DNA of 56,086 nucleotides from Gemmatimonadales bacterium (GCA_007695195.1 REEG01000136.1:1-56086), one strand, 5' to 3'; shown: positions 1 through 56,086, counted from the stretch's first letter. Notes: generated by a model from the sequence alone, not told the origin. A program made the numbers and translations.

Positions 1-75
1 TTGCCTTGACGGCCGGGCCTTCTCATGGAAGCGAGGAGCCGGTCTTTTCCTGAACCTAAGATAAGAAACGTGAAA

Positions 76-97
76 AATTAGAACTTGGATTCTAATT
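76..97 (-). terminator. AT-rich stem-loop followed by T-run, possible terminator
   Basis: A perfect 8-bp inverted repeat (AATTAGAA / TTCTAATT) flanks a 6-base loop. Read on the minus strand the second arm runs straight into further T residues. It lies about 140 bp downstream of the nucleoside transporter, which is transcribed in that direction, so it could end that transcript. The stem is AT-rich, which is weak for a classical intrinsic terminator and striking in such GC-rich DNA. An operator for a gene left of the window is an alternative. Confidence 0.35.
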
Positions 98-105
98 CTT
101 CTCCT

Positions 106-150
106 CTGGGGCACCACCTTCTGGGGCACCACCTTCTGGGGCACCACCTT
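106..150. repeat. Three perfect 15-bp tandem repeats
   Basis: The unit CTGGGGCACCACCTT occurs three times without a mismatch in the noncoding DNA downstream of the transporter gene. Just beyond it, at 189-202 and 204-217, the sequence GCGCATGCCGGAAG is repeated, again with a period of 15. No gene covers either array. Copy number may vary by slipped-strand replication. No function can be read from the sequence. Confidence 0.85.
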
Positions 151-234
151 CTGTAGATGTACCCCAAAGAACGCGGACGCGAGCTCCCGCGCATGCCGGA
201 AGCGCGCATGCCGGAAGATGGAAGAATCCCATTT

Positions 235-1776
235 CTACAGGAGCATCCCGGCAATGGTGGCCGTCATGAAGGCCGCCAGGGACCCGGCAATCATGGCGCG
301 TAGCCCCAGCCTGGACAGGTCGGCCCGGCGCTCCGGGGCGATGCCTCCGATCCCTCCGATCTGGATGGCGATGGAGGCGAAGTTGGCGAACCCTGAGAGG
401 GCGTAGGTGGCGATGATGATGGAACGGGGCTCCAGGCCCGGGGCGCCTCCTTCGGCCCCGGCCAGGATGGCCGACAGCTGTAGATATGCGACGAACTCGT
501 TCACCACCGTCTTGAGACCCATGAGAGAGCCCACTGTGGGGGCATCGGCCCAGCTCACCCCCATGAGATAGGCCAACGGAGCCAGCCCCCACCCCAGGAT
601 CCCCTCCAGGGAGAGGTCCGGGAGCCCCACGAGGCCCCCGGTCCATCCGATCCCGGCGTTGATCATGGCGATGAGGGCGATGAAGGCCAGGAGCATGGCC
701 CCCACATTGAGGGCCAGCTGTAGCCCCTCGGCGGCCCCCCCGGAGGCGGCTTCGATGGAATTGACGTATCGCTTCTCCAACTCCACGCCCAACTGGGTCG
801 CCGTCTCCGGCGTCTCCGTTTCCGGCACCATGATCTTGGCGATGACCAGGGCCGCCGGCGCCGACATGACCGACGCGGCGATGAGGTGCCCGGCGATGTC
901 GGGGAAGTACGCCACCAGCATCCCCACGAAGGCCGCCAGAACGCCCCCCGCTACCGTGGCGAACCCGCCCGTCATGACGGCCATGAGCTCGGAGTTGGTC
1001 ATCTTCCGGACGAAGGGCTTCACCAGGAGCGGCGCTTCGGTCTGCCCTACGAAGATGTTTCCGGCGGCGGAGAGGGTCTCGGCTCCTGAGGTCCCCATGG
1101 TCCGCTGCATCACCCACGCCACCCCCTTCACCAGGATCTGCATGATGCCCAGGTGATACAGGAGGCTCATGAGGGACGAGAAGAAGATGATGGTGGGGAG
1201 CACGTTGAAGGCGAAGAACGCCCCGGTGTTGGCCACCAGTTCCGTGGTCTCCTGGATGGGCATCATCCCCGGCTCGCCCACCCCCACCGGCACAGTGTTG
1301 AAGACCAGATCGCCGAAGATGAAGCGGGCCCCTTCCACCGTGAACCCCAGCAGCGCCACCACCACATCGTTCAACCAGCGGAAGAGCCCCGCGCCCAGTG
1401 GCGTCTTCAGAATGAACACCGCGAAACCCAACTGGAGGGCCAGCCCCCACCCCACCACCCGCCACGGAATCAGCCTCCGGTTCGTGGACATGGCCCACGC
1501 CAGGACCCCGATGAGGAGGAGGCCCAACAGGGACCGGAGGCGGTCCCAGAGGGGCGTGTCCAGGGAATCCGAGGTCCACACGGACGCCTCCTGCCCCGTC
1601 GCCACCCCCACCTCGGTCCCGGGCGCTACCTCGCCGCCCGTGGCGCCGGACGCCGGCAGGGCCATCCCTGCCCCCGAAACGAGGGTGGGGTGAGCCCCGG
1701 CCCCCCAAGCGCCGGCGAGAAGGAGGATGAGCGTTGAGAACCAGAGGAGGAGATGTCCGCGGGAGGGTCGGCGCAT
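235..1776 (-). CDS. Concentrative nucleoside transporter (CNT/NupC family)
   Basis: Inner-membrane, cation-coupled importer of nucleosides. The protein has many hydrophobic segments and the family signature GQTEAPLLVKPF, followed by the MTNSELMAVMTGGFATVAGG region and HLIAASVMSAPAALVIAK, all typical of CNT permeases. From ATG 1776 it is 513 residues, longer than the usual ~400 because of an N-terminal signal-like hydrophobic segment and a low-complexity linker. An in-frame ATG at 1812 would overlap the end of the upstream phosphatase gene; 1776 leaves a 13-base gap and follows a GGAG-like site, so I prefer it. It is the second gene of an operon with the PhoX-like phosphatase, which suggests uptake of nucleosides released by exported phosphatases. 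Family certain; substrate range and coupling ion not readable. Confidence 0.93.
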   Translation of the reverse strand: MRRPSRGHLLLWFSTLILLLAGAWGAGAHPTLVSGAGMALPASGATGGEVAPGTEVGVATGQEASVWTSDSLDTPLWDRLRSLLGLLLIGVLAWAMSTNRRLIPWRVVGWGLALQLGFAVFILKTPLGAGLFRWLNDVVVALLGFTVEGARFIFGDLVFNTVPVGVGEPGMMPIQETTELVANTGAFFAFNVLPTIIFFSSLMSLLYHLGIMQILVKGVAWVMQRTMGTSGAETLSAAGNIFVGQTEAPLLVKPFVRKMTNSELMAVMTGGFATVAGGVLAAFVGMLVAYFPDIAGHLIAASVMSAPAALVIAKIMVPETETPETATQLGVELEKRYVNSIEAASGGAAEGLQLALNVGAMLLAFIALIAMINAGIGWTGGLVGLPDLSLEGILGWGLAPLAYLMGVSWADAPTVGSLMGLKTVVNEFVAYLQLSAILAGAEGGAPGLEPRSIIIATYALSGFANFASIAIQIGGIGGIAPERRADLSRLGLRAMIAGSLAAFMTATIAGMLL

Positions 1777-1789
1777 GGGGCTCCGTGCC

Positions 1790-3850
1790 TCAGCTCCCGA
1801 CGACGCCCCCATCGTCCCGGGTGATCACCACCACCGCGGACCGGGGTCGGGCGTTGCCTCCATCGGGCCAGTGCGAGGTGAGGATGGGATTCTCCTCCGA
1901 GCCCTCGCCGGGATGCTGAAGATTGATGAAGAGGGTGCGATTATCCGGGGTGGCGATGCAGCCGGTGACCTCCTGGCCTCGGCACCCCACGAGGAAGCGT
2001 CGAATGTCCCCCGTCACGGGATCCGCCGCAAGGAGGGCGTTGTTCCCGAAGCGTTCGAATTCGCGCACCTGCTGGCTCGTCCCCATGTCCATCTCGATCC
2101 ACATGGTACCCTGGTGGTCGATCCAGAGCCCGTCCGGGCTGGCGAACATGTTGGTCTCGTCCAGCGCCGGAGCGCCCGGGGCCGCACGGATCTCGCTGTC
2201 TTCCGGTGGTCCCGCCAGGACGAAGATGTCCCACCGGAACCGGAGGGATTCGTGCCGATCGCCGGCCTCCCGCCAGCGTACGATGTGCCCGAACGCACTG
2301 CGAGGGCGGGGGTTGGCCGCGTCCACCGGCACGGTGTCGCCCCGCTGGGTATTGTTTGTGAGGGTGAAGAAGACCTCGCCCGTTACCGGGTGGATCGCCC
2401 CCCACTCGGCCCGGTCCATGGGGGTGGCTCCCACCGTATCCGCCGCCAGCCGCGTGTTCACCAGCACATCGGCCTGATCCCGGAACTGCACCCCGGCCTG
2501 GCGGGCGGCGCTGCGAAAGGCGGGATCCTCCACATCCAGGGCCAGCCACTCGCCGCTGCCGTCGTCGTGGAAGCGGGCGGCGTAGAGGACTCCGTGATCC
2601 AGCAGTTCGCCCCGTGACTGCGGCGTCCAGGGATCCCGGGTGACGAACTTGTAGATGTACTCGTTGGTGGCGTCATCACCCATGTACAGGGTGAGGGGCC
2701 GCCCTTCCACCGCCGGAGCCGCAACACACCCCTCGTGACCGAATCGACCCAGGGTCGTCCGCTTCACCGGCGTACTCTCCGGATCGAAGGGATCGATCTC
2801 CACGATCCACCCCATGGTATTGGGCTCATTCCGGTAATCGTCCCGGGGTCCGCCCCCCTTCCGGGAGGCATCGAAGCGGGCGTACTCGTCCACCTCCTGG
2901 ACGGTGGCCCATCCGTAGCGGGAGGTGTTGGCCGGAACGCCATACCGGGAGTGCTCCCGGGGCGCGTCTCCCCCATTGGCGAAGTAGAAGGCCCAGTTCT
3001 CCTCGCAGGTGAGGTAGGTATTCCAGGGGGTCACGCCGTGGGCGCAGTTGTTCAGTGTACCCCGCGCCCGGATACCCTCGGGGCTGTACAGGGTCTGCAC
3101 CAACTCCGACCCCCGCACCGGGCCCCGGATCTCCACTGGTGTGGCCGCGGTGATTCGACGGTTGTAGCGCCCGCGGACCACGCCCCATTCCCCGCCCCCG
3201 TCGCGACGGATCTCCACCACCGACACCCCGTGGGCCGCCACCTCCTTTCGGACCTCGTCGGGCACCGAGCGCACACCGTCCTCGATGGTGGGTCCGTGGG
3301 GATGGAGCTTGCGGACATCCACGTATTCATGGTTCAGGCATAGAAGCCCGTGCTCGTTGGCCTCCTCCCCCTCTCCCAGCGGAAAGAAGTGCATCCCGTC
3401 GTGGTGATGGCCCACCTGGCACTCCTGGTGGGCTCCGCTGTTTTGGCCACCCTCCAGGTAGGGCGGGTAGTCTCCGCAAATGGGGGTCCCCGCAGGGAGG
3501 AAGGGCCGTGCCGTGTAGCCACGGGCCACTCGGATGCCATCGCCATTGTAGATGGGAACGGGCTCGAAGCCGAGTTGGAGGTCCCGCCCCTCTCGGGCCA
3601 CCTCCCGGGTCGCCGCCTCCAGCGGTGCCACCATCCCCGCGGGGCCGGCGAACGCCGTGGCGACTCCCACCCCCTTGAGACCGGCGGAGGCCACAAATCC
3701 GGCGAAGGCGGCGCGAAGGCTCCCGTGCAGGAGTTCACGTCGGGAGAAACGCCGCGCCAGGAGGACCTGGAAGTGCTCGCTGGGAGACGGATTGAGGATT
3801 ACGTCCTCGCTGTTGCCTTCCGGGAGGTGCGTGGTGAGCTTCTTCGTCAT
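1790..3850 (-). CDS. PhoX-family (DUF839) exported phosphatase
   Basis: Predicted exported phosphatase of the PhoX/COG3211 family, calcium/iron-dependent monoesterases in characterised members. The 686-residue protein has a long N-region with a twin-arginine-like motif (RRFSRRELLHGSL, about residues 34-46) and a hydrophobic stretch, so Tat export after cofactor loading is likely. Family blocks include HHDGMHFFPL, LLCLNHEYVD, GTLNNCAHGVTPWNTYLTCEE, GWIVEIDPFDPESTPVKRT and the C-terminal FASPDGLWIDHQG. An AGGA Shine-Dalgarno (SD) site sits 8 bases before the ATG. It is the first gene of the operon with the nucleoside transporter and is divergent from a phosphodiesterase lipoprotein across a 293-bp region holding a 20-bp palindrome. 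Exact substrates unknown. Confidence 0.9.
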   Translation of the reverse strand: MTKKLTTHLPEGNSEDVILNPSPSEHFQVLLARRFSRRELLHGSLRAAFAGFVASAGLKGVGVATAFAGPAGMVAPLEAATREVAREGRDLQLGFEPVPIYNGDGIRVARGYTARPFLPAGTPICGDYPPYLEGGQNSGAHQECQVGHHHDGMHFFPLGEGEEANEHGLLCLNHEYVDVRKLHPHGPTIEDGVRSVPDEVRKEVAAHGVSVVEIRRDGGGEWGVVRGRYNRRITAATPVEIRGPVRGSELVQTLYSPEGIRARGTLNNCAHGVTPWNTYLTCEENWAFYFANGGDAPREHSRYGVPANTSRYGWATVQEVDEYARFDASRKGGGPRDDYRNEPNTMGWIVEIDPFDPESTPVKRTTLGRFGHEGCVAAPAVEGRPLTLYMGDDATNEYIYKFVTRDPWTPQSRGELLDHGVLYAARFHDDGSGEWLALDVEDPAFRSAARQAGVQFRDQADVLVNTRLAADTVGATPMDRAEWGAIHPVTGEVFFTLTNNTQRGDTVPVDAANPRPRSAFGHIVRWREAGDRHESLRFRWDIFVLAGPPEDSEIRAAPGAPALDETNMFASPDGLWIDHQGTMWIEMDMGTSQQVREFERFGNNALLAADPVTGDIRRFLVGCRGQEVTGCIATPDNRTLFINLQHPGEGSEENPILTSHWPDGGNARPRSAVVVITRDDGGVVGS

Positions 3851-3988
3851 GACGGGGTCCTGGATTGGGGGCTCTCGGTGCGGGGACCGCCCGGTCGTGG
3901 CCGATCTGGTCCCGAACGGTTCGATCTCGGGCGGAGTCTCGGCGGCCTGGAGGCTTCCTTCGCCTGTCAGGATAGGAAGATACCCCGA

Positions 3989-4008
3989 TTACGCCACCGG
4001 CGGCGTAA
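3989..4008. promoter_or_regulatory. 20-bp palindrome in divergent promoter region
   Basis: TTACGCC and GGCGTAA form perfect 7-bp arms around ACCGGC in the region between the divergently transcribed PhoX-like gene (start 3850) and phosphodiesterase gene (start 4144). The size and position suit a dimeric transcription factor controlling both genes. No regulator gene is adjacent, so the ligand and the protein are unknown. A single CTGTCA half-site at 3964-3969 is not enough to call a Pho box. Confidence 0.4.
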
Positions 4009-4041
4009 CGACTGGGTCACACCTCCGGCGTCGGCCCCCCG

Positions 4042-4070
4042 GACCCCCCGACCCCCCGACCCCCCGACCC
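4042..4070. repeat. 8-bp C-rich tandem repeat upstream of the phosphodiesterase gene
   Basis: GACCCCCC is present three times in tandem, followed by a partial unit, about 75-100 bases before the ATG at 4144. Such a C-rich tract can change length by slippage and so alter promoter spacing. That is inference; the promoter itself is not recognisable. Confidence 0.7.
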
Positions 4071-4143
4071 TCATTATGGGTACTCCGAACAGGTACTCCG
4101 TCCCGCTGCATCCTGCCTGGTCTCACCCATCACCAACCCGGCC

Positions 4144-6207
4144 ATGCCCCCTTTCCCGCGTCACCTGGATTTCGTCCGCCGACACCCGGCATCTCTCCTC
4201 GCCGTGTCCCTCCTCCTTCTACTCCCGCCGCTCTGGGCTTGCGCCCCGGACGACGGGCTACCTGGGGAAGGGCAGGCGACCGCCGACACCGAGTCCACCG
4301 CCGAGAGCGGGGACCCGCCCCTCCTTGCCTTGGGACTGGTGGTGGATGCCCTGAACGAGGAGATCCTCCGTGCCACGCTGGATGAAGGCTCGGTCCCCAA
4401 CATCCTGGCGGTACTGGAGGGAGGGGCCTGCCTGGAGCACGCGGTCACCCATTTCCCGTCGGTGACCGCCGCCGCCATGGCGACCATCTGGAACGGGGCC
4501 CACGGGAATGTGACTGGGATCGCCGGCAATCAACAGCACTCCCTTCCCCGGGACCGGCACACCGTCATGGATCGCACCCGGGGGTTCCATTATGCCCCCC
4601 TCTCCGCAGAGCCCATCTGGATCACGGCCGGGCGCCACGGAGTCCGGATGGGAGGCCACCACGTGACCCAGGGACCTGCGGTACCGGGATACCCGCTGCA
4701 CCTCTCCACCGACGATCCGGCGCCCATGGAGGCCCGTCGGCAGGAGGCCGCCGAGGCCCTCGATGCTCCCGGGCTCTACGTCTTCAACGGATACAACACC
4801 CTCATCGAGCCGCACCGCGTCCTGGGGCCCGAAGATGTCACCCCGGCAGACCCCGCAGCATGGGCGGACCTGGAGCCGGCGGAAGGGGAGCCGCCGCCAC
4901 GGGCCTTCACCTGGACTACCGGCGCCGGTACCCACTACGGAGCCTTCCTGGGATCGGATGGAAGCTACGACCGGGTGCTGGTGAACACCCGGCCCCGCGT
5001 TGAAGGGAGCATCGTCGCCTGGGCGGAGCCTGCTGAAACGGCTTCCCTGGACGGGCGGGAGCTGGCCCGCCACTTCTCCGACGCCCTGGAGCTCCCGGTG
5101 GAGGGTGGCCGGGTCCACCTCCGGATCCGCCTCTTTGAGCTCAGCGAGGACGGAGAGGACTTCTTCCTCTTCCACCCGTCACTCCAGATCGTGGAAGGGA
5201 ACACCCCTGAGGCCCAGGCAGCCTACGAGGACGCTGTGCAGGGGTGGTTGGGGAACAGCGCCCTGGCCATGTACGGGGGCGGCGCCTTCGGTCCGACCCT
5301 CATGGACGGGGGAGACGGCACGGCGGAGAACCGCGTCCTGGAGACCGCCGAGCTCATGGTTCGGCAGTGGGAGCGGGGCGCCGAGTGGATGTGGCGCCAC
5401 GGCGGCCCCCAACTCTTCCTGGACTACTTCCCCCTGGGCGACACGGCGGACCACCAGCTTCTGGGCTATCTGAACGAGGCCTGGCCCGGCTTCGAGCCGG
5501 AGTTGGCGGAGCAGGTGCGTGCGTTCCGGGCCCGGGTCTGGGCGTTGGTGGATCACCGGGTGGGCCATGTACGGACCCTTGCCCAGGAGGTGGACGCGCC
5601 CTTCTTCCTCATGGGCGACCATGGGATGCGGACCAGCTGGTTCCAGTTCCTCCCCAACCGGGCTCTGGCCGACGCCGGACTCCTGTTCCTGGATGAGGAC
5701 GGCGACGTGGACCTGTCCCGCACCCGGGCCGTGTCTCCCAACGGCTACTGGATCTCGGTGAACTCCACGGTCTGGCGGGACGGGATCGTGCCGCCGGACG
5801 AGGTGGCGGAGGTGGTCGCCGAAGCGCGAGCGGCGCTGGAGGCGGTGCGGGGGCCGGATGGAGAGCCGGTGGTGACCCGTACCTTCACCCCCGAGGAGAA
5901 TCCCGAGTTCGGTCTGGGCGGACCGGCGGGCGGGGATCTCTACTTTGCCACAGCCCCGGGGTACCGCTGGTCGTGGCGCCACTGGGGTGAACCGGTGGAA
6001 GAGGCGGGGATCTGGGGAAGCCATGGGTTCCCGCCGGATGAGCCCGATATGTTCACGGTCTTCTGCGTGGAAGGGTCGGACTTCGCCCCGACCCGGCTCC
6101 CGTGGCGGCCCACCACGGTCATGGCTCCCACCATGGCCGAAGCCGTGGGGCTCCCGGCGCCCCGGGACGCGGTGGACGCCTCGATCCTGGATGAGTTCAG
6201 GAGGTAG
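4144..6207 (+). CDS. Type I phosphodiesterase / nucleotide pyrophosphatase-like lipoprotein
   Basis: Member of the alkaline-phosphatase superfamily (NPP-like, PF01663 type), anchored outside the cytoplasm. Residues 1-33 form a lipoprotein signal (hydrophobic run, then LWAC with Cys33). Conserved metal and catalytic positions are visible: Asp68 in VVDAL, the nucleophile block THFPSVTAAA with Thr108, the following HGNVTGIAGN, and a late GDHG motif in FLMGDHGMR. At 687 residues it is longer than minimal NPPs. It is divergent from the PhoX-like gene, and the three exported or membrane products here could jointly release and import nucleosides and phosphate. No clear ribosome site precedes the ATG. 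Family confident; nucleotide versus other phosphodiester substrate undecided. Confidence 0.87.
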   Translation: MPPFPRHLDFVRRHPASLLAVSLLLLLPPLWACAPDDGLPGEGQATADTESTAESGDPPLLALGLVVDALNEEILRATLDEGSVPNILAVLEGGACLEHAVTHFPSVTAAAMATIWNGAHGNVTGIAGNQQHSLPRDRHTVMDRTRGFHYAPLSAEPIWITAGRHGVRMGGHHVTQGPAVPGYPLHLSTDDPAPMEARRQEAAEALDAPGLYVFNGYNTLIEPHRVLGPEDVTPADPAAWADLEPAEGEPPPRAFTWTTGAGTHYGAFLGSDGSYDRVLVNTRPRVEGSIVAWAEPAETASLDGRELARHFSDALELPVEGGRVHLRIRLFELSEDGEDFFLFHPSLQIVEGNTPEAQAAYEDAVQGWLGNSALAMYGGGAFGPTLMDGGDGTAENRVLETAELMVRQWERGAEWMWRHGGPQLFLDYFPLGDTADHQLLGYLNEAWPGFEPELAEQVRAFRARVWALVDHRVGHVRTLAQEVDAPFFLMGDHGMRTSWFQFLPNRALADAGLLFLDEDGDVDLSRTRAVSPNGYWISVNSTVWRDGIVPPDEVAEVVAEARAALEAVRGPDGEPVVTRTFTPEENPEFGLGGPAGGDLYFATAPGYRWSWRHWGEPVEEAGIWGSHGFPPDEPDMFTVFCVEGSDFAPTRLPWRPTTVMAPTMAEAVGLPAPRDAVDASILDEFRR

Positions 6208-6219
6208 CGGAGACCCGGT

Positions 6220-6600
6220 TCAGGAAGGCGAGGGATCGGGGATCCCCAGCGTCGAGCGAATCAGGGAAGAGAGCTCATCCAGATCAACCGGCTTCTTCAC
6301 GAAGGCCCGGGCTCCCAGACGGCGGGCCTTCTCCGGCGCCCGCTCGTCGTCCGTCCCGCTCACGACGATGACGGGAGTGTCCGCCGTGTGGATGGACAGG
6401 CCCAGCCGCTTGAGGGTCACATATCCGCCACCGCCCGGCATCTGCAGGTCCAGGAGGATGAGATCGAACTGACCCTTGGCCGCGAACATACCGGCCTGCA
6501 TGGAATCCCGGGCGATCTGCACCTGCCACCCATGGGCACGAAGGCCGGAACGTACCAACTCAGCCGCTACCGGATCGTCTTCGGCGTAGAGGATCTTCAA
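6220..6600 (-). CDS. Single-domain response regulator (CheY-like receiver)
   Basis: Stand-alone phosphoacceptor domain with no output domain. From a TTG at 6600 the protein begins MKILYAEDDP, the classic receiver start; acidic pocket Glu7/Asp8/Asp9, phosphoacceptor Asp51 in LLDLQMPGG, switch Ser/Thr in VVSGTDD and Lys in FVKKPVD are all present. An upstream TTG at 6639 would add 13 residues not typical of the fold. The gene ends 12 bases from the convergent phosphodiesterase gene. It probably signals by protein contact; no histidine kinase is adjacent, the nearest being the hybrid kinase near 25-27 kb. Confidence 0.88.
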   Translation of the reverse strand: MKILYAEDDPVAAELVRSGLRAHGWQVQIARDSMQAGMFAAKGQFDLILLDLQMPGGGGYVTLKRLGLSIHTADTPVIVVSGTDDERAPEKARRLGARAFVKKPVDLDELSSLIRSTLGIPDPSPS

Positions 6601-6726
6601 CGGAGGCCCGGCTCCCAGTTCTGCATAGCGAGACAACAACCCAGCCCAAGGGATTGATGGAATGAGCCGATCATAGTCGCAGCCACACCTCCCTGTCCAC
6701 TCGGACCCTTCCCGCCAGTTAACAAG

Positions 6727-6750
6727 TCCCGGGTAGACGCCCCCGGGACA
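6727..6750. terminator. GC hairpin 1 of 3 between M14 gene and receiver gene
   Basis: GTCCCGGG (6727-6734) and CCCGGGAC (6743-6750) are perfect 8-bp arms with an 8-base loop. It lies downstream of the M14 peptidase gene (minus strand) and directly abuts a second hairpin. No T-run follows, so it may protect the 3' end or be part of the receiver promoter region rather than a classical terminator. Confidence 0.5.
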
Positions 6751-6781
6751 AGGGCGCCCGGATGATCCCGGACGCCCTTGG
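6750..6781. terminator. GC hairpin 2 of 3, 12-bp stem with one mismatch
   Basis: CAAGGGCG (6750-6757) pairs with CGCCCTTG (6774-6781). After one C/A mismatch the stem continues for four more G-C pairs around a 6-base loop. This is the strongest structure in the 236-bp gap and the best candidate for ending the M14/M14 transcript. Confidence 0.55.
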
Positions 6782-6784
6782 AGG

Positions 6785-6827
6785 CAGTGTGCCTGGAACG
6801 TCCGGGATCAGTGGCCCACAGGCACTG
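6785..6827. terminator. Hairpin 3 of 3 immediately after the M14 stop
   Basis: CAGTG-(TG)-CCTG at 6785-6795 pairs with CAGGCACTG at 6819-6827, with a two-base bulge and a 23-base loop. It lies 10 bases beyond the stop codon of the M14 gene on the minus strand, the usual place for a transcript end. Confidence 0.45.
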
Positions 6828-6836
6828 GCGCCCCCC

Positions 6837-8618
6837 CTACCGGAGCTCCACCGATGTCCGGTGCGTCCCTGCCTTCATGCTCTCGTACTCGATGGTGGCG
6901 GTTCCGCTTCCGGTCACGATCCAGGTCACCGACACGGCGGAGTGACCCATGACGCCCTCGGCCACGTGGATCTCCTGGGGATTCCGCTCCACCGGGCGAA
7001 GCTCGTCGTTCAACTCGCCGCTGGTGAACCCACCCACCTGCACCGTCACATTGTTCCCGGAGATGCGGAAACGATCGGGATCCCCGACCTGGTTCATCTC
7101 CGCCACCTGGAGGCGGCTGGGGATGGCCCGGTGGTTCCGGACCTCGGCGGTGACCCGGAAGGTGTTCCCGGCGATGCGCTCCACGCGAGGCTCATGGAAC
7201 TCCAGGAGGGGCATCTCATCGGCGTGGAAGAGGGCGAACATGGCGTTCCGGTGCAGGAGCTCCTGGAGCATGAAGGGCGGCGTGGTCCGATTGAACCACT
7301 TGCTCCACCCTCCGATCTCCACTGTCCCCAGCTCGGGGTGCTCGTACTCTTCCCACTCGTGGAACCAGGCCCCCATCCCCAACCGGTCGTTGAAGAAGAG
7401 CTGCCGCATCTCGTCGGGCACCGGCCCATCGTCCTTCCAGTGCCCCTGGTAGAGCTGCTCCAGCGACCAGAGTTCGTTGGTGAACCCCACGGCGCCCAGG
7501 GCGTCGTAGGCCCAGTCCAGCGTTCCTCCGTACACCGTGTACAGGTCGGCCCAGATGGTCCAGTAGCGGTAATAGGGGAGGATGAGCTCGCCCCGCTCCC
7601 CCAGGTAATCAAAGGCCCGGAGATCCCGTGACGGGTAGTTCCCGGTGCCCCGGTAGTACTGGGACCCCGGCCCCCTGAGGATCATCCCCCCGAAGTTGTG
7701 CCACGACTGGGTGGCGGCCACGTTGGGACGGGTCTTGAGGAACTCGCCCATGGCCCGGGTTTCGGGATTGGAGAAGGGGTACCGGTAGGCCCCCCCCTGG
7801 ATGTGGGACGGCTGCCAGTCCACCGGGAAGTCCCGGTTCATGTCGTAGCCGCCGAAGCCGTCCTCATTGCGTCGGCCGTCGCCGTCCAGATCGGTGCCCT
7901 CACTCCCCAGAAGGATGTAGTCTCCCCGCTGTCCGGGAGGCGCGGGAATCATGAGGCGCGGGTCCACCGGCGACTCGATGTGGGTCCCCTGCCCCGGCAC
8001 GTACTTCCGCATCTGCAGGATCTCGCGGTTCCCGGTGAGATCCTCGGGCGGATCCTCGTTGGCGCGTCCGTCCCCATCGGCATCGAAGGGTCGGTTCCCC
8101 GTCCGGCTCGGTCCGCCCCGGGTGAAGAAGACCTCCCGGGCATCGGCGTTCAGCAGCGGAAGGATGTAGAAGGCCCGCTGGTCCACCAACTCGCGCACCT
8201 TGGGGAGGTGCTCGTAGTTCTCCATGAGGAACCAGATGAGGTACAGGTTCACCTCCGTGGCCTGTACCTCGTTGCCGTGGATGCTGGCCTCGGCGAAGAA
8301 GGCCGCCTTCTCGTGGTGCGCTCCGGTCTCGGGATTGTTGATGGTGACGAGCCAGATGTCCCGTCCCTCCCAGGTCTGGCCGATGCTCTCCAGCGTCAGG
8401 AACTGGGGCCAGGTGGCCACCATACGCTCCAGGATCTCGGTCATCTCATCGTAGGAATGGTACCGGTCCCACCGGATGTTCACCTGGGGTTCCCGGTCCG
8501 GCTGGGAGAAGGGCTGGGCGGCCAAGGGAGCCGCCAGCGCTCCCAGGATCAGGAGCATGAAACCGGTCAGGAGAGAGCTCCGGACCGGACGTCGACGAAT
8601 CGCTCGAATCGGGGTCAT
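6837..8618 (-). CDS. Exported M14 zinc carboxypeptidase
   Basis: Secreted peptidase of the carboxypeptidase A-like (M14) family. ATG 8618 is preferred over an in-frame GTG at 8636 because a GGGAGA ribosome site lies about 9 bases before it; the protein is then 593 residues with a clear signal peptide ending near PLAAQP. Zinc ligands appear in SIHGNEVQ (His114, Glu117) and later in SWHNFGG; the substrate-binding NR of DMNRDFP and the catalytic-type Glu in TNELWS are present. An acidic insert (DADGDGRANED, later DLDGDGRRNEDG) resembles calcium-binding loops. The C-terminal ~150 residues look like a beta-sandwich accessory domain. It follows a second M14 protein whose stop lies just before this start. 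Peptide scavenging is likely. Confidence 0.92.
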   Translation of the reverse strand: MTPIRAIRRRPVRSSLLTGFMLLILGALAAPLAAQPFSQPDREPQVNIRWDRYHSYDEMTEILERMVATWPQFLTLESIGQTWEGRDIWLVTINNPETGAHHEKAAFFAEASIHGNEVQATEVNLYLIWFLMENYEHLPKVRELVDQRAFYILPLLNADAREVFFTRGGPSRTGNRPFDADGDGRANEDPPEDLTGNREILQMRKYVPGQGTHIESPVDPRLMIPAPPGQRGDYILLGSEGTDLDGDGRRNEDGFGGYDMNRDFPVDWQPSHIQGGAYRYPFSNPETRAMGEFLKTRPNVAATQSWHNFGGMILRGPGSQYYRGTGNYPSRDLRAFDYLGERGELILPYYRYWTIWADLYTVYGGTLDWAYDALGAVGFTNELWSLEQLYQGHWKDDGPVPDEMRQLFFNDRLGMGAWFHEWEEYEHPELGTVEIGGWSKWFNRTTPPFMLQELLHRNAMFALFHADEMPLLEFHEPRVERIAGNTFRVTAEVRNHRAIPSRLQVAEMNQVGDPDRFRISGNNVTVQVGGFTSGELNDELRPVERNPQEIHVAEGVMGHSAVSVTWIVTGSGTATIEYESMKAGTHRTSVELR

Positions 8619-8632
8619 GGTCTGGATCTCCC

Positions 8633-10672
8633 TCACGGCAGGGTGATGGTGGTGGACTGAAGCCCGCCGGCACGTTCGGCGAAAAGCTCCATGGGAATGC
8701 GCGTTCCCGGTGCCGCCTGCACCAGCCAGGTGAAGGTGTGGCGCCCCCCCATCCCATGGATCCGCGGAATCTGCTGCTGGATGTTGCCGGTCAGGACCGT
8801 CATTCCGTCGGTGGGGAGGAGGCGGGCCGTAATGGGCCGATTGGTGCGGACCCGGACTCCCATCTGAAGGTGGGTGGGGAGGTACTGGTCGTTCACCACC
8901 GTCGCGGCCACGTGGTAGACGTGATCGCCACGGGCTTCCACCGTCACCTCGTGGATCTCCAACTCAGGGAGCTGGTGTCCCAACCAGAGCGCGAACTCGG
9001 CGTGGCTCCGGACCAGATCGCCCAGCATCTCCTCCGGCGGATTGACCCGGGCGTTGGGAAGGAAGCCCCCTACCTCCACCTCTCCCAGCTCAGGGTGCTG
9101 GGCCGGAGTCCAATCGGTGAACCCATCGATGCCCAGATCGTCGAAGTAGGCCAACCAGCGGTGATCCCGCGTGGCTCCCCGGTTCCGCGCCGGCGCCGGG
9201 GTGGAGCCCCCGGCCGCGCCGGCCCGGGTCCCGGTGAAGGCGGCACTCCCCATGGGGCCAAGGCCCAGGGAACCGGAGACCTCATTGCCGGAGATGGTTC
9301 CACTCGCCGAGATGGTCCCCATCTGGGGCACATCGCCGGAGAGCTGGAACCGGCCCGCCTGACCGGTTCCGGTGAGTTGGATGGCACCGGCCGGACTGTC
9401 CAAAACGCCGGTGAGCTCCTGCCCCTCCCGGGTGAGGGTGAGGGTGGCGTCCAGGGGCTGTCCCTCCACCGAGGTCTGGATGGCCCAGGTGCCGGCCGGA
9501 TCATTGGAGGCGGCGCCCGCCGCTCCAGGTGCGGCCCCGCCCGCCCCCCCCTCACCGGGGAGCGTCCATACCGGCGTCGTCCACGAGGGGAGGCCGACCT
9601 GGTAGTAGGCATACTGGGGGAAGGAGCCGGCCTCGCCCTCCTCACCGTCGCCGGTGAGGCCGGTGATCTCGGTGAACCGCTCCGCCACATACTCGTAGAA
9701 GGGACGATCTTCCCCCAGAATGTTCGTCGGCACGGACGGCGGACCTGGAGCAACGCCCTGGGGAGGCGTACGCTGAGCCGGGGGGGCCGAGCGAAGATTG
9801 TCGTAGGGCGAGAAGGTCATGACGGCGGCGATGTTCACCTGATCGAACATGAAGTCCGCCAGCGCCCGCGTCTCCACCTCACTCACCTGATGGGGCCCCA
9901 CATGGGGCTGGAAGTAGAGGTATTCATGGGGGAAGTTGCGGTTCAGATTCACCCCGTCCGAACCCATGGCCACGTAGCCGTCGGCATCTGCCGGGTCGAT
10001 CCCCTCCACGTGGAGGGTGAAGAGGCCGCGCTCGGCACGGGCCCGGTTCGCTTCCCTGGCCAGACGGGGCTCGTCGGGATCGGGGATGAGGGCGCCCTCC
10101 GGATCGGGGACCCGCATGAGTTGCACGTGACCATTCCCGCTCAGGTCCCGGCCGAGCTCCCGGATGTTCATCCCACCCTGCTCCGGCGCCGAGGGGTGGG
10201 GCTTGTAGGGGATCTCGTACTCGGGCATGGACCAGACCAGCTCGGCCCCGTCCGGATTCATACGAGGAAGGATGTAGACGGTCCGTCGCTCCAGGAGCGA
10301 GGTGATCTCTTCCACCTCCCCGTATCCGGAAGCGAGGTGCTCGGCCAGGTGGACGGCGGCCGTGCTCCCCACAAGGTGGTTCCCCTCCAGGTTGGCCACC
10401 ACCAGGAGAGCCGGCCGGGAATCGGGGTTTCGATCTCCCGGCGCCGCCAGGGTGAGCCGCCAGACCTCCCGCCCCTGGTCCGTTCGTGTCAGCTCATCCA
10501 AGGTGACCAGCGATGAATGCCGGTTTGCCAACTCACGCAACTCGCGGGTGAGTTCCGAGTGATCGAGGTAACGCTCTCCCGCCGATTGTGCCGCAACCAC
10601 GACAGGCACGGATAGGGCAAATGCGAGAACCAACGGGACCTTCAGGAGACTCCAACCAGGGACTCGGCGCAT
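8633..10672 (-). CDS. M14-like protein with lost active-site residues (putative pseudopeptidase)
   Basis: 679 residues with a signal peptide (cleavage near VVAAQS) and an M14-like fold: YILPRMNPDGAELVW and NLNRNFPHEY match the family. The zinc motif HxxE is replaced by Glu96-Gly-Asn-His99 (NLEGNHLVG). The third ligand region reads MTFSPYDN with no His, and the segment matching TNELWSL of the neighbour reads TTPVWTL with no Glu. Between the two halves of the domain, residues ~375-500, is a Gly/Ala/Pro-flanked beta-rich insert (GTWAIQT... to AAFTGTR) resembling the small repeated beta domain seen in some amidohydrolases. An AGGAG site precedes the ATG. It is the first gene of the M14 pair and may be a binding or regulatory partner of the active enzyme. 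Export and family are firm; loss of activity is inferred. Confidence 0.82.
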   Translation of the reverse strand: MRRVPGWSLLKVPLVLAFALSVPVVVAAQSAGERYLDHSELTRELRELANRHSSLVTLDELTRTDQGREVWRLTLAAPGDRNPDSRPALLVVANLEGNHLVGSTAAVHLAEHLASGYGEVEEITSLLERRTVYILPRMNPDGAELVWSMPEYEIPYKPHPSAPEQGGMNIRELGRDLSGNGHVQLMRVPDPEGALIPDPDEPRLAREANRARAERGLFTLHVEGIDPADADGYVAMGSDGVNLNRNFPHEYLYFQPHVGPHQVSEVETRALADFMFDQVNIAAVMTFSPYDNLRSAPPAQRTPPQGVAPGPPSVPTNILGEDRPFYEYVAERFTEITGLTGDGEEGEAGSFPQYAYYQVGLPSWTTPVWTLPGEGGAGGAAPGAAGAASNDPAGTWAIQTSVEGQPLDATLTLTREGQELTGVLDSPAGAIQLTGTGQAGRFQLSGDVPQMGTISASGTISGNEVSGSLGLGPMGSAAFTGTRAGAAGGSTPAPARNRGATRDHRWLAYFDDLGIDGFTDWTPAQHPELGEVEVGGFLPNARVNPPEEMLGDLVRSHAEFALWLGHQLPELEIHEVTVEARGDHVYHVAATVVNDQYLPTHLQMGVRVRTNRPITARLLPTDGMTVLTGNIQQQIPRIHGMGGRHTFTWLVQAAPGTRIPMELFAERAGGLQSTTITLP

Positions 10673-10736
10673 ACCGGACTCCTGCGGGGGTCGATGTGAA
10701 GAAAGACGGACCTGCCCACCAGGCAGACCTTGGAGT

Positions 10737-12035
10737 TTACTGCGAAATGGGCTCGGGGGCTAACTCCGCCAGCGTCACGGCCAGGAGGAGCACAGCCTGA
10801 GTGGCCGGAAGGGCGCTGGGGATGTCGGCCCATTCGGAAAGGGTGTGGTTCTCCCCGCCCAGCGAGCGTCCTACGGCGATGGAGGGAATCCCCCGTACCA
10901 CCCCGGCGTTGGCGTCGGTGGAGCCGGAGGGACGGAGCTCATTTCCAAGCTCCAGATGACCGTAGATGGACTCGGCCGTCACCACCAGGGGATGGATCCG
11001 CCGGTCGGCGAGCTGCTCCTCGGTGCCGCCGGCCTCACTCCGGCTGTCCACCTCCATGCTCCACTCCACTCCGTGGGCTTCCGCCGCCCGGGCCACCCGG
11101 GATTCGATCTCGGCGTCCAGGGAGTCCAGGAGGATGGGGTTCACCGACCGGAGGTCCATGCTGAAGGAGGCTTCCTCGGGGATGGCGTTGAAGATGGACC
11201 CACCGCCCAGCATCCCCACATTGTAGACGGCCCCTCCCTGCCCCTCGGGAATCTGGATCTCGTAGATGGAGCGAACTGCATCGGCCAGGGCCCGCACCGG
11301 GTGCGGGCGTCCCGGAGATCGATTGGTATGCGCCCCTTCGGCGTGGAAGCGGTAGATGGTCCAGTAGATCCCCAGCGCCCCGTAGGAGATGGCGCCGAGC
11401 CCGCCGTCGATGGCCACCAGCATGTCGGCCACCCCCTCGTTCTCGTCCAGCCAGTGCGCCATCCCCTTGAGACCGATCTCTTCCTGAACGGTGCCGATGA
11501 AGATGAGGTCGCCCCGGGTCTGGATCCCGGCGCTATTGAGAGCCCGGACCACCGCCAGCATGTTGGCCACCGCCGCCGAATTGTCCCAGATTCCCGGCGC
11601 TCGTAGCACGTCCCCGTCCCGGTGGACGGTTACATCGGTTCCCATGGGAAAGACGGTATCCATGTGGGAGGCGAAGACCAGGGTGGGCCCGTCGCCCACG
11701 CCGCGGCGGATCCCCACCACATTGCCCATGGCGTCCACACTCACTTCGAGCCCCTCGGCCTCCATTCGCTCCGCCACGTAGCGGCCCCGCTCTTCTTCCA
11801 TGCGGGAAGGCGCCGGGATCTCATTGATGTGGATCCACTCCTCCACCTGATCCTCGAAGTGCTCCTCGAGCCAGTGCAGCGCACGGGCCACCGAGGAGAT
11901 GTCCATGACTTCGGCGGAGAACCGGTTGGCTTCCGGTGGGACCTGGACGGGCGCCTGGGCCGGGAGCGCCGTAGCCGTGAGTGAGAGGCCGACGAGGGCC
12001 AGCGACAAGGCAACCGTTCGATGGGACCGAAGCAT
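10737..12035 (-). CDS. Exported M20 family metallopeptidase
   Basis: Di-zinc aminopeptidase/carboxypeptidase of the M20 family, 432 residues with a signal peptide (cleavage near LPAQA). The metal and catalytic residues are visible: His124/Asp126 in FASHMDTVF, bridging Asp151 in GIWDNSAA, Glu185-Glu186 in GTVQEEIG, Asp210 in AIDGGLG and a final His in GGENHTLSEW. The dimerisation-domain His is seen in GAHTNR. It lies 64 bp upstream of the M14 pair on the same strand and may share its transcript. A related M20 protein is encoded at 52941-54371. Substrate specificity cannot be read. Confidence 0.9.
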   Translation of the reverse strand: MLRSHRTVALSLALVGLSLTATALPAQAPVQVPPEANRFSAEVMDISSVARALHWLEEHFEDQVEEWIHINEIPAPSRMEEERGRYVAERMEAEGLEVSVDAMGNVVGIRRGVGDGPTLVFASHMDTVFPMGTDVTVHRDGDVLRAPGIWDNSAAVANMLAVVRALNSAGIQTRGDLIFIGTVQEEIGLKGMAHWLDENEGVADMLVAIDGGLGAISYGALGIYWTIYRFHAEGAHTNRSPGRPHPVRALADAVRSIYEIQIPEGQGGAVYNVGMLGGGSIFNAIPEEASFSMDLRSVNPILLDSLDAEIESRVARAAEAHGVEWSMEVDSRSEAGGTEEQLADRRIHPLVVTAESIYGHLELGNELRPSGSTDANAGVVRGIPSIAVGRSLGGENHTLSEWADIPSALPATQAVLLLAVTLAELAPEPISQ

Positions 12036-12078
12036 CCGAACACCTGACGTATCTCGGGAATAGGGGATAGGTTCTCCA

Positions 12079-12092
12079 GATACGGTCGTATC
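12079..12092. promoter_or_regulatory. Inverted repeat between M20 and efflux operon
   Basis: GATAC-GGTC-GTATC is a 14-base inverted repeat in the 89-bp divergent promoter region of the M20 gene and the TolC/adaptor/RND operon. Repressors of efflux operons often bind such sites, but no regulator gene is adjacent and the arms are only 5 bp, so this is tentative. Confidence 0.3.
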
Positions 12093-12124
12093 GCCGATTT
12101 GGCAACCCCAACCTCACGGCACAC

Positions 12125-13564
12125 ATGGCTTTCTTCGCCCGGTTTCGCCTGGCCACCCTGGCACTGATGGTGGTGGTACCGCCGGCCACCGGACAGGAAC
12201 CTGCCGCCGGAGTGGCGACGCCGGAACCCGAGTGGAGTCACCTGGCCTCCGGCTGGGATTGCTTCCCGGGCCCCGACTCCATGGGCGTTGATCTGGCTGG
12301 GTTCTGGGAGCGGGCCGAGGCGGTGGACCCTGCCTTCCAGCGCTTCCACGAGTGGGCTCAGGCGGAACGGGCGGCGGCGGCGGCGATCCGGCGGGAGTGG
12401 CTTCCCGCCGCCAGCCTTCAGGGGGTGGGTGATTATGGACAGCGCCTGAGCCCCGGCGAGGAGCGCGCCCTGGGCGTCGGTGCCCGGGGCGAACTCCGGG
12501 CACTGGCCCAGTGGCGAATCCTGGATGGGGATCGGGGCGCCCGATCCGCCACGGCGACCCACCGGGAGGGGGTGGTCCGGGCCGAGGAGGATGTGTTCCG
12601 GGCCGATGTGCGCGAGGAGTTGGCCGGTCTGTACCTGGAGACCCGGACTGCCCGGAAGCGGGTCGAGCTCCGGGAGGGTCAGGTGGAGCGCCTGGACGAG
12701 CTGGGTGGGTACGTGGAGGAGCGGGCTCGAGCCGGCTTCGAATCCACCTGGGAAGAGGGGCTGCTGAACGAGGCTCGCACCCGGGCCCACCGCCACCTTG
12801 TGGAGGCTCGTGGGGAGCTGGAGCTGGCCGAGTCGCAGATGGCGCTTCATATGGGCTCGTGCTGGGCGGAAGCGGGGGGAGCAACGGCACCGGAGCCTTC
12901 CCACCAGGACCGGGCTACCGGACCTGCACTCCCCTCCGCCACAGGGTCCGCAGCTCCCTCCGACGCAGGGGAAGCGGGGACGGCTCCCGAGGTGGCGCTG
13001 GGCCTTCGACGGGCCGAGGCGCTGAACTTCCTGGCCCGGGAAGAGGCACGACGGGACCGATGGAGCCTGGATGTGCTGGGGATCGTGGGTCCGAACCGGT
13101 CCCGGGCCTTCGACGACGGGTTCATCCGGCACGAGTACCTGGTGGGCCTGGCCCTTTCGTGGCGCCCGGACCTGGCCGGGATTCGGGATCGGCTGGCCGA
13201 GGTGGAGCGGGCCCGGGCCCGGGCGGAGCGCGCCTGGGCCCAGGGGATCCAGGCGGAGGTAGATCGGGAGCTGGTCCGGCTGGAGTTGGATGAGGCCCTG
13301 CAGGAAGAGGTGGGCCGGCACCTCCGCACCGAGATGGCGGCCGCCTCCGCACGGCTGGACGGAGCCCTTCTCCGCTGGACCGAGGGTGTGGACCGCTGGA
13401 TCGACGTCCTGCAGGCGGCGGAGCGACTCACCGAGGTGGAGGCCGAGGCTCTCCATCAACATCTGGCGGTGGCCGAGCTCATGGTGCGGCAGCATCGGCT
13501 GCGAGGCACCATGGAGCGTCTTCCCGAAGCCCTTTCCCTCCACTCACGGACCTGGAGCCGCTGA
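12125..13564 (+). CDS. TolC-family outer-membrane efflux protein
   Basis: Outer-membrane channel of a tripartite efflux pump. The 479-residue protein has an N-terminal signal (MVVVPPATGQ) and two long alpha-helical halves with coiled-coil heptads rich in Glu, Arg and Ala, as in TolC/OEP proteins; the SWRPDLAGI and WDCF regions flank helices. A Pro/Ala/Ser-rich linker near residues 250-285 separates the halves. It starts an operon with the adaptor (5-base gap) and the RND permease. The fold assignment rests on helix pattern, length and context. Confidence 0.83.
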   Translation: MAFFARFRLATLALMVVVPPATGQEPAAGVATPEPEWSHLASGWDCFPGPDSMGVDLAGFWERAEAVDPAFQRFHEWAQAERAAAAAIRREWLPAASLQGVGDYGQRLSPGEERALGVGARGELRALAQWRILDGDRGARSATATHREGVVRAEEDVFRADVREELAGLYLETRTARKRVELREGQVERLDELGGYVEERARAGFESTWEEGLLNEARTRAHRHLVEARGELELAESQMALHMGSCWAEAGGATAPEPSHQDRATGPALPSATGSAAPSDAGEAGTAPEVALGLRRAEALNFLAREEARRDRWSLDVLGIVGPNRSRAFDDGFIRHEYLVGLALSWRPDLAGIRDRLAEVERARARAERAWAQGIQAEVDRELVRLELDEALQEEVGRHLRTEMAAASARLDGALLRWTEGVDRWIDVLQAAERLTEVEAEALHQHLAVAELMVRQHRLRGTMERLPEALSLHSRTWSR

Positions 13565-13569
13565 ACCCC

Positions 13570-14706
13570 ATGATGATCTGCCCGCACGGATCACTGCTCC
13601 GGCCCATGGCGCTGGCTGCCACCCTCACCGTCCTCGCCGGATGCGGCGATGAGGACGCCCCGGCACCATCTCCCCCGGCACCGGTGGTGGCGGCCTGGAC
13701 TGTCTCGAGCCAGGAGATGGAGACGGAGCGACGCTGGACGGGCCGCCTGGCTCCCTTGCGAACCCTGGCGGTGCAGGCGCCTCGTGAGGGGCGGGTCGAC
13801 GGGCTGGTGGTGGAGGAGGGAGATGGAGTGGAGCGAGGAGCCCCTCTCCTGAGCCTGGTCACGCCCGATCTCCGCGCCCGCCTCCAGGTGCTTCGCCAGC
13901 GCAGAGATCAACTGGAAGAGGAGCTGGCCCGGTGGGAGGGGCTTGCCGCCCAGGGCGCCGCCGGCCCCGGCGAGGTGGCGGCGGCGCGCCTTCGCCTCAT
14001 GGATGCCCGGGAGTCCCTGGTTGAGGCGGAGGCGTTGGACCGAAGCCAGGAGATCCAGGCCCCCGCCTCCGGAGCCGTCCATGGAATCCGGGTCTCCCAG
14101 GGGAGCACGGTGGAGCGGGGAGACCTCCTCCTCCAGGTGGACGATGACTCGGCGTGGGGGGTGACCCTTGCCGTTGCTGCGTGGGAAGCCTCCCGGATAG
14201 CGAACCTGGCGGCCCTGAGCGCTCGGGACTCGGAAGGGGTGGAGCTGGAGGTGGCTCGGGTCTCCCTGGCCGCCGGTATCCACGACGGATTCTTCCAGGC
14301 CGAGATCCGACTGCTGAACACCGGCCGGCCTCCCCGAGGGGTGGACATCATCCACCGGGAGACCCGAGCCGCCCTGCTGGTGCCCTGGACGGCGGTGGCG
14401 GGAGAACGGGATTCCCAGTGGGTGGGACTGCTTGTTCCATCGGACGGAACGGAGTTCCATACAGTGGAACGCCGGGACGTGGTCCTGGGAGATGCCTGGC
14501 CCGAAGGCGTGGAAGTCCTGGAAGGATTGGCGGAAGGAGATCGCGTACTCCGCTACGAACCCCGCTCCCACCCCGAGGGACGACGGGTCCGGATCCCGGG
14601 GGAGTCGGACCCGGCCTCGGCAGACCAGTCCTCGAGGGAAGACGGCTCGGGTGACCAGCCCTCGCAGCCCTACCCATCGGACGGCCAGCCCTGGGAGACC
14701 CGGTGA
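13570..14706 (+). CDS. RND efflux periplasmic adaptor (membrane fusion protein), lipoprotein
   Basis: Links the inner-membrane pump to TolC. A lipoprotein signal ends in TVLAGC. The lipoyl/barrel-sandwich halves are visible as VQAPREGRVDGLVVEEGDGVERGAPLL and IQAPASGAVHGIRVSQGSTVERGDLLL, separated by a coiled-coil hairpin (LRQRRDQLEEELARWEG). A beta-barrel and a membrane-proximal domain follow. 378 residues is typical. The last four bases (GTGA) overlap the GTG start of the permease, implying translational coupling. Confidence 0.93.
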   Translation: MMICPHGSLLRPMALAATLTVLAGCGDEDAPAPSPPAPVVAAWTVSSQEMETERRWTGRLAPLRTLAVQAPREGRVDGLVVEEGDGVERGAPLLSLVTPDLRARLQVLRQRRDQLEEELARWEGLAAQGAAGPGEVAAARLRLMDARESLVEAEALDRSQEIQAPASGAVHGIRVSQGSTVERGDLLLQVDDDSAWGVTLAVAAWEASRIANLAALSARDSEGVELEVARVSLAAGIHDGFFQAEIRLLNTGRPPRGVDIIHRETRAALLVPWTAVAGERDSQWVGLLVPSDGTEFHTVERRDVVLGDAWPEGVEVLEGLAEGDRVLRYEPRSHPEGRRVRIPGESDPASADQSSREDGSGDQPSQPYPSDGQPWETR

Positions 14707-17700
14707 ACCGCCAACCACCTCCGCCCTCCCAGGCGATCCTGAGACGTCTCCTTGAGGCGGCGGCCCATCGCCGCCTGGCGCTGGGAGCCGTGGTGGCCGT
14801 GGTGTCCATCCTGGCGGTCCTCTCCCTGCTGCGCATGCCCGTGCAGCTCCTTCCGGAGATCCGCTACCCCCAGATCCGGGTGATCTCGGACCTCCCGGGT
14901 CAGACGGCCAGGGTGGTGGAAGAGAGCGTCAACGAGCCCATCGAAGCGGCCCTGGGGGCCGTCCCCGGGATCATCCGCCTGGAGAGCCGCTCCGGCGACG
15001 GACGCAGCTACCTCGATCTCTTCTTCGCCCCGGGAGCCGACCTGGACCGGGCGTTGAACGACGTCACCCAGGCGGTGCAGCGGGCCCGGGGGCAGATTCC
15101 GTCCGGGTTCCCGGAGCCCCGCGTCTTCGCCGTGTCCACCCTGCAGGAGCCGGCCCTGGAGATCGCCGTGGGATCTCCGGCCCTGGACGTTCCCGAGATC
15201 CGACGCCGCCTTCGCGGCACCCTCCTCCCCCGGCTCCGGGGAGTCGCCGGCGTCGAAGCCGTCTACATGGGTCGCGAGGAGATCCCGGAGTTGGCGGTGG
15301 ATGTGAACCCCGGACGACAGGTGGCCGCGGCGATCCGCCTCGAGGATCTGGAATCGGTGCTCCTGGATGCCACCCGTCCGCCCCTCAGTTCAGCCCTGCG
15401 GGCTCCAGGGTTCGAGGGCGTAGGAGTCCTGGGTGTGGAAGGGTGGTCCCCGACGTGGCTCGCGGCCCAACCGGTCCCGGCCCGTGGCGGAGCACTGAGC
15501 GTCCCTTTGGGCTCGGTGGCCACCGTGTCCAGGGGCCCCTCGGAGGAGCGCCTCTTCACCCGCCTCGACGGTGTTCCCTCGGTCCTGCTGAGTATCCACC
15601 GCTCTCCTCGCGGCCATGCCCTCCGGGTGTCCAACGAGGTCCGGGAGGTCCTGGCGGAACTCGAGGGCACGGCACTCTTCGCCGATCTGGAAGCCACCAT
15701 TCTGTTCGACGACGCCGTGGTCACCCGCAGCGCGGTCTGGAGCACCGCCACCGCCGTCATGGGAGGCGCGCTCCTGGCCATGCTCCTTCTGCTGGTGGCG
15801 CTCGGGCAGCGCCGCTACGCACCGCTGGTGGCGGTGGTGGTGGGCGCTGGTCTGGCGGCGGCCCTGGTGGCGCTGTCGGCGGCCGGGCAGACGCTGAACC
15901 TGCTCACGCTGGCGGGACTCCTCCTCTCGGTTGGGCTGGGACTCGACTATGCCATCATCTACTTCGATCGTCTGGACCGCTCGGAGAAGGACGAAGGGGC
16001 GCCCCACATCCGGGCCATGGAAGAGGTGGCCGGGCCGCTCCTGGGCGCCCTCCTCACCACCCTGGCCGCCGTCCTCCCCTTCCTCCTGGTGGAGGGGATG
16101 GTGGCCCTCCTCTTTCGTCCCCTGATCTGGACCGTGGTGGCGGCGGGAATCTTCTCGTTCCTCTTCGCCCTGTTGATCCTTCCGGCCTTCGCGCGTCAGA
16201 CCGGCGCCGCCCGGACCGGGGAGAAGGAACGGGACTCCATTCTCCGTCACCCCCGGCTGGCCCCCCTCCGGTCCCCCTGGGGCGCCTGGGGGGGCGCCGT
16301 GGGGCTTGCGGTGATCCTGGTGGTGGGTGGTCGCAGCCTGCCCTTCGAGGTGCTCCCGGTGGTGGACGACGGATTCGTGGACGTGCGGATCGTCCACCCC
16401 TCGGGGATTCCCCTGGCCGGGATGGACCGCATCGCCCGGTCCATGGAGGAGGCGCTCCGGGGAGTGGAGGGGACGGCGGCGCTCTCCACCACCGTGGGAG
16501 GCTACTTCCGGGAAGGACTTCCGGCCTTCCGCCCCGCGTCGTCCGACTTCATGGTCCGGGTTGGCCTGGGCGAGGGGGGAGTCACCTCGGAGCGGTGGGC
16601 CCGGGAGGCCCGGGAGGCCGCAGCCGACATGGGCATCCCGGGCCTGCAGGTCACCGTCACACCGCCGCGGATCCGGGGGGTCCAGACCCGCCTGGCCGAC
16701 GACGACGTCATCGTGGTCCTCTCCCGGGACGACGGTGACCTCCTGGCCCTGGCGGAGCTGGAGACCCCGGTGGTGGAGCGGCTCCGGGAAGTCCCCGGTC
16801 TAACCGGGGTGCGACGCCTCCGGGGAGGGGCCAGCCCACGCTGGCAGGGTACCCCCCGCCTCGATCGACTCACCGCCGTGGGGATGGGCCCCGCCGGGCT
16901 CGAGCAGGCCATGGCCTACGCTCTGGAAGGGAGGGTTCTGGCGGAGCGCATGGAAGGTGGTGAGCCCCTCGCCCTTCGGATTCGCTACGATCGGAGGGTG
17001 GCCGGCGGTCCCGACGCCCTGGCCTCCGTCCCTATCCTGGCCGGGGAGACAGGCAGCCTCCGCCTGGCGGACGTCGTGGATTTCCAGCTCGTGGAGGAAC
17101 CAACCCACATCGAGCGTCGGGAGGGGAACCGGGTCGTGCGGGTGGCGGGTCAGTTGGATCCGGCGGGACCCGGGGCCTCTGAAGTGGCCCGTTCCGTCCG
17201 GAACGTCCTCCGGGAGGCGGATCTCCCCGAGGGAACCCGGTGGTGGCTCGAGGGAGAGATCGACGCCATCCAGGAGACGTCCAGAACCTTCGGCGTCTCC
17301 CTGGGGCTGGCCCTGCTCCTGGTCCTGGCAGTCCTCTCCGTCCAGTACGGATCGCTGGCCTTCGCCGTGGCCGGGGTCCTGACCATCCCACTGACCGCCG
17401 CCGGCGCCGTGGCCCTTCTGGCCATCCTGGGCCGTCCCCTGGACGGCATGGTGTTGGCGGGCCTCCTCATCGCTGTTGGCATCGTGGCCAACAACGTCAT
17501 CCTGGTCCTGTCCGAGGCGGCGCGTATGGGTGCCCTCTCAGGACCGGGGGAGGGCCTTCCGCTCCGGGAAGCGCTGGAGCGAGCTGCGGATTCCCGGCTC
17601 CGCCCCATCACCCTGACGGTTCTGAGTACGGCGCTGGGGATGAGCCCGCTGCTTCTGGGTGGGGTCGAGGTGTTCGGACTCCTGCAGCCCCTGGCCATCG

Positions 17701-17852
17701 CCCTCATCGGGTCCCTCCTCCTCTCCATCCCCGTGGCCTGCCTCATTCTCCCGGGGATTGCCGCATCGTTGGCCGGACTCAGGACCCCTGGACCTGCCAC
17801 GCCTCGGGAATCCCCAGACCCTGCTCCAGGCGGCGGCGGAGGATCATCATGA
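14703..17852 (+). CDS. RND-type efflux transporter permease
   Basis: Proton-driven inner-membrane pump of the AcrB/HAE-HME type, 1049 residues, the normal length, with two sets of six transmembrane helices and two periplasmic loops. N-terminal RMPVQLLPEIRYPQIRV and the GQTARVVEESV porter segment are canonical. In TM4 the usual VVDDAI is GLGLDYAII (Asp415, Tyr416), a GxxxDY pattern more like MmpL/HpnN proteins, and in TM10 the usual Lys is Asn (VGIVANNVILVL). The relay must therefore differ from AcrB. It is coupled to the adaptor by a GTGA overlap, and its 3' end overlaps the convergent motB-like gene by 74 bp. Substrate unknown. Confidence 0.93.
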   Translation: MNRQPPPPSQAILRRLLEAAAHRRLALGAVVAVVSILAVLSLLRMPVQLLPEIRYPQIRVISDLPGQTARVVEESVNEPIEAALGAVPGIIRLESRSGDGRSYLDLFFAPGADLDRALNDVTQAVQRARGQIPSGFPEPRVFAVSTLQEPALEIAVGSPALDVPEIRRRLRGTLLPRLRGVAGVEAVYMGREEIPELAVDVNPGRQVAAAIRLEDLESVLLDATRPPLSSALRAPGFEGVGVLGVEGWSPTWLAAQPVPARGGALSVPLGSVATVSRGPSEERLFTRLDGVPSVLLSIHRSPRGHALRVSNEVREVLAELEGTALFADLEATILFDDAVVTRSAVWSTATAVMGGALLAMLLLLVALGQRRYAPLVAVVVGAGLAAALVALSAAGQTLNLLTLAGLLLSVGLGLDYAIIYFDRLDRSEKDEGAPHIRAMEEVAGPLLGALLTTLAAVLPFLLVEGMVALLFRPLIWTVVAAGIFSFLFALLILPAFARQTGAARTGEKERDSILRHPRLAPLRSPWGAWGGAVGLAVILVVGGRSLPFEVLPVVDDGFVDVRIVHPSGIPLAGMDRIARSMEEALRGVEGTAALSTTVGGYFREGLPAFRPASSDFMVRVGLGEGGVTSERWAREAREAAADMGIPGLQVTVTPPRIRGVQTRLADDDVIVVLSRDDGDLLALAELETPVVERLREVPGLTGVRRLRGGASPRWQGTPRLDRLTAVGMGPAGLEQAMAYALEGRVLAERMEGGEPLALRIRYDRRVAGGPDALASVPILAGETGSLRLADVVDFQLVEEPTHIERREGNRVVRVAGQLDPAGPGASEVARSVRNVLREADLPEGTRWWLEGEIDAIQETSRTFGVSLGLALLLVLAVLSVQYGSLAFAVAGVLTIPLTAAGAVALLAILGRPLDGMVLAGLLIAVGIVANNVILVLSEAARMGALSGPGEGLPLREALERAADSRLRPITLTVLSTALGMSPLLLGGVEVFGLLQPLAIALIGSLLLSIPVACLILPGIAASLAGLRTPGPATPRESPDPAPGGGGGSS

Positions 17853-18672
17853 TGTCGTCGCGGCTGAAGAGGACCTCGACCCGCCGGTTCTGGGCTCGAT
17901 CCTCGGGGGTGTCGTTGCCCACCACGGGTCGAAACTCCCCGTAGCCCTCCACCCGGATGGCCTCGGTGTCGTGACCCTGGGCCACCAGGGCCCGGGCGAC
18001 CCCGGCGGCCCGGGCCGCCGAGAGTTCCCAGTTGGAGGGAAACTGCGCGGTCTGGATGGGCACATCGTCGGTGTGGCCGGAGACCACGGCGGGAGCCTCC
18101 AGTGCCGTGGTGATCTCGCCCAGCGCCTGGATCATCCAGATTGACGCTGGGTCCAGCGCGGCGGAGCCGGAGTCGAAGAGGGTCGTGGAGAGAATGCGCA
18201 ACCGGACACCGTCCTCGGTACGTAGGACCGAGAACACCTCGTCCAATTCGTTATCCTCGATCAATTCTTCCAGCCGCCGGGCGATCTGCTCGAGATAGGC
18301 GTCGGTGATGGCGAAGATGCGCATATCGTCGGGGAGGATCTGAATCTCCTCGGAGATCCGTGCCTCGGGCTGCTCCAGCGGAATCACCGACGGAGAGGCC
18401 GATGGCTCGACCGGGAGGAATGAGATGCTACCGAAAGCTTCCTGCAAGGACTGGCTGGCTTGCGTGAACTCCTCGACACGGATTTCCGACATGGAGTAGA
18501 GGAGCACGAAGAAGGTGAGCAGGAGGGTCATGAGATCACCGAAGGTGGCGAGCCAGGGGGGGAGCCCTTCCTCTTCCAGTTCGTCGCTACCGGCGCCTGT
18601 GGCTCCGGCCCAGGCCTCGGCCCCGTATTCTGCCTCGCCGGTGAAATCGTCCTGGTCCTGGGGGCGAGACAT
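17779..18672 (-). CDS. MotB-like stator protein with OmpA peptidoglycan-binding domain
   Basis: Ion-channel and anchor subunit of a flagellar-type stator. One transmembrane helix at residues ~40-60 carries the essential acidic residue, Asp46 in PWLATFGDLMTLLLTFFVLL. The C-terminal OmpA-like domain shows SGHTDDVPI and NWELSAARA. 297 residues is normal for MotB. Its start overlaps the motA stop by one base (TGATG). The 3' end runs 74 bp into the convergent RND gene. No other flagellar genes are visible, so the pair could drive a flagellum encoded elsewhere or another machine. Confidence 0.9.
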   Translation of the reverse strand: MSRPQDQDDFTGEAEYGAEAWAGATGAGSDELEEEGLPPWLATFGDLMTLLLTFFVLLYSMSEIRVEEFTQASQSLQEAFGSISFLPVEPSASPSVIPLEQPEARISEEIQILPDDMRIFAITDAYLEQIARRLEELIEDNELDEVFSVLRTEDGVRLRILSTTLFDSGSAALDPASIWMIQALGEITTALEAPAVVSGHTDDVPIQTAQFPSNWELSAARAAGVARALVAQGHDTEAIRVEGYGEFRPVVGNDTPEDRAQNRRVEVLFSRDDIMMILRRRLEQGLGIPEAWQVQGS

Positions 18673-19451
18673 CAGGCTGCCTTGGCCACGTTCTTGCCAT
18701 GGTGCCCGTGTTGCTCCACCAGGAACCCGTTCACCTTTTCATGGAGGAGTGCCCGGGAGTCACCCACATGGATGGACTCCAGCCCCACCACCGTGAGCTG
18801 GATCTGCACCGCCTCGATGTGGATCCGACGGTCCAGCTTTGTCACCATGGGAAGGAAGAGGACGTTGGCCATGACGGCTCCGTAGAAGGTGGTGAGGAGA
18901 GCCACGGCCATGGCCGGCCCGATGGCCGAGGGATCGTCCAGATTCGCCAGCATCTGGACCAATCCGATGAGGGTCCCCACCATTCCAAAGGCCGGGGCGA
19001 ACTTCCCGGCTTCGGCAAAGATCTTCTGCCCGGCCCGGTGGTGCTTCTCCATCTGGATCTGCTCGGTCTGCAGGATCTGCCGGATGGTGGAGGCACGGGC
19101 GCCGTCGGCGATGAGCATGAGCCCCTTCCGGAGTGGTTCGGTGGGCGCGTTCGACGCCATCTTCTCGAGCCCCAGGGGACCGTCCTTCTTCAGGGCGAGG
19201 AGCCCCTCTTCGAGAAATCCCACGATGGACCTGATCTCGTCGCCGGGCTCGTGGAAGACGCGGCGACTCACCGAGGTGATCTGCCGGAGCTCATTGGTGG
19301 GGAAGGCGATACTGATGGCCCCGACGGTTCCACCGAGAACGATGAGAATGCCCTGGATGTTGACGAACATGGTGATGCTGCCACCCAGGATCACCGCCGC
19401 CAGTACCATCACACACCCGAGAACCACCCCCAGAATGGATGCTTTGTCCAT
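18672..19451 (-). CDS. MotA-like stator protein
   Basis: Four-helix inner-membrane stator subunit. Starting at ATG 19451 the protein reads MDKASILGVVLG, matching PomA/MotA starts; an in-frame TTG at 19460 adds only three residues. FVNIQGILIVLGGTVGA, the cytoplasmic loop and the GKFAPAFGMVGTLIGLV segment with the conserved proline identify the family. Length (259 residues) is right for MotA/PomA. The ATG lies in a CATG that would also provide the only in-frame ATG of the divergent serine hydrolase, leaving no room for promoters between the starts. Confidence 0.91.
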   Translation of the reverse strand: MDKASILGVVLGCVMVLAAVILGGSITMFVNIQGILIVLGGTVGAISIAFPTNELRQITSVSRRVFHEPGDEIRSIVGFLEEGLLALKKDGPLGLEKMASNAPTEPLRKGLMLIADGARASTIRQILQTEQIQMEKHHRAGQKIFAEAGKFAPAFGMVGTLIGLVQMLANLDDPSAIGPAMAVALLTTFYGAVMANVLFLPMVTKLDRRIHIEAVQIQLTVVGLESIHVGDSRALLHEKVNGFLVEQHGHHGKNVAKAA

Positions 19452-21111
19452 GCGCGCCAAAGTCAGGTGGAAGGAACCGCTCCCCGTCGGGGAGTCGCCT
19501 CTCCTTCGGCAGGAGAGTCACCTCTTCTCCTTTTTCGGCCTTTCGCACCCGGTCCTTGAGTGGTCGGGGCGAGACGGGGCGGGACGAAGATCATCGGGCC
19601 CAGGCCCCTGGCTCCGAGCAGCCCTCCTGCTCCTGGCCCTTCTGCTCCTCCCCACCGGGATCGTTGCCCAGGCCGGTCCAATGGCGGGTCTCGACCACTA
19701 TGTGGAGACGGCCATGGCGGATTGGGAGATCCCTGGACTGGCCCTGGCGGTGGTCCACGGGGACTCCATCCTTCATGCCCGTGGATACGGCGTGACCTTC
19801 CTCGGTGGCAACGAAGAAGTGGACGAGCACACCCTGTTCGCCATCGCCTCCACCACCAAGGCAATGACCTCGGCCACCCTGGCCCTCCTGGTGGACGAAG
19901 GCCGGCTGGCCTGGGACGATCCGGTGCAGCTCCACCTTCCCGCCTTCCAGGTGGAGGATGCCTACGTCTCACGGGAGCTGACCATCCGGGACCTCCTGAC
20001 GCACCGCGCCGGGACCGCCCGCCTGGACAACCTCTGGATCGCCTCTCCCTTCGACCGGGCCGAACTCCTTTCCCGACTTCGCTATCTCCCCCTGGCCGGC
20101 GGATTCCGGGCCGGATACGACTACAACAACCATCTGTACATCGTTGCCGGGGAGGTGGTGACAGCGGTGGTCGGCCAGGCGTGGGACGATGTCCTGGCGC
20201 GCCGGATCTTCGAGCCCCTGGGGATGGAACGGAGCACCTCCCGGGCCCGGGAGGTGGAACTCCGGGGGAACACGGCCCATTCCCACACCCGCATCGAGGG
20301 GGAGGTCCATGTGATTCCCCGGCGGGACTACGACATTATCGGCGGAGCCGGAGCCGTCTGGTCCAGCGCGTGGGAGATGGCCCAGTGGGCCCGGCTCCAT
20401 CTGAACGAGGGGGAGGTGGATGGGGTCCGGGTCCTGTCGGCGGATCGGATCCGGGAACTCCACGCCCCGGTCACCGTGATCCCTGGCGATTCGGTCATGG
20501 CCCGGCTCCACCCCACCAATCACTTCCAGGCCTATGCCCTGGGCTGGCGCCTCATGGATCTGCATGGGCAGCGGGTGGTCCACCATTCCGGGTCCATCAA
20601 CTACACCCGGACCCAGCTCACCCTCGTCCCCGACGACGGCATCGCCGTGGTGGCCATGGCCAATCTGAGCAACAGCAACCTGCAACTGGCCCTCACGCAT
20701 TGGATCCTGGATGCCCTGCAGGGGCGGGAGCCCCAGGACTGGAGCGCGTTGTACCTGGAATTGGACGCACGGAGCCAGGAGGCATCGGCCAGGAGCCGGG
20801 TGGCCCGGGACGAGGCGAGGCTCCGCGACGTGGCCCCATCGCTTCCGGCCGAGGCCTATGTCGGTCTTTATCGCGACGATCTCTTCGGCGACATCCGCAT
20901 CGACGCCGGGGATGCCCCGGACACCCCCCTCACCCTCCACTACTCGGCCGAGTACGAAGCGGACCTCCACCCCTGGCACGGTGACACCTTCCGGGTGGTA
21001 TGGCGGCGTCCCGGGGCCGGTGAAACCTTCCTTACCTTCCGCATAGACCTGCGCGGCCGGGTGGTCCTTGCTGACCTGGACGGCTTTGCGGCCTTCGTCC
21101 GGCAGCCCTGA
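19450..21111 (+). CDS. Beta-lactamase-fold serine hydrolase, exported
   Basis: Class C beta-lactamase/penicillin-binding-protein-like hydrolase. Motifs are SxxK in IASTTKAM, YxN in GYDYNNHLY and HxG in VHHSGS; a C-terminal DUF3471-like domain follows. A signal peptide core (WLRAALLLLALLLLPTGIVAQA) begins about 57 codons after the only in-frame ATG (19450), which is unusually far in. No in-frame GTG or TTG lies nearer. Either a rare start codon is used near 19570-19620, or the upstream sequence contains a frameshift. The family is secure, the start is not. Substrate unknown; peptides and esters are both possible for this family. Confidence 0.85.
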   Translation: MRAKVRWKEPLPVGESPLLRQESHLFSFFGLSHPVLEWSGRDGAGRRSSGPGPWLRAALLLLALLLLPTGIVAQAGPMAGLDHYVETAMADWEIPGLALAVVHGDSILHARGYGVTFLGGNEEVDEHTLFAIASTTKAMTSATLALLVDEGRLAWDDPVQLHLPAFQVEDAYVSRELTIRDLLTHRAGTARLDNLWIASPFDRAELLSRLRYLPLAGGFRAGYDYNNHLYIVAGEVVTAVVGQAWDDVLARRIFEPLGMERSTSRAREVELRGNTAHSHTRIEGEVHVIPRRDYDIIGGAGAVWSSAWEMAQWARLHLNEGEVDGVRVLSADRIRELHAPVTVIPGDSVMARLHPTNHFQAYALGWRLMDLHGQRVVHHSGSINYTRTQLTLVPDDGIAVVAMANLSNSNLQLALTHWILDALQGREPQDWSALYLELDARSQEASARSRVARDEARLRDVAPSLPAEAYVGLYRDDLFGDIRIDAGDAPDTPLTLHYSAEYEADLHPWHGDTFRVVWRRPGAGETFLTFRIDLRGRVVLADLDGFAAFVRQP

Positions 21112-21190
21112 CCACCACGCGCCTCCACCGCCCTCCAAACCTGACCACCATGCCGCACTCACGCCTGCCTTTCCCACTCCCCTCTTCCCC

Positions 21191-21739
21191 ATGAACCACC
21201 CCACCGAGGTACCGGTTCCCGGAGAGCGGATCATCGACGACTTTTCCGAGGTCGACCGGTCCACGGCGGGCGCCTGGCGGTTCCTGGGGGACCGGGTCAT
21301 GGGAGGCGTTTCCCAGGGTTCGGCCACCGTGGGGGAGGTGGCAGGCCGTCGGGCGCTTCGTTTGACGGGACGGGTCTCGCTGGAGCGGGGAGGAGGCTTC
21401 ATTCAGGTGGTGAGACCGCTCGGCCGGGACGACGGCCGGCCTATGGATGCCTCGGCATGGCGGGGAATCGGTGCCACGGTTCGAGGAGACCCCGGAAGCT
21501 ACTTCCTCCACCTGAGGACCGTCGACACCCGCGCTCCCTGGCAGCACTACAGCGTACCCCTCCCCGTGGATGGGACGTGGAGGTCCGTCGAGCTAATGTG
21601 GAGCGAGTTTCTGCCGATCTCCTTAAGGAGACCCCTGGATGTTTCCAAGCTTCTCCGAATAGGACTGGTGGCGGGCCGGGCCTCCTTCCAGGCCCATGTC
21701 GCCCTGGCCCGGCTGACCCTCCTCCCGCGTCGGACGTAA
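21191..21739 (+). CDS. CIA30 family protein
   Basis: Small beta-sandwich protein of the CIA30 (NDUFAF1-like, PF08547) family, 182 residues. Diagnostic segments are FLGDRVMGGVSQGSATV, LRLTGRVSLERGGGFIQV, WRGIGATVRGDPGSYFLHLR and the WRSVELMWSEF close. Bacterial members are mostly uncharacterised and probably bind a ligand or a partner protein. There is no signal peptide, so it is cytoplasmic. It follows the serine hydrolase by 79 bases and precedes pilT by 27, but no functional link is evident. No ribosome site is clear before the ATG. Confidence 0.85.
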   Translation: MNHPTEVPVPGERIIDDFSEVDRSTAGAWRFLGDRVMGGVSQGSATVGEVAGRRALRLTGRVSLERGGGFIQVVRPLGRDDGRPMDASAWRGIGATVRGDPGSYFLHLRTVDTRAPWQHYSVPLPVDGTWRSVELMWSEFLPISLRRPLDVSKLLRIGLVAGRASFQAHVALARLTLLPRRT

Positions 21740-21766
21740 AGGCCCTCCCTCTCCCCAGGAGACCAC

Positions 21767-22834
21767 GTGGCCAGGATCGATACCTTCCTGGAAATCATGC
21801 AGAAGTCGGGTGCCTCCGACCTGCACCTCAGCACCGGCGCCGTCCCCATGCTTCGCATCAACGGCGAGCTGGAGAAGACCCGCCATCGCCCCCTCACCGG
21901 GGATGAGGTGCGGCTGCTCATGTACGAACTGTTGACGGATCAGCAGATCGAACGTTTCGAGGAGCGAGGAGAGCTGGATTGTGCCTACACGCTGGACGGC
22001 GTGGCTCGATTCCGCATCAACGTCTATAAGAAGTACCCGGGCATCGCCAGCGCATTCCGGATCATTCCCCACGAGGTACCCACCCTGGATGAATTGGGAT
22101 TCCCCCCGGTCCTGAAATCCCTCCTCCGCAAACGCGCAGGGCTCGTGCTGGTGACTGGACCAACGAATTCAGGAAAGTCCACCACCCTCGCCGCCATGGT
22201 GGATTACCTCAATGAGCAGATGAAGTACCACATCATCACCCTTGAGGACCCCCTCGAATTCCTGCACCAGAACAAGCAGTGCCTCATCAATCAGCGACAG
22301 ATCGGAGAGCACTCCCTTAGCTTCGCTGACGCCCTCAGGGCGGCCCTGCGGGAAGACCCCAATGTGATCCTTGTGGGCGAGATGAGGGACCTGGAAACCA
22401 TTTCCCTGGCCATCACGGCGGCGGAACTCGGGCTCTTGGTCCTGGGAACGCTGCACACGAAATCGGCATCCCAGACCATTGGGCGTATCTCCGACGCGTT
22501 TTCCGCCGATGAACAACCGGCAATCCGCCTGGCCCTCTCCGAGGTGCTGGTGGGAATCTGTTCGCAGCAGTTGCTGAGGCGAGCGGACCGTCCCGGACGG
22601 GTTGCCGCCCTGGAGATCCTTGTGGCCAACGGCGCCATCCGGAACATGATCCGGGAGGGTAAGAACCATCAGGTGAACAATGTGATCACCACCGGCAGGA
22701 AGGAGGGAATGAAGCCCCTGGACCAACATCTCAGGGAACTTGTGGATTCCGGTGTGGTCTCCCGGGATGAAGCGGCCCGCTACGCCATCGAACCCCAGGC
22801 CTTCCTCATGGGCCTGAACCGGAGGGCTCCGTGA
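21767..22834 (+). CDS. pilT: Type IV pilus retraction ATPase PilT
   Basis: Hexameric ATPase powering pilus retraction and twitching motility. The 355-residue protein has all secretion-ATPase motifs: Walker A GPTNSGKST (131-139, Asn replacing the usual Gly), Asp box ITLEDPLEF (157-165), Walker B ILVGEMRD (201-208) and His box LGTLHTKSA (226-234). The N-terminal SGASDLHLSTG is typical of PilT. It starts with GTG 4 bases after an AGGAGA site. The stop overlaps the GTG start of the next gene (GTGA), suggesting coupled synthesis. Other pilus genes are outside the window. PilU is the main alternative. Confidence 0.94.
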   Translation: MARIDTFLEIMQKSGASDLHLSTGAVPMLRINGELEKTRHRPLTGDEVRLLMYELLTDQQIERFEERGELDCAYTLDGVARFRINVYKKYPGIASAFRIIPHEVPTLDELGFPPVLKSLLRKRAGLVLVTGPTNSGKSTTLAAMVDYLNEQMKYHIITLEDPLEFLHQNKQCLINQRQIGEHSLSFADALRAALREDPNVILVGEMRDLETISLAITAAELGLLVLGTLHTKSASQTIGRISDAFSADEQPAIRLALSEVLVGICSQQLLRRADRPGRVAALEILVANGAIRNMIREGKNHQVNNVITTGRKEGMKPLDQHLRELVDSGVVSRDEAARYAIEPQAFLMGLNRRAP

Positions 22835-24957
22835 AGTCGGCTCGACTCGACAAGATCCTGGCGGATATGGGATATGCGTCGGACGAGCATATCCGGCTGG
22901 CGCTGAAGCGGCAGCGCACACAAGGGGGACGTCTCGGTGAGAATCTGGTGGAGATGGGCTTTCTCACACGGCGACAGCTCATGGAGGCCCTGAGCCGACA
23001 GTTCCAGATTCCCTGGCGATCCCTGGCCCCAACCGACGTGCCGGTGGAGCTCCGGCGGCGGCTTCCGCTACCGGGTCCCCATGGGTCCCTCGCCGTCCCT
23101 GTTCGCTGGGAGGCCGACGACGGGGTCCTGGTGGTGGCCCTGAATGACCCGGAGGACGCCGGGACGCTGGACCAGCTCCGGCGAGAGTTCGGGGCTCGTC
23201 GCCTGGAGGTCCACCTGGCGCCAGACGACGAGTTGGTGGCGATTCATGAAGCCGATCCGCATGCCGACCTCCCTGGTGTCGGTCAGGATGGAATCATCGA
23301 TCTTCCTGACCTGTTCGCATCGCCGGAAGACGAAGTGGATGGAGCTGTAGGAATAGAGGGCAAGCCCACCCGACCTACCACTGCAAGGCGAAAGATCCTC
23401 ATGATCTCCCGGCGAGCCCAGCACCGCACATTCCTCCCGGCGGTGTTCAGCCGGGAAGGGTGTGACCTGCTGGTGGTGGACGGATTCGACGAGGTTCGGA
23501 ATGCCCTGACCGACGGAGGTGTAGAAGCGGTTCTGGTGGATGCGGAGCGACGCGATGACTTCCGGACCTGGACCCGGAGTGGCCGACTGCCGCCACTCCC
23601 GGCCCGGGTGTCCATCCTCTCCTCCGTCAGCGAGGTCCTTATCGACAACGTGCTGCCCTATCCGGAGATGATGCGCAGTCTCAGGGGCGCCGTCGAAGGT
23701 CTGGCCGACCTTCGCTCAAGGGACCTGGAGCCCCCACCGCCCTATGGTCTCATGGGGCGAGACGTGGAAGCTCTGGCCCGTACGGTGGGGCTGAGGGCAG
23801 TTACCGCAGACGGTCTCTACCTGGCCGTGCACCTCCTCAGTCCCCCACGCGCCTTCCCTGCCGAGGAGTACCGGAACGGAGACGGTTCGAACCCTCCCCG
23901 TGAACCGTTCCACGAATTCGCCGCCTCCCGGGAGCTGGCCGTTCGCCTCCGCTTCTCCTGGGCCATCGAGACGGTCCTGGATGTCACCCTCGCCCTCTTC
24001 CTGGGCCCCCGTACGCCCGAGGCCCCCGGGCGCCTGGATCCGGAGATGCTTCGGGCGGCGCAGATCCTGGCCCTGGTGTGGTTCCACCATATCCACGCCC
24101 CCGGTCCCGAGGCGCTGGAAGGGGAAGAAGGGCGGCAGATGCGACTCACCCTCCGACGGGCGGGGCAGCGCCTGGCCACCATGGAACTGGTGGAAGCCTA
24201 CCTGGCGGTGATCCACGACCGGCGGGAGGCCGGGGACGTAGGCGAGACTCCGCAGGTCATCCTGGTGGGTACCCGACGAGCCACGGATCTGGGGAACCGG
24301 ATGGCCCGAAGCCGGATCCGGCCGGTGGTTACCCGGGATCTCACCGACGCCCAGGCCATGGCGGAGCGCTCGCCCCCCGCCGCCATCGTGGTGGACCAGG
24401 GCGCGGTGCCGGGGCATGTCCACCACTTCGCCCGGGTGGCGAAGCTGGACGCCTCCCTCCCCCTCTACGTCATCACCGACGAACGGGACGCCGCGTCCAC
24501 CCTCGACCTGCTGGACGCCGGCGTCGATGATGTCTTCGCTCCACCCCACGACCTGGACCTCATGGCGGCCCGCATCGGTCGGGCCATCGACGCCCGGTCC
24601 CGGGTCCGCTCAGCGCTCCAGAGTCGCGGGGGTGACTTCTCGGCGTCCTTCGACGCCTTCTCCTTCCTGGACCTCACGCAGGCGCTGGCCCACGGCCTCA
24701 AATCGGTCCGCATCGAGTTGAGTCGTCAGGGGACCGGCGAAGACGCCGTCCTCTTCCTGGCCCGGGGGCGGCCCATCCACGCCCGCTGTGGGTCGGTGGT
24801 GGGCCCGGAGGCCGTCTACCGGATCATCACCTGGGAAGAGGACGGGGAGTTCTCGGTGCATCCGGAATCGGACTTCCCCGAGAGCACCATCCACGAATCC
24901 ATGGAAGCCCTCCTCATGGAAGGGTGCCGGCTCCTGGACGAGGCGGGTCGCCCCTAG
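22831..24957 (+). CDS. MshEN-domain protein with receiver-like and DUF4388 domains
   Basis: 708-residue multidomain protein. Residues 4-130 form an MshEN/GspE N-terminal domain (DKILADMGYASDEHIRLAL, then LGENLVEMGFLTRRQLMEAL), a fold that binds cyclic-di-GMP in some ATPases. Residues ~185-290 and ~465-580 look like degenerate receiver domains (KILMISRRAQHRT; VILVGTRRATDLGN). A helical region lies between them, and residues ~590-700 match DUF4388/PATAN (FSFLDLTQALAHGLKSVRIEL). No ATPase motifs are present. Translational coupling to pilT suggests it regulates pilus retraction, perhaps in response to c-di-GMP. Domain borders are approximate and the function is inferred. Confidence 0.75.
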   Translation: MKSARLDKILADMGYASDEHIRLALKRQRTQGGRLGENLVEMGFLTRRQLMEALSRQFQIPWRSLAPTDVPVELRRRLPLPGPHGSLAVPVRWEADDGVLVVALNDPEDAGTLDQLRREFGARRLEVHLAPDDELVAIHEADPHADLPGVGQDGIIDLPDLFASPEDEVDGAVGIEGKPTRPTTARRKILMISRRAQHRTFLPAVFSREGCDLLVVDGFDEVRNALTDGGVEAVLVDAERRDDFRTWTRSGRLPPLPARVSILSSVSEVLIDNVLPYPEMMRSLRGAVEGLADLRSRDLEPPPPYGLMGRDVEALARTVGLRAVTADGLYLAVHLLSPPRAFPAEEYRNGDGSNPPREPFHEFAASRELAVRLRFSWAIETVLDVTLALFLGPRTPEAPGRLDPEMLRAAQILALVWFHHIHAPGPEALEGEEGRQMRLTLRRAGQRLATMELVEAYLAVIHDRREAGDVGETPQVILVGTRRATDLGNRMARSRIRPVVTRDLTDAQAMAERSPPAAIVVDQGAVPGHVHHFARVAKLDASLPLYVITDERDAASTLDLLDAGVDDVFAPPHDLDLMAARIGRAIDARSRVRSALQSRGGDFSASFDAFSFLDLTQALAHGLKSVRIELSRQGTGEDAVLFLARGRPIHARCGSVVGPEAVYRIITWEEDGEFSVHPESDFPESTIHESMEALLMEGCRLLDEAGRP

Positions 24958-27377
24958 ACGGCGGCACCGGTACCGACTCCTCCCGTCTCCACCTCCCGTA
25001 GGACGCCCTGGATGGAGTCGGGTGTCACCGGCTTGGCGAGGTGGGCGTCGAAGCCCTCGGACAGGTATACCTTCACCTGTTCGCTGAGGGCGTTTCCCGT
25101 GCAGGCCACAACCGGAGTCCGGGGGCGATCCTCGGCCACCTCCAGCGCCCGGATCTCCCGAATGGCGTCCACCCCGTCCACCTCGGGCATGGTGATGTCC
25201 ATGAACACCACATGGAAGGGTGGATCCGTGCGGACCGCATCCACGGCCTTCCGCCCCCCATCGGCTTCCGACACCTGGAAGCCCGCTCGCTCCAGAAGGG
25301 CCGAGAGAACCATGCGGCTGATCCGGTCGTCATCCACCACCATGGCCCGCGGCCTGGATCCCCGGGTCTCGTGTTCCAGGTCGACCTCGGTGGAGACGGG
25401 GTGACGCTCGATCCGGTCGCCAGGTGGCGCCACCGCCTCCAGGGGCAGGTGCACGGTGAAGGTGGAGCCGCGCCCGGGCTCTGATTCCACTTCCACCGAT
25501 CCGTCCATGGCCTCCACCAGCCCCTGGACGATAGCAAGGCCCAGGCCGCTCCCACCGTAGTTCCGGTTGGTGGCGGCGTCGGCCTGCACGAAGGGCTGGA
25601 AGATGATCTCCTGCTGCTCCGGGGTCATACCGATGCCGGTATCCGATACCTCCACCATGACCCGGGCCGGTTTCGATACGTCCACCCGTACGATGACTTC
25701 ACCGGACTCGGTGAACTTGACGGCGTTGCTCACCAGATTCTGCACGATGCCCTCAACCCGCCGCTCATCTCCCCGTCTCCACGGGGCCGATCCCGTGACC
25801 TGTGCGGCGAGCCGCACCCGCTCGGGATCGACACGCCCCCCCTGCACTGCCTGGACCCGTTCCGTTACCTGCACCAGGGAGAAGGCCTCCGATTCCAGGG
25901 CAAACCGACCGGTTTCAATCCGCGAGACGTCCAGCACCTCGTTGATGGTGGACATGAGCATATCCCCGGAGAGCCGGATGGCCTCGAGCATCCGCTCCTG
26001 TTCGCGATTCAGCGGGGTTCGGGAGAGGAGCTCGGTCATCCCCACCACCCCGTTCATGGGGTTGCGGATCTCATGGCTCATGGCGGCCAGGAACCGGGAC
26101 TTGGCGGCACTGGCCTCCTCGGCCTCCCGGCGGCTCTGCCGCGCCTCTGCCGTGGCGTCCCGAACCCGGCTCGTCATACTCCGGTAGGCCACCAGGATGG
26201 ACAGGAGCGACGCCCCCTCCAGTACGAAGAATCCGACGAACCCCAGGAGAATGAGCTGGACGATGCCCGCCCGATGCTCCGCCACCACGTCGGTGACGTC
26301 ATCCCAGGTGACCATGACTCCGGGAGGCGGGTCCCCCCGGGAGTCGGCCAGATAGTCCGGCAGTGGCCACGAGGCCACCACATACTGTCGATCCCCCCCC
26401 TCGGCGGAGACCACACCTCGAGCACGCCGGGATGGATTCTCGCCTCGGAGTGGCGAGAGGAGAAGGGAGCCGTGGGTCTGCATGAAGTCGCGGATCTCCC
26501 CTCCGGTACTGGCTTCCAGTACGCAAGGGCACCCGTCAAAGTCTTCTACGTACTGGTGGCGGGTCTCCATGAACATGGCGTCATCGACTCGTGTGCCTTC
26601 CAGGACCACGGCAAACCCACCGGCATCCACATCCACAATGCGCTGTAGGACCGGATCGAAGCTCGTGCCCACCTCCAGCGCTCCGATGGCCGTCCCACCG
26701 GTCTGACCCGGCGCTTCAAAGATGGGGACCACGCCCCGGAGCCCGGAGTAGATCCGCCCCAGTTCGAAGCCCCGCTTGGGTTCCCCCTCGGCGGTAGCGT
26801 CCACGATGATGTGCCGGAGGTCGTGCATGGTGTCGCCGTAGCTTTCCGGGGCGTGCACGCGCAGGAAGGAGAGGGATCCCGGGCCGATGTGGAAATGGAG
26901 CTGCCTGACCTTGAAGAGGTCACTGGCCACCCCCCAGGCAGGGCCAATCCGCTCCAGCATGGCGCTCCGGGCACGGGCGGCCTCCGCTCCGCCGGGACCA
27001 CCCCCTTCGGCCAGGACGGCATTTCGCCCTTCCACAAAGAGGGAGTGGAGTTCCCGGTCATGGCTGAACACCGTGGCCATGAGGAGCATCTCGTCGTAGA
27101 TCTGCTCCAGCATGAGCCGCACGGTGGCTTCACGCTCCACTTCCCAGGCACTGAATCGGTCGTCCAGCGCCCGATTGGAGAGGTGGATTCCCCACGAAAG
27201 CAACCCTGCCATCACCGCCAGCACCACCAGGGAGATGATGACGAAGGCGCGGGTGCGCAGGAGCGCTGCAGCGTCCCGGAGGGCACTCCGCGGCTGCTCC
27301 AACCGATCGTACCTCCTGCGTCGCTTTTCTTCGCCCACCGGATCCCATCTCTGGCCGATTTGAAAACCGAACTGCAT
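24954..27377 (-). CDS. Membrane hybrid sensor histidine kinase
   Basis: 807 residues: transmembrane helix ~44-65, periplasmic double-Cache-like sensor ~70-370 (HFHIGPGSLSFLRVHAPESYGD and GLRGVVPIF resemble dCache_3), second helix ~372-398, HisKA with His435 in AAMSHEIRNP, HATPase_c with NLVSNAVKF and DTGIGMTPEQQ, and a C-terminal receiver with phosphoacceptor Asp727 in FMDITMPEVDG. An intramolecular phosphorelay to a separate Hpt protein or receiver is expected. The gene is convergent with the MshEN/DUF4388 gene and overlaps it by four bases. It could serve the stand-alone receivers in this window. The ligand is unknown; small organic molecules are typical for Cache domains. Confidence 0.92.
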   Translation of the reverse strand: MQFGFQIGQRWDPVGEEKRRRRYDRLEQPRSALRDAAALLRTRAFVIISLVVLAVMAGLLSWGIHLSNRALDDRFSAWEVEREATVRLMLEQIYDEMLLMATVFSHDRELHSLFVEGRNAVLAEGGGPGGAEAARARSAMLERIGPAWGVASDLFKVRQLHFHIGPGSLSFLRVHAPESYGDTMHDLRHIIVDATAEGEPKRGFELGRIYSGLRGVVPIFEAPGQTGGTAIGALEVGTSFDPVLQRIVDVDAGGFAVVLEGTRVDDAMFMETRHQYVEDFDGCPCVLEASTGGEIRDFMQTHGSLLLSPLRGENPSRRARGVVSAEGGDRQYVVASWPLPDYLADSRGDPPPGVMVTWDDVTDVVAEHRAGIVQLILLGFVGFFVLEGASLLSILVAYRSMTSRVRDATAEARQSRREAEEASAAKSRFLAAMSHEIRNPMNGVVGMTELLSRTPLNREQERMLEAIRLSGDMLMSTINEVLDVSRIETGRFALESEAFSLVQVTERVQAVQGGRVDPERVRLAAQVTGSAPWRRGDERRVEGIVQNLVSNAVKFTESGEVIVRVDVSKPARVMVEVSDTGIGMTPEQQEIIFQPFVQADAATNRNYGGSGLGLAIVQGLVEAMDGSVEVESEPGRGSTFTVHLPLEAVAPPGDRIERHPVSTEVDLEHETRGSRPRAMVVDDDRISRMVLSALLERAGFQVSEADGGRKAVDAVRTDPPFHVVFMDITMPEVDGVDAIREIRALEVAEDRPRTPVVACTGNALSEQVKVYLSEGFDAHLAKPVTPDSIQGVLREVETGGVGTGAAV

Positions 27378-27447
27378 CCGCCCAAGTATCGACGGAAGTC
27401 GAATCGACCTTCAACCTCGGGCCCACAGAAGCCTTGTACCGACGGGC

Positions 27448-28719
27448 TCAGTCCTCCACCACGTACATGGGCTGCAGGTAGATGGCCCCTGCCGGTCCGG
27501 AGATCTCGGCACGGACGAAGCGAGCGGAAGCGGGAACGTGGGAGATGTGGATGGTGGGTCCCGTGTGGATGATACGGCTCTCGCCCAGCTCCGGATCGTG
27601 GGTGACCCACCGGATCTCGTCCACCGCCTCGGCCCGGTCCACCACCAACCGGATCTCCTCTCCGGTGACCCGGATGTCCACCACGTCGAAGGCGCGGCGC
27701 ACGTACTGCTCGCTGGGCTTCCAGAGGTAGGTGTGGCCCCGTTCCAGCGCCACCCGCACATCGGGGGCACTTCCGTCCGGAAGATCGGGGTGCATGGAGC
27801 CGGGGCGGAAGTCCTCCAGGAGGATCACATCGCGGTTCCACCCCAGCGTGGTCTCCCGGTGCATGTCATCCTCACCGAAGAGCCAGATGGGTCGATCTGC
27901 TCCCAGGATGTGGACCACCTCGTCGAAGAAGGCCCGGTCACCGGGGTGGTTGTCCACCCGGTTGTAGATGGCCTGACCGATGAGGACGGGGAAGCGGCGG
28001 TAGAGGTCCACATACCAATCCGCCGTCAGGCCCCAGCGCTCCACGTACCGCCCGGGGTGGGCGAAGTAGACGATGCCGCCCAGCTCGGTGATGACCGAGA
28101 GCGTCTCCTCTTCAGAGTCGGCGCCGTCGGTGTACGAGCTGAAGAGGCTCACCATATGATGGGGCCCGGAGATCTCGTTGCCCTCCACCGACACCATGCC
28201 CAGCGCTACCGGGTCCCTGTCTTCGTAGGGCCGCCACCCCGCCATCTCCCCGTAGGTCTTGTTGTCTTCGGTCGGGTTCGGGACGTCCTTGATGGCCTGG
28301 TAGATCTCCGAGAGTCTGGTCCATGGATAGATGCTCTCCATGTGGTCGTCGGGGATGTCGTAGTCATGAGCCGCCAGAGTCAGGATCCGGTACCCCTCGG
28401 CGTGATACCGGTCGATGGTCTCGTGGGGATCGTACTGTTCGTCTCCCAGCCCTGGATGGGTGTGGAATTCCGAGTCGTACTGACCGATCCGCTCCCAGTT
28501 CACGTCGGCGTAGGAGGTCCAGAAGGTCCGGTCCGCCGGGCCCTGGAGCTGCGCCGACTCGCCTGTGCCGGCGGAGGCCGGGTCGCACGCGGCCAGCAGG
28601 AAGATGAACCCGAGCGCCGCAACGGCCCGGGAGATGCCGCCAAACGGGGCGATCTTGGGCCGGACCGGTGTCACGGTGACGGCACCGGAACGGACAGTGG
28701 ATGTTGGCTGCAGAGTCAT
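27448..28719 (-). CDS. PHP-domain lipoprotein
   Basis: Putative exported metal-dependent phosphoesterase-like protein. ATG 28719 is preceded six bases upstream by GAGGAGG, clearly better than the GTG two codons earlier. A lipoprotein signal ends in FLLAAC. PHP-like metal motifs follow: EFHTHPGLGD, LTLAAHDYD, SVEGNEISGPHH and YFAHPGRY, then FGEDDMH. The C-terminal ~100 residues form a beta-rich module (DVVDIRVTGEEIRLVV). It lies 11 bases downstream of the metallophosphoesterase fusion gene, whose stop overlaps the ribosome site region, so the two are one operon. Substrate unknown; 423 residues. Confidence 0.82.
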   Translation of the reverse strand: MTLQPTSTVRSGAVTVTPVRPKIAPFGGISRAVAALGFIFLLAACDPASAGTGESAQLQGPADRTFWTSYADVNWERIGQYDSEFHTHPGLGDEQYDPHETIDRYHAEGYRILTLAAHDYDIPDDHMESIYPWTRLSEIYQAIKDVPNPTEDNKTYGEMAGWRPYEDRDPVALGMVSVEGNEISGPHHMVSLFSSYTDGADSEEETLSVITELGGIVYFAHPGRYVERWGLTADWYVDLYRRFPVLIGQAIYNRVDNHPGDRAFFDEVVHILGADRPIWLFGEDDMHRETTLGWNRDVILLEDFRPGSMHPDLPDGSAPDVRVALERGHTYLWKPSEQYVRRAFDVVDIRVTGEEIRLVVDRAEAVDEIRWVTHDPELGESRIIHTGPTIHISHVPASARFVRAEISGPAGAIYLQPMYVVED

Positions 28720-28730
28720 GCCCACCCTCC

Positions 28731-31010
28731 TCAGCGATCCGCGGCGACGCTCAGCATCGCCTCGAAGTGAGCGGCCCGCTCGGCCCGATCATGGGGGATC
28801 TCCAGCTCGTCCAGGAGATCGCCCTCCATGCCGAAGGCCCGGTATCTCATCCGGTCCGACTCGAACTCGATGAGGTGGACATTGTCCACGGACTGGCTCA
28901 TCCCACCCTCATTGATGTACCACCGATCCGTGGCCACCTCCCTGGGTCGAACCCCGAGTCCGCCATCTCCCACGTAGACGATCCCCCGCGGATCCACCCG
29001 GTTCGCCAGGATGGGCGCCGTCCGCTTGAGGGAGTGATCATGACCCACAGCCACGAAGTCCACACCGAACTCCTCAAAGAGGGGCACCCAGGCGCGGCGT
29101 CGGGGCTCACCGGTCTCGAAGGCCCGGACGCTGGGGTAGGCGGGCTTGTGCATCATGACCTTGAGCCAGCGCACCTGGGGGCGGAGCGTCATCAACTGGT
29201 CCTCGAGCCAGTCGCGCTGATCTCCCGCCACACTGATCTCGGTGTTCAGGACCACCATGGCGATGTCGGGACCCAGGCGGGTCGTGTAGTAGAAGTCGGT
29301 GGCTCGATTCGGCCACCAGAACATCTCGTCCATTCCCACATCCAGGTCGTGGTTGCCCCGGGTGGGGATGATGGGCAGAAGGCGCCCCTCCCGGGTGGTG
29401 GTCATCTCGAAGTGGTCGTTCAGCCAGAAGTAGAGCTGGGACCAGTACGCCCGATTCGTGTAGTCCGCCGTGTGGGCCAGGGCCACCACATGGGGATACT
29501 CCTCCACGAGCGCCGCCATCCTGGCATTCATCCGGCGACGGGGATTGTCGGGCTGTGTCCGGATATCCCCGACGCGGGAATCCCCCCCCGAGAGTAGAGC
29601 CAACGGCCGCTCGTCGGCGGGAGCGGTTATGAAGTGGTATTCACCGAGGGTCTCGCCGTCGGTTTCCACCGTGAGGTAGTACCGGGTGGAGGGCTCGAGG
29701 CCGGAGAGGGGGGCGTGGTGGTACCACCCGTGCATTCCGGCGGCCTCCTCCTCGTCCAGGAGGGTCCAGGCACCGGAGTGGATGTCCCGGCTCTCCACGG
29801 CGTAGGCCTCAAGATCTCCACCTCGGGGGACCGTGTCGAAGCGGATCACGTGGTCCGTCCCCGGAACCGTGGTGCTCCATGAGACCACCGCTTCCCTGGC
29901 CGGGTCGTTCTTGAACTGGACCCGGAGATGGATGGGCTGAGCGGAAGGCTCCAGCGGCCGGATGGTCTCCTGGCCCAGAAGCGCCCCTCCCGGAAGGACC
30001 GGGGTCAGCGTCGTGGCGGCTACAAGAAGAAGCAGGGAGAGCGCCATGCGACGGGCCGTGGCTCTGGGGGGAACACCTGGCGACATGGGACGGATTCCTG
30101 GTTTGATTAGAAGGGGAGGTAAGGACAGACCTGCGGGGACCGGATGGCGGAGAGCCAGGATGGTCAGGGGCCCCAGGACGTGGGAGGTTCGGAGAGCCAC
30201 CTCGATCCAGGCCCCCATCCCCAACGCCGTCATGCGGGAGACGGCGGTGATGGCGCCCCAGAAGGCGGCCCACAGGAGAACGGCACGCCACGGGCGGACG
30301 AGGACCGCCGCCGCCACTAGAAGATCCACCACACCGATGACCTGCATGATCTGAAGGGCCTGGGCCTCCCGGATCCGGAGGTCCAGGACGCTCCGGGCCG
30401 ATCCCATGATGAGGTCGGCGAAGGCGCCGTATCCCCACAGGCACTCCAGTCCGTGCACCACGAAGACCATGGCTACGGCCCCGCGGAGGATCCACGACGT
30501 CGCCGCCGTCCGTACCCCTTCCGCCAACCATCGGGCGAAGGGCCAGGCCACCAGCACCGCCAGGGCCAGGGGGGTGGACCAGCGGAGGGTCTGGGCCCAC
30601 ACCGTCCACTCGCTGTAGCGATACCCGCCCTGATAGGCCCCGGCCCACGCCTCGAAGAGGACATAGCCGGCCACGGGGAGCAGCAGGAAGAGAGACGGCC
30701 TCAGGAGCTGCGCCAGGGCCAGGGCGAGGAATACCGAGACCAGCCACTTCTCAATGGTCACTGCGGTGCCGTGGGGATACTCCAGCACCATGAAGAGGAA
30801 ATTCCCCAGGTGGGTCTGACGGGCCCCCCAGACAGTGACGAAGAGCCCGACGGCGTGGGCCGCCACGGCGATGGAGAGGAGCCACCGGGCCAGGGCGGGC
30901 CCTCTGGTGAGTCCGGCGGCTGGAGCGTCGGGTGTCGAACCCGATGGAATCGCAGGGTCAGCCGTCCCGGTCCCGGCGGAGGACACCGAGGAGGTGTGGG
31001 TAGTGGACAT
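28731..31010 (-). CDS. Membrane-domain / purple-acid-phosphatase-like metallophosphoesterase fusion
   Basis: 759 residues from ATG 31010. Residues ~40-285 contain six to eight hydrophobic helices with a faint DoxX-like character. A second signal-like stretch follows (ARRMALSLLLLVAAT, ~319-333), then a fibronectin-III-like domain (~350-463) and a calcineurin-type phosphoesterase (~470-750). Metal motifs are GGDSR, HTADYTN (Ala for the usual Gly), TRGNHDLD, MMHKPAY and VGHDHS. An internal ATG at 30086 has an AGGAA site 9 bases upstream and could give a separately exported phosphatase. It is either a true fusion or two cistrons that lost a stop. It heads the operon with the PHP lipoprotein. Confidence 0.8.
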   Translation of the reverse strand: MSTTHTSSVSSAGTGTADPAIPSGSTPDAPAAGLTRGPALARWLLSIAVAAHAVGLFVTVWGARQTHLGNFLFMVLEYPHGTAVTIEKWLVSVFLALALAQLLRPSLFLLLPVAGYVLFEAWAGAYQGGYRYSEWTVWAQTLRWSTPLALAVLVAWPFARWLAEGVRTAATSWILRGAVAMVFVVHGLECLWGYGAFADLIMGSARSVLDLRIREAQALQIMQVIGVVDLLVAAAVLVRPWRAVLLWAAFWGAITAVSRMTALGMGAWIEVALRTSHVLGPLTILALRHPVPAGLSLPPLLIKPGIRPMSPGVPPRATARRMALSLLLLVAATTLTPVLPGGALLGQETIRPLEPSAQPIHLRVQFKNDPAREAVVSWSTTVPGTDHVIRFDTVPRGGDLEAYAVESRDIHSGAWTLLDEEEAAGMHGWYHHAPLSGLEPSTRYYLTVETDGETLGEYHFITAPADERPLALLSGGDSRVGDIRTQPDNPRRRMNARMAALVEEYPHVVALAHTADYTNRAYWSQLYFWLNDHFEMTTTREGRLLPIIPTRGNHDLDVGMDEMFWWPNRATDFYYTTRLGPDIAMVVLNTEISVAGDQRDWLEDQLMTLRPQVRWLKVMMHKPAYPSVRAFETGEPRRRAWVPLFEEFGVDFVAVGHDHSLKRTAPILANRVDPRGIVYVGDGGLGVRPREVATDRWYINEGGMSQSVDNVHLIEFESDRMRYRAFGMEGDLLDELEIPHDRAERAAHFEAMLSVAADR

Positions 31011-31055
31011 GGGAGAAGAGTAGCCCGCCAATGCCCACCGGACGGTGACGTCCCG

Positions 31056-32534
31056 TCAACGGGATTGTAACAAAGCGTTCAGGAGCTCCCGGCGCTGGAC
31101 CTTCCCCAGGGCGTTTCGGGGAAAGGGGCCCACCCACCGGAGCTCACTGGGGCGGAAGATGGTGGGAAGTGATTCCAGCAGCGGGCCGAGCTCCTGCTCC
31201 AGCTTCCCACGCTCCCTTTCCACGCGCTCCATCCCACCGGGATCTTCCACCTTCCCCCCCTCCATCAGCAGGGTCAGCCCCTCGTCGGGGGCCGGCGCCA
31301 CCACCACCTCGGGCAGGAGAATGTCCACCCCGGACTCAAGCCATAGACGGCGAATGGTGCTCTCCACCAGAGCGGGCGAGATCATCTCTCCTCTCCGCTT
31401 GAAGCTCCAGGCGCTGCGCCCCCGAAAGTAGAGGCGGCCGTCGTCCCTGTGGCCCAGGTCGTCACCGGTGGGGAGGAAGCGCCCTCGAACACGTTGCCAA
31501 CCCGCATCCCCGGGAGAGCGAATGGCCACCGCCTGCCCCGGACTCCGGAAGCACCGGCCGCCACCGTCCACCGCCGGGGGCGGGCTCAGCTCGACCCCGG
31601 GAAGAGGCTCCCCGATATCCCCGTCCATGGCGGAGATACCGGGCCTTGAGAAGATGCCGGGCTCGGAGAGGATGCCGGGCTCGGAGAGGACGCCGGGCTT
31701 GGTATGGGTCAATGCGGGGCCGGCCTCGGTGAGGCCATAGCCCACGGTATGACGCACACCGGGCAGAAGGCGTTGGAGGCGCTCCAGATCGGAGCGCAGC
31801 ACCAGATCCCCACCGGAGATGGATACCCCCCGCACCCGTTCCAACCGCTCCCGAGCGACGGCGGGAAGCTCATGGGGCTCCGGAAGCCCACGAATCATGG
31901 CGGGCACGAAGGGGAGGAGGAGGGGCGCTCCGGATTCCGGTCCGGCCGTCCCCACCCCGCCGGTGAGCTCCGCCGGCCGCGCGCCTTCCAGCGGCCCCAC
32001 CGGACCCGTCAGCCCCGTCAGCCCCGTCAGCCCCGTCAGCCCCGTCAGCCCCCAGAGGAACGCACCCGTCTCGAACCGATGGAAGGGGCGGACCGATCCA
32101 CCGAAGATCCGCGACAGGAAGAAGCACAGGACGGCCCCGAAGGCGTGGAACACGGGGACGTGGAGCACCACCTCGATGCCGGATTCCAGCTCCAGGTGTC
32201 CCGCCACCGCCTCCACATTCCACTGGACGCTTCGGCGGTCCAGGGCCACGAGGCGTGGGGCTCCGGTGGTACCCGAGGTGAGGAGAAAGAGGTGGAATCC
32301 GGGCTCCAGCCCCTCGAGGAAGATGTCGTTGGCACGTCCCCGGAGTCGTCCGGACTGGACCTTGAAGCCCCGAGGCAGACCCAGGTCCCCCAGCCAGTCC
32401 TCAGTCGACGAAAGCCCCGGGACCGCCGGATTGAGGAGGAGGACGGACCGATCCTCATCCCAGCATCGCCCCAACACCTCCAGCGTTTCCGGCGTGTTCC
32501 ATGAGGCGCGGACCTCCACCCCCGGCACCGTCAC
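31056..32534 (-). CDS. AMP-forming acyl/aryl-CoA ligase-like adenylating enzyme
   Basis: Adenylate-forming enzyme activating a carboxylic acid. Motifs: P-loop LLTSGTTGAPR, GYGLTEAGPAL, PTGDDLGHRDDGRLYFRGR and the C-terminal lysine region NALGKVQRREL. It is short (492 residues) with an abbreviated N-terminus. Two in-frame tandem arrays lie in the core: five LTG tripeptides before the middle of the domain and four PGI-type hexapeptides just after the GLTEAGP motif. It starts with GTG overlapping the stop of the ammonia-lyase gene (GTGA), so a cinnamate- or coumarate-like product of the lyase is the best candidate substrate. This pairing resembles phenylpropanoid and aryl-polyene starter pathways. 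Activity is inferred; no acyl-carrier protein or ketosynthase is adjacent. Confidence 0.82.
   Translation of the reverse strand: MTVPGVEVRASWNTPETLEVLGRCWDEDRSVLLLNPAVPGLSSTEDWLGDLGLPRGFKVQSGRLRGRANDIFLEGLEPGFHLFLLTSGTTGAPRLVALDRRSVQWNVEAVAGHLELESGIEVVLHVPVFHAFGAVLCFFLSRIFGGSVRPFHRFETGAFLWGLTGLTGLTGLTGLTGPVGPLEGARPAELTGGVGTAGPESGAPLLLPFVPAMIRGLPEPHELPAVARERLERVRGVSISGGDLVLRSDLERLQRLLPGVRHTVGYGLTEAGPALTHTKPGVLSEPGILSEPGIFSRPGISAMDGDIGEPLPGVELSPPPAVDGGGRCFRSPGQAVAIRSPGDAGWQRVRGRFLPTGDDLGHRDDGRLYFRGRSAWSFKRRGEMISPALVESTIRRLWLESGVDILLPEVVVAPAPDEGLTLLMEGGKVEDPGGMERVERERGKLEQELGPLLESLPTIFRPSELRWVGPFPRNALGKVQRRELLNALLQSR
31638..31703. repeat. 18-bp tandem repeat inside the ligase gene
   Basis: About four copies of an 18-bp unit (consensus GCCGGGCTCGGAGAGGAT) occur in frame, two of them nearly perfect and the outer ones diverged. 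On the minus strand they encode the PGxxSE/R-type hexapeptides directly after the GLTEAGP adenylation motif. The frame is kept, so copy-number change would lengthen or shorten a surface loop without a frameshift. Confidence 0.85.
32005..32049. repeat. Five perfect 9-bp tandem repeats inside the ligase gene
   Basis: CCCGTCAGC is repeated five times without a mismatch, encoding Leu-Thr-Gly repeats on the minus strand. Complete identity suggests recent expansion by slippage. It sits between the acid-binding region (VFHAFGAVLC) and the central SISGGD segment. Confidence 0.9.
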
Positions 32535-34099
32535 GGCGGTGGGCAGCGTCGGATGTGATGGGCGAGTCCGGCCAGGGCGGCGGAGTATCCCTTATCACCG
32601 GACACACCTCCCATGGCATCACGGACCTGATCGAGCCACGCTCCGAAGCCGTCTCCCACGTTGCTCCGCAGCTCCACCGCCCGGGCCGCCATGAGGGTGT
32701 GGGCGGAAACCAGCGCCGCGGCCGCTCCCACCTGTCGCCCGAGGGCGGTGGCGGCGGCCATGGCATTGGACACCACATCCTGATTGTGACCCTCGGCAGA
32801 GCGGGCGAAGGGGGCGGACGGGAGGGCTCCCCGCTGCAGCTCCATGGCCAGGGCGGTGGCCGTCTGATGGACCCCTTTCAGGCCGTGGGAGCCGGGCACG
32901 CCGGGCGTGGCGAGATTCCGGGGAAGTCCCCGGTCACCGGCCACCAGGAGGAATCCCTGCCGATCCAGCAGATCACCCACGCGAGCCAATCCCGCCGACA
33001 CCAGGTCTGCGGCAGCGGCCACATACCCTCCGAAGAAGTTTCCACCGGAGAGGAAGGGGGATGGATGGGAGCCCTCTCCCGGCGCGTCCACTTCCGGCGC
33101 GTCCGCCCGGAAATCCCTCCACCAGGGCGTGTCGTCCGAGACCCAGATGGGGTTGTCGCTGACCCCGTCCAGTTCCTGGAAAAGCCAGCGGCCCGCTACC
33201 TCGTGCCCCTCCCGGACCGGTCCCAGGAGCTGGGGGGCACACCGGAGGGAGTACGGATCCTGGAGGGGACCCGAGGCAGGCGGTGCAATGGGCTCGCTCC
33301 CCCGCAGGCGTCCTCGGAGCAGGCGGGCCACCTCCTCCTGTCCCGGGTGTCGACGGAGGGGAGGTCCGTTCATGACCTCACTCCATGCCTCGGCCCGCAC
33401 CCCCAGCGCCCATCCGGTGGCGGCAACGCCGACCAGGGCCCACCGGAGCAGGCGGTCGGCCTCCGTCCAGGATAGAGCCGCGCAGGAGGCGGCTCCCGAC
33501 AGGCCGTTGACCAACGCCAGCGCGTCCCGGCCCACCAGCTCCAACGGCTCGACACCGGCGGCGGAGAGGGCCTCCGGCCCGGACACGCGGGACTCGCCTT
33601 GCCAGGCCGGAACGTCCTCACCGGCCAGAAGGCGGGCCAGCGGAGCCATGGACACCAGATCGCCGCTAGCCCCCAGGGAGCCGGACGAAAGGAGGACCGG
33701 GGCCACCTGGGCTCCGATCAGGCGCACCAGGGCCGTGACCGCCTGAGGGCTCACCGCCGACGCCCCCTGAGCCAGGACATGGGCCCGGGCGATGACGGCG
33801 GCCCGGCAGGCCCGGGGAGGGAGGGGGGGACCCACCCCGGCGTCCAGATACCGCGCCAGATGGAGTTGGAGCCCGGCACGTTCGTGGGCGGAAAGCACAC
33901 CCACGGCGTCTCCGCCGTAGGCTGTGTTCGCCCCGTAGACGGCCTGGTCCGCCTCCAGTTCCTCGTCCAGCGCACGCCGGCCCTGGACCAGGCGATCCAG
34001 GACCGGGGACTCAAGAACGCAGAGGGGCGATTGGAGTTCCGCCAGGGTCCAAAGCGCCTCCGGCGTCAATGGATCCATGCCCAGCCGGAAGGCATTCAC
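32531..34099 (-). CDS. Aromatic amino acid ammonia-lyase (HAL/PAL/TAL family)
   Basis: MIO-dependent lyase that removes ammonia from an aromatic amino acid, cytoplasmic and tetrameric in the family. 522 residues. Catalytic Tyr55 lies in VYGANTAYG and the MIO-forming Ala144-Ser145-Gly146 in SLGASGDL; QDPYSLRC and FFGGYVAAAAD are family blocks. At the selectivity position, where HAL has Ser-His, this protein has Tyr84-Leu85 (LARYLDAGVG), closer to the Phe-Leu of PAL or His-Leu of Rhodobacter TAL. The late motif is GHNQDVVS, also PAL/TAL-like. This argues against histidase, as does the lack of other hut genes. It is coupled by GTGA to an AMP-forming ligase. Phe versus Tyr preference is open. Confidence 0.88.
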   Translation of the reverse strand: MNAFRLGMDPLTPEALWTLAELQSPLCVLESPVLDRLVQGRRALDEELEADQAVYGANTAYGGDAVGVLSAHERAGLQLHLARYLDAGVGPPLPPRACRAAVIARAHVLAQGASAVSPQAVTALVRLIGAQVAPVLLSSGSLGASGDLVSMAPLARLLAGEDVPAWQGESRVSGPEALSAAGVEPLELVGRDALALVNGLSGAASCAALSWTEADRLLRWALVGVAATGWALGVRAEAWSEVMNGPPLRRHPGQEEVARLLRGRLRGSEPIAPPASGPLQDPYSLRCAPQLLGPVREGHEVAGRWLFQELDGVSDNPIWVSDDTPWWRDFRADAPEVDAPGEGSHPSPFLSGGNFFGGYVAAAADLVSAGLARVGDLLDRQGFLLVAGDRGLPRNLATPGVPGSHGLKGVHQTATALAMELQRGALPSAPFARSAEGHNQDVVSNAMAAATALGRQVGAAAALVSAHTLMAARAVELRSNVGDGFGAWLDQVRDAMGGVSGDKGYSAALAGLAHHIRRCPPP

Positions 34100-34147
34100 G
34101 GCGCCCCCTGAGCCCTGCGCGTCACAGCTATGGGCGGGCCTCCCGAC

Positions 34148-34486
34148 TCAGCCCACCACCTCCAGGGGGCCGTGGTCATCACAGTGGTCCCCATGGGGAT
34201 GATGCAGGCGTCCATCCACCAGATAATCGGTGTGGTCGCCGTGGGGGACGGCCTCATGGCCACAGTCCGGCCCGTGCTGGTGCTCCGGGTCACACCCGGC
34301 AGCGGGCTTGCACTGCGCAGGGTTGGTCTCATCCACGGGGATCACGTGCTCATCCACATGGTCGCCGTGGGGATGGTGGAGATGGCCGTCATGGAGGTAA
34401 TCCACATGTCCCTCGTGGACGACCGCAGTATGGCCGCACTCCGGGCCGTGCTCGTGCTCATGATCGGGATGCTTGCTGCAGGTCAT
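34148..34486 (-). CDS. Histidine-rich duplicated metal-binding protein
   Basis: 112 residues with a very high His, Asp and Cys content and two tandem copies of one module: EHGPECGHTAVVHEGHVDY / QHGPDCGHEAVPHGDHTDY, each followed by a LHHPHGDH segment. Such proteins bind Zn, Ni or Co and accompany metal-responsive regulators. AGGAGA lies 7 bases before the ATG. It is 22 bases downstream of the ArsR-type gene on the same strand, so it is probably regulated by it. There is no signal peptide, so a cytoplasmic metal buffer is likeliest. Confidence 0.8.
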   Translation of the reverse strand: MTCSKHPDHEHEHGPECGHTAVVHEGHVDYLHDGHLHHPHGDHVDEHVIPVDETNPAQCKPAAGCDPEHQHGPDCGHEAVPHGDHTDYLVDGRLHHPHGDHCDDHGPLEVVG

Positions 34487-34508
34487 GATTCGGTCTCCTG
34501 GTGAGGAG

Positions 34509-34844
34509 TCAGGGTTCGTCTGCGTGGTCCAGGGCGTCCCGGACCATGCGCACCACGTGCTCGTCGGCCAACCGGTAGTACATGTGCTTCGATTCCCGCC
34601 GACGGAGCACCAATCGAGCCCTCAGAAGATGATGGAGGCGGGCCGAGACGGTGCTGAAGTTATCGTCGTCACCCACCAACTCGGAGACGCAGCGCTCAGC
34701 CTGGCCCAGCTTCACCAGGAGGCGTAGTCGCTCCGGATCGCCCAGCGCCCGGAAGAGCTCCGCGGTGCGCTCGAGTTGTTCCCCGGACGGGAGGCTCGCG
34801 TCGAGCTCTGCCGGGGTGTGTTCACACGCTTTTTCGGTCTCCAC
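34509..34844 (-). CDS. ArsR/SmtB-family transcriptional regulator
   Basis: 111-residue winged-helix repressor (ELFRALGDPERLRLLVKLG, then the recognition-helix region FSTVSARLHHLLRARLVLRRRESKHMYYRL). The start GTG 34844 follows GGAGG by 5 bases; in-frame ATGs at 34856 and 34859 lack a site. A His/Asp-rich C-terminus (DEHVVRMVRDALDHADEP) fits the alpha-5 metal site of SmtB/CzrA-type sensors, suggesting Zn, Co or Ni. Cys residues near the N-terminus (KACEH) could add ligands. It heads the operon with the His-rich protein. Confidence 0.88.
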   Translation of the reverse strand: METEKACEHTPAELDASLPSGEQLERTAELFRALGDPERLRLLVKLGQAERCVSELVGDDDNFSTVSARLHHLLRARLVLRRRESKHMYYRLADEHVVRMVRDALDHADEP

Positions 34845-35328
34845 CGCTCCCTCCATCATTCCATGGACTGTTGGAATATGCAGCGGCCCGCAGCCGAACA
34901 CAAGGAATTTCGGCTCTTCTCCGATTTCCGTACTGAACGAGCTGGTGCCGCCCATCCACGCCCTTTCTCCGTCCCCGTCCTCGCGCACGTCAAGTCCTCG
35001 TCCTCGTATCCCTCGAGAGCCCCACACCGGAGTGCCCCCCAGGTGGTCGTGCACCCCCGGGAGTGCCCCCTGGGGCTTTGTTCTTGGAGCGTGTTGGTGG
35101 CGGGTCCCGATGCAGGATCACCTTCTGAGGCTGTGCCCGTGGGAATGGGGGTTTGCCCGCGGGGATAGGGATGTTCGCGTGAGGATGTACGACCCTCATC
35201 CGCGCCCCGCCAACAGCAACCCAGAACGAACGCTGAGGGGCACCACCAGGCACCTGATACCAACGCAGCTGAAGGGCCCCCGAGGGGAGGCACGACGGGC
35301 CCCGGGACGGCCCCCGCTCAGACCGCCA
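34845..35328. other. 484-bp region without a convincing gene
   Basis: Between the ArsR-type gene and the end of the metallophosphoesterase gene I see no protein with a recognisable family or a good ribosome site; the open frames here are Pro/Gly/Arg-rich. It contains a repeated GGAGTGCCCCC motif (near 35023 and 35061) and a short GCCCC/GGGGC hairpin at 35065-35076 followed by TTTGTTCTT on the plus strand, but no plus-strand gene feeds it. It should hold the arsR promoter. A small RNA cannot be excluded. Confidence 0.5.
34858..34877. promoter_or_regulatory. Possible ArsR operator
   Basis: ATTCCA and TGGAAT form 6-bp arms with an 8-base spacer just upstream of the chosen arsR-type start. Autoregulation from a site overlapping the promoter is normal for this family, whose operators are imperfect AT-richer inverted repeats. 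The position fits but the arms are short. Confidence 0.3.
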
Positions 35329-37395
35329 TCAGGGGCTTGTGCGCCCTTCCCATACATCCTGGCGCCAGAAGCGGGCGGGTACCGTGTCCCTGACCTCGAA
35401 GAGGAGCCGATCCGTGGACGCCACCCCGTGACGATCGACGCTTGTGACCGTGAGCACGTGGACGCCCGGAGGTAGATCCTCGGGCAACCGAGCCTTCCAG
35501 AGACGTGGGCTTCGATCCGCTACGGCGGTCTGGGGCTGGGGGACCCCACGGAAGGTACGCCCCTGGTACGCTTCATAGCCCTGACTCCGCGCCTCCCCCT
35601 GACGGCTCTGAAATGCGAATCGACCCACGGTGAGTTGTCGCTTGGCGGCGAAGGGATCGGCCCAGTCCACACCGATCCCCACGGCTTCGCCCCCTCCCGC
35701 CTGCGTCCGCGTCAGGGGGAAGGTCGGCCCATCGTTGATCCTGGCCTCGACCCGGGTCTCAGCGGATCCCATCCACACGTTTGCCGTCACCTCCACCCCC
35801 TCCCGAAGGTCGTCCGGCGTAACGAGTCGGGAGTCGGACAGGTCGTGCACGGTGTACGGAGGAATGGGGTGCCGCTCTCCCGCCGGTGTTTGACGCCAGC
35901 GCTGGAGCGCCACGAACCACTCCCGGAACGCCGGAGTCTTCAGGTCGATCCACTGCGCTCGGCGTGGATCCAGACGTGAGGCGTGGTAGCGTTCCCGGTA
36001 GGAGCTACCCTCAAAGTCGAGAACCACGAATCCCTTGGGCGCGCCCATGCGCTGAAGGGCCTGGACGTCTCCATCCAGGTTGAAATCCCCTTGCCACCAA
36101 TTGCCTGACACGGCGCCCAGAACTATGTGCCGGAAGGGGAGCGGACCCACACCCACGTTCTCGGTCCATCCCTGGAAGAACTGGCCTGGTGAGTGGTTCT
36201 CGGCGGTGTGGGTATGCCCCGAGAGGGAGAGAGCCTGGCGGCCTGCCACCAACGCATGGATTTCGGGAGCGTTGTCCGTCTGATGGATGGGGCTCGCCGC
36301 ATCCATGAAGGACACGAATGGACCGTGGTGAACAAAGACGATGAGCCTGTCTTCCGGAGTCTTGGCAAGGAGATTCCCGAGCCACTCCATCTGGGTCTCC
36401 TCGACGCGCACATTGTAGCGCCGGTTCCGATCCTCCACGCAGAACTCACGGCCCGGGAGTGCCAGATCCGCCTCCCCACAGGGAAAGACGATGTTGTCCA
36501 GAACGACGAAGGTGACTTCCCCGATCTCGAAGGCGTAATAGGTGGGGCCCCAGATCCGCCGCCACGAGTCGGCCGAGTTCTCCGGGCGGGTGGCATCCAG
36601 ATCCAGATCGTGATTCCCCAGGGCCGCCCACTGGGGAACGCCCACGGCAGCCCCCACCTCGAACACCCGGTCCAGGAGGGTGAGGTCATCACCGGCAACG
36701 TCCCCTACGTAGATCATGCAGTCGCCCTCGCCGAGGCCCATCTCAACCAGATCGGTGACGGCGCTGAGCCGGAACTGAGCGACGTCATTGCCGGAGTACG
36801 TCTGGGGGTCGGCCAGGGCGGCGCAGGTGAAGCGGGCTGGCGCCTCCATTCTCCGAAGGGGGAAATTCACAGCCGCCGGCGCCGGTCCCGTATCGGGAAG
36901 TCCGCCGAACCGCAGACTCTCCGACGTTCCCCCGGGCTTGTGCACGTATCCGAAGCGCGGAACGTTTCGCCGGTCCACCGGCACCCGCCATCCGGACGGC
37001 TGCACCACCGTGAGGTCCATGTCAGGTCGGACCGGGATCTCGTATCGCCCCTCGGCGTCGGTTCGTACCACATCCCGGCCATTGGAGACCAGCGCCCCCT
37101 GCACGCCCGGCTCCCCCTCGCTCCACCTGCCATCTCTATCCAGATCGTGGAAGACGAGGCCGCGAATCACGACGCCGTCACCGCCGGGAATGACTTCGGG
37201 CTCGGCGACCCACCGTTCCGGGCTGGCATCCGCGCCCGCTGCGGGTTGGGGGAAGCCGGAAGCCAACTGGGCCCTGGCTTCGCCGGTGTGCCAGAAGAAC
37301 CCCACCATCGCCGTGACGTAGATGGCCAAGCGGAGGGTGCGGAAGTGGCCGGTGGGAGTGACCTGACCCGGGGGAATACAAGGACCTTCGGGCAT
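35329..37395 (-). CDS. Exported calcineurin-like phosphoesterase with MetallophosN/C domains
   Basis: Three-domain secreted phosphoesterase. From ATG 37395 it has 688 residues: signal-like helix ~20-42 (RLAIYVTAMVGFFW), an N-terminal beta domain (GLVFHDLDRDGRWSEGEPGV to DAEGRYEIPV) of the MetallophosN type, a central phosphoesterase with LADPQT, YVGDVAGDD, LGNHDLDLD, VHHGPF and SGHTHTAEN, and a C-terminal beta domain (MetallophosC-like, containing GVHVLTVTSVDRHG). All metal motifs are intact. An upstream in-frame start at 37467 would add 24 residues; neither start has a clear ribosome site. Substrate unknown. No operon partner: both flanking gaps exceed 100 bp. Confidence 0.88.
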   Translation of the reverse strand: MPEGPCIPPGQVTPTGHFRTLRLAIYVTAMVGFFWHTGEARAQLASGFPQPAAGADASPERWVAEPEVIPGGDGVVIRGLVFHDLDRDGRWSEGEPGVQGALVSNGRDVVRTDAEGRYEIPVRPDMDLTVVQPSGWRVPVDRRNVPRFGYVHKPGGTSESLRFGGLPDTGPAPAAVNFPLRRMEAPARFTCAALADPQTYSGNDVAQFRLSAVTDLVEMGLGEGDCMIYVGDVAGDDLTLLDRVFEVGAAVGVPQWAALGNHDLDLDATRPENSADSWRRIWGPTYYAFEIGEVTFVVLDNIVFPCGEADLALPGREFCVEDRNRRYNVRVEETQMEWLGNLLAKTPEDRLIVFVHHGPFVSFMDAASPIHQTDNAPEIHALVAGRQALSLSGHTHTAENHSPGQFFQGWTENVGVGPLPFRHIVLGAVSGNWWQGDFNLDGDVQALQRMGAPKGFVVLDFEGSSYRERYHASRLDPRRAQWIDLKTPAFREWFVALQRWRQTPAGERHPIPPYTVHDLSDSRLVTPDDLREGVEVTANVWMGSAETRVEARINDGPTFPLTRTQAGGGEAVGIGVDWADPFAAKRQLTVGRFAFQSRQGEARSQGYEAYQGRTFRGVPQPQTAVADRSPRLWKARLPEDLPPGVHVLTVTSVDRHGVASTDRLLFEVRDTVPARFWRQDVWEGRTSP

Positions 37396-37523
37396 GGAAG
37401 AACCGGGGAACGGGAGAGGTGGAACGGGGAGGACCCGGAGTGGGCCTCCACCTCCAACCATCATCACCGGAACTCGTCACGCGGAAGCGGCCGGGGTCGA
37501 AACGAATAGGTAACGAAGTAGAT

Positions 37524-38996
37524 TCACCCCGGATCCAGCAGGTTCTCCTCCTTCGATTCCCGATACTCGCGCTCGATCTCCTCTTCGATGGTGGTGTCGG
37601 GAGAGACATCCACCGCCTCGCCGTGGGAAACGGGCTTCTCGCCCTTCCTCCGCTTCGCTCCGCCCTCCGGGGCGCGGTGGGAAACCTCGCTGTCCCCGGG
37701 AAGCGTCGGCGCCCCCGCACCGACAGCCTCGCCTGAGCCAAGAAGCCGGACACCGAACTCAGGGGGCGGCGTCCGGACGCCTTCCGCTTCAAACGCCTCC
37801 TTCACCAACTGGACGGCCCGGCTTCGCACCTTGTGGAAGTCACTCTCGCTCTGATCCACCCAGGCGATGGCCTGGAGGGTCACCGAGGAATCGGCCAGCT
37901 CCTGCACGCGCACCACGGGAGCGGGTTTGGCCAGGACCCCGACCATCCCCTCCAGCGTATCCTGCGCCACCGCCATAGCCCGGTCCAGCTCCTCGTCCGG
38001 AGCCACGCCCACGGTGAACACGATCCGCCGACGCGGATTCCGGGTCAGGTTGGTGATGACCGCCTTGAACACCGTGGCATTGGGGATCTGCACATGGTTC
38101 CCATCGGAGGTCATAAGCACCGTCTCGCGCCCGGTGAGCCGGACGATCCGCCCCTCCTCGCCGGCGAGACGTACATGATCGCGAACGGCAAAGGGCTGCC
38201 GGATCGAGAGGAGGATCCCGGCGAGGTAGTTCTCCACGATGTCCCGGAAGGCGAACCCCACGGCGATGCCCAGCACGCCGGCGGCACCCAGGACCGCCCC
38301 CACCAGAGCCGCGATCCCCATGAGATCCAGTGCCACCACCAAGGCCAGGAGGAGGACCCCGATCCGCACCGCCTGCCGGATCAGGTTCTCCACGAACGGA
38401 TTGGCGTCCCCGCGACGGAACGGGAGACTCCGCCTGGAGACCCAGCTCCCGAATACGGCCCCACCCGCCACCACCAGGATGCCCAGAAGGAGGGAAGGGA
38501 CGAAGCGGAGAAAGGCCATTCCCTTCTCTCGGGTCCGCTCCATGGCCGGATGGAGTCGGCGACGCAGATCCGTCTCCACCACCAGCCCCCGGACATCCAC
38601 GAAGACCACCCCTGGGATCACCTCCCGGGCGTAGCGGATGGCCGCATCCCGATCCTCTACCGAGAGGGCCCGCCCCCGGAGTTCCAGTACGACTCCTTCC
38701 CGTTCCACCTCCATCTCCTGGAGACCCGGCATCCTCCGGTAGATGGCTTGCAGTTGCTCCACCGGATCGTCGGTGAACGCCGCCGCGGGGGCGGGGATCA
38801 AGACCGACGTGGACGGGAGGGGATCGTCCACGGACGGCGCCGGGGCCGCTGGGTGCAGCCCCCCCTGGGTGGTGCCGGGCATTCCCAGTAGCCCCAGGAG
38901 CAGGAAGAGGGGCACACCCCGGGCCGCCGGCCACCACCTTCGCCCGTCTCCACCGCGATGTCTCCTTCCCCCCATTCCGCCACCGCGGCATCTCAT
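37524..38996 (-). CDS. MscS-family mechanosensitive channel with BON-like N-terminal domain
   Basis: Small-conductance mechanosensitive channel, 490 residues. A signal-like segment is followed by a BON-like domain (~60-130; AIYRRMPGLQEMEVEREGVVLELRG), three helices and the MscS core: AAGVLGIAVGFAFRDIVENYLAGI (pore helix TM3), SIRQPFAVRDHVRL and GRETVLMTSDGNHVQIPN. The C-terminal tail is acidic and low-complexity. ATG 38996 forms an ATGA overlap with the stop of the upstream hydrolase gene, so the pair is coupled. Likely releases solutes on osmotic downshift; the BON-like domain may contact lipid or the envelope. Confidence 0.89.
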   Translation of the reverse strand: MRCRGGGMGGRRHRGGDGRRWWPAARGVPLFLLLGLLGMPGTTQGGLHPAAPAPSVDDPLPSTSVLIPAPAAAFTDDPVEQLQAIYRRMPGLQEMEVEREGVVLELRGRALSVEDRDAAIRYAREVIPGVVFVDVRGLVVETDLRRRLHPAMERTREKGMAFLRFVPSLLLGILVVAGGAVFGSWVSRRSLPFRRGDANPFVENLIRQAVRIGVLLLALVVALDLMGIAALVGAVLGAAGVLGIAVGFAFRDIVENYLAGILLSIRQPFAVRDHVRLAGEEGRIVRLTGRETVLMTSDGNHVQIPNATVFKAVITNLTRNPRRRIVFTVGVAPDEELDRAMAVAQDTLEGMVGVLAKPAPVVRVQELADSSVTLQAIAWVDQSESDFHKVRSRAVQLVKEAFEAEGVRTPPPEFGVRLLGSGEAVGAGAPTLPGDSEVSHRAPEGGAKRRKGEKPVSHGEAVDVSPDTTIEEEIEREYRESKEENLLDPG

Positions 38997-39991
38997 GGGG
39001 TGCACCCCAGATGGGTCGCCAGAAACTCCGTCTGGATCGCCACCACCCGACTGAACCAGGGGTCCACATATGGATCGAAATGGCCCATGGGAAAATCGTG
39101 GAGTTCCACCCCCGGAATCCGCTGGGCCACCCTTCGACTTGCTCCAGGAGGGCAGATGGTGTCTTCCATGGCCACCGTCATCTGCGTGGGCACGGAGATG
39201 CGCGCCGAATCCTTCCCGGGATGATACCTGAGGATCTCCAGGAAGACCCGGGCCGGCACCCGACCCGACCACCGGGCATCGTCGGGAATCATGGCCGTAT
39301 AGCCGGCAAAGGAATCGGGTGATGCCAGGAGAGCCAGCCCCCGCGGGGCCACCACCGGGACGGTGAGGGGCTTCAGGCCAACGGCGCCGCGGAGACGATC
39401 CACCAGCCCCCTCGCCACCGCCGGCACATGGTACCGCAGCGGATAGGCGAAGGTGCTGGCCCAGCCGCTGACGAAGGGGATCAGCGAGATCACGGCCCGA
39501 ACCCCCGCCGGCGACCGAGCGGCGAGGGACAGGACATGGCCGCCGGAGAAGGACGTCCCCCAGAGGGCGATCCGGTCGCCGTCCAGTTCGGGGTGAGAAC
39601 GCACGAAGGCCAGAGCCGCTTCGTAGTCCTGCAGCTGCCGGGCCGGATCCACCAGCCCTCGGGGCTCTCCCGGACTCTCGCCCAGGTGCCGATAATCGAA
39701 TACCAGGACGGCGAAGCCGCGGCGAACGAAGCGCTCGGCGAAGGGCGCCAGTCCGAACCGCCGCTCCGCGCCGATCCCATGGGCCATGACCACGGTGGGG
39801 AGTCCCCGGGCGGCCGAATCCTCGTCCGTGGCTGCCCGGGCGCTACCGGACTCCGGGAGTGACGGGAGGTGGAGATCTCCTGCGCACTCACCGCCTCCGC
39901 TGGGGAAAAGAACTGGACAGACCACGTCACTCTCCGTTGGCGATGGAAGGTCGGAACACCGCCGACCGTGACCTGCTTGTGCCTTGCACAT
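38993..39991 (-). CDS. Alpha/beta hydrolase
   Basis: 332-residue hydrolase. The nucleophile elbow is GTSFSGGH, the acid is probably Asp in MEDTICPPG and the His is in GHFDPYVD; MAHGIGAERRFGL and VFDYRHLGES complete the fold. ATG 39991 follows TAGGTG; an ATG at 40015 is possible. No signal peptide is evident. The open frame continues far upstream but that part only mirrors pckG on the other strand. Coupled to the MscS gene by ATGA. Substrate unknown (esters or peptides). Confidence 0.85.
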   Translation of the reverse strand: MCKAQAGHGRRCSDLPSPTESDVVCPVLFPSGGGECAGDLHLPSLPESGSARAATDEDSAARGLPTVVMAHGIGAERRFGLAPFAERFVRRGFAVLVFDYRHLGESPGEPRGLVDPARQLQDYEAALAFVRSHPELDGDRIALWGTSFSGGHVLSLAARSPAGVRAVISLIPFVSGWASTFAYPLRYHVPAVARGLVDRLRGAVGLKPLTVPVVAPRGLALLASPDSFAGYTAMIPDDARWSGRVPARVFLEILRYHPGKDSARISVPTQMTVAMEDTICPPGASRRVAQRIPGVELHDFPMGHFDPYVDPWFSRVVAIQTEFLATHLGCTP

Positions 39992-40162
39992 CACACCTAC
40001 CGTTTCTAACCTCATGTTTCGGATATGCGTACTTTGGAGCCCTCCACTGGTCGCAGGCGACGGGTGCACGAATCCCCGACCCCAGCAGCGGAGGGCGGGC
40101 GCTCCCACCACACCGGAGCCTCCCTTGCCCCTTACTATACGACTCTCGACTGGAGCCGCCAC

Positions 40163-42001
40163 GTGAACCACCCCGACTGGGTACGGAATCAGGACCTCAT
40201 CGACTGGGTACGTGAAGTCGCCGAGCATACCAGCCCCAAAGACATCCACTGGGTCGACGGAAGCGACCAGGAGAACGAGGATCTCTGCCAACTCCTGGTG
40301 GATGGAGGCACCTTCATCCGCCTGAATCCGGAGAAGCGCCCCAACAGCTTCGCCGCCTTCTCCGACCCCAGCGACGTAGCCAGGGTGGAAGGTCGGACCT
40401 ACATCTGCAGCCGCCGCAAGGAAGACGCGGGTCCCACCAACAATTGGATGGACCCGGACGAGATGAAGGCCAAGCTGAACGAGTTCATGGAAGGGTGCAT
40501 GCGGGGACGCACCATGTACGTGATCCCCTTCTCCATGGGTCCCATCGGATCGGACATCTCGCAGATCGGCGTCGAGATCACCGACTCGGCGTACGTGGTG
40601 GTGAACATGCGGATCATGACCCGCATGGGGAAGGCGGTTCTGGATGCCCTGGGTGATGACGGCGACTTCGTGCGATGCCTCCACACTGTGGGCGCTCCTC
40701 TTGACGAGGGGCAGGAGGACGTCCCCTGGCCCTGCAACCCGGAGAAGTACATCACCCACTTCCCCGAAGAGCGGTCCATCATCTCGTTCGGGAGCGGGTA
40801 CGGCGGAAATGCGCTCCTCGGAAAGAAGTGCTTCGCCCTCCGCATTGCCTCCACCATGGCGCGGGATGAGGGGTGGCTCGCCGAGCATATGCTCATCCTG
40901 GGCGTCGAGTCTCCCGACGGAGAGAAGACCTACGTGGCCGCCGCCTTCCCCAGCGCCTGCGGGAAGACGAACTTCGCCATGTTGATCCCGCCTGAGGGGC
41001 TCGGAGACTGGAAGGTTTCCACCATCGGAGACGACATCGCCTGGATCAAGAAGGATCCGGACGGACTCCTGCGAGCCATCAACCCCGAGTCCGGCTTCTT
41101 CGGCGTGGCACCGGGAACCAACGAGAAGTCGAACCCCAACGCCATGGCCTCGCTCCACGCCAACTCCATCTTCACCAACTGCGCCCTGACCGAGGATGGA
41201 GACGTGTGGTGGGAGGGTCTCACCAAGGAGCCCCCGGCAAACCTCACGGACTGGCACGGCAATCCGTTCGATCCGTCCAGTGGGAAGACGGCGGCCCACC
41301 CCAACGCCCGCTTCACGGCGCCGGCAGCTCAGTGTCCGTCCATCGACCCGGCCTGGGAGGATCCCACCGGCGTACCCATCAGCGCCTTCATCTTCGGAGG
41401 CCGGAGAGGCGACACGGTCCCGCTGGTCTGCCAGGCCACGAACTGGAATTTCGGCGTCTACCTGGCGGCCACCATGGGGTCCGAGATGACGGCCGCCGCG
41501 GCGGGGACCATGGGGAAGGTTCGCCGCGATCCCTTCGCCATGCTCCCGTTCATCGGGTACCACATGGCCGACTACTTCAACCACTGGCTGGACTTCGGCC
41601 GTGATCTCCCCGACGCACCGCGGATCTTCTCGGTGAACTGGTTCCGCACCGATGACGAGGGCCGGTTCATCTGGCCCGGGTTCGGCGAGAACATGCGGGT
41701 TCTCAAGTGGATCGTGGAGCGGGTGCGCGGCGAGGGCCGGGCGGTGGAGAGCCCCCTGGGTTGGATGCCCCGCTACGAGGACATCGATTGGACCGGGATG
41801 AACGGCTTCTCCGAGGAGGACTTCCACGAGCTCATGCGCGTGGACCGGGAACTCTGGAAGGAGGAGGTTCTGGGGCACGACGACATCTTCTCGCGCCTCT
41901 ACGACCGGCTCCCCAAGGAGTTCCTCTTCATGAAGGAACTCCTGCGGTCGAGCCTGTGGCGCTCTCCGGAGCACTGGGGGCTCGAGGCCGAGCGATTCTG
42001 A
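40163..42001 (+). CDS. pckG: Phosphoenolpyruvate carboxykinase (GTP)
   Basis: Converts oxaloacetate and GTP to phosphoenolpyruvate, CO2 and GDP, the first committed gluconeogenic step. From GTG 40163 (GGAG 7 bases upstream) the protein has 612 residues and begins [17 protein letters not shown] as in known GTP-type enzymes; the in-frame ATG at 40025 would add 46 low-complexity residues. Kinase-1a P-loop [14 protein letters not shown] includes the reactive Cys (~266). [26 protein letters not shown] and [16 protein letters not shown] are family blocks. It is monocistronic, ending in a strong hairpin. A TACTAT element at 40133-40138 could be part of its promoter. Confidence 0.96.
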
Positions 42002-42048
42002 AAGGGCCGTTCGCCGGCCTAGAGAATCGCTCGCGGGAGTGATGTAGT

Positions 42049-42087
42049 CCGATCCCCCGTCGTCCCCTGTGGGCGGCGGGGGATCGG
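42049..42087. terminator. Strong hairpin between convergent pckG and cupin genes
   Basis: An 11-bp perfect stem (CCGATCCCCCG / CGGGGGATCGG) extends in RNA to 17 base pairs, including two G-U pairs, around a 5-base loop. It lies 48 bases past the pckG stop and 62 before the cupin stop, so it can serve both transcripts. No U-tract follows, which suggests transcript-end protection or termination by structure alone. Confidence 0.7.
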
Positions 42088-42148
42088 TGCGGCGGGGGGG
42101 CACTTCCCGGCCCTGGAGTGGATCCCTCCGGAGGAGGCCGTCGCGGGC

Positions 42149-42514
42149 TCAGGACCCCTCCCTGCACAAGGTGTCGGTCCAGGGAAAGAAGGTGGCCAGC
42201 CAGATGGTCCGCTCTCCCGGCGTCGTCCACTCCACCCGGTGGCGCCGATGGGCGGGAATGAGCAGATGGTCCCCGGGGCGTAGATGCACCTCCTCGTCGG
42301 GATCCTGGAAGCGGAGTATGGCCTCTCCCGCCAGTAGCGCCACCCACTCCGCCTCGTCCTGATCGTACCAGAACCCCTCCGGCGACGCGTGGCCGCTGGA
42401 GACGATCCGCTCCACCCGTATGGCTCCGGACTCCGCCAGAACGTCGACCCGCTCCCCCCCAGACTCCGGTTGGGCCGGATCGGGATCGACCCGGAAGAGA
42501 TTCTTGGCCTTCAT
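42149..42514 (-). CDS. Small cupin-domain protein
   Basis: 121-residue single-domain cupin. ATG 42514 has GGAG about 7 bases upstream. Conserved text includes SSGHASPEGFWYDQDEAEWVALLAGEAILRF and LRPGDHLLIPAHRRHRVEWT, a widespread family of small cupins; the His/Glu positions could bind a metal. It is divergent from the DUF4438 gene across 69 bp. Role unknown; enzymatic and sensory roles both occur among cupins. Confidence 0.86.
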   Translation of the reverse strand: MKAKNLFRVDPDPAQPESGGERVDVLAESGAIRVERIVSSGHASPEGFWYDQDEAEWVALLAGEAILRFQDPDEEVHLRPGDHLLIPAHRRHRVEWTTPGERTIWLATFFPWTDTLCREGS

Positions 42515-42583
42515 GGACCTGCTCCATAGCTTGAGGGGATTTTCGTGGGCCACGAACCGACCCTTATCCGGAGAGACCAACCC

Positions 42584-43573
42584 ATGCCCTTTCGACCTGG
42601 CTTCCCTTCTTCCGCACCCGGCCTGGCAGCGGTGACGGCCCTGACCATCCTGCTCCCCGTCCTGAGCCCGGCGAACGCAACCGCCCAGCAGCTTCGACCC
42701 CTGGAAGTGAATCTGGAGGAGCTGGTGGAGATGGCGGCCCTGGGTGAGATCCGTGCTCCCACCTTCCCCAATCCGCCGTATCGCATCGCGCCCGACGGGT
42801 CCATCCTCACCATTCCGGGCACCAGCAGCATCGTCTACAACTTCCGGGTCGGCGACACAGCCATCCACATGGCCGGCGACCACATCGAGCCCGGCGTGAG
42901 CATGTCCCACCCGTCGGATGCCGAGCGGCATGCCCTGAACGTCCTGGCCCAGATCGGGAACGAGGTGCGAATCGTATCCGGAGACGCGCGGGGCGCCGTG
43001 GGCACCGTCATCGGCAAGCACGGCGGCATCGACAACGTGATGGTGGAATTCCCCGACGAGGTCTACGACGATCTGGTCATCGGCGACCGGATGCAGGTGC
43101 GTGCGGTGGGACTCGGGATGGAGGCCACCAATGTGGATGGCGTGGCGATCCGGAACATGAGCCCCCGCCTCCTGGACGCCCTGAACGCCGCCGGGATGGG
43201 GGTGGACGGGGACGGCGTGCTGCAGGTCCCGGTAACCCACCTTGTGCCCGCCAAGATCATGGGCTCCGGACTGGGCCGCAATCACGTGGCGTCCGGGGAC
43301 TACGACATCCAGATGTTCGACGAGGGCGTGAATGAGCGCTATAACCTGAACAGTCTGCGCATGGGCGACATCGTGGCCATCATCGATGCCGACAACACCC
43401 ATGGACGCATCTGGCTGGAGGGGGCCGTCACCATCGGCGTCATCAGCCACGGGAAGAGCCGGGTGGCCGGGCACGGGCCGGGGGTCACCGCGCTTCTTAC
43501 CTCAGCCGAAGGAAACATCCGACCGGTGGTGGACTCCGACACCAACCTGGCCACGCTCCTGAACCTTCGCTGA
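42584..43573 (+). CDS. Exported DUF4438 family protein
   Basis: 329 residues from ATG 42584, preceded by GGAGAG 9 bases upstream; the frame is open to 42545 but lacks a better start. The first ~35 residues form a signal peptide (LAAVTALTILLPVLSPANATAQQ). The remainder matches DUF4438: GDHIEPGVSMSHP, GKHGGIDNVMVEFPDEVYDDL, HLVPAKIMGSGLGR and GVTALLTSAEGNIRPVVDSD. The family, known structurally from Thermotoga, has no assigned function and is usually cytoplasmic, so an export signal is unusual. It is divergent from the small cupin. Confidence 0.85.
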   Translation: MPFRPGFPSSAPGLAAVTALTILLPVLSPANATAQQLRPLEVNLEELVEMAALGEIRAPTFPNPPYRIAPDGSILTIPGTSSIVYNFRVGDTAIHMAGDHIEPGVSMSHPSDAERHALNVLAQIGNEVRIVSGDARGAVGTVIGKHGGIDNVMVEFPDEVYDDLVIGDRMQVRAVGLGMEATNVDGVAIRNMSPRLLDALNAAGMGVDGDGVLQVPVTHLVPAKIMGSGLGRNHVASGDYDIQMFDEGVNERYNLNSLRMGDIVAIIDADNTHGRIWLEGAVTIGVISHGKSRVAGHGPGVTALLTSAEGNIRPVVDSDTNLATLLNLR

Positions 43574-43598
43574 CCACCTCCCCCCCTGCTCGCCCTGC

Positions 43599-43642
43599 GG
43601 GACCGGGTGCCGGATGTCAGTGGAACTCCAGCACCCGGTCCC
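43599..43642. terminator. 12-bp-stem hairpin between convergent DUF4438 and MBL genes
   Basis: GGGACCGGGTGC (43599-43610) and GCACCCGGTCCC (43631-43642) are perfect complements with a 20-base loop. One arm lies in the 43-bp intergenic gap and the other in the last codons of the MBL-fold gene. It can fold in either transcript and probably ends both. Confidence 0.6.
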
Positions 43643-44384
43643 AGAAGGTGTCCCCACCTTCCTCGCAGCGGGCGTGGGCGGTACAGATCCAGGCCGGCGC
43701 CAACCCCAGGTTCCGCAGCCGGGCCCGGAGGGTGTGGAGGCTCTCCCGGGCCAGAGCGGCATCGTCCGAGTAGAGGGCCAGCGCGGGCTGGGGACCGCCG
43801 GTGAGGGTGTGAGCCACGGCGTCACCCACGAAGAGCACATCGCCCACGAGGTACGCGGTACTCCCTGCGGTATGCCCCGGGACCAGGAAGGTCCGGACCG
43901 TATCGGCTCCGAACACCAGCGTCGTATCCCGGGAGAAGGTCAGAACCTCCACCTCGTCGGGGGCCGGCCGTTCAGGGGGCACCATCTGGTCAGCCACCCT
44001 GGGGATCCAGGCATCGGGCAGCGCAACACCGTGGAAGTGGTCCAACTCGGCCTCCGCCATGTAGAAGGTGGCGTGTTTCACCTGGGGCCAGGCCCGGATG
44101 TGGTCGCGGTGGGCGTGGGTCACCAGAACGGCGTCGACATCTTCGAGCCCGGCGTCGAGTGCGGACAGCTCATCTTCCAGCGATCCTTCGGCTCCCCACC
44201 ATCCCAGATCCACGAGAAGGAGGCCCGCGCCGGTGCGGGTCGCGTGGATCATGCTCTGACTCGGTCCTGCGCTGGTAACGGCCACGGAGCGTGGAGGGGC
44301 GTGCACCGCAGGGGGGAGCCCGGTGGCACAGGCCACCAGTGGGACCAGGACCGACACACAGGCAAGCCGGACGGCCACCCTCAT
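43617..44384 (-). CDS. MBL-fold metallo-hydrolase lipoprotein
   Basis: Metallo-beta-lactamase-fold hydrolase, 255 residues from ATG 44384. A lipoprotein signal ends in LVPLVAC. Metal ligands appear in VTHAHRDHIRAW, VPGHTAGS, FVGDAVAHT and the final CTAHARCE. The frame is open up to 44450, which would touch the stop of the upstream lipoprotein gene, but the added residues before the signal are not typical. Envelope location. Substrate unknown; lactonase- or phosphoesterase-like activities are possible for this fold. Confidence 0.86.
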   Translation of the reverse strand: MRVAVRLACVSVLVPLVACATGLPPAVHAPPRSVAVTSAGPSQSMIHATRTGAGLLLVDLGWWGAEGSLEDELSALDAGLEDVDAVLVTHAHRDHIRAWPQVKHATFYMAEAELDHFHGVALPDAWIPRVADQMVPPERPAPDEVEVLTFSRDTTLVFGADTVRTFLVPGHTAGSTAYLVGDVLFVGDAVAHTLTGGPQPALALYSDDAALARESLHTLRARLRNLGLAPAWICTAHARCEEGGDTFWDRVLEFH

Positions 44385-44449
44385 CAGGAACCCGTTCCGG
44401 ATCGGTGGCCATTCCCGCCTCTTCCCGGCCCCCCGGGCCCCGGAGCGCA

Positions 44450-46021
44450 CTAGTGCACCGCCTCCGCCGGAAGTACGGCGTGACTCTCGAGGTATTCCAC
44501 GTTTCGGATGAGGGCATCGTAGAGGGCCCGGGTCCGCTCCTGGGCTTCGGGCTCGTCCGGACTCCAGGCCCCCGGTCGGGCGAAGATGGTGCCGGTACCG
44601 TAGGCATTGGCCGCGGCCGTGATGAACGCACCCACCACAGCCGGACTGCGTCGTTCGTCCCGGGGGCTTCCCTCAGCGAAACAGACAACGGATACGGGGA
44701 ATCCGTCGTCATCCAGGTGATGGGCCAGAGCCCCTACCAGCACCTCGTCGGTAAAGCGCCCAACGGCCTCCAGCACATGGGGGTGCCTTTGCGCCAGGAG
44801 TTCCGAGGTCCCCTCCTCCGCACGGTTCCAGGAGAAGCCACCGGTCAGGTCCGTCACGAAGCGCCAGAGCGCTTCCACATCCACCTCGTCCCGCTCGGGC
44901 TGAACGCCGGAGGGCCCGAATCGGAGCCGGTCGGGAAGCCCCCAGGGGCGCGACAATTCCAGCGTTGCCGTTAGGATCCGGACGCTGCGGTCCGCCAGGC
45001 GCTCGGCGAGGGCCCGATCCTCTTCGTCGCCGAAGACGTAGAGCATTTCCCAGATCGCCTTCTGCCCCCGGAGAAGGGCTCCCAGCGCGGACAACTCCAT
45101 CCGCACGTAGCGCGGTGACCGGGCCGGATCCGGAGGAGTGGGGAAACGGTACATTCCCAGCTCGTCGTCCCAGGCCTCGTCCAGCCGGGTCGCCACAGCC
45201 CGTGAGACGCCCAGGAGGGTCTCCACGTCCGCCTCCAACCAACCCGCCATGCGCTCCTCGGGAATCCTGCCGTGATCGTCCAAACCTTCCGGCGTGCGCC
45301 ACCGCATCCAGGCATAGACGTGGCCGTGAAGGGCCGACATCCCGAAGGCCATACTGGCCAGATCCGTGTCCACCGACTCGGGGTTGGCGAGGAAGATCCC
45401 ATCGCGATAGTGGTTCCGGAGCGTGTGGATGCCCGGAGCCACCAGCAGGGTGGGCGGAAGGTAGGTCAGCCGGCCTTCAAGTCCGTGCTCGGCCCACCGA
45501 CCTCCCCGATGATGCACGTGGTAGGCGTACGCGCCGAACGCCAGGTCTTCCAGGGTTCCGGAGACCGCCTCCCACTCCCCGGCATCCGAACCACCGGGAC
45601 GGAGACTCCCGGCCAGTCCCGTGGGCCCCAGATAGGTGGTCTGCAGCGTCTCCACCATCTCGAGCCACCTCTCTCCACGGGCCGCCATGGGATCCCCCGC
45701 CAGTTCAGGTCGGTAGGCCGGATGTCCCATCTCACTACTTCGGTGGATGGAGCCCACGAGACCGATCCCGTTCATCACCTGACTGACATCCCGGAATCGG
45801 ACGCCGTCGTCGAAATGAGGGGTCCCGTCCGTATCGATCCACCGAGGCACCACACTCCCGGGCGGCTCCGAGGTCCAGGTGGCCTCCGCCGGGACGGGGG
45901 CGGTGGGTGGGGCCGGTGACGACGCATCGTGGCGAGGGTCACCGTCGCCGTCGCACCCCACCACCGCGAGGAGGATGGGGATCGTCATCAAAGTTGCGGT
46001 GGACAGTCGAGGGCTGGGCAT
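44450..46021 (-). CDS. Lipoprotein of unknown function, mainly alpha-helical
   Basis: 523 residues. A lipoprotein signal ends in LLAVVGC. After a Pro/Ala/Ser-rich linker the protein is rich in helices with Trp, His and Arg (AYAYHVHHRGGRWAEHGL, LHGHVYAWMRWRTPEGLDDHG), reminiscent of an alpha/alpha toroid, but I recognise no family signature or catalytic motif. It ends 65 bases before the MBL lipoprotein start on the same strand, so the two may be cotranscribed and share a location. A glycan- or lipid-related role is only a guess. Confidence 0.7.
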   Translation of the reverse strand: MPSPRLSTATLMTIPILLAVVGCDGDGDPRHDASSPAPPTAPVPAEATWTSEPPGSVVPRWIDTDGTPHFDDGVRFRDVSQVMNGIGLVGSIHRSSEMGHPAYRPELAGDPMAARGERWLEMVETLQTTYLGPTGLAGSLRPGGSDAGEWEAVSGTLEDLAFGAYAYHVHHRGGRWAEHGLEGRLTYLPPTLLVAPGIHTLRNHYRDGIFLANPESVDTDLASMAFGMSALHGHVYAWMRWRTPEGLDDHGRIPEERMAGWLEADVETLLGVSRAVATRLDEAWDDELGMYRFPTPPDPARSPRYVRMELSALGALLRGQKAIWEMLYVFGDEEDRALAERLADRSVRILTATLELSRPWGLPDRLRFGPSGVQPERDEVDVEALWRFVTDLTGGFSWNRAEEGTSELLAQRHPHVLEAVGRFTDEVLVGALAHHLDDDGFPVSVVCFAEGSPRDERRSPAVVGAFITAAANAYGTGTIFARPGAWSPDEPEAQERTRALYDALIRNVEYLESHAVLPAEAVH

Positions 46022-46273
46022 CCATTCTCCCTATCAGGTCAATTCGCCGGAGGGTCGGGGTTCCCCATGACTCGGGACCGCGTTGATCCGGAGCACCCAA
46101 TGGTGCCGGCCTCTTCATGAGGCGCCGCGTCCCTCTGGTAGCAGGGGTTGGCACCGAAGTTCCACCCATCCACCAACCCTGACGGAGAAACCGGAGGGTC
46201 GAGTGGCCGGGGAGCCTGCACACGCCACATCCTATTCATGAGCCAACACCCGATTCGGCTACGAGGTCGTCCC

Positions 46274-47350
46274 ATGTCCACCCCGCTCCTTCGCTCTCTC
46301 GCCCTCACCTTCATTCTGGTCGCGCTGGCCACGCCCCATGCCCGTGCACAGACCCCTTCCCCGGCGGGAGCACCGCCGGCGCCGGAGACCCTCTTCCACA
46401 CCTTCTCCATCGCCGCCGTGGATCCGGAAACCGGCGAGTCCGGAGTGGCCGTCACCACACGGGTGGCGTGCGTGGGGAACGCCGTACCCTGGGTGCGGGC
46501 CGGGGTCGGGGCCGTGGCCACCCAGGCCTGGACCCGGATGGCCTACGGTCCCGAACTCCTGGATCTTCTGGAGGAAGGGGTTCCGGCCGACGAGGCGCTC
46601 CGGCGCCGACTCGAGGCCGACGACGACCGGGAGCGGCGCCAGGTGGGCGTCATCGGGATGGATGGGTCCCTGGCCCAGCACACCGGGAGCGGAACCACGG
46701 CGTGGGCAGGGCACCGGTCCGGCACCGACTATGTGGCCCAGGGGAATCTTCTGGTGGGTCCGGAGGTGGTGGATGCCGTGGCCGAGACCTTCGAGGGAAG
46801 CCGGGGGTCGGGCCGACACCTGGCCGACCGCCTGGTGGAGGCGCTGGAGGCCGGTCAGGCCACCGGCGGCGATGCCCGGGCCGGCCGGCTCCAGTCCGCC
46901 GCCCTCCTGGTGGCCGACCCCCGGGACGACGGAGCCCTTCGTGACGACGGGATCTCCACGAATCTCAACATCTGCGAACACCCCACCCCGGTGGCCGAAC
47001 TCCGCCGCCAGTACGACACCGTCTCCGGCACCCTGGGGTTCCGCCCTCTACAGCTCCCTGAAGGCGACGATGTGGCCCAGCTCAGGATCCTCCTCCACGC
47101 CCTTGGCTTCTACCGCGCCGATGAGACCGAGCTGCCACCGGTGAACCAGCTCCGCCGGTACGATTCCACCCTGGTGGAGGCGGTGGACCGCTACCGGGAA
47201 GACCGCGGGCTCTCCACACCCAGCATGGGGACCCCTCCCGGCTGGGTCGATAGGGAGATGGTGGAACGGCTCTGGGCCGAGGTGGAGGCGGCCGGCCTCA
47301 CCCAACCGGTTAGGGAGCGCATTGGCCATCTCACCCGGATCCGTCGCTGA
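46274..47350 (+). CDS. Exported DUF1028 family protein
   Basis: 358 residues from ATG 46274, with a signal peptide (LALTFILVALATPHARA). The DUF1028 block reads HTFSIAAVDPETGESGVAVTTRVACVGNAVPWVRAGVGAVATQ. This family is thought to have an Ntn-hydrolase-like fold with uncertain activity. Residues ~255-350 look like the peptidoglycan-binding-like domain often attached to it (LRILLHALGFYRADE, LVEAVDRYREDRGL). The stop overlaps the next gene's ATG (TGATG), coupling it to the HipA-like kinase. An upstream ATG at 46238 has no ribosome site. Confidence 0.87.
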   Translation: MSTPLLRSLALTFILVALATPHARAQTPSPAGAPPAPETLFHTFSIAAVDPETGESGVAVTTRVACVGNAVPWVRAGVGAVATQAWTRMAYGPELLDLLEEGVPADEALRRRLEADDDRERRQVGVIGMDGSLAQHTGSGTTAWAGHRSGTDYVAQGNLLVGPEVVDAVAETFEGSRGSGRHLADRLVEALEAGQATGGDARAGRLQSAALLVADPRDDGALRDDGISTNLNICEHPTPVAELRRQYDTVSGTLGFRPLQLPEGDDVAQLRILLHALGFYRADETELPPVNQLRRYDSTLVEAVDRYREDRGLSTPSMGTPPGWVDREMVERLWAEVEAAGLTQPVRERIGHLTRIRR

Positions 47351-48192
47351 TGGCGCCGGAATCCCTCCCGCGCCTCACGGCCACCAGGTACGTGGTCCCG
47401 CTCCGGGAGGGTGGGACCCTCCCGGCGGTGGTGGAGGTGGAAGACGGGTCGCTCTGGGTGGTCAAGTTCCGGGGGGCCGGCCAGGGGGCCCGAGCCCTCA
47501 TCGCCGAGATCCTGGTGGGGGAGCTGGCCCGGGAAGCCGGCCTTCCCGTACCCGAGTTGGCGGTCATCGTCGTACCGGAGGCGCTGGGTCGATTGGAGCG
47601 GGACCCGGAGATCCAGGACCTGCTCAAGGGGAGCCGGGGGGTGAATGTGGGTATCCGGTACCTGGAGGGGGCCTTCAACTTCGAACCCCGCGCCGCCGGC
47701 GACCTCATCTCGTCCGACCTGGCGGCGCGGATCGTATGGTTCGACGCCTGGGTCACAAATCCCGACCGGACCCCCAGGAATCCGAACCTCATGATCCACG
47801 ATGGCCGCCCCTGGCTCATCGATCACGGCGCTGCTCTCTACGGGCACTTCAACTGGCCACGGATGGACGCCACCCGCACCCGCGCCCCCTTCCAGCACCT
47901 GGAGCGCCACGTGCTCCTGGGGCGAGCGTCGGACCTCGACGAGGCGGACCGGGCCCTGGCCGCCCGACTCACACCCCATGCCGTGACCCGGGCGCTGGAC
48001 CGCATCCCCGACGAACTCCTGACCGACCCACTGCTCCAGGCCGAATTCGAGTCGGTCCGAACCCACCGCGCCCGGTACCGGGAATTTCTCCTGGATCGGC
48101 TGGAGGCACCGCGCGCCTTCGCCCGGGCCGCCGAGGCCCTGCGCAGGGCCCATCGGGAACGGCGCCCAACCCCACTCAAGGCAAGGCGATGA
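47350..48192 (+). CDS. HipA-family kinase-like protein
   Basis: 280-residue single-domain kinase of the HipA/CtkA-like fold without the N-terminal HipA subdomain. Likely active-site residues: Lys39 in LWVVKFRG, Glu53 in LIAEILVGE, catalytic Asp139 with Asn144 in TNPDRTPRNPNLMI and metal Asp158 in LIDHGAAL. All are intact, so it is probably active on protein or a small molecule. No HipB-like DNA-binding partner is adjacent. It is coupled at both ends: TGATG with the DUF1028 gene and ATGA with the DUF3037 gene. It also shares the minus strand with no credible gene. Target unknown. Confidence 0.85.
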   Translation: MAPESLPRLTATRYVVPLREGGTLPAVVEVEDGSLWVVKFRGAGQGARALIAEILVGELAREAGLPVPELAVIVVPEALGRLERDPEIQDLLKGSRGVNVGIRYLEGAFNFEPRAAGDLISSDLAARIVWFDAWVTNPDRTPRNPNLMIHDGRPWLIDHGAALYGHFNWPRMDATRTRAPFQHLERHVLLGRASDLDEADRALAARLTPHAVTRALDRIPDELLTDPLLQAEFESVRTHRARYREFLLDRLEAPRAFARAAEALRRAHRERRPTPLKARR

Positions 48193-48692
48193 GCACCGGC
48201 GGCCTTCCCCCCGCGGCCGGTGGCCTCCCTCTTCCCGGGTTCGGCGGGTCGCTCTCCTCGAGCGTGGAGGCGAACCAACCGACCCCGGACCCGTCCCCCC
48301 TTGTGGAGTACGACTGGGCCGTGCTGCGGGTGGTGCCCCGGGTCCATCTGGGCGCAAGTGTGAATGTGGGGGTGGTCCTCCACGCCCGAACCGCCGACTT
48401 CCTGGCCATGAGGGCCGTCACCGATGTCCGCCTCCTCCGGGAAGCGGTTCCCCTCCTGGATGCCGGCCTGCTGGCGCGGTACCTGGAGGCATGCCTGGCG
48501 GTCTGCCGGGGCGAGGCCGAACCGGAGGCGGGTCATGCGGCCGTGGCGCTGGCACCCACGTCGGAGCGGTTCCACTGGCTCACCGCCCCCCGCTCCGACG
48601 TGCTTCAGTGCTCTCCCATCCATGGAGGTCTCACCCATGATCCCCTGTCGACGCTGGAGCGGCTCTATCTGGAACAGGTGACCCTGACGTGA
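48189..48692 (+). CDS. DUF3037 family protein
   Basis: 167 residues; after a Gly/Pro-rich start the conserved part is YDWAVLRVVPRVHLGASVNVGVVLHARTADFLAMR, then a helical region and HWLTAPRSDVLQCSPIHGGLTHDP. DUF3037 proteins are typically encoded beside HipA-like kinases, as here, where the ATG overlaps the kinase stop (ATGA). The two probably act as a unit: partner, substrate or antidote of the kinase. No DNA-binding motif or signal peptide is seen. Confidence 0.86.
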   Translation: MSTGGLPPAAGGLPLPGFGGSLSSSVEANQPTPDPSPLVEYDWAVLRVVPRVHLGASVNVGVVLHARTADFLAMRAVTDVRLLREAVPLLDAGLLARYLEACLAVCRGEAEPEAGHAAVALAPTSERFHWLTAPRSDVLQCSPIHGGLTHDPLSTLERLYLEQVTLT

Positions 48693-48878
48693 CCCGTACC
48701 ACCCCTCCCGGGCCGCAGTGGGGACCAGTTGCCGCCCCATGGGAGCACGGGTAGCTTGCGACGTCGTTCTTCATCGAACCGTTACCCCCTCGTCATCCCC
48801 GGGACGCGGACCCTCGGGCCAGGCGCTGTGCCTGCCTTCTCCCGATAGGCCCACGGCCCGGACCCAACCGGAGGACCT

Positions 48879-49886
48879 ATGGACCATGGGCTCCCCTCCC
48901 GTGCCCGCATCGCCGGCATGGGACACTTCCTTCCGCCCCGCGTTGTCACCAATGACGACCTGTCCCGGCTCATGGATACATCGGATGAATGGATCCGGGA
49001 GCGTACGGGAATCCGCGAGCGACGCTTCGTGGACGAGGGCACGTCCTGCACCGATCTGGCCGAGGCGGCATCCCGTCGGGCTCTGGAGAATGCTGGGTGG
49101 AAGGCGGAAGATGTGGAGTTCATCCTCTTCGCAACCCTCTCGCCGGACCTCTTCTTCCCAGGGAACGGGGCGCGCCTCCAGCACCAGCTCGGGCTGGGCC
49201 CCATCGGCGCTTTGGATCTCAGGACCCAGTGCACCGGGTTCGTGTACGCCCTGTCAGTGGCCGATGCCCTGATCCGGAGTGGTCAGTACCGACGAATCCT
49301 GGTGGTGGGCGCCGAGGTCCAGTCCAGGGGACTCCGCATGGACGACGAGGGACGGGACACGGCGGTTCTGTTCGGCGACGGCGCCGGAGCCGCCTGCGTG
49401 GAAGCCGGCGATGACGAACGGGGGTTCCTGGCACACAGCCTCCACAGCGACGGCGCCAACGCCCTGGACCTCTGCGTCCGGAAGCCGGGCTCCCTCCAGC
49501 TCCCCTTCGTCTCGGCGGAAGACATCGCGGCAGGCGACACAGCGCCCCACATGAATGGGCGTGAGGTCTTCCGGAATGCGGTGCGGCGCTTCCCTGAGGC
49601 CATCCAGGAGGTGCTCGCCAGGGCGGGTATCCCGGCGTCGGAGCTGAAGCTCCTGGTGCCCCATCAGGCCAACGCCCGCATCACGGAGGCGGTGCGACGG
49701 CGGATGGAGCTGCCCCATGAAAAGGTGGCCTCCAACATTGAGCGCTACGGGAATACCACGGCCGCCTCCATCCCCATCGCCCTCTCCGAGGCGGTGGAGG
49801 AGGGACGGGTGAAGCAGGGCGACCTGGTCTGCCTGGCGGCCTTCGGGGCTGGATTCACATGGGGCGCCACGCTGCTACGATACTGA
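48879..49886 (+). CDS. fabH: Beta-ketoacyl-ACP synthase III
   Basis: Starts fatty-acid synthesis by condensing acetyl-CoA (or a branched starter) with malonyl-ACP. 335 residues with the full triad: Cys118 in LRTQCTGFVYAL, His262 in VPHQANARI and Asn292 in ERYGNTTAAS. MDTSDEWIRERTGIRERR is the FabH N-terminal signature. GGAGGA lies just before the ATG. It stands alone rather than in a fab cluster, so a specialised KAS III acting on another starter, for example the aryl-CoA made 15 kb away, cannot be excluded, but the sequence looks like ordinary FabH. The 186-bp upstream gap contains no clear promoter. Confidence 0.9.
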   Translation: MDHGLPSRARIAGMGHFLPPRVVTNDDLSRLMDTSDEWIRERTGIRERRFVDEGTSCTDLAEAASRRALENAGWKAEDVEFILFATLSPDLFFPGNGARLQHQLGLGPIGALDLRTQCTGFVYALSVADALIRSGQYRRILVVGAEVQSRGLRMDDEGRDTAVLFGDGAGAACVEAGDDERGFLAHSLHSDGANALDLCVRKPGSLQLPFVSAEDIAAGDTAPHMNGREVFRNAVRRFPEAIQEVLARAGIPASELKLLVPHQANARITEAVRRRMELPHEKVASNIERYGNTTAASIPIALSEAVEEGRVKQGDLVCLAAFGAGFTWGATLLRY

Positions 49887-49962
49887 TCCTCAGGGCATCA
49901 TGTGACCTGGGGAACCGGTCCGGATTCACGGACCACCAGGTTGACCCGTTGGAGACCCTGTC

Positions 49963-51627
49963 ATGATGCCGTCCAGTTTCGGCGTCCGAGCCGTGGGAAG
50001 GCTCGGCGCCCCATCGCTCTTCCTCTTCGTCCTGGCCCTGGCGGCGTGCATCCCCGGCGAGCCCCCGGCACCGGCTCCGGAGCCCGGCGTGCAGGATACG
50101 GCCGGGCCCCGGGAGGTGACGCCCGATCCGCGACGCCCGGTGCGACTCCAGATCCTCCACACCAACGATGTCCACGGGCGCCTCCTGCCCCAGGTGGTGG
50201 ACGGTGACACCATAGGCGGAGCGGCGGTGCTTTCGGCCCACCTGGACTCGCTCCGGGCCCGCTTCGACGGACCGACGGTGGTCCTCTCCGGCGGGGACAT
50301 CATGCAGGGCACCGCCATCTCCAACCTGGCCTGGGGACGCCCCCTCATCGAGGTCCACAACCGCAAGGGGTACCATGCGGCGGTGCTGGGGAACCACGAG
50401 TTCGACTGGGGACTCGACACTCTCCGGGCCCGGGTCGGGGAGAGCGAGTTCCCCTGGCTGGCGGCCAACATCCACGGACCCGAAGGCACCGACCCGCCTG
50501 ACTGGTTCAGGCCATGGATCGTCTGGGAAGAGGATGGGGTGCGGGTGGGGATCGTGGGGATCGCCCTGGCATCCACCCCGGAGGTGGTCATTGCCGGGCG
50601 CACCGAAGACCTGGTCTTCTCCGACGAGGCCCAGGCGCTGCGCCGGGCCGTGTCCGAGGTTCTCGGCCAGGGGGTGGATTTCGTGGTGGCCCTGACCCAT
50701 GTGGGTGCCATCTGCTCCCATCCGGGAGAGGAGCCGGAAGAGCGATCCCAGGGGTGTGAGGGCCTGGCCATGGACGTTCTGCGGGAGGCCGGAGAGGGGG
50801 TCGACGTCTTCCTCGCCGCCCACACCCACGCCCGGAATCTGGCGGAGGTGGACGGGACCCTTCTCCTTCAGTCGCCGGCCTATACCGAAGGGATCAGCGT
50901 CGCCAGGCTGGAGAGGGCGGCGGGGCTGGAGCGGACGGCGGGGAATGTGGAGGTGACCTACGCCGCCATCATCCCGCCCCGGGCGGTGGAGGTGGACCCG
51001 GACACGGCCATGGCCCGGGTGGTGGACGAGTGGGTGGCCCGGGTGGGCCCCATCCTAGACGAGCCTGTGGCCGAACTGGCCGAACCCTTCTCCAATGCCG
51101 AGCGCCGGGCCGTGGAGAACCCGGCGGGCAACCTCATGGCCGACGCCCAGCGGTGGGCCACGGGAGCCGATGTGGGCCTGGTGAACAATGGATCCCTGCG
51201 CCGGGGCCTTCCCCAGGGTCCCGTCACCTTCGGAATCCTCTACGAATTCCAACCCTTCCAGAACGAGCTCGTGCGCATTGAGGTGGACGGTGCGCTCCTT
51301 CGCGAGATCCTGGAGTTCGGCCTCACCGAGGCAGGGGAGCCGTGGACCCACATCTCCGGGCTCCGGGTGCGGTATGACCCGCGAGCCCCCGAGGGGGAAC
51401 GGATCACCTCCATTCTCAGGGACGACGGCACCCCCGTGGCGCCCCGGGACCGCCTCACCATCGGCACCTCGGAGTTCCTGGCGGCCGGGGGAGACGGATA
51501 CGTGGCGCTGGCTCAGGGACGGATCCAACGAACCGGGGTCGTGGATGTGGATGCCCTCATCGAGTACCTGAGGCACCTGGGCGATCCGGTGGGCGCGCCC
51601 GCCACCGGCCGTTGGGACGGGAGTTGA
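49963..51627 (+). CDS. 5'-nucleotidase-family lipoprotein
   Basis: Envelope-anchored bifunctional phosphohydrolase of the UshA/5'-nucleotidase family, 554 residues. Lipoprotein Cys29 ends LALAAC. Metallophosphoesterase motifs: LHTNDVHGRL (Asp69, His71), SGGDIMQG, GNHEFDWG (Asn144, His145), LTHVGA and AAHTHA. The C-terminal substrate domain shows NPAGNLMADA, VNNGSLRRG and YEFQPFQNELV. A GGAGA site lies 8 bases before the ATG. It would release nucleosides for the CNT permease at the other end of the window. Confidence 0.92.
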   Translation: MMPSSFGVRAVGRLGAPSLFLFVLALAACIPGEPPAPAPEPGVQDTAGPREVTPDPRRPVRLQILHTNDVHGRLLPQVVDGDTIGGAAVLSAHLDSLRARFDGPTVVLSGGDIMQGTAISNLAWGRPLIEVHNRKGYHAAVLGNHEFDWGLDTLRARVGESEFPWLAANIHGPEGTDPPDWFRPWIVWEEDGVRVGIVGIALASTPEVVIAGRTEDLVFSDEAQALRRAVSEVLGQGVDFVVALTHVGAICSHPGEEPEERSQGCEGLAMDVLREAGEGVDVFLAAHTHARNLAEVDGTLLLQSPAYTEGISVARLERAAGLERTAGNVEVTYAAIIPPRAVEVDPDTAMARVVDEWVARVGPILDEPVAELAEPFSNAERRAVENPAGNLMADAQRWATGADVGLVNNGSLRRGLPQGPVTFGILYEFQPFQNELVRIEVDGALLREILEFGLTEAGEPWTHISGLRVRYDPRAPEGERITSILRDDGTPVAPRDRLTIGTSEFLAAGGDGYVALAQGRIQRTGVVDVDALIEYLRHLGDPVGAPATGRWDGS

Positions 51628-51733
51628 CGGAACCGGTTCCTAGGCACTGAAGCGGTCCCGGGACACGGGAAGAGGATCCCGAGGGGGTTTGGAAGCCAGG
51701 GTGGAATCTGGGACAGCGCCCCCCCAAGGATGC

Positions 51734-51760
51734 TTGTGGCCACCCAAATCCCCGTATACG
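51734..51760 (+). promoter_or_regulatory. Sigma-70-like promoter candidate for the aldolase gene
   Basis: TTGTGG (51734-51739) and TATACG (51755-51760) are separated by 15 bases and lie about 60 bases before the aldolase ATG, in a locally AT-richer stretch. The short spacer makes this tentative. Confidence 0.35.
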
Positions 51761-51821
51761 TTCAATTTCCACGGGAAAATCCAACGTCTTGCGGACCTGA
51801 ACCTCCAGCCCTCCCCTGCCC

Positions 51822-52895
51822 ATGCCCGACACGCCCATCGCCGATCTGCTCGGATCCGACGCCGAAGACCTCCTGAGCCACCGCTGTGAGACCATCTCCG
51901 CCGATTCGCTCCACCTTCCGGGACCGGACTTCGTGGACCGGATCTGGGGGCCGTCGGACCGGAGTCCCCGCGTCCTCCGGAATCTCCAGGCCCTCTACGA
52001 CACCGGGCGCCTGGCCGGGTCGGGGTACCTCTCCATCCTCCCGGTGGACCAGGGGATCGAACACTCCGGTGGAGCCTCCTTCGCGCCGAATCCCGCCTAC
52101 TTCGACCCGGAGAACATCGTTCGCCTGGCGCTGGAGGGAGGGTGCAACGGGGTGGCCAGCACCTACGGTGTCCTGGGCTCGGTGGCCCGGAAGTACGCCC
52201 ACAAGATCCCCTTCATCCTGAAGCTCAACCACAACGAGCTTCTCACCTATCCCAACCGGTTCGACCAGGTGCCCTACGCCCGCATCGAAGACGCCTTCAA
52301 CATGGGGTGCGTAGGGGTCGGGGCCACCATCTACTGGGGTTCGGAAGAGTCCACGCGGCAGTTGCAGGAGATCTCGGAGATGTTCGCCCAGGCCCACGAA
52401 CTGGGCCTCTTCACCATCCTCTGGTGCTACGTCCGGAATCCCGAGTTCACCATTGGGGGGCGGAATTACGAGGAATCGGCGGACCTCACCGGGCAGGCCA
52501 ACCATCTGGGCGTCACCATCGAAGCCGACATCATCAAGCAGAAGCAGCCTACCCTGGACGGAGGATACCGGGCCGTGCGGGAGTCCAAGGATGGTTCGTA
52601 CGCCAAGGACCATTCGGGGGTCTACGGGCGCCTGACCTCGGACCACCCCATCGACCTGACGCGCTACCAGGTGGTCAACTGCTACATGGGCCGACGGGGC
52701 CTCATCAACTCCGGAGGTGGCTCAGGCGAGAATGACCTGCAGCAGGCGGTCCGGACGGCGGTGATCAACAAGCGGGCAGGGGGCATGGGGCTCATCACCG
52801 GCCGGAAGGCCTTCCAGCGGCCCATGGAAGAAGGGATCCGCATCCTGAATGCGGTCCAGGACGTCTTCCTGGACGATTCTGTGACCATCGCCTGA
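51822..52895 (+). CDS. fbaB: Class I fructose-bisphosphate aldolase (DhnA/FbaB type)
   Basis: Interconverts fructose 1,6-bisphosphate and triose phosphates via a Schiff base. 357 residues; the likely catalytic lysine is Lys239 in [39 protein letters not shown] and [21 protein letters not shown] (phosphate-binding end) are family blocks. With pckG in this window it serves gluconeogenesis. No Shine-Dalgarno site is evident. The M20 gene follows 45 bases later and may be cotranscribed. Confidence 0.94.
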
Positions 52896-52940
52896 TTGGC
52901 AGCCCCATCTCTTCATCCAACCCCAGGCGGAGATAATCCC

Positions 52941-54371
52941 ATGTTCGGGTCTACCACATCCATCACCGGTGTTTCCCTCATGGCCCTGTTGGTTTTCTCC
53001 GTGGCCGGATGTGTGGACACAACCGCCGAGGCCTCATCACCCGAGGCCCCGTTGCTGAGTGACCGAACCATGTCACTCCATCATCCGGATCATCATTCGA
53101 GTCAGGAGGGGCCGGCCATTCAGGATCCATTCTCCGACCAGATATCGGCACTAGCCGCCGACTCCCGGGTCCAGGAGTCGTTCCGACTCATCGAGGAGTT
53201 GGAACCCTGGACCATGGAGAACCTGGTGACCATCACCGAGATCCCGGCCCCTCCCTTCATGGAGGACGAGCGCGCCGAGGCATACCTGGAGATGCTCCGG
53301 GAGCTGGGGGTGGACGAGGCATATCGGGACGAGGAGGGGAACGCCATTGCCATCCGCCGGGGGACGGTGGGTGAGCGGACCCTGGTCCTCTCGGCTCATC
53401 TGGACACGGTCTTCCCCGAGGGTACGGACGTCACGGTGCAGTTCCGCGGCGACACCCTCTTCGCTCCGGGTGTGGGCGATGATTCCCGGGGACTGGCCAT
53501 GGTCCTCACGGTCCTCAGGACCATGAATGAGATGGGACTCGAGACCGAAGACGATATCTGGTTCGTGGGAACCGTGGGCGAGGAAGGGCTCGGCGATCTC
53601 CGGGGGGTGAAGCACCTCTTCCGGGAGGGAGGCCCCCGCATCGACGCCTTCATCTCGGTGGACGGAGGCGGGGACGCCGCCGTTGTGAATCAGGCCCTTG
53701 GGTCCCGACGCTACCGGGTGACCTTCCGCGGTCCCGGCGGGCACTCCTGGGGCGCCTTCGGGATGGGCAATCCGGCCCACGCCCTGGGTCGCGCCATCGA
53801 GATCTTTGATGATGCAGCTGCGCCCTTTGTGGCAGAGGGTCCCCGTACCAGCTACAACGTGGGTCGCATCGGCGGGGGCACCTCGGTGAACTCCATCCCC
53901 TTCGAATCGTGGATGGAGGTGGACATGCGCTCCGAGAGCGCCGAGCGCCTCCAGGGCATCGATGCCATCTTCCTGGAGGCGGTGGAGCGGGCGCTGGACG
54001 AACAGAACCAGGGCATCGTGGACGGACCGCGCCTGGAGGTGGAGCTGGAACAGGTGGGAGATCGTCCTTCGGGTGAGATCGATCCATCCGAGCCCTTCGT
54101 CCAGCGGGCCATGGCCTCGGTGGCCCACTTCGGCTTCGAACCCCGACTCACCCGCTCATCCACCGACTCCAACGTCCCCATCTCCATGGGGATCCCCGCC
54201 GTCACCATCGGCCGGGGCGGCGCGGGCGGAGGCAATCATTCCCTGGACGAGTGGTGGCTGAACCGGGACGGACACATTGCCATCCAGCGGACTCTCTTGT
54301 TGGTCCTGGCCGAAGCGGGGCTCACGCCTCCTCCCGCCGAGAACGTGGCCGCGAGCCCCCTGGGGGAGTGA
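52941..54371 (+). CDS. M20 family metallopeptidase, lipoprotein
   Basis: 476 residues from ATG 52941 with GGAGAT 8 bases upstream. Lipoprotein Cys24 ends VFSVAGC; a His-rich linker (HHPDHHSS) follows. Active site: His153/Asp155 in SAHLDTVF, bridging Asp180 in GVGDDSRG, Glu214-Glu215 in GTVGEEGLG, and a late His in GGNHSLDEWW. The dimerisation-domain GGHSWGAFG is intact. It shares TVFPxGTDVTV and other segments with the M20 protein at 10737-12035 but differs in anchoring: lipoprotein here, soluble there. A peptidase role is likely; substrate unknown. Confidence 0.91.
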   Translation: MFGSTTSITGVSLMALLVFSVAGCVDTTAEASSPEAPLLSDRTMSLHHPDHHSSQEGPAIQDPFSDQISALAADSRVQESFRLIEELEPWTMENLVTITEIPAPPFMEDERAEAYLEMLRELGVDEAYRDEEGNAIAIRRGTVGERTLVLSAHLDTVFPEGTDVTVQFRGDTLFAPGVGDDSRGLAMVLTVLRTMNEMGLETEDDIWFVGTVGEEGLGDLRGVKHLFREGGPRIDAFISVDGGGDAAVVNQALGSRRYRVTFRGPGGHSWGAFGMGNPAHALGRAIEIFDDAAAPFVAEGPRTSYNVGRIGGGTSVNSIPFESWMEVDMRSESAERLQGIDAIFLEAVERALDEQNQGIVDGPRLEVELEQVGDRPSGEIDPSEPFVQRAMASVAHFGFEPRLTRSSTDSNVPISMGIPAVTIGRGGAGGGNHSLDEWWLNRDGHIAIQRTLLLVLAEAGLTPPPAENVAASPLGE

Positions 54372-54381
54372 CCGACCCGTG

Positions 54382-54447
54382 AGCACCCCCCTCACCTAAG
54401 CACCCTCCTCACCTAAGCACCCTCCTCATATGAGCATCCTCCTTGTA
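54382..54447. repeat. 17-bp tandem repeat running into a response-regulator start
   Basis: Units of consensus AGCACCCTCCTCACCTA begin at 54382, 54399, 54416 and (degenerate) 54433. The ATG of the response regulator (54430) falls at the junction of the third and fourth units, and the fourth unit forms codons 2 to 6. The array occupies the place where a Shine-Dalgarno site should be, and its CCTCC core is anti-SD-like, not SD-like. Confidence 0.8.
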
Positions 54448-55113
54448 GAGGACACCGAGGTCACCCTCCTGCTCCTCCGGAACATCGCCGAGCGCACCGG
54501 GGAGAAGGTGATCTGCGCCGGTACCGGGGAAGAGGCCCTGCGCCTCCTGGATGAGCATCCGGAGGTACGGCTCCTGGTGAGCGACATGATGATGCCGGGC
54601 ATGGACGGCCTGGAGTTGGTGCGCCGGATCCGGGACCGCCCCGAGTGGTCCGACCTCCCCGTCCTCTTCATCAGCGGGGTTTCCCGGAAGGAAGCGGTGA
54701 TGGAGGCGGCCCGCCTCCATTCCATCGGATGGATCCTCAAGCCCATCGACCGGCCCAGCGAAGTCCTGAATCGGCTTCAGGGTGCCCTGGCCCAGTATCC
54801 GCCCAGGCTGGAGAATCCGGGTCAGGCCCAACGCCGGCTTGGGATCTCCGAACCGGCCTACCTTGAGACGGTCACGGCGTTCAGGGGCTGCACGTCGCGG
54901 GCATTGGAGAATGTCGAATCCGAGGGCCTATTGGACGAGGCCCTGGAGCGGTCGCTCCGGGAGAGCGCTGCGACGCTGGGAGCCCGAGCCCTCCTCAACG
55001 GCCTGGACGGAAGCGCCGAATCCCGCATACCCCGGGTGAAGCGGGAACTTGTAGCGCTTCAGGCGGCTCTCGACCGGATGCTGGGGGACGCCGGAGTCGG
55101 CCCGGAGGCCTGA
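54430..55113 (+). CDS. Response regulator with uncharacterised helical C-terminal domain
   Basis: 227 residues. The receiver occupies 1-120: MSILLVEDTEV start, phosphoacceptor Asp in LLVSDMMMPGMDG, FISGVSR and the switch Lys in GWILKPIDRP. The C-terminal ~100 residues are helical (ALENVESEGLLDEALERSLRESAATLGARALL) and match no output domain I recognise; Hpt-like or dimerisation roles are possible. There is no ribosome site, and the start lies inside a tandem repeat. It stands alone after the M20 gene. Confidence 0.85.
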   Translation: MSILLVEDTEVTLLLLRNIAERTGEKVICAGTGEEALRLLDEHPEVRLLVSDMMMPGMDGLELVRRIRDRPEWSDLPVLFISGVSRKEAVMEAARLHSIGWILKPIDRPSEVLNRLQGALAQYPPRLENPGQAQRRLGISEPAYLETVTAFRGCTSRALENVESEGLLDEALERSLRESAATLGARALLNGLDGSAESRIPRVKRELVALQAALDRMLGDAGVGPEA

Positions 55114-55131
55114 ACCCCGGTCTCCGGCGTC

Positions 55132-55602
55132 CTACTTCCCCGGCAGCTTTCCGGTGACCCCCAGGACCCAGCGCATGCAGCGGTGCGCCACATCCACCGG
55201 CTCCATGACCATCATGGGGCAGCCTCCCTCCAGCACCTCCATCCCCCCCTCCCGGGCCGCCCCCACCGCCTCTTCGGACCAGCTTCCGGTCCCGAAGGAG
55301 CGGTGGAACCAGATCCGGGGAATCCCCCGGTCCAGACACGCCGCCACCGTTTCCGGCGCCGCCGCCGGAGGAGCGGCGAAGATGAGCCCCCCCACCCCCT
55401 CCGGCAGCGCCTGCACCGACGGAAAGCACCGGTCTCCCTCCACCTCGGTGGCCGCCGGGTTCACCGGAAAGACCGGATGGCCCCCGTCCCGGAGGCGGGT
55501 GTAGATGAGGTTCGCCGGTCCACCGCCCTCCCGGGAGACGCCGGCCACGGCCAGGGGACGGTGACTGAGAAAGGCCGTTGCCTGATCCTTGAATGTGGTC
55601 AT
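55132..55602 (-). CDS. CoA-binding domain protein (YccU-like)
   Basis: 156-residue Rossmann-fold protein of the CoA_binding family: RPLAVAGVSREGGGPANLIYTRLRDGGHPVFPVNP, LIFAAPPAAAPETVAACLDRGIPRIWFHRSFG and a CPMMVME close near the C-terminus. GGAGATGA lies 7 bases before the ATG. It starts 4 bases after the stop of the upstream partial gene, so it is the next gene of that operon. Function of the family is uncertain. Confidence 0.88.
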   Translation of the reverse strand: MTTFKDQATAFLSHRPLAVAGVSREGGGPANLIYTRLRDGGHPVFPVNPAATEVEGDRCFPSVQALPEGVGGLIFAAPPAAAPETVAACLDRGIPRIWFHRSFGTGSWSEEAVGAAREGGMEVLEGGCPMMVMEPVDVAHRCMRWVLGVTGKLPGK

Positions 55603-55606
55603 GGAG

Positions 55607-56086
55607 TCATCTCCGTGCGGGTTCGGCGTCGGGAGCCGCGTCCATCACCACGATGGGACGGCTGGAGAGGGCCGGCTCCCGCCCGGGAACCGCCACCTCC
55701 ACATGGAGAGTGTACTCGCCGGGGTCCAGCTGGGGAAGCGACACTTCCAGGGCCCGGAATACCGTGTCCACCTCATCGGGCGCCACATCCCGGAAGGAGA
55801 TCTCCAGGGGCGCATCGGGATCCACCACCCCCAGGAACTCGCCCACCCGCCGCAGGAATCCGGGCCGCCCCTGGGTGAACCCCAGCGTCACCCGAGCCTC
55901 GTCGGCCACCCCCATTCCGTAGACCTCCCACGCCACCACGAAGCGTTCGTCCCGTCCTACCCGAATCCCGGGGCGCAGATGGGGGAGGGCGTCGTCCAGG
56001 GCATCGGGGAAGGGCGCGCCCGGCCCCAGGACGATGACGTCGGAGACGCCCACCTGACCGGGCTCCAGCTCGACCTGCACCACCCC
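55607..56086 (-). CDS. C-terminal part of a gene truncated by the window edge, function unknown
   Basis: The frame is open to the right edge, so only the last ~158 residues are visible. They look like a beta-rich C-terminal domain (VGRDERFVVAWEVYGMG, ISFRDVAPDEV, LDPGEYTLHVEVAVPG) with no catalytic motif. Similar tails end large envelope proteins in Gemmatimonadota-like genomes, in my recollection. The visible ATG near the edge is unlikely to be the true start. Confidence 0.6.
   Translation of the reverse strand, partial: GVVQVELEPGQVGVSDVIVLGPGAPFPDALDDALPHLRPGIRVGRDERFVVAWEVYGMGVADEARVTLGFTQGRPGFLRRVGEFLGVVDPDAPLEISFRDVAPDEVDTVFRALEVSLPQLDPGEYTLHVEVAVPGREPALSSRPIVVMDAAPDAEPARR

Follow-up and report, generated by a model that had tools for sequence, protein, structure and literature searches.

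A coupled aromatic ammonia-lyase and aryl-CoA ligase in a Gemmatimonadales genome as a candidate source of the PYP chromophore

The DNA analysed here (the window) is a stretch of 56,086 nucleotides from a Gemmatimonadales bacterium (GCA_007695195.1 REEG01000136.1:1-56086). Its reverse strand carries two adjoining genes, both with a GTG start: one for a predicted aromatic amino acid (tyrosine-type) ammonia-lyase of 522 aa (32531..34099, (-)), assigned from PF00221, a PDB match, and phylogenetic trees, and one for a predicted AMP-forming aryl-CoA ligase of 492 aa (31056..32534, (-)), assigned from PF00501 and conserved motifs. As the first-pass annotation of this DNA had described, the stop codon of the lyase gene (TGA) overlaps the start of the adenylating enzyme, in the 4-bp sequence GTGA (32531..32534, (-)). 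This overlap probably couples translation of the two genes, and gene overlaps recur in relatives, as ATGA at loci L003 and L103 and over 11 bp at L004 and L005. The assembly that contains the window (G000) comprises 3.92 Mb in 306 contigs and is 96% complete; the pair lies on its contig C205, and the lyase is the only PF00221 match found in it.

The absence of ketosynthase, carrier protein, and hut genes from the vicinity, also part of that annotation, holds for the genes directly beside the pair, where none of these was identified. The window does, however, encode a FabH-type ketosynthase III at 48879-49886, 15 kb from the pair, and hutU is present on another contig. Directly upstream of the lyase are genes for a histidine-rich protein of 112 aa and an ArsR/SmtB-type regulator (34148-34486 and 34509-35054, (-)), and at the related locus L002 a gene for a Zn/Cd-type P-ATPase follows the ligase. 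A link between metals and the lyase-ligase pair is possible.

The PF00221 (Lyase_aromatic) model matches across the whole lyase (E=6.7e-105, 352 bits, gathering cut-off 27.3). This score and the Ala-Ser-Gly triad place the protein in the MIO aromatic amino acid lyase superfamily. The residues pointed out previously were all recovered: the MIO triad Ala144-Ser145-Gly146 (codons 33662..33670, (-)) lies within SLGASGDL and aligns with that of other MIO enzymes, the selectivity pair Tyr84-Leu85 (33845..33850, (-)) lies within ARYLDAGVG, and the GHNQDVVS motif spans residues 437-444 (32768..32791, (-)). The closest PDB match, by sequence as well as by fold, is the TAL of Rhodobacter sphaeroides (2o6y/2o78), the fold being that of a monomer model (pLDDT 76) built from five sequences and weak around the MIO loop (141-149).

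Tyr84 and Leu85 align with His89 and Leu90 of RsTAL, with Ser-His in PpHAL, and with Phe-Leu in AvPAL. The pair thus differs from the commonly cited ones, as had been remarked, but it is not rare among the right relatives, since Tyr-Leu recurs in PYP-adjacent lyases of Bdellovibrionota and in a group of lyases from aryl-polyene-type clusters of the same phylum (class C). Because it is common to both, Tyr-Leu alone does not fix the substrate, and it was rejected as a mark of PYP lyases. Of two features expected of a TAL, the His at the first selectivity position is replaced by Tyr84, and the Gln in motif 2 is present as Gln440 of HNQD. A Gln at this position is characteristic of TAL and PAL, rather than of HAL, which carries Glu (PMC3992019). 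As FlxA, a proven TAL, combines a HAL-like motif 1 with the TAL/PAL-type residue in motif 2 (PMC3992019), the Gln is the better guide, and the first selectivity position is not decisive.

The first-pass annotation had suggested a survey of whether the two genes are conserved together, and the pair is indeed kept in six genomes, three each from Gemmatimonadota and Bdellovibrionota. Of 154 genomes in the order, three have the window-type ligase (G000, G074, and G075), each time directly after a window-type lyase. In the two other Gemmatimonadota genomes, identity to the window protein is 57-58% for the lyase and 48% for the ligase; in the three Bdellovibrionota genomes (loci L004, L005, and L103, referred to as class A), these values are 35-38% and 33-36%. 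Loci L004 and L005 were found in the first homologue search, the third through its PYP. Because the adjacent pair recurs in other genomes of both phyla, the pairing reflects more than chance. With a six-row lyase profile, whose rows include the lyases of the window, G074, and G075, G075 scored 772 bits and G000 760 bits among 395 genomes sampled from the phylum, and all others scored at most 301.

In phylogenetic trees, the window lyase grouped with those of L002 and L003 (100), then with class A (99/96), and then with a second group of Bdellovibrionota lyases, class B (97/94); class B sits on a long stem, so that its grouping with class A is less sure than that of class A with the window. HALs, the cyanobacterial PAL, and the proteobacterial TAL all fell on the other side of the lyase trees. 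The phylogeny against these enzymes had been proposed beforehand, with a grouping among histidases as the outcome that would count against a PAL/TAL-like lyase; no such grouping was found, and both the tree and the residues support a lyase of PAL/TAL-like, not histidine, type.

The ligase matches PF00501 (AMP-binding) with 59 bits (E=3.8e-16, cut-off 29.9). Its P-loop (TSGTTG, residues 86-91, 32262..32279, (-)), the YGLTEAG and TGD motifs, R373, and the C-terminal lysine K478 in the NALGK motif (31101..31103, (-)) are conserved across a six-member ligase family. With the PF00501 match, the P-loop, the TGD motif, and the C-terminal Lys mark the protein, at the level of sequence, as an AMP-forming acyl- or aryl-CoA ligase. 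It has a short N-terminus and low-complexity inserts, one of which is a non-conserved 9-bp tandem repeat coding for GLT repeats (32005..32052, (-)) that is absent from the Bdellovibrionota relatives. The modelled fold matches AMP-forming ligases in general, MenE and 4CL among them, with modest TM-scores. In the ligase tree, the protein joined class A (100/98), with class C as the neighbouring group (88/90), and lay apart from the proteobacterial pCL. On TIGR02372, the model for the PYP-type 4-coumarate:CoA ligase, it scored 23 bits (equivalog cut-off 334.7), where a proteobacterial pcl reaches 343 bits. TIGR02372 was also rejected as a pCL marker across the order, where it matches only generic acyl-CoA ligase C-termini.

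Photoactive yellow protein (PYP) is a blue-light sensor, the known chromophore of which is p-coumarate. In all three class A Bdellovibrionota genomes, pyp lies one gene upstream of the lyase-ligase pair, in the order CheA-like kinase, PYP, a small protein of no known family, lyase, and ligase. These loci share with the window a pair of the same clade, its order and coupling, Tyr-Leu, and the NQD motif, but the pyp and CheA-like kinase genes of their gene run are absent from that of the window. The PYP of L004 and L005 forms a C-terminal domain (TIGR02373 E=1.5e-29 and 1.5e-28; PDB PYP E=4e-21). Among 291 Bdellovibrionota genomes, PYP was found in 11, and in 7 of these the genes for a Tyr-Leu lyase and a ligase lie only a few genes away from it (L004, L005, and L103 of class A; L097-L100 of class B). 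In an eighth (G331), a class B pair lies on another contig, and the pyp contig is cut nearby. All eight of these class A/B lyases carry Tyr-Leu. That the 8 genomes with class A/B lyases all fall among the 11 PYP genomes of 291 corresponds to a hypergeometric value of 1e-13, a figure that characterises this set but is no unbiased test, as 5 of the 8 were first found through PYP. Likewise, a search of Bdellovibrionota with profile A3 was partly circular, its rows including the 7 top matches, and only the score gap and the new member L173 were used from it. The small protein directly after pyp is conserved at 164-173 aa (L004:9341-9859, L005:9490-9984, and L101:10421-10942), and in L101 it is kept although no lyase follows. 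A second PYP-like protein, annotated as 'phosphonate transporter', is encoded at L126:11062-11496, on a plasmid stretch with a true pyp.

A PYP homologue is also encoded in G000 itself (C152:14594-14923; TIGR02373 E=5e-25). The protein (L057:9761-10336) has 191 aa with an N-terminal CxxC...CxxC ribbon, and carries 9 of 9 chromophore-pocket residues, including Y42, E46, and C69 (residue list from PMC12826048). It scores 88.5 bits on TIGR02373, below the equivalog cut-off of 143, which no genome of the order reaches; this model was built on four seeds (PMC9664959). The pair-bearing genome G075 encodes a PYP with 8 of 9 pocket residues, while none was found in G074, a pair-bearing genome that is 75% complete. 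In G000, pyp and the two enzyme genes do not form one operon, as the pair is on C205 and pyp on C152. In Gemmatimonadota, pair and PYP lie on different contigs and are co-present in 2 of the 3 pair genomes (p about 0.004-0.03 before kinship correction). Four further genomes (G068, G078, G080, and G086) have a PYP of the same type, with 9 of 9 pocket residues, and lack the pair, their lyases being Ser-His histidases. PYP genomes lacking the pair are cases that the literature expects: about 5% of pyp operons include TAL and about 32% include pCL (PMC12826048), and for the rest the enzymes are presumed to be encoded elsewhere in the genome, or uptake to take their place (PMC12826048; see also PMC9664959). 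Across the Gemmatimonadota PYP homologues L057, L058, L059, and L061-L064, the N-terminal ribbon reads ICAWC...SHGIC..C, while a second PYP family of the order has Phe at position 42 in most of its members.

Taken from these comparisons, the pair probably makes the p-coumaroyl chromophore precursor for PYP, acting in trans. The lyase would convert L-tyrosine to p-coumarate and NH3 by means of its MIO group, and the ligase would use ATP to turn p-coumarate into p-coumaroyl-CoA by way of p-coumaroyl-AMP. The p-coumaroyl group would then be transferred onto a cysteine (the Cys69 equivalent) of the PYP encoded on the other contig, yielding a blue-light sensor. It is very likely that the product of the pair is a hydroxycinnamoyl- or cinnamoyl-CoA, and we consider PYP its likely main target. 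Tyrosine is favoured over phenylalanine as the substrate because the relatives adjoin PYP, with p-coumarate as its known chromophore. The minimal phenylpropanoid-type module of the first-pass annotation stands insofar as an aromatic lyase is coupled to a ligase, but since relatives adjoin pyp and a PYP is encoded in the same genome, it is better read as a PYP chromophore pathway. The chemistry of these steps follows from the enzyme families (Kyndt et al., as cited in PMC9664959 and PMC12826048), while substrate and target are inferred.

Most likely, this is the known pathway of TAL, pCL, and PYP with a divergent enzyme pair that is detached from the pyp gene. Like the Halorhodospira/Rhodobacter pathway (TAL, TIGR02372 pCL, and TIGR02373 pyp), it combines the same two enzyme types, with a short ligase adjoining the lyase, and a PYP with Y42, E46, and C69 in the genome, and it is the R. 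sphaeroides TAL that the lyase matches best in structure. Unlike in that pathway, the lyase carries Tyr-Leu instead of His-Leu and belongs to a different clade, the ligase falls outside TIGR02372, and pyp lies on a different contig, outside the operon.

Three other roles for the pair were weighed. That the lyase is the histidase (HutH) of this genome was considered since hutU is present (G000:C299:1048-2718, L192; 875 bits) and the window lyase is the sole PF00221 gene found, while a Ser-His HAL is encoded in G067-G069, genomes of the same genus. A HAL gene could plausibly have been lost from an assembly of this completeness and fragmentation, however, and G075 carries a lyase of this type as well as a HAL. 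Although it shares the MIO family PF00221 with HutH, the window lyase differs from it in specificity residues and tree position: Tyr-Leu replaces Ser-His, Gln440 replaces the Glu of HAL, the hutH model gives 228 bits where 539 are required, and a clade with HALs was rejected (AU p=4e-7). Residues and tree thus rule against HutH, leaving this identity highly improbable. Also quite unlikely is a lyase with phenylalanine or some other aromatic amino acid as its substrate, or with aminomutase activity, in which case the product would be a cinnamoyl- or beta-amino-acyl-CoA for some other use. PAL and aminomutase models do match the lyase, weakly, and our literature search found no assay of Tyr-Leu lyases, with Tyr at the His89 position, nor of PYP enzymes of Gemmatimonadota; against this, the relatives adjoin PYP, and the tree separates the lyase from PAL.

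The pair could instead supply a p-coumaroyl- or cinnamoyl-CoA starter for a polyketide, made by the C26-encoded type III polyketide synthase of this genome or by an unseen aryl-polyene synthase, which we regard as unlikely. The synthase on C26 belongs to the chalcone-synthase family (L159:8531-9775; PF02797 E=8e-27), and all three pair genomes have a type III synthase, the close form of which occurs in 10 of 154 (p=2e-4 before kinship); it is, however, unlinked to the pair and also present in 7 genomes without it. In Bdellovibrionota, class C lyases with Tyr-Leu are surrounded by genes for ketosynthase, ACP, a FAD enzyme, and a ligase distantly related to that of the window, resembling aryl-polyene starters, and the clusters L193-L198 (ketosynthases, ACP, Tyr-Leu lyase, halogenase-like FAD enzyme, and short ligase) are probably aryl-polyene-type pigment clusters. 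The class C ligases are moreover the nearest outgroup of the window ligase. Both enzymes nevertheless group with PYP-adjacent class A and not with class C, and neither a ketosynthase nor a carrier protein was seen next to the pair, be it in the window, in L002/L003, or in the class A loci. A similar comparison holds for flexirubin/aryl-polyene initiation, where a TAL (FlxA) and a divergent 4-coumarate-CoA ligase (FlxY) feed a p-coumaroyl thioester (PMC3992019): the enzyme types are alike, but the window locus has no ketosynthase, ACP, or dehydratase, and the lyase lacks the HAL-like motif 1 of FlxA and scores 184 of 700 bits on the FlxA model.

With PYP chromophore supply as the preferred reading, the pair is a candidate for the 'missing' TAL and pCL of PYP bacteria, a gap left where the rest of the pathway could not be placed (PMC12826048). 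More tentatively, PYP chromophore synthesis may have been assembled more than once, with the Tyr-Leu lyases and ligases of classes A and B separate from proteobacterial TAL and pCL, different ligases recruited each time, and the enzymes acting in trans on zinc-ribbon PYPs in Gemmatimonadota. If true, a separate Tyr-Leu line would account for some of the 'missing' TAL genes. The pair offers a searchable signature, a lyase with Tyr-Leu and HNQDVVSN and a coupled short ligase, and is physically linked to pyp in the Bdellovibrionota loci. For these bacteria, most of them uncultured, blue-light sensing would become part of the likely biology, and the rule that predicts lyase substrates from one residue pair needs more entries.

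Two further observations concern genes outside the window. All six genomes with the ribbon-type PYP also carry the close form of the type III polyketide synthase, which occurs in four more as well. In genome G053, a PF00221 protein (L029:1375-3069) has Ala-Cys-Gly in place of the MIO Ala-Ser-Gly, together with an Asn-His selectivity pair.
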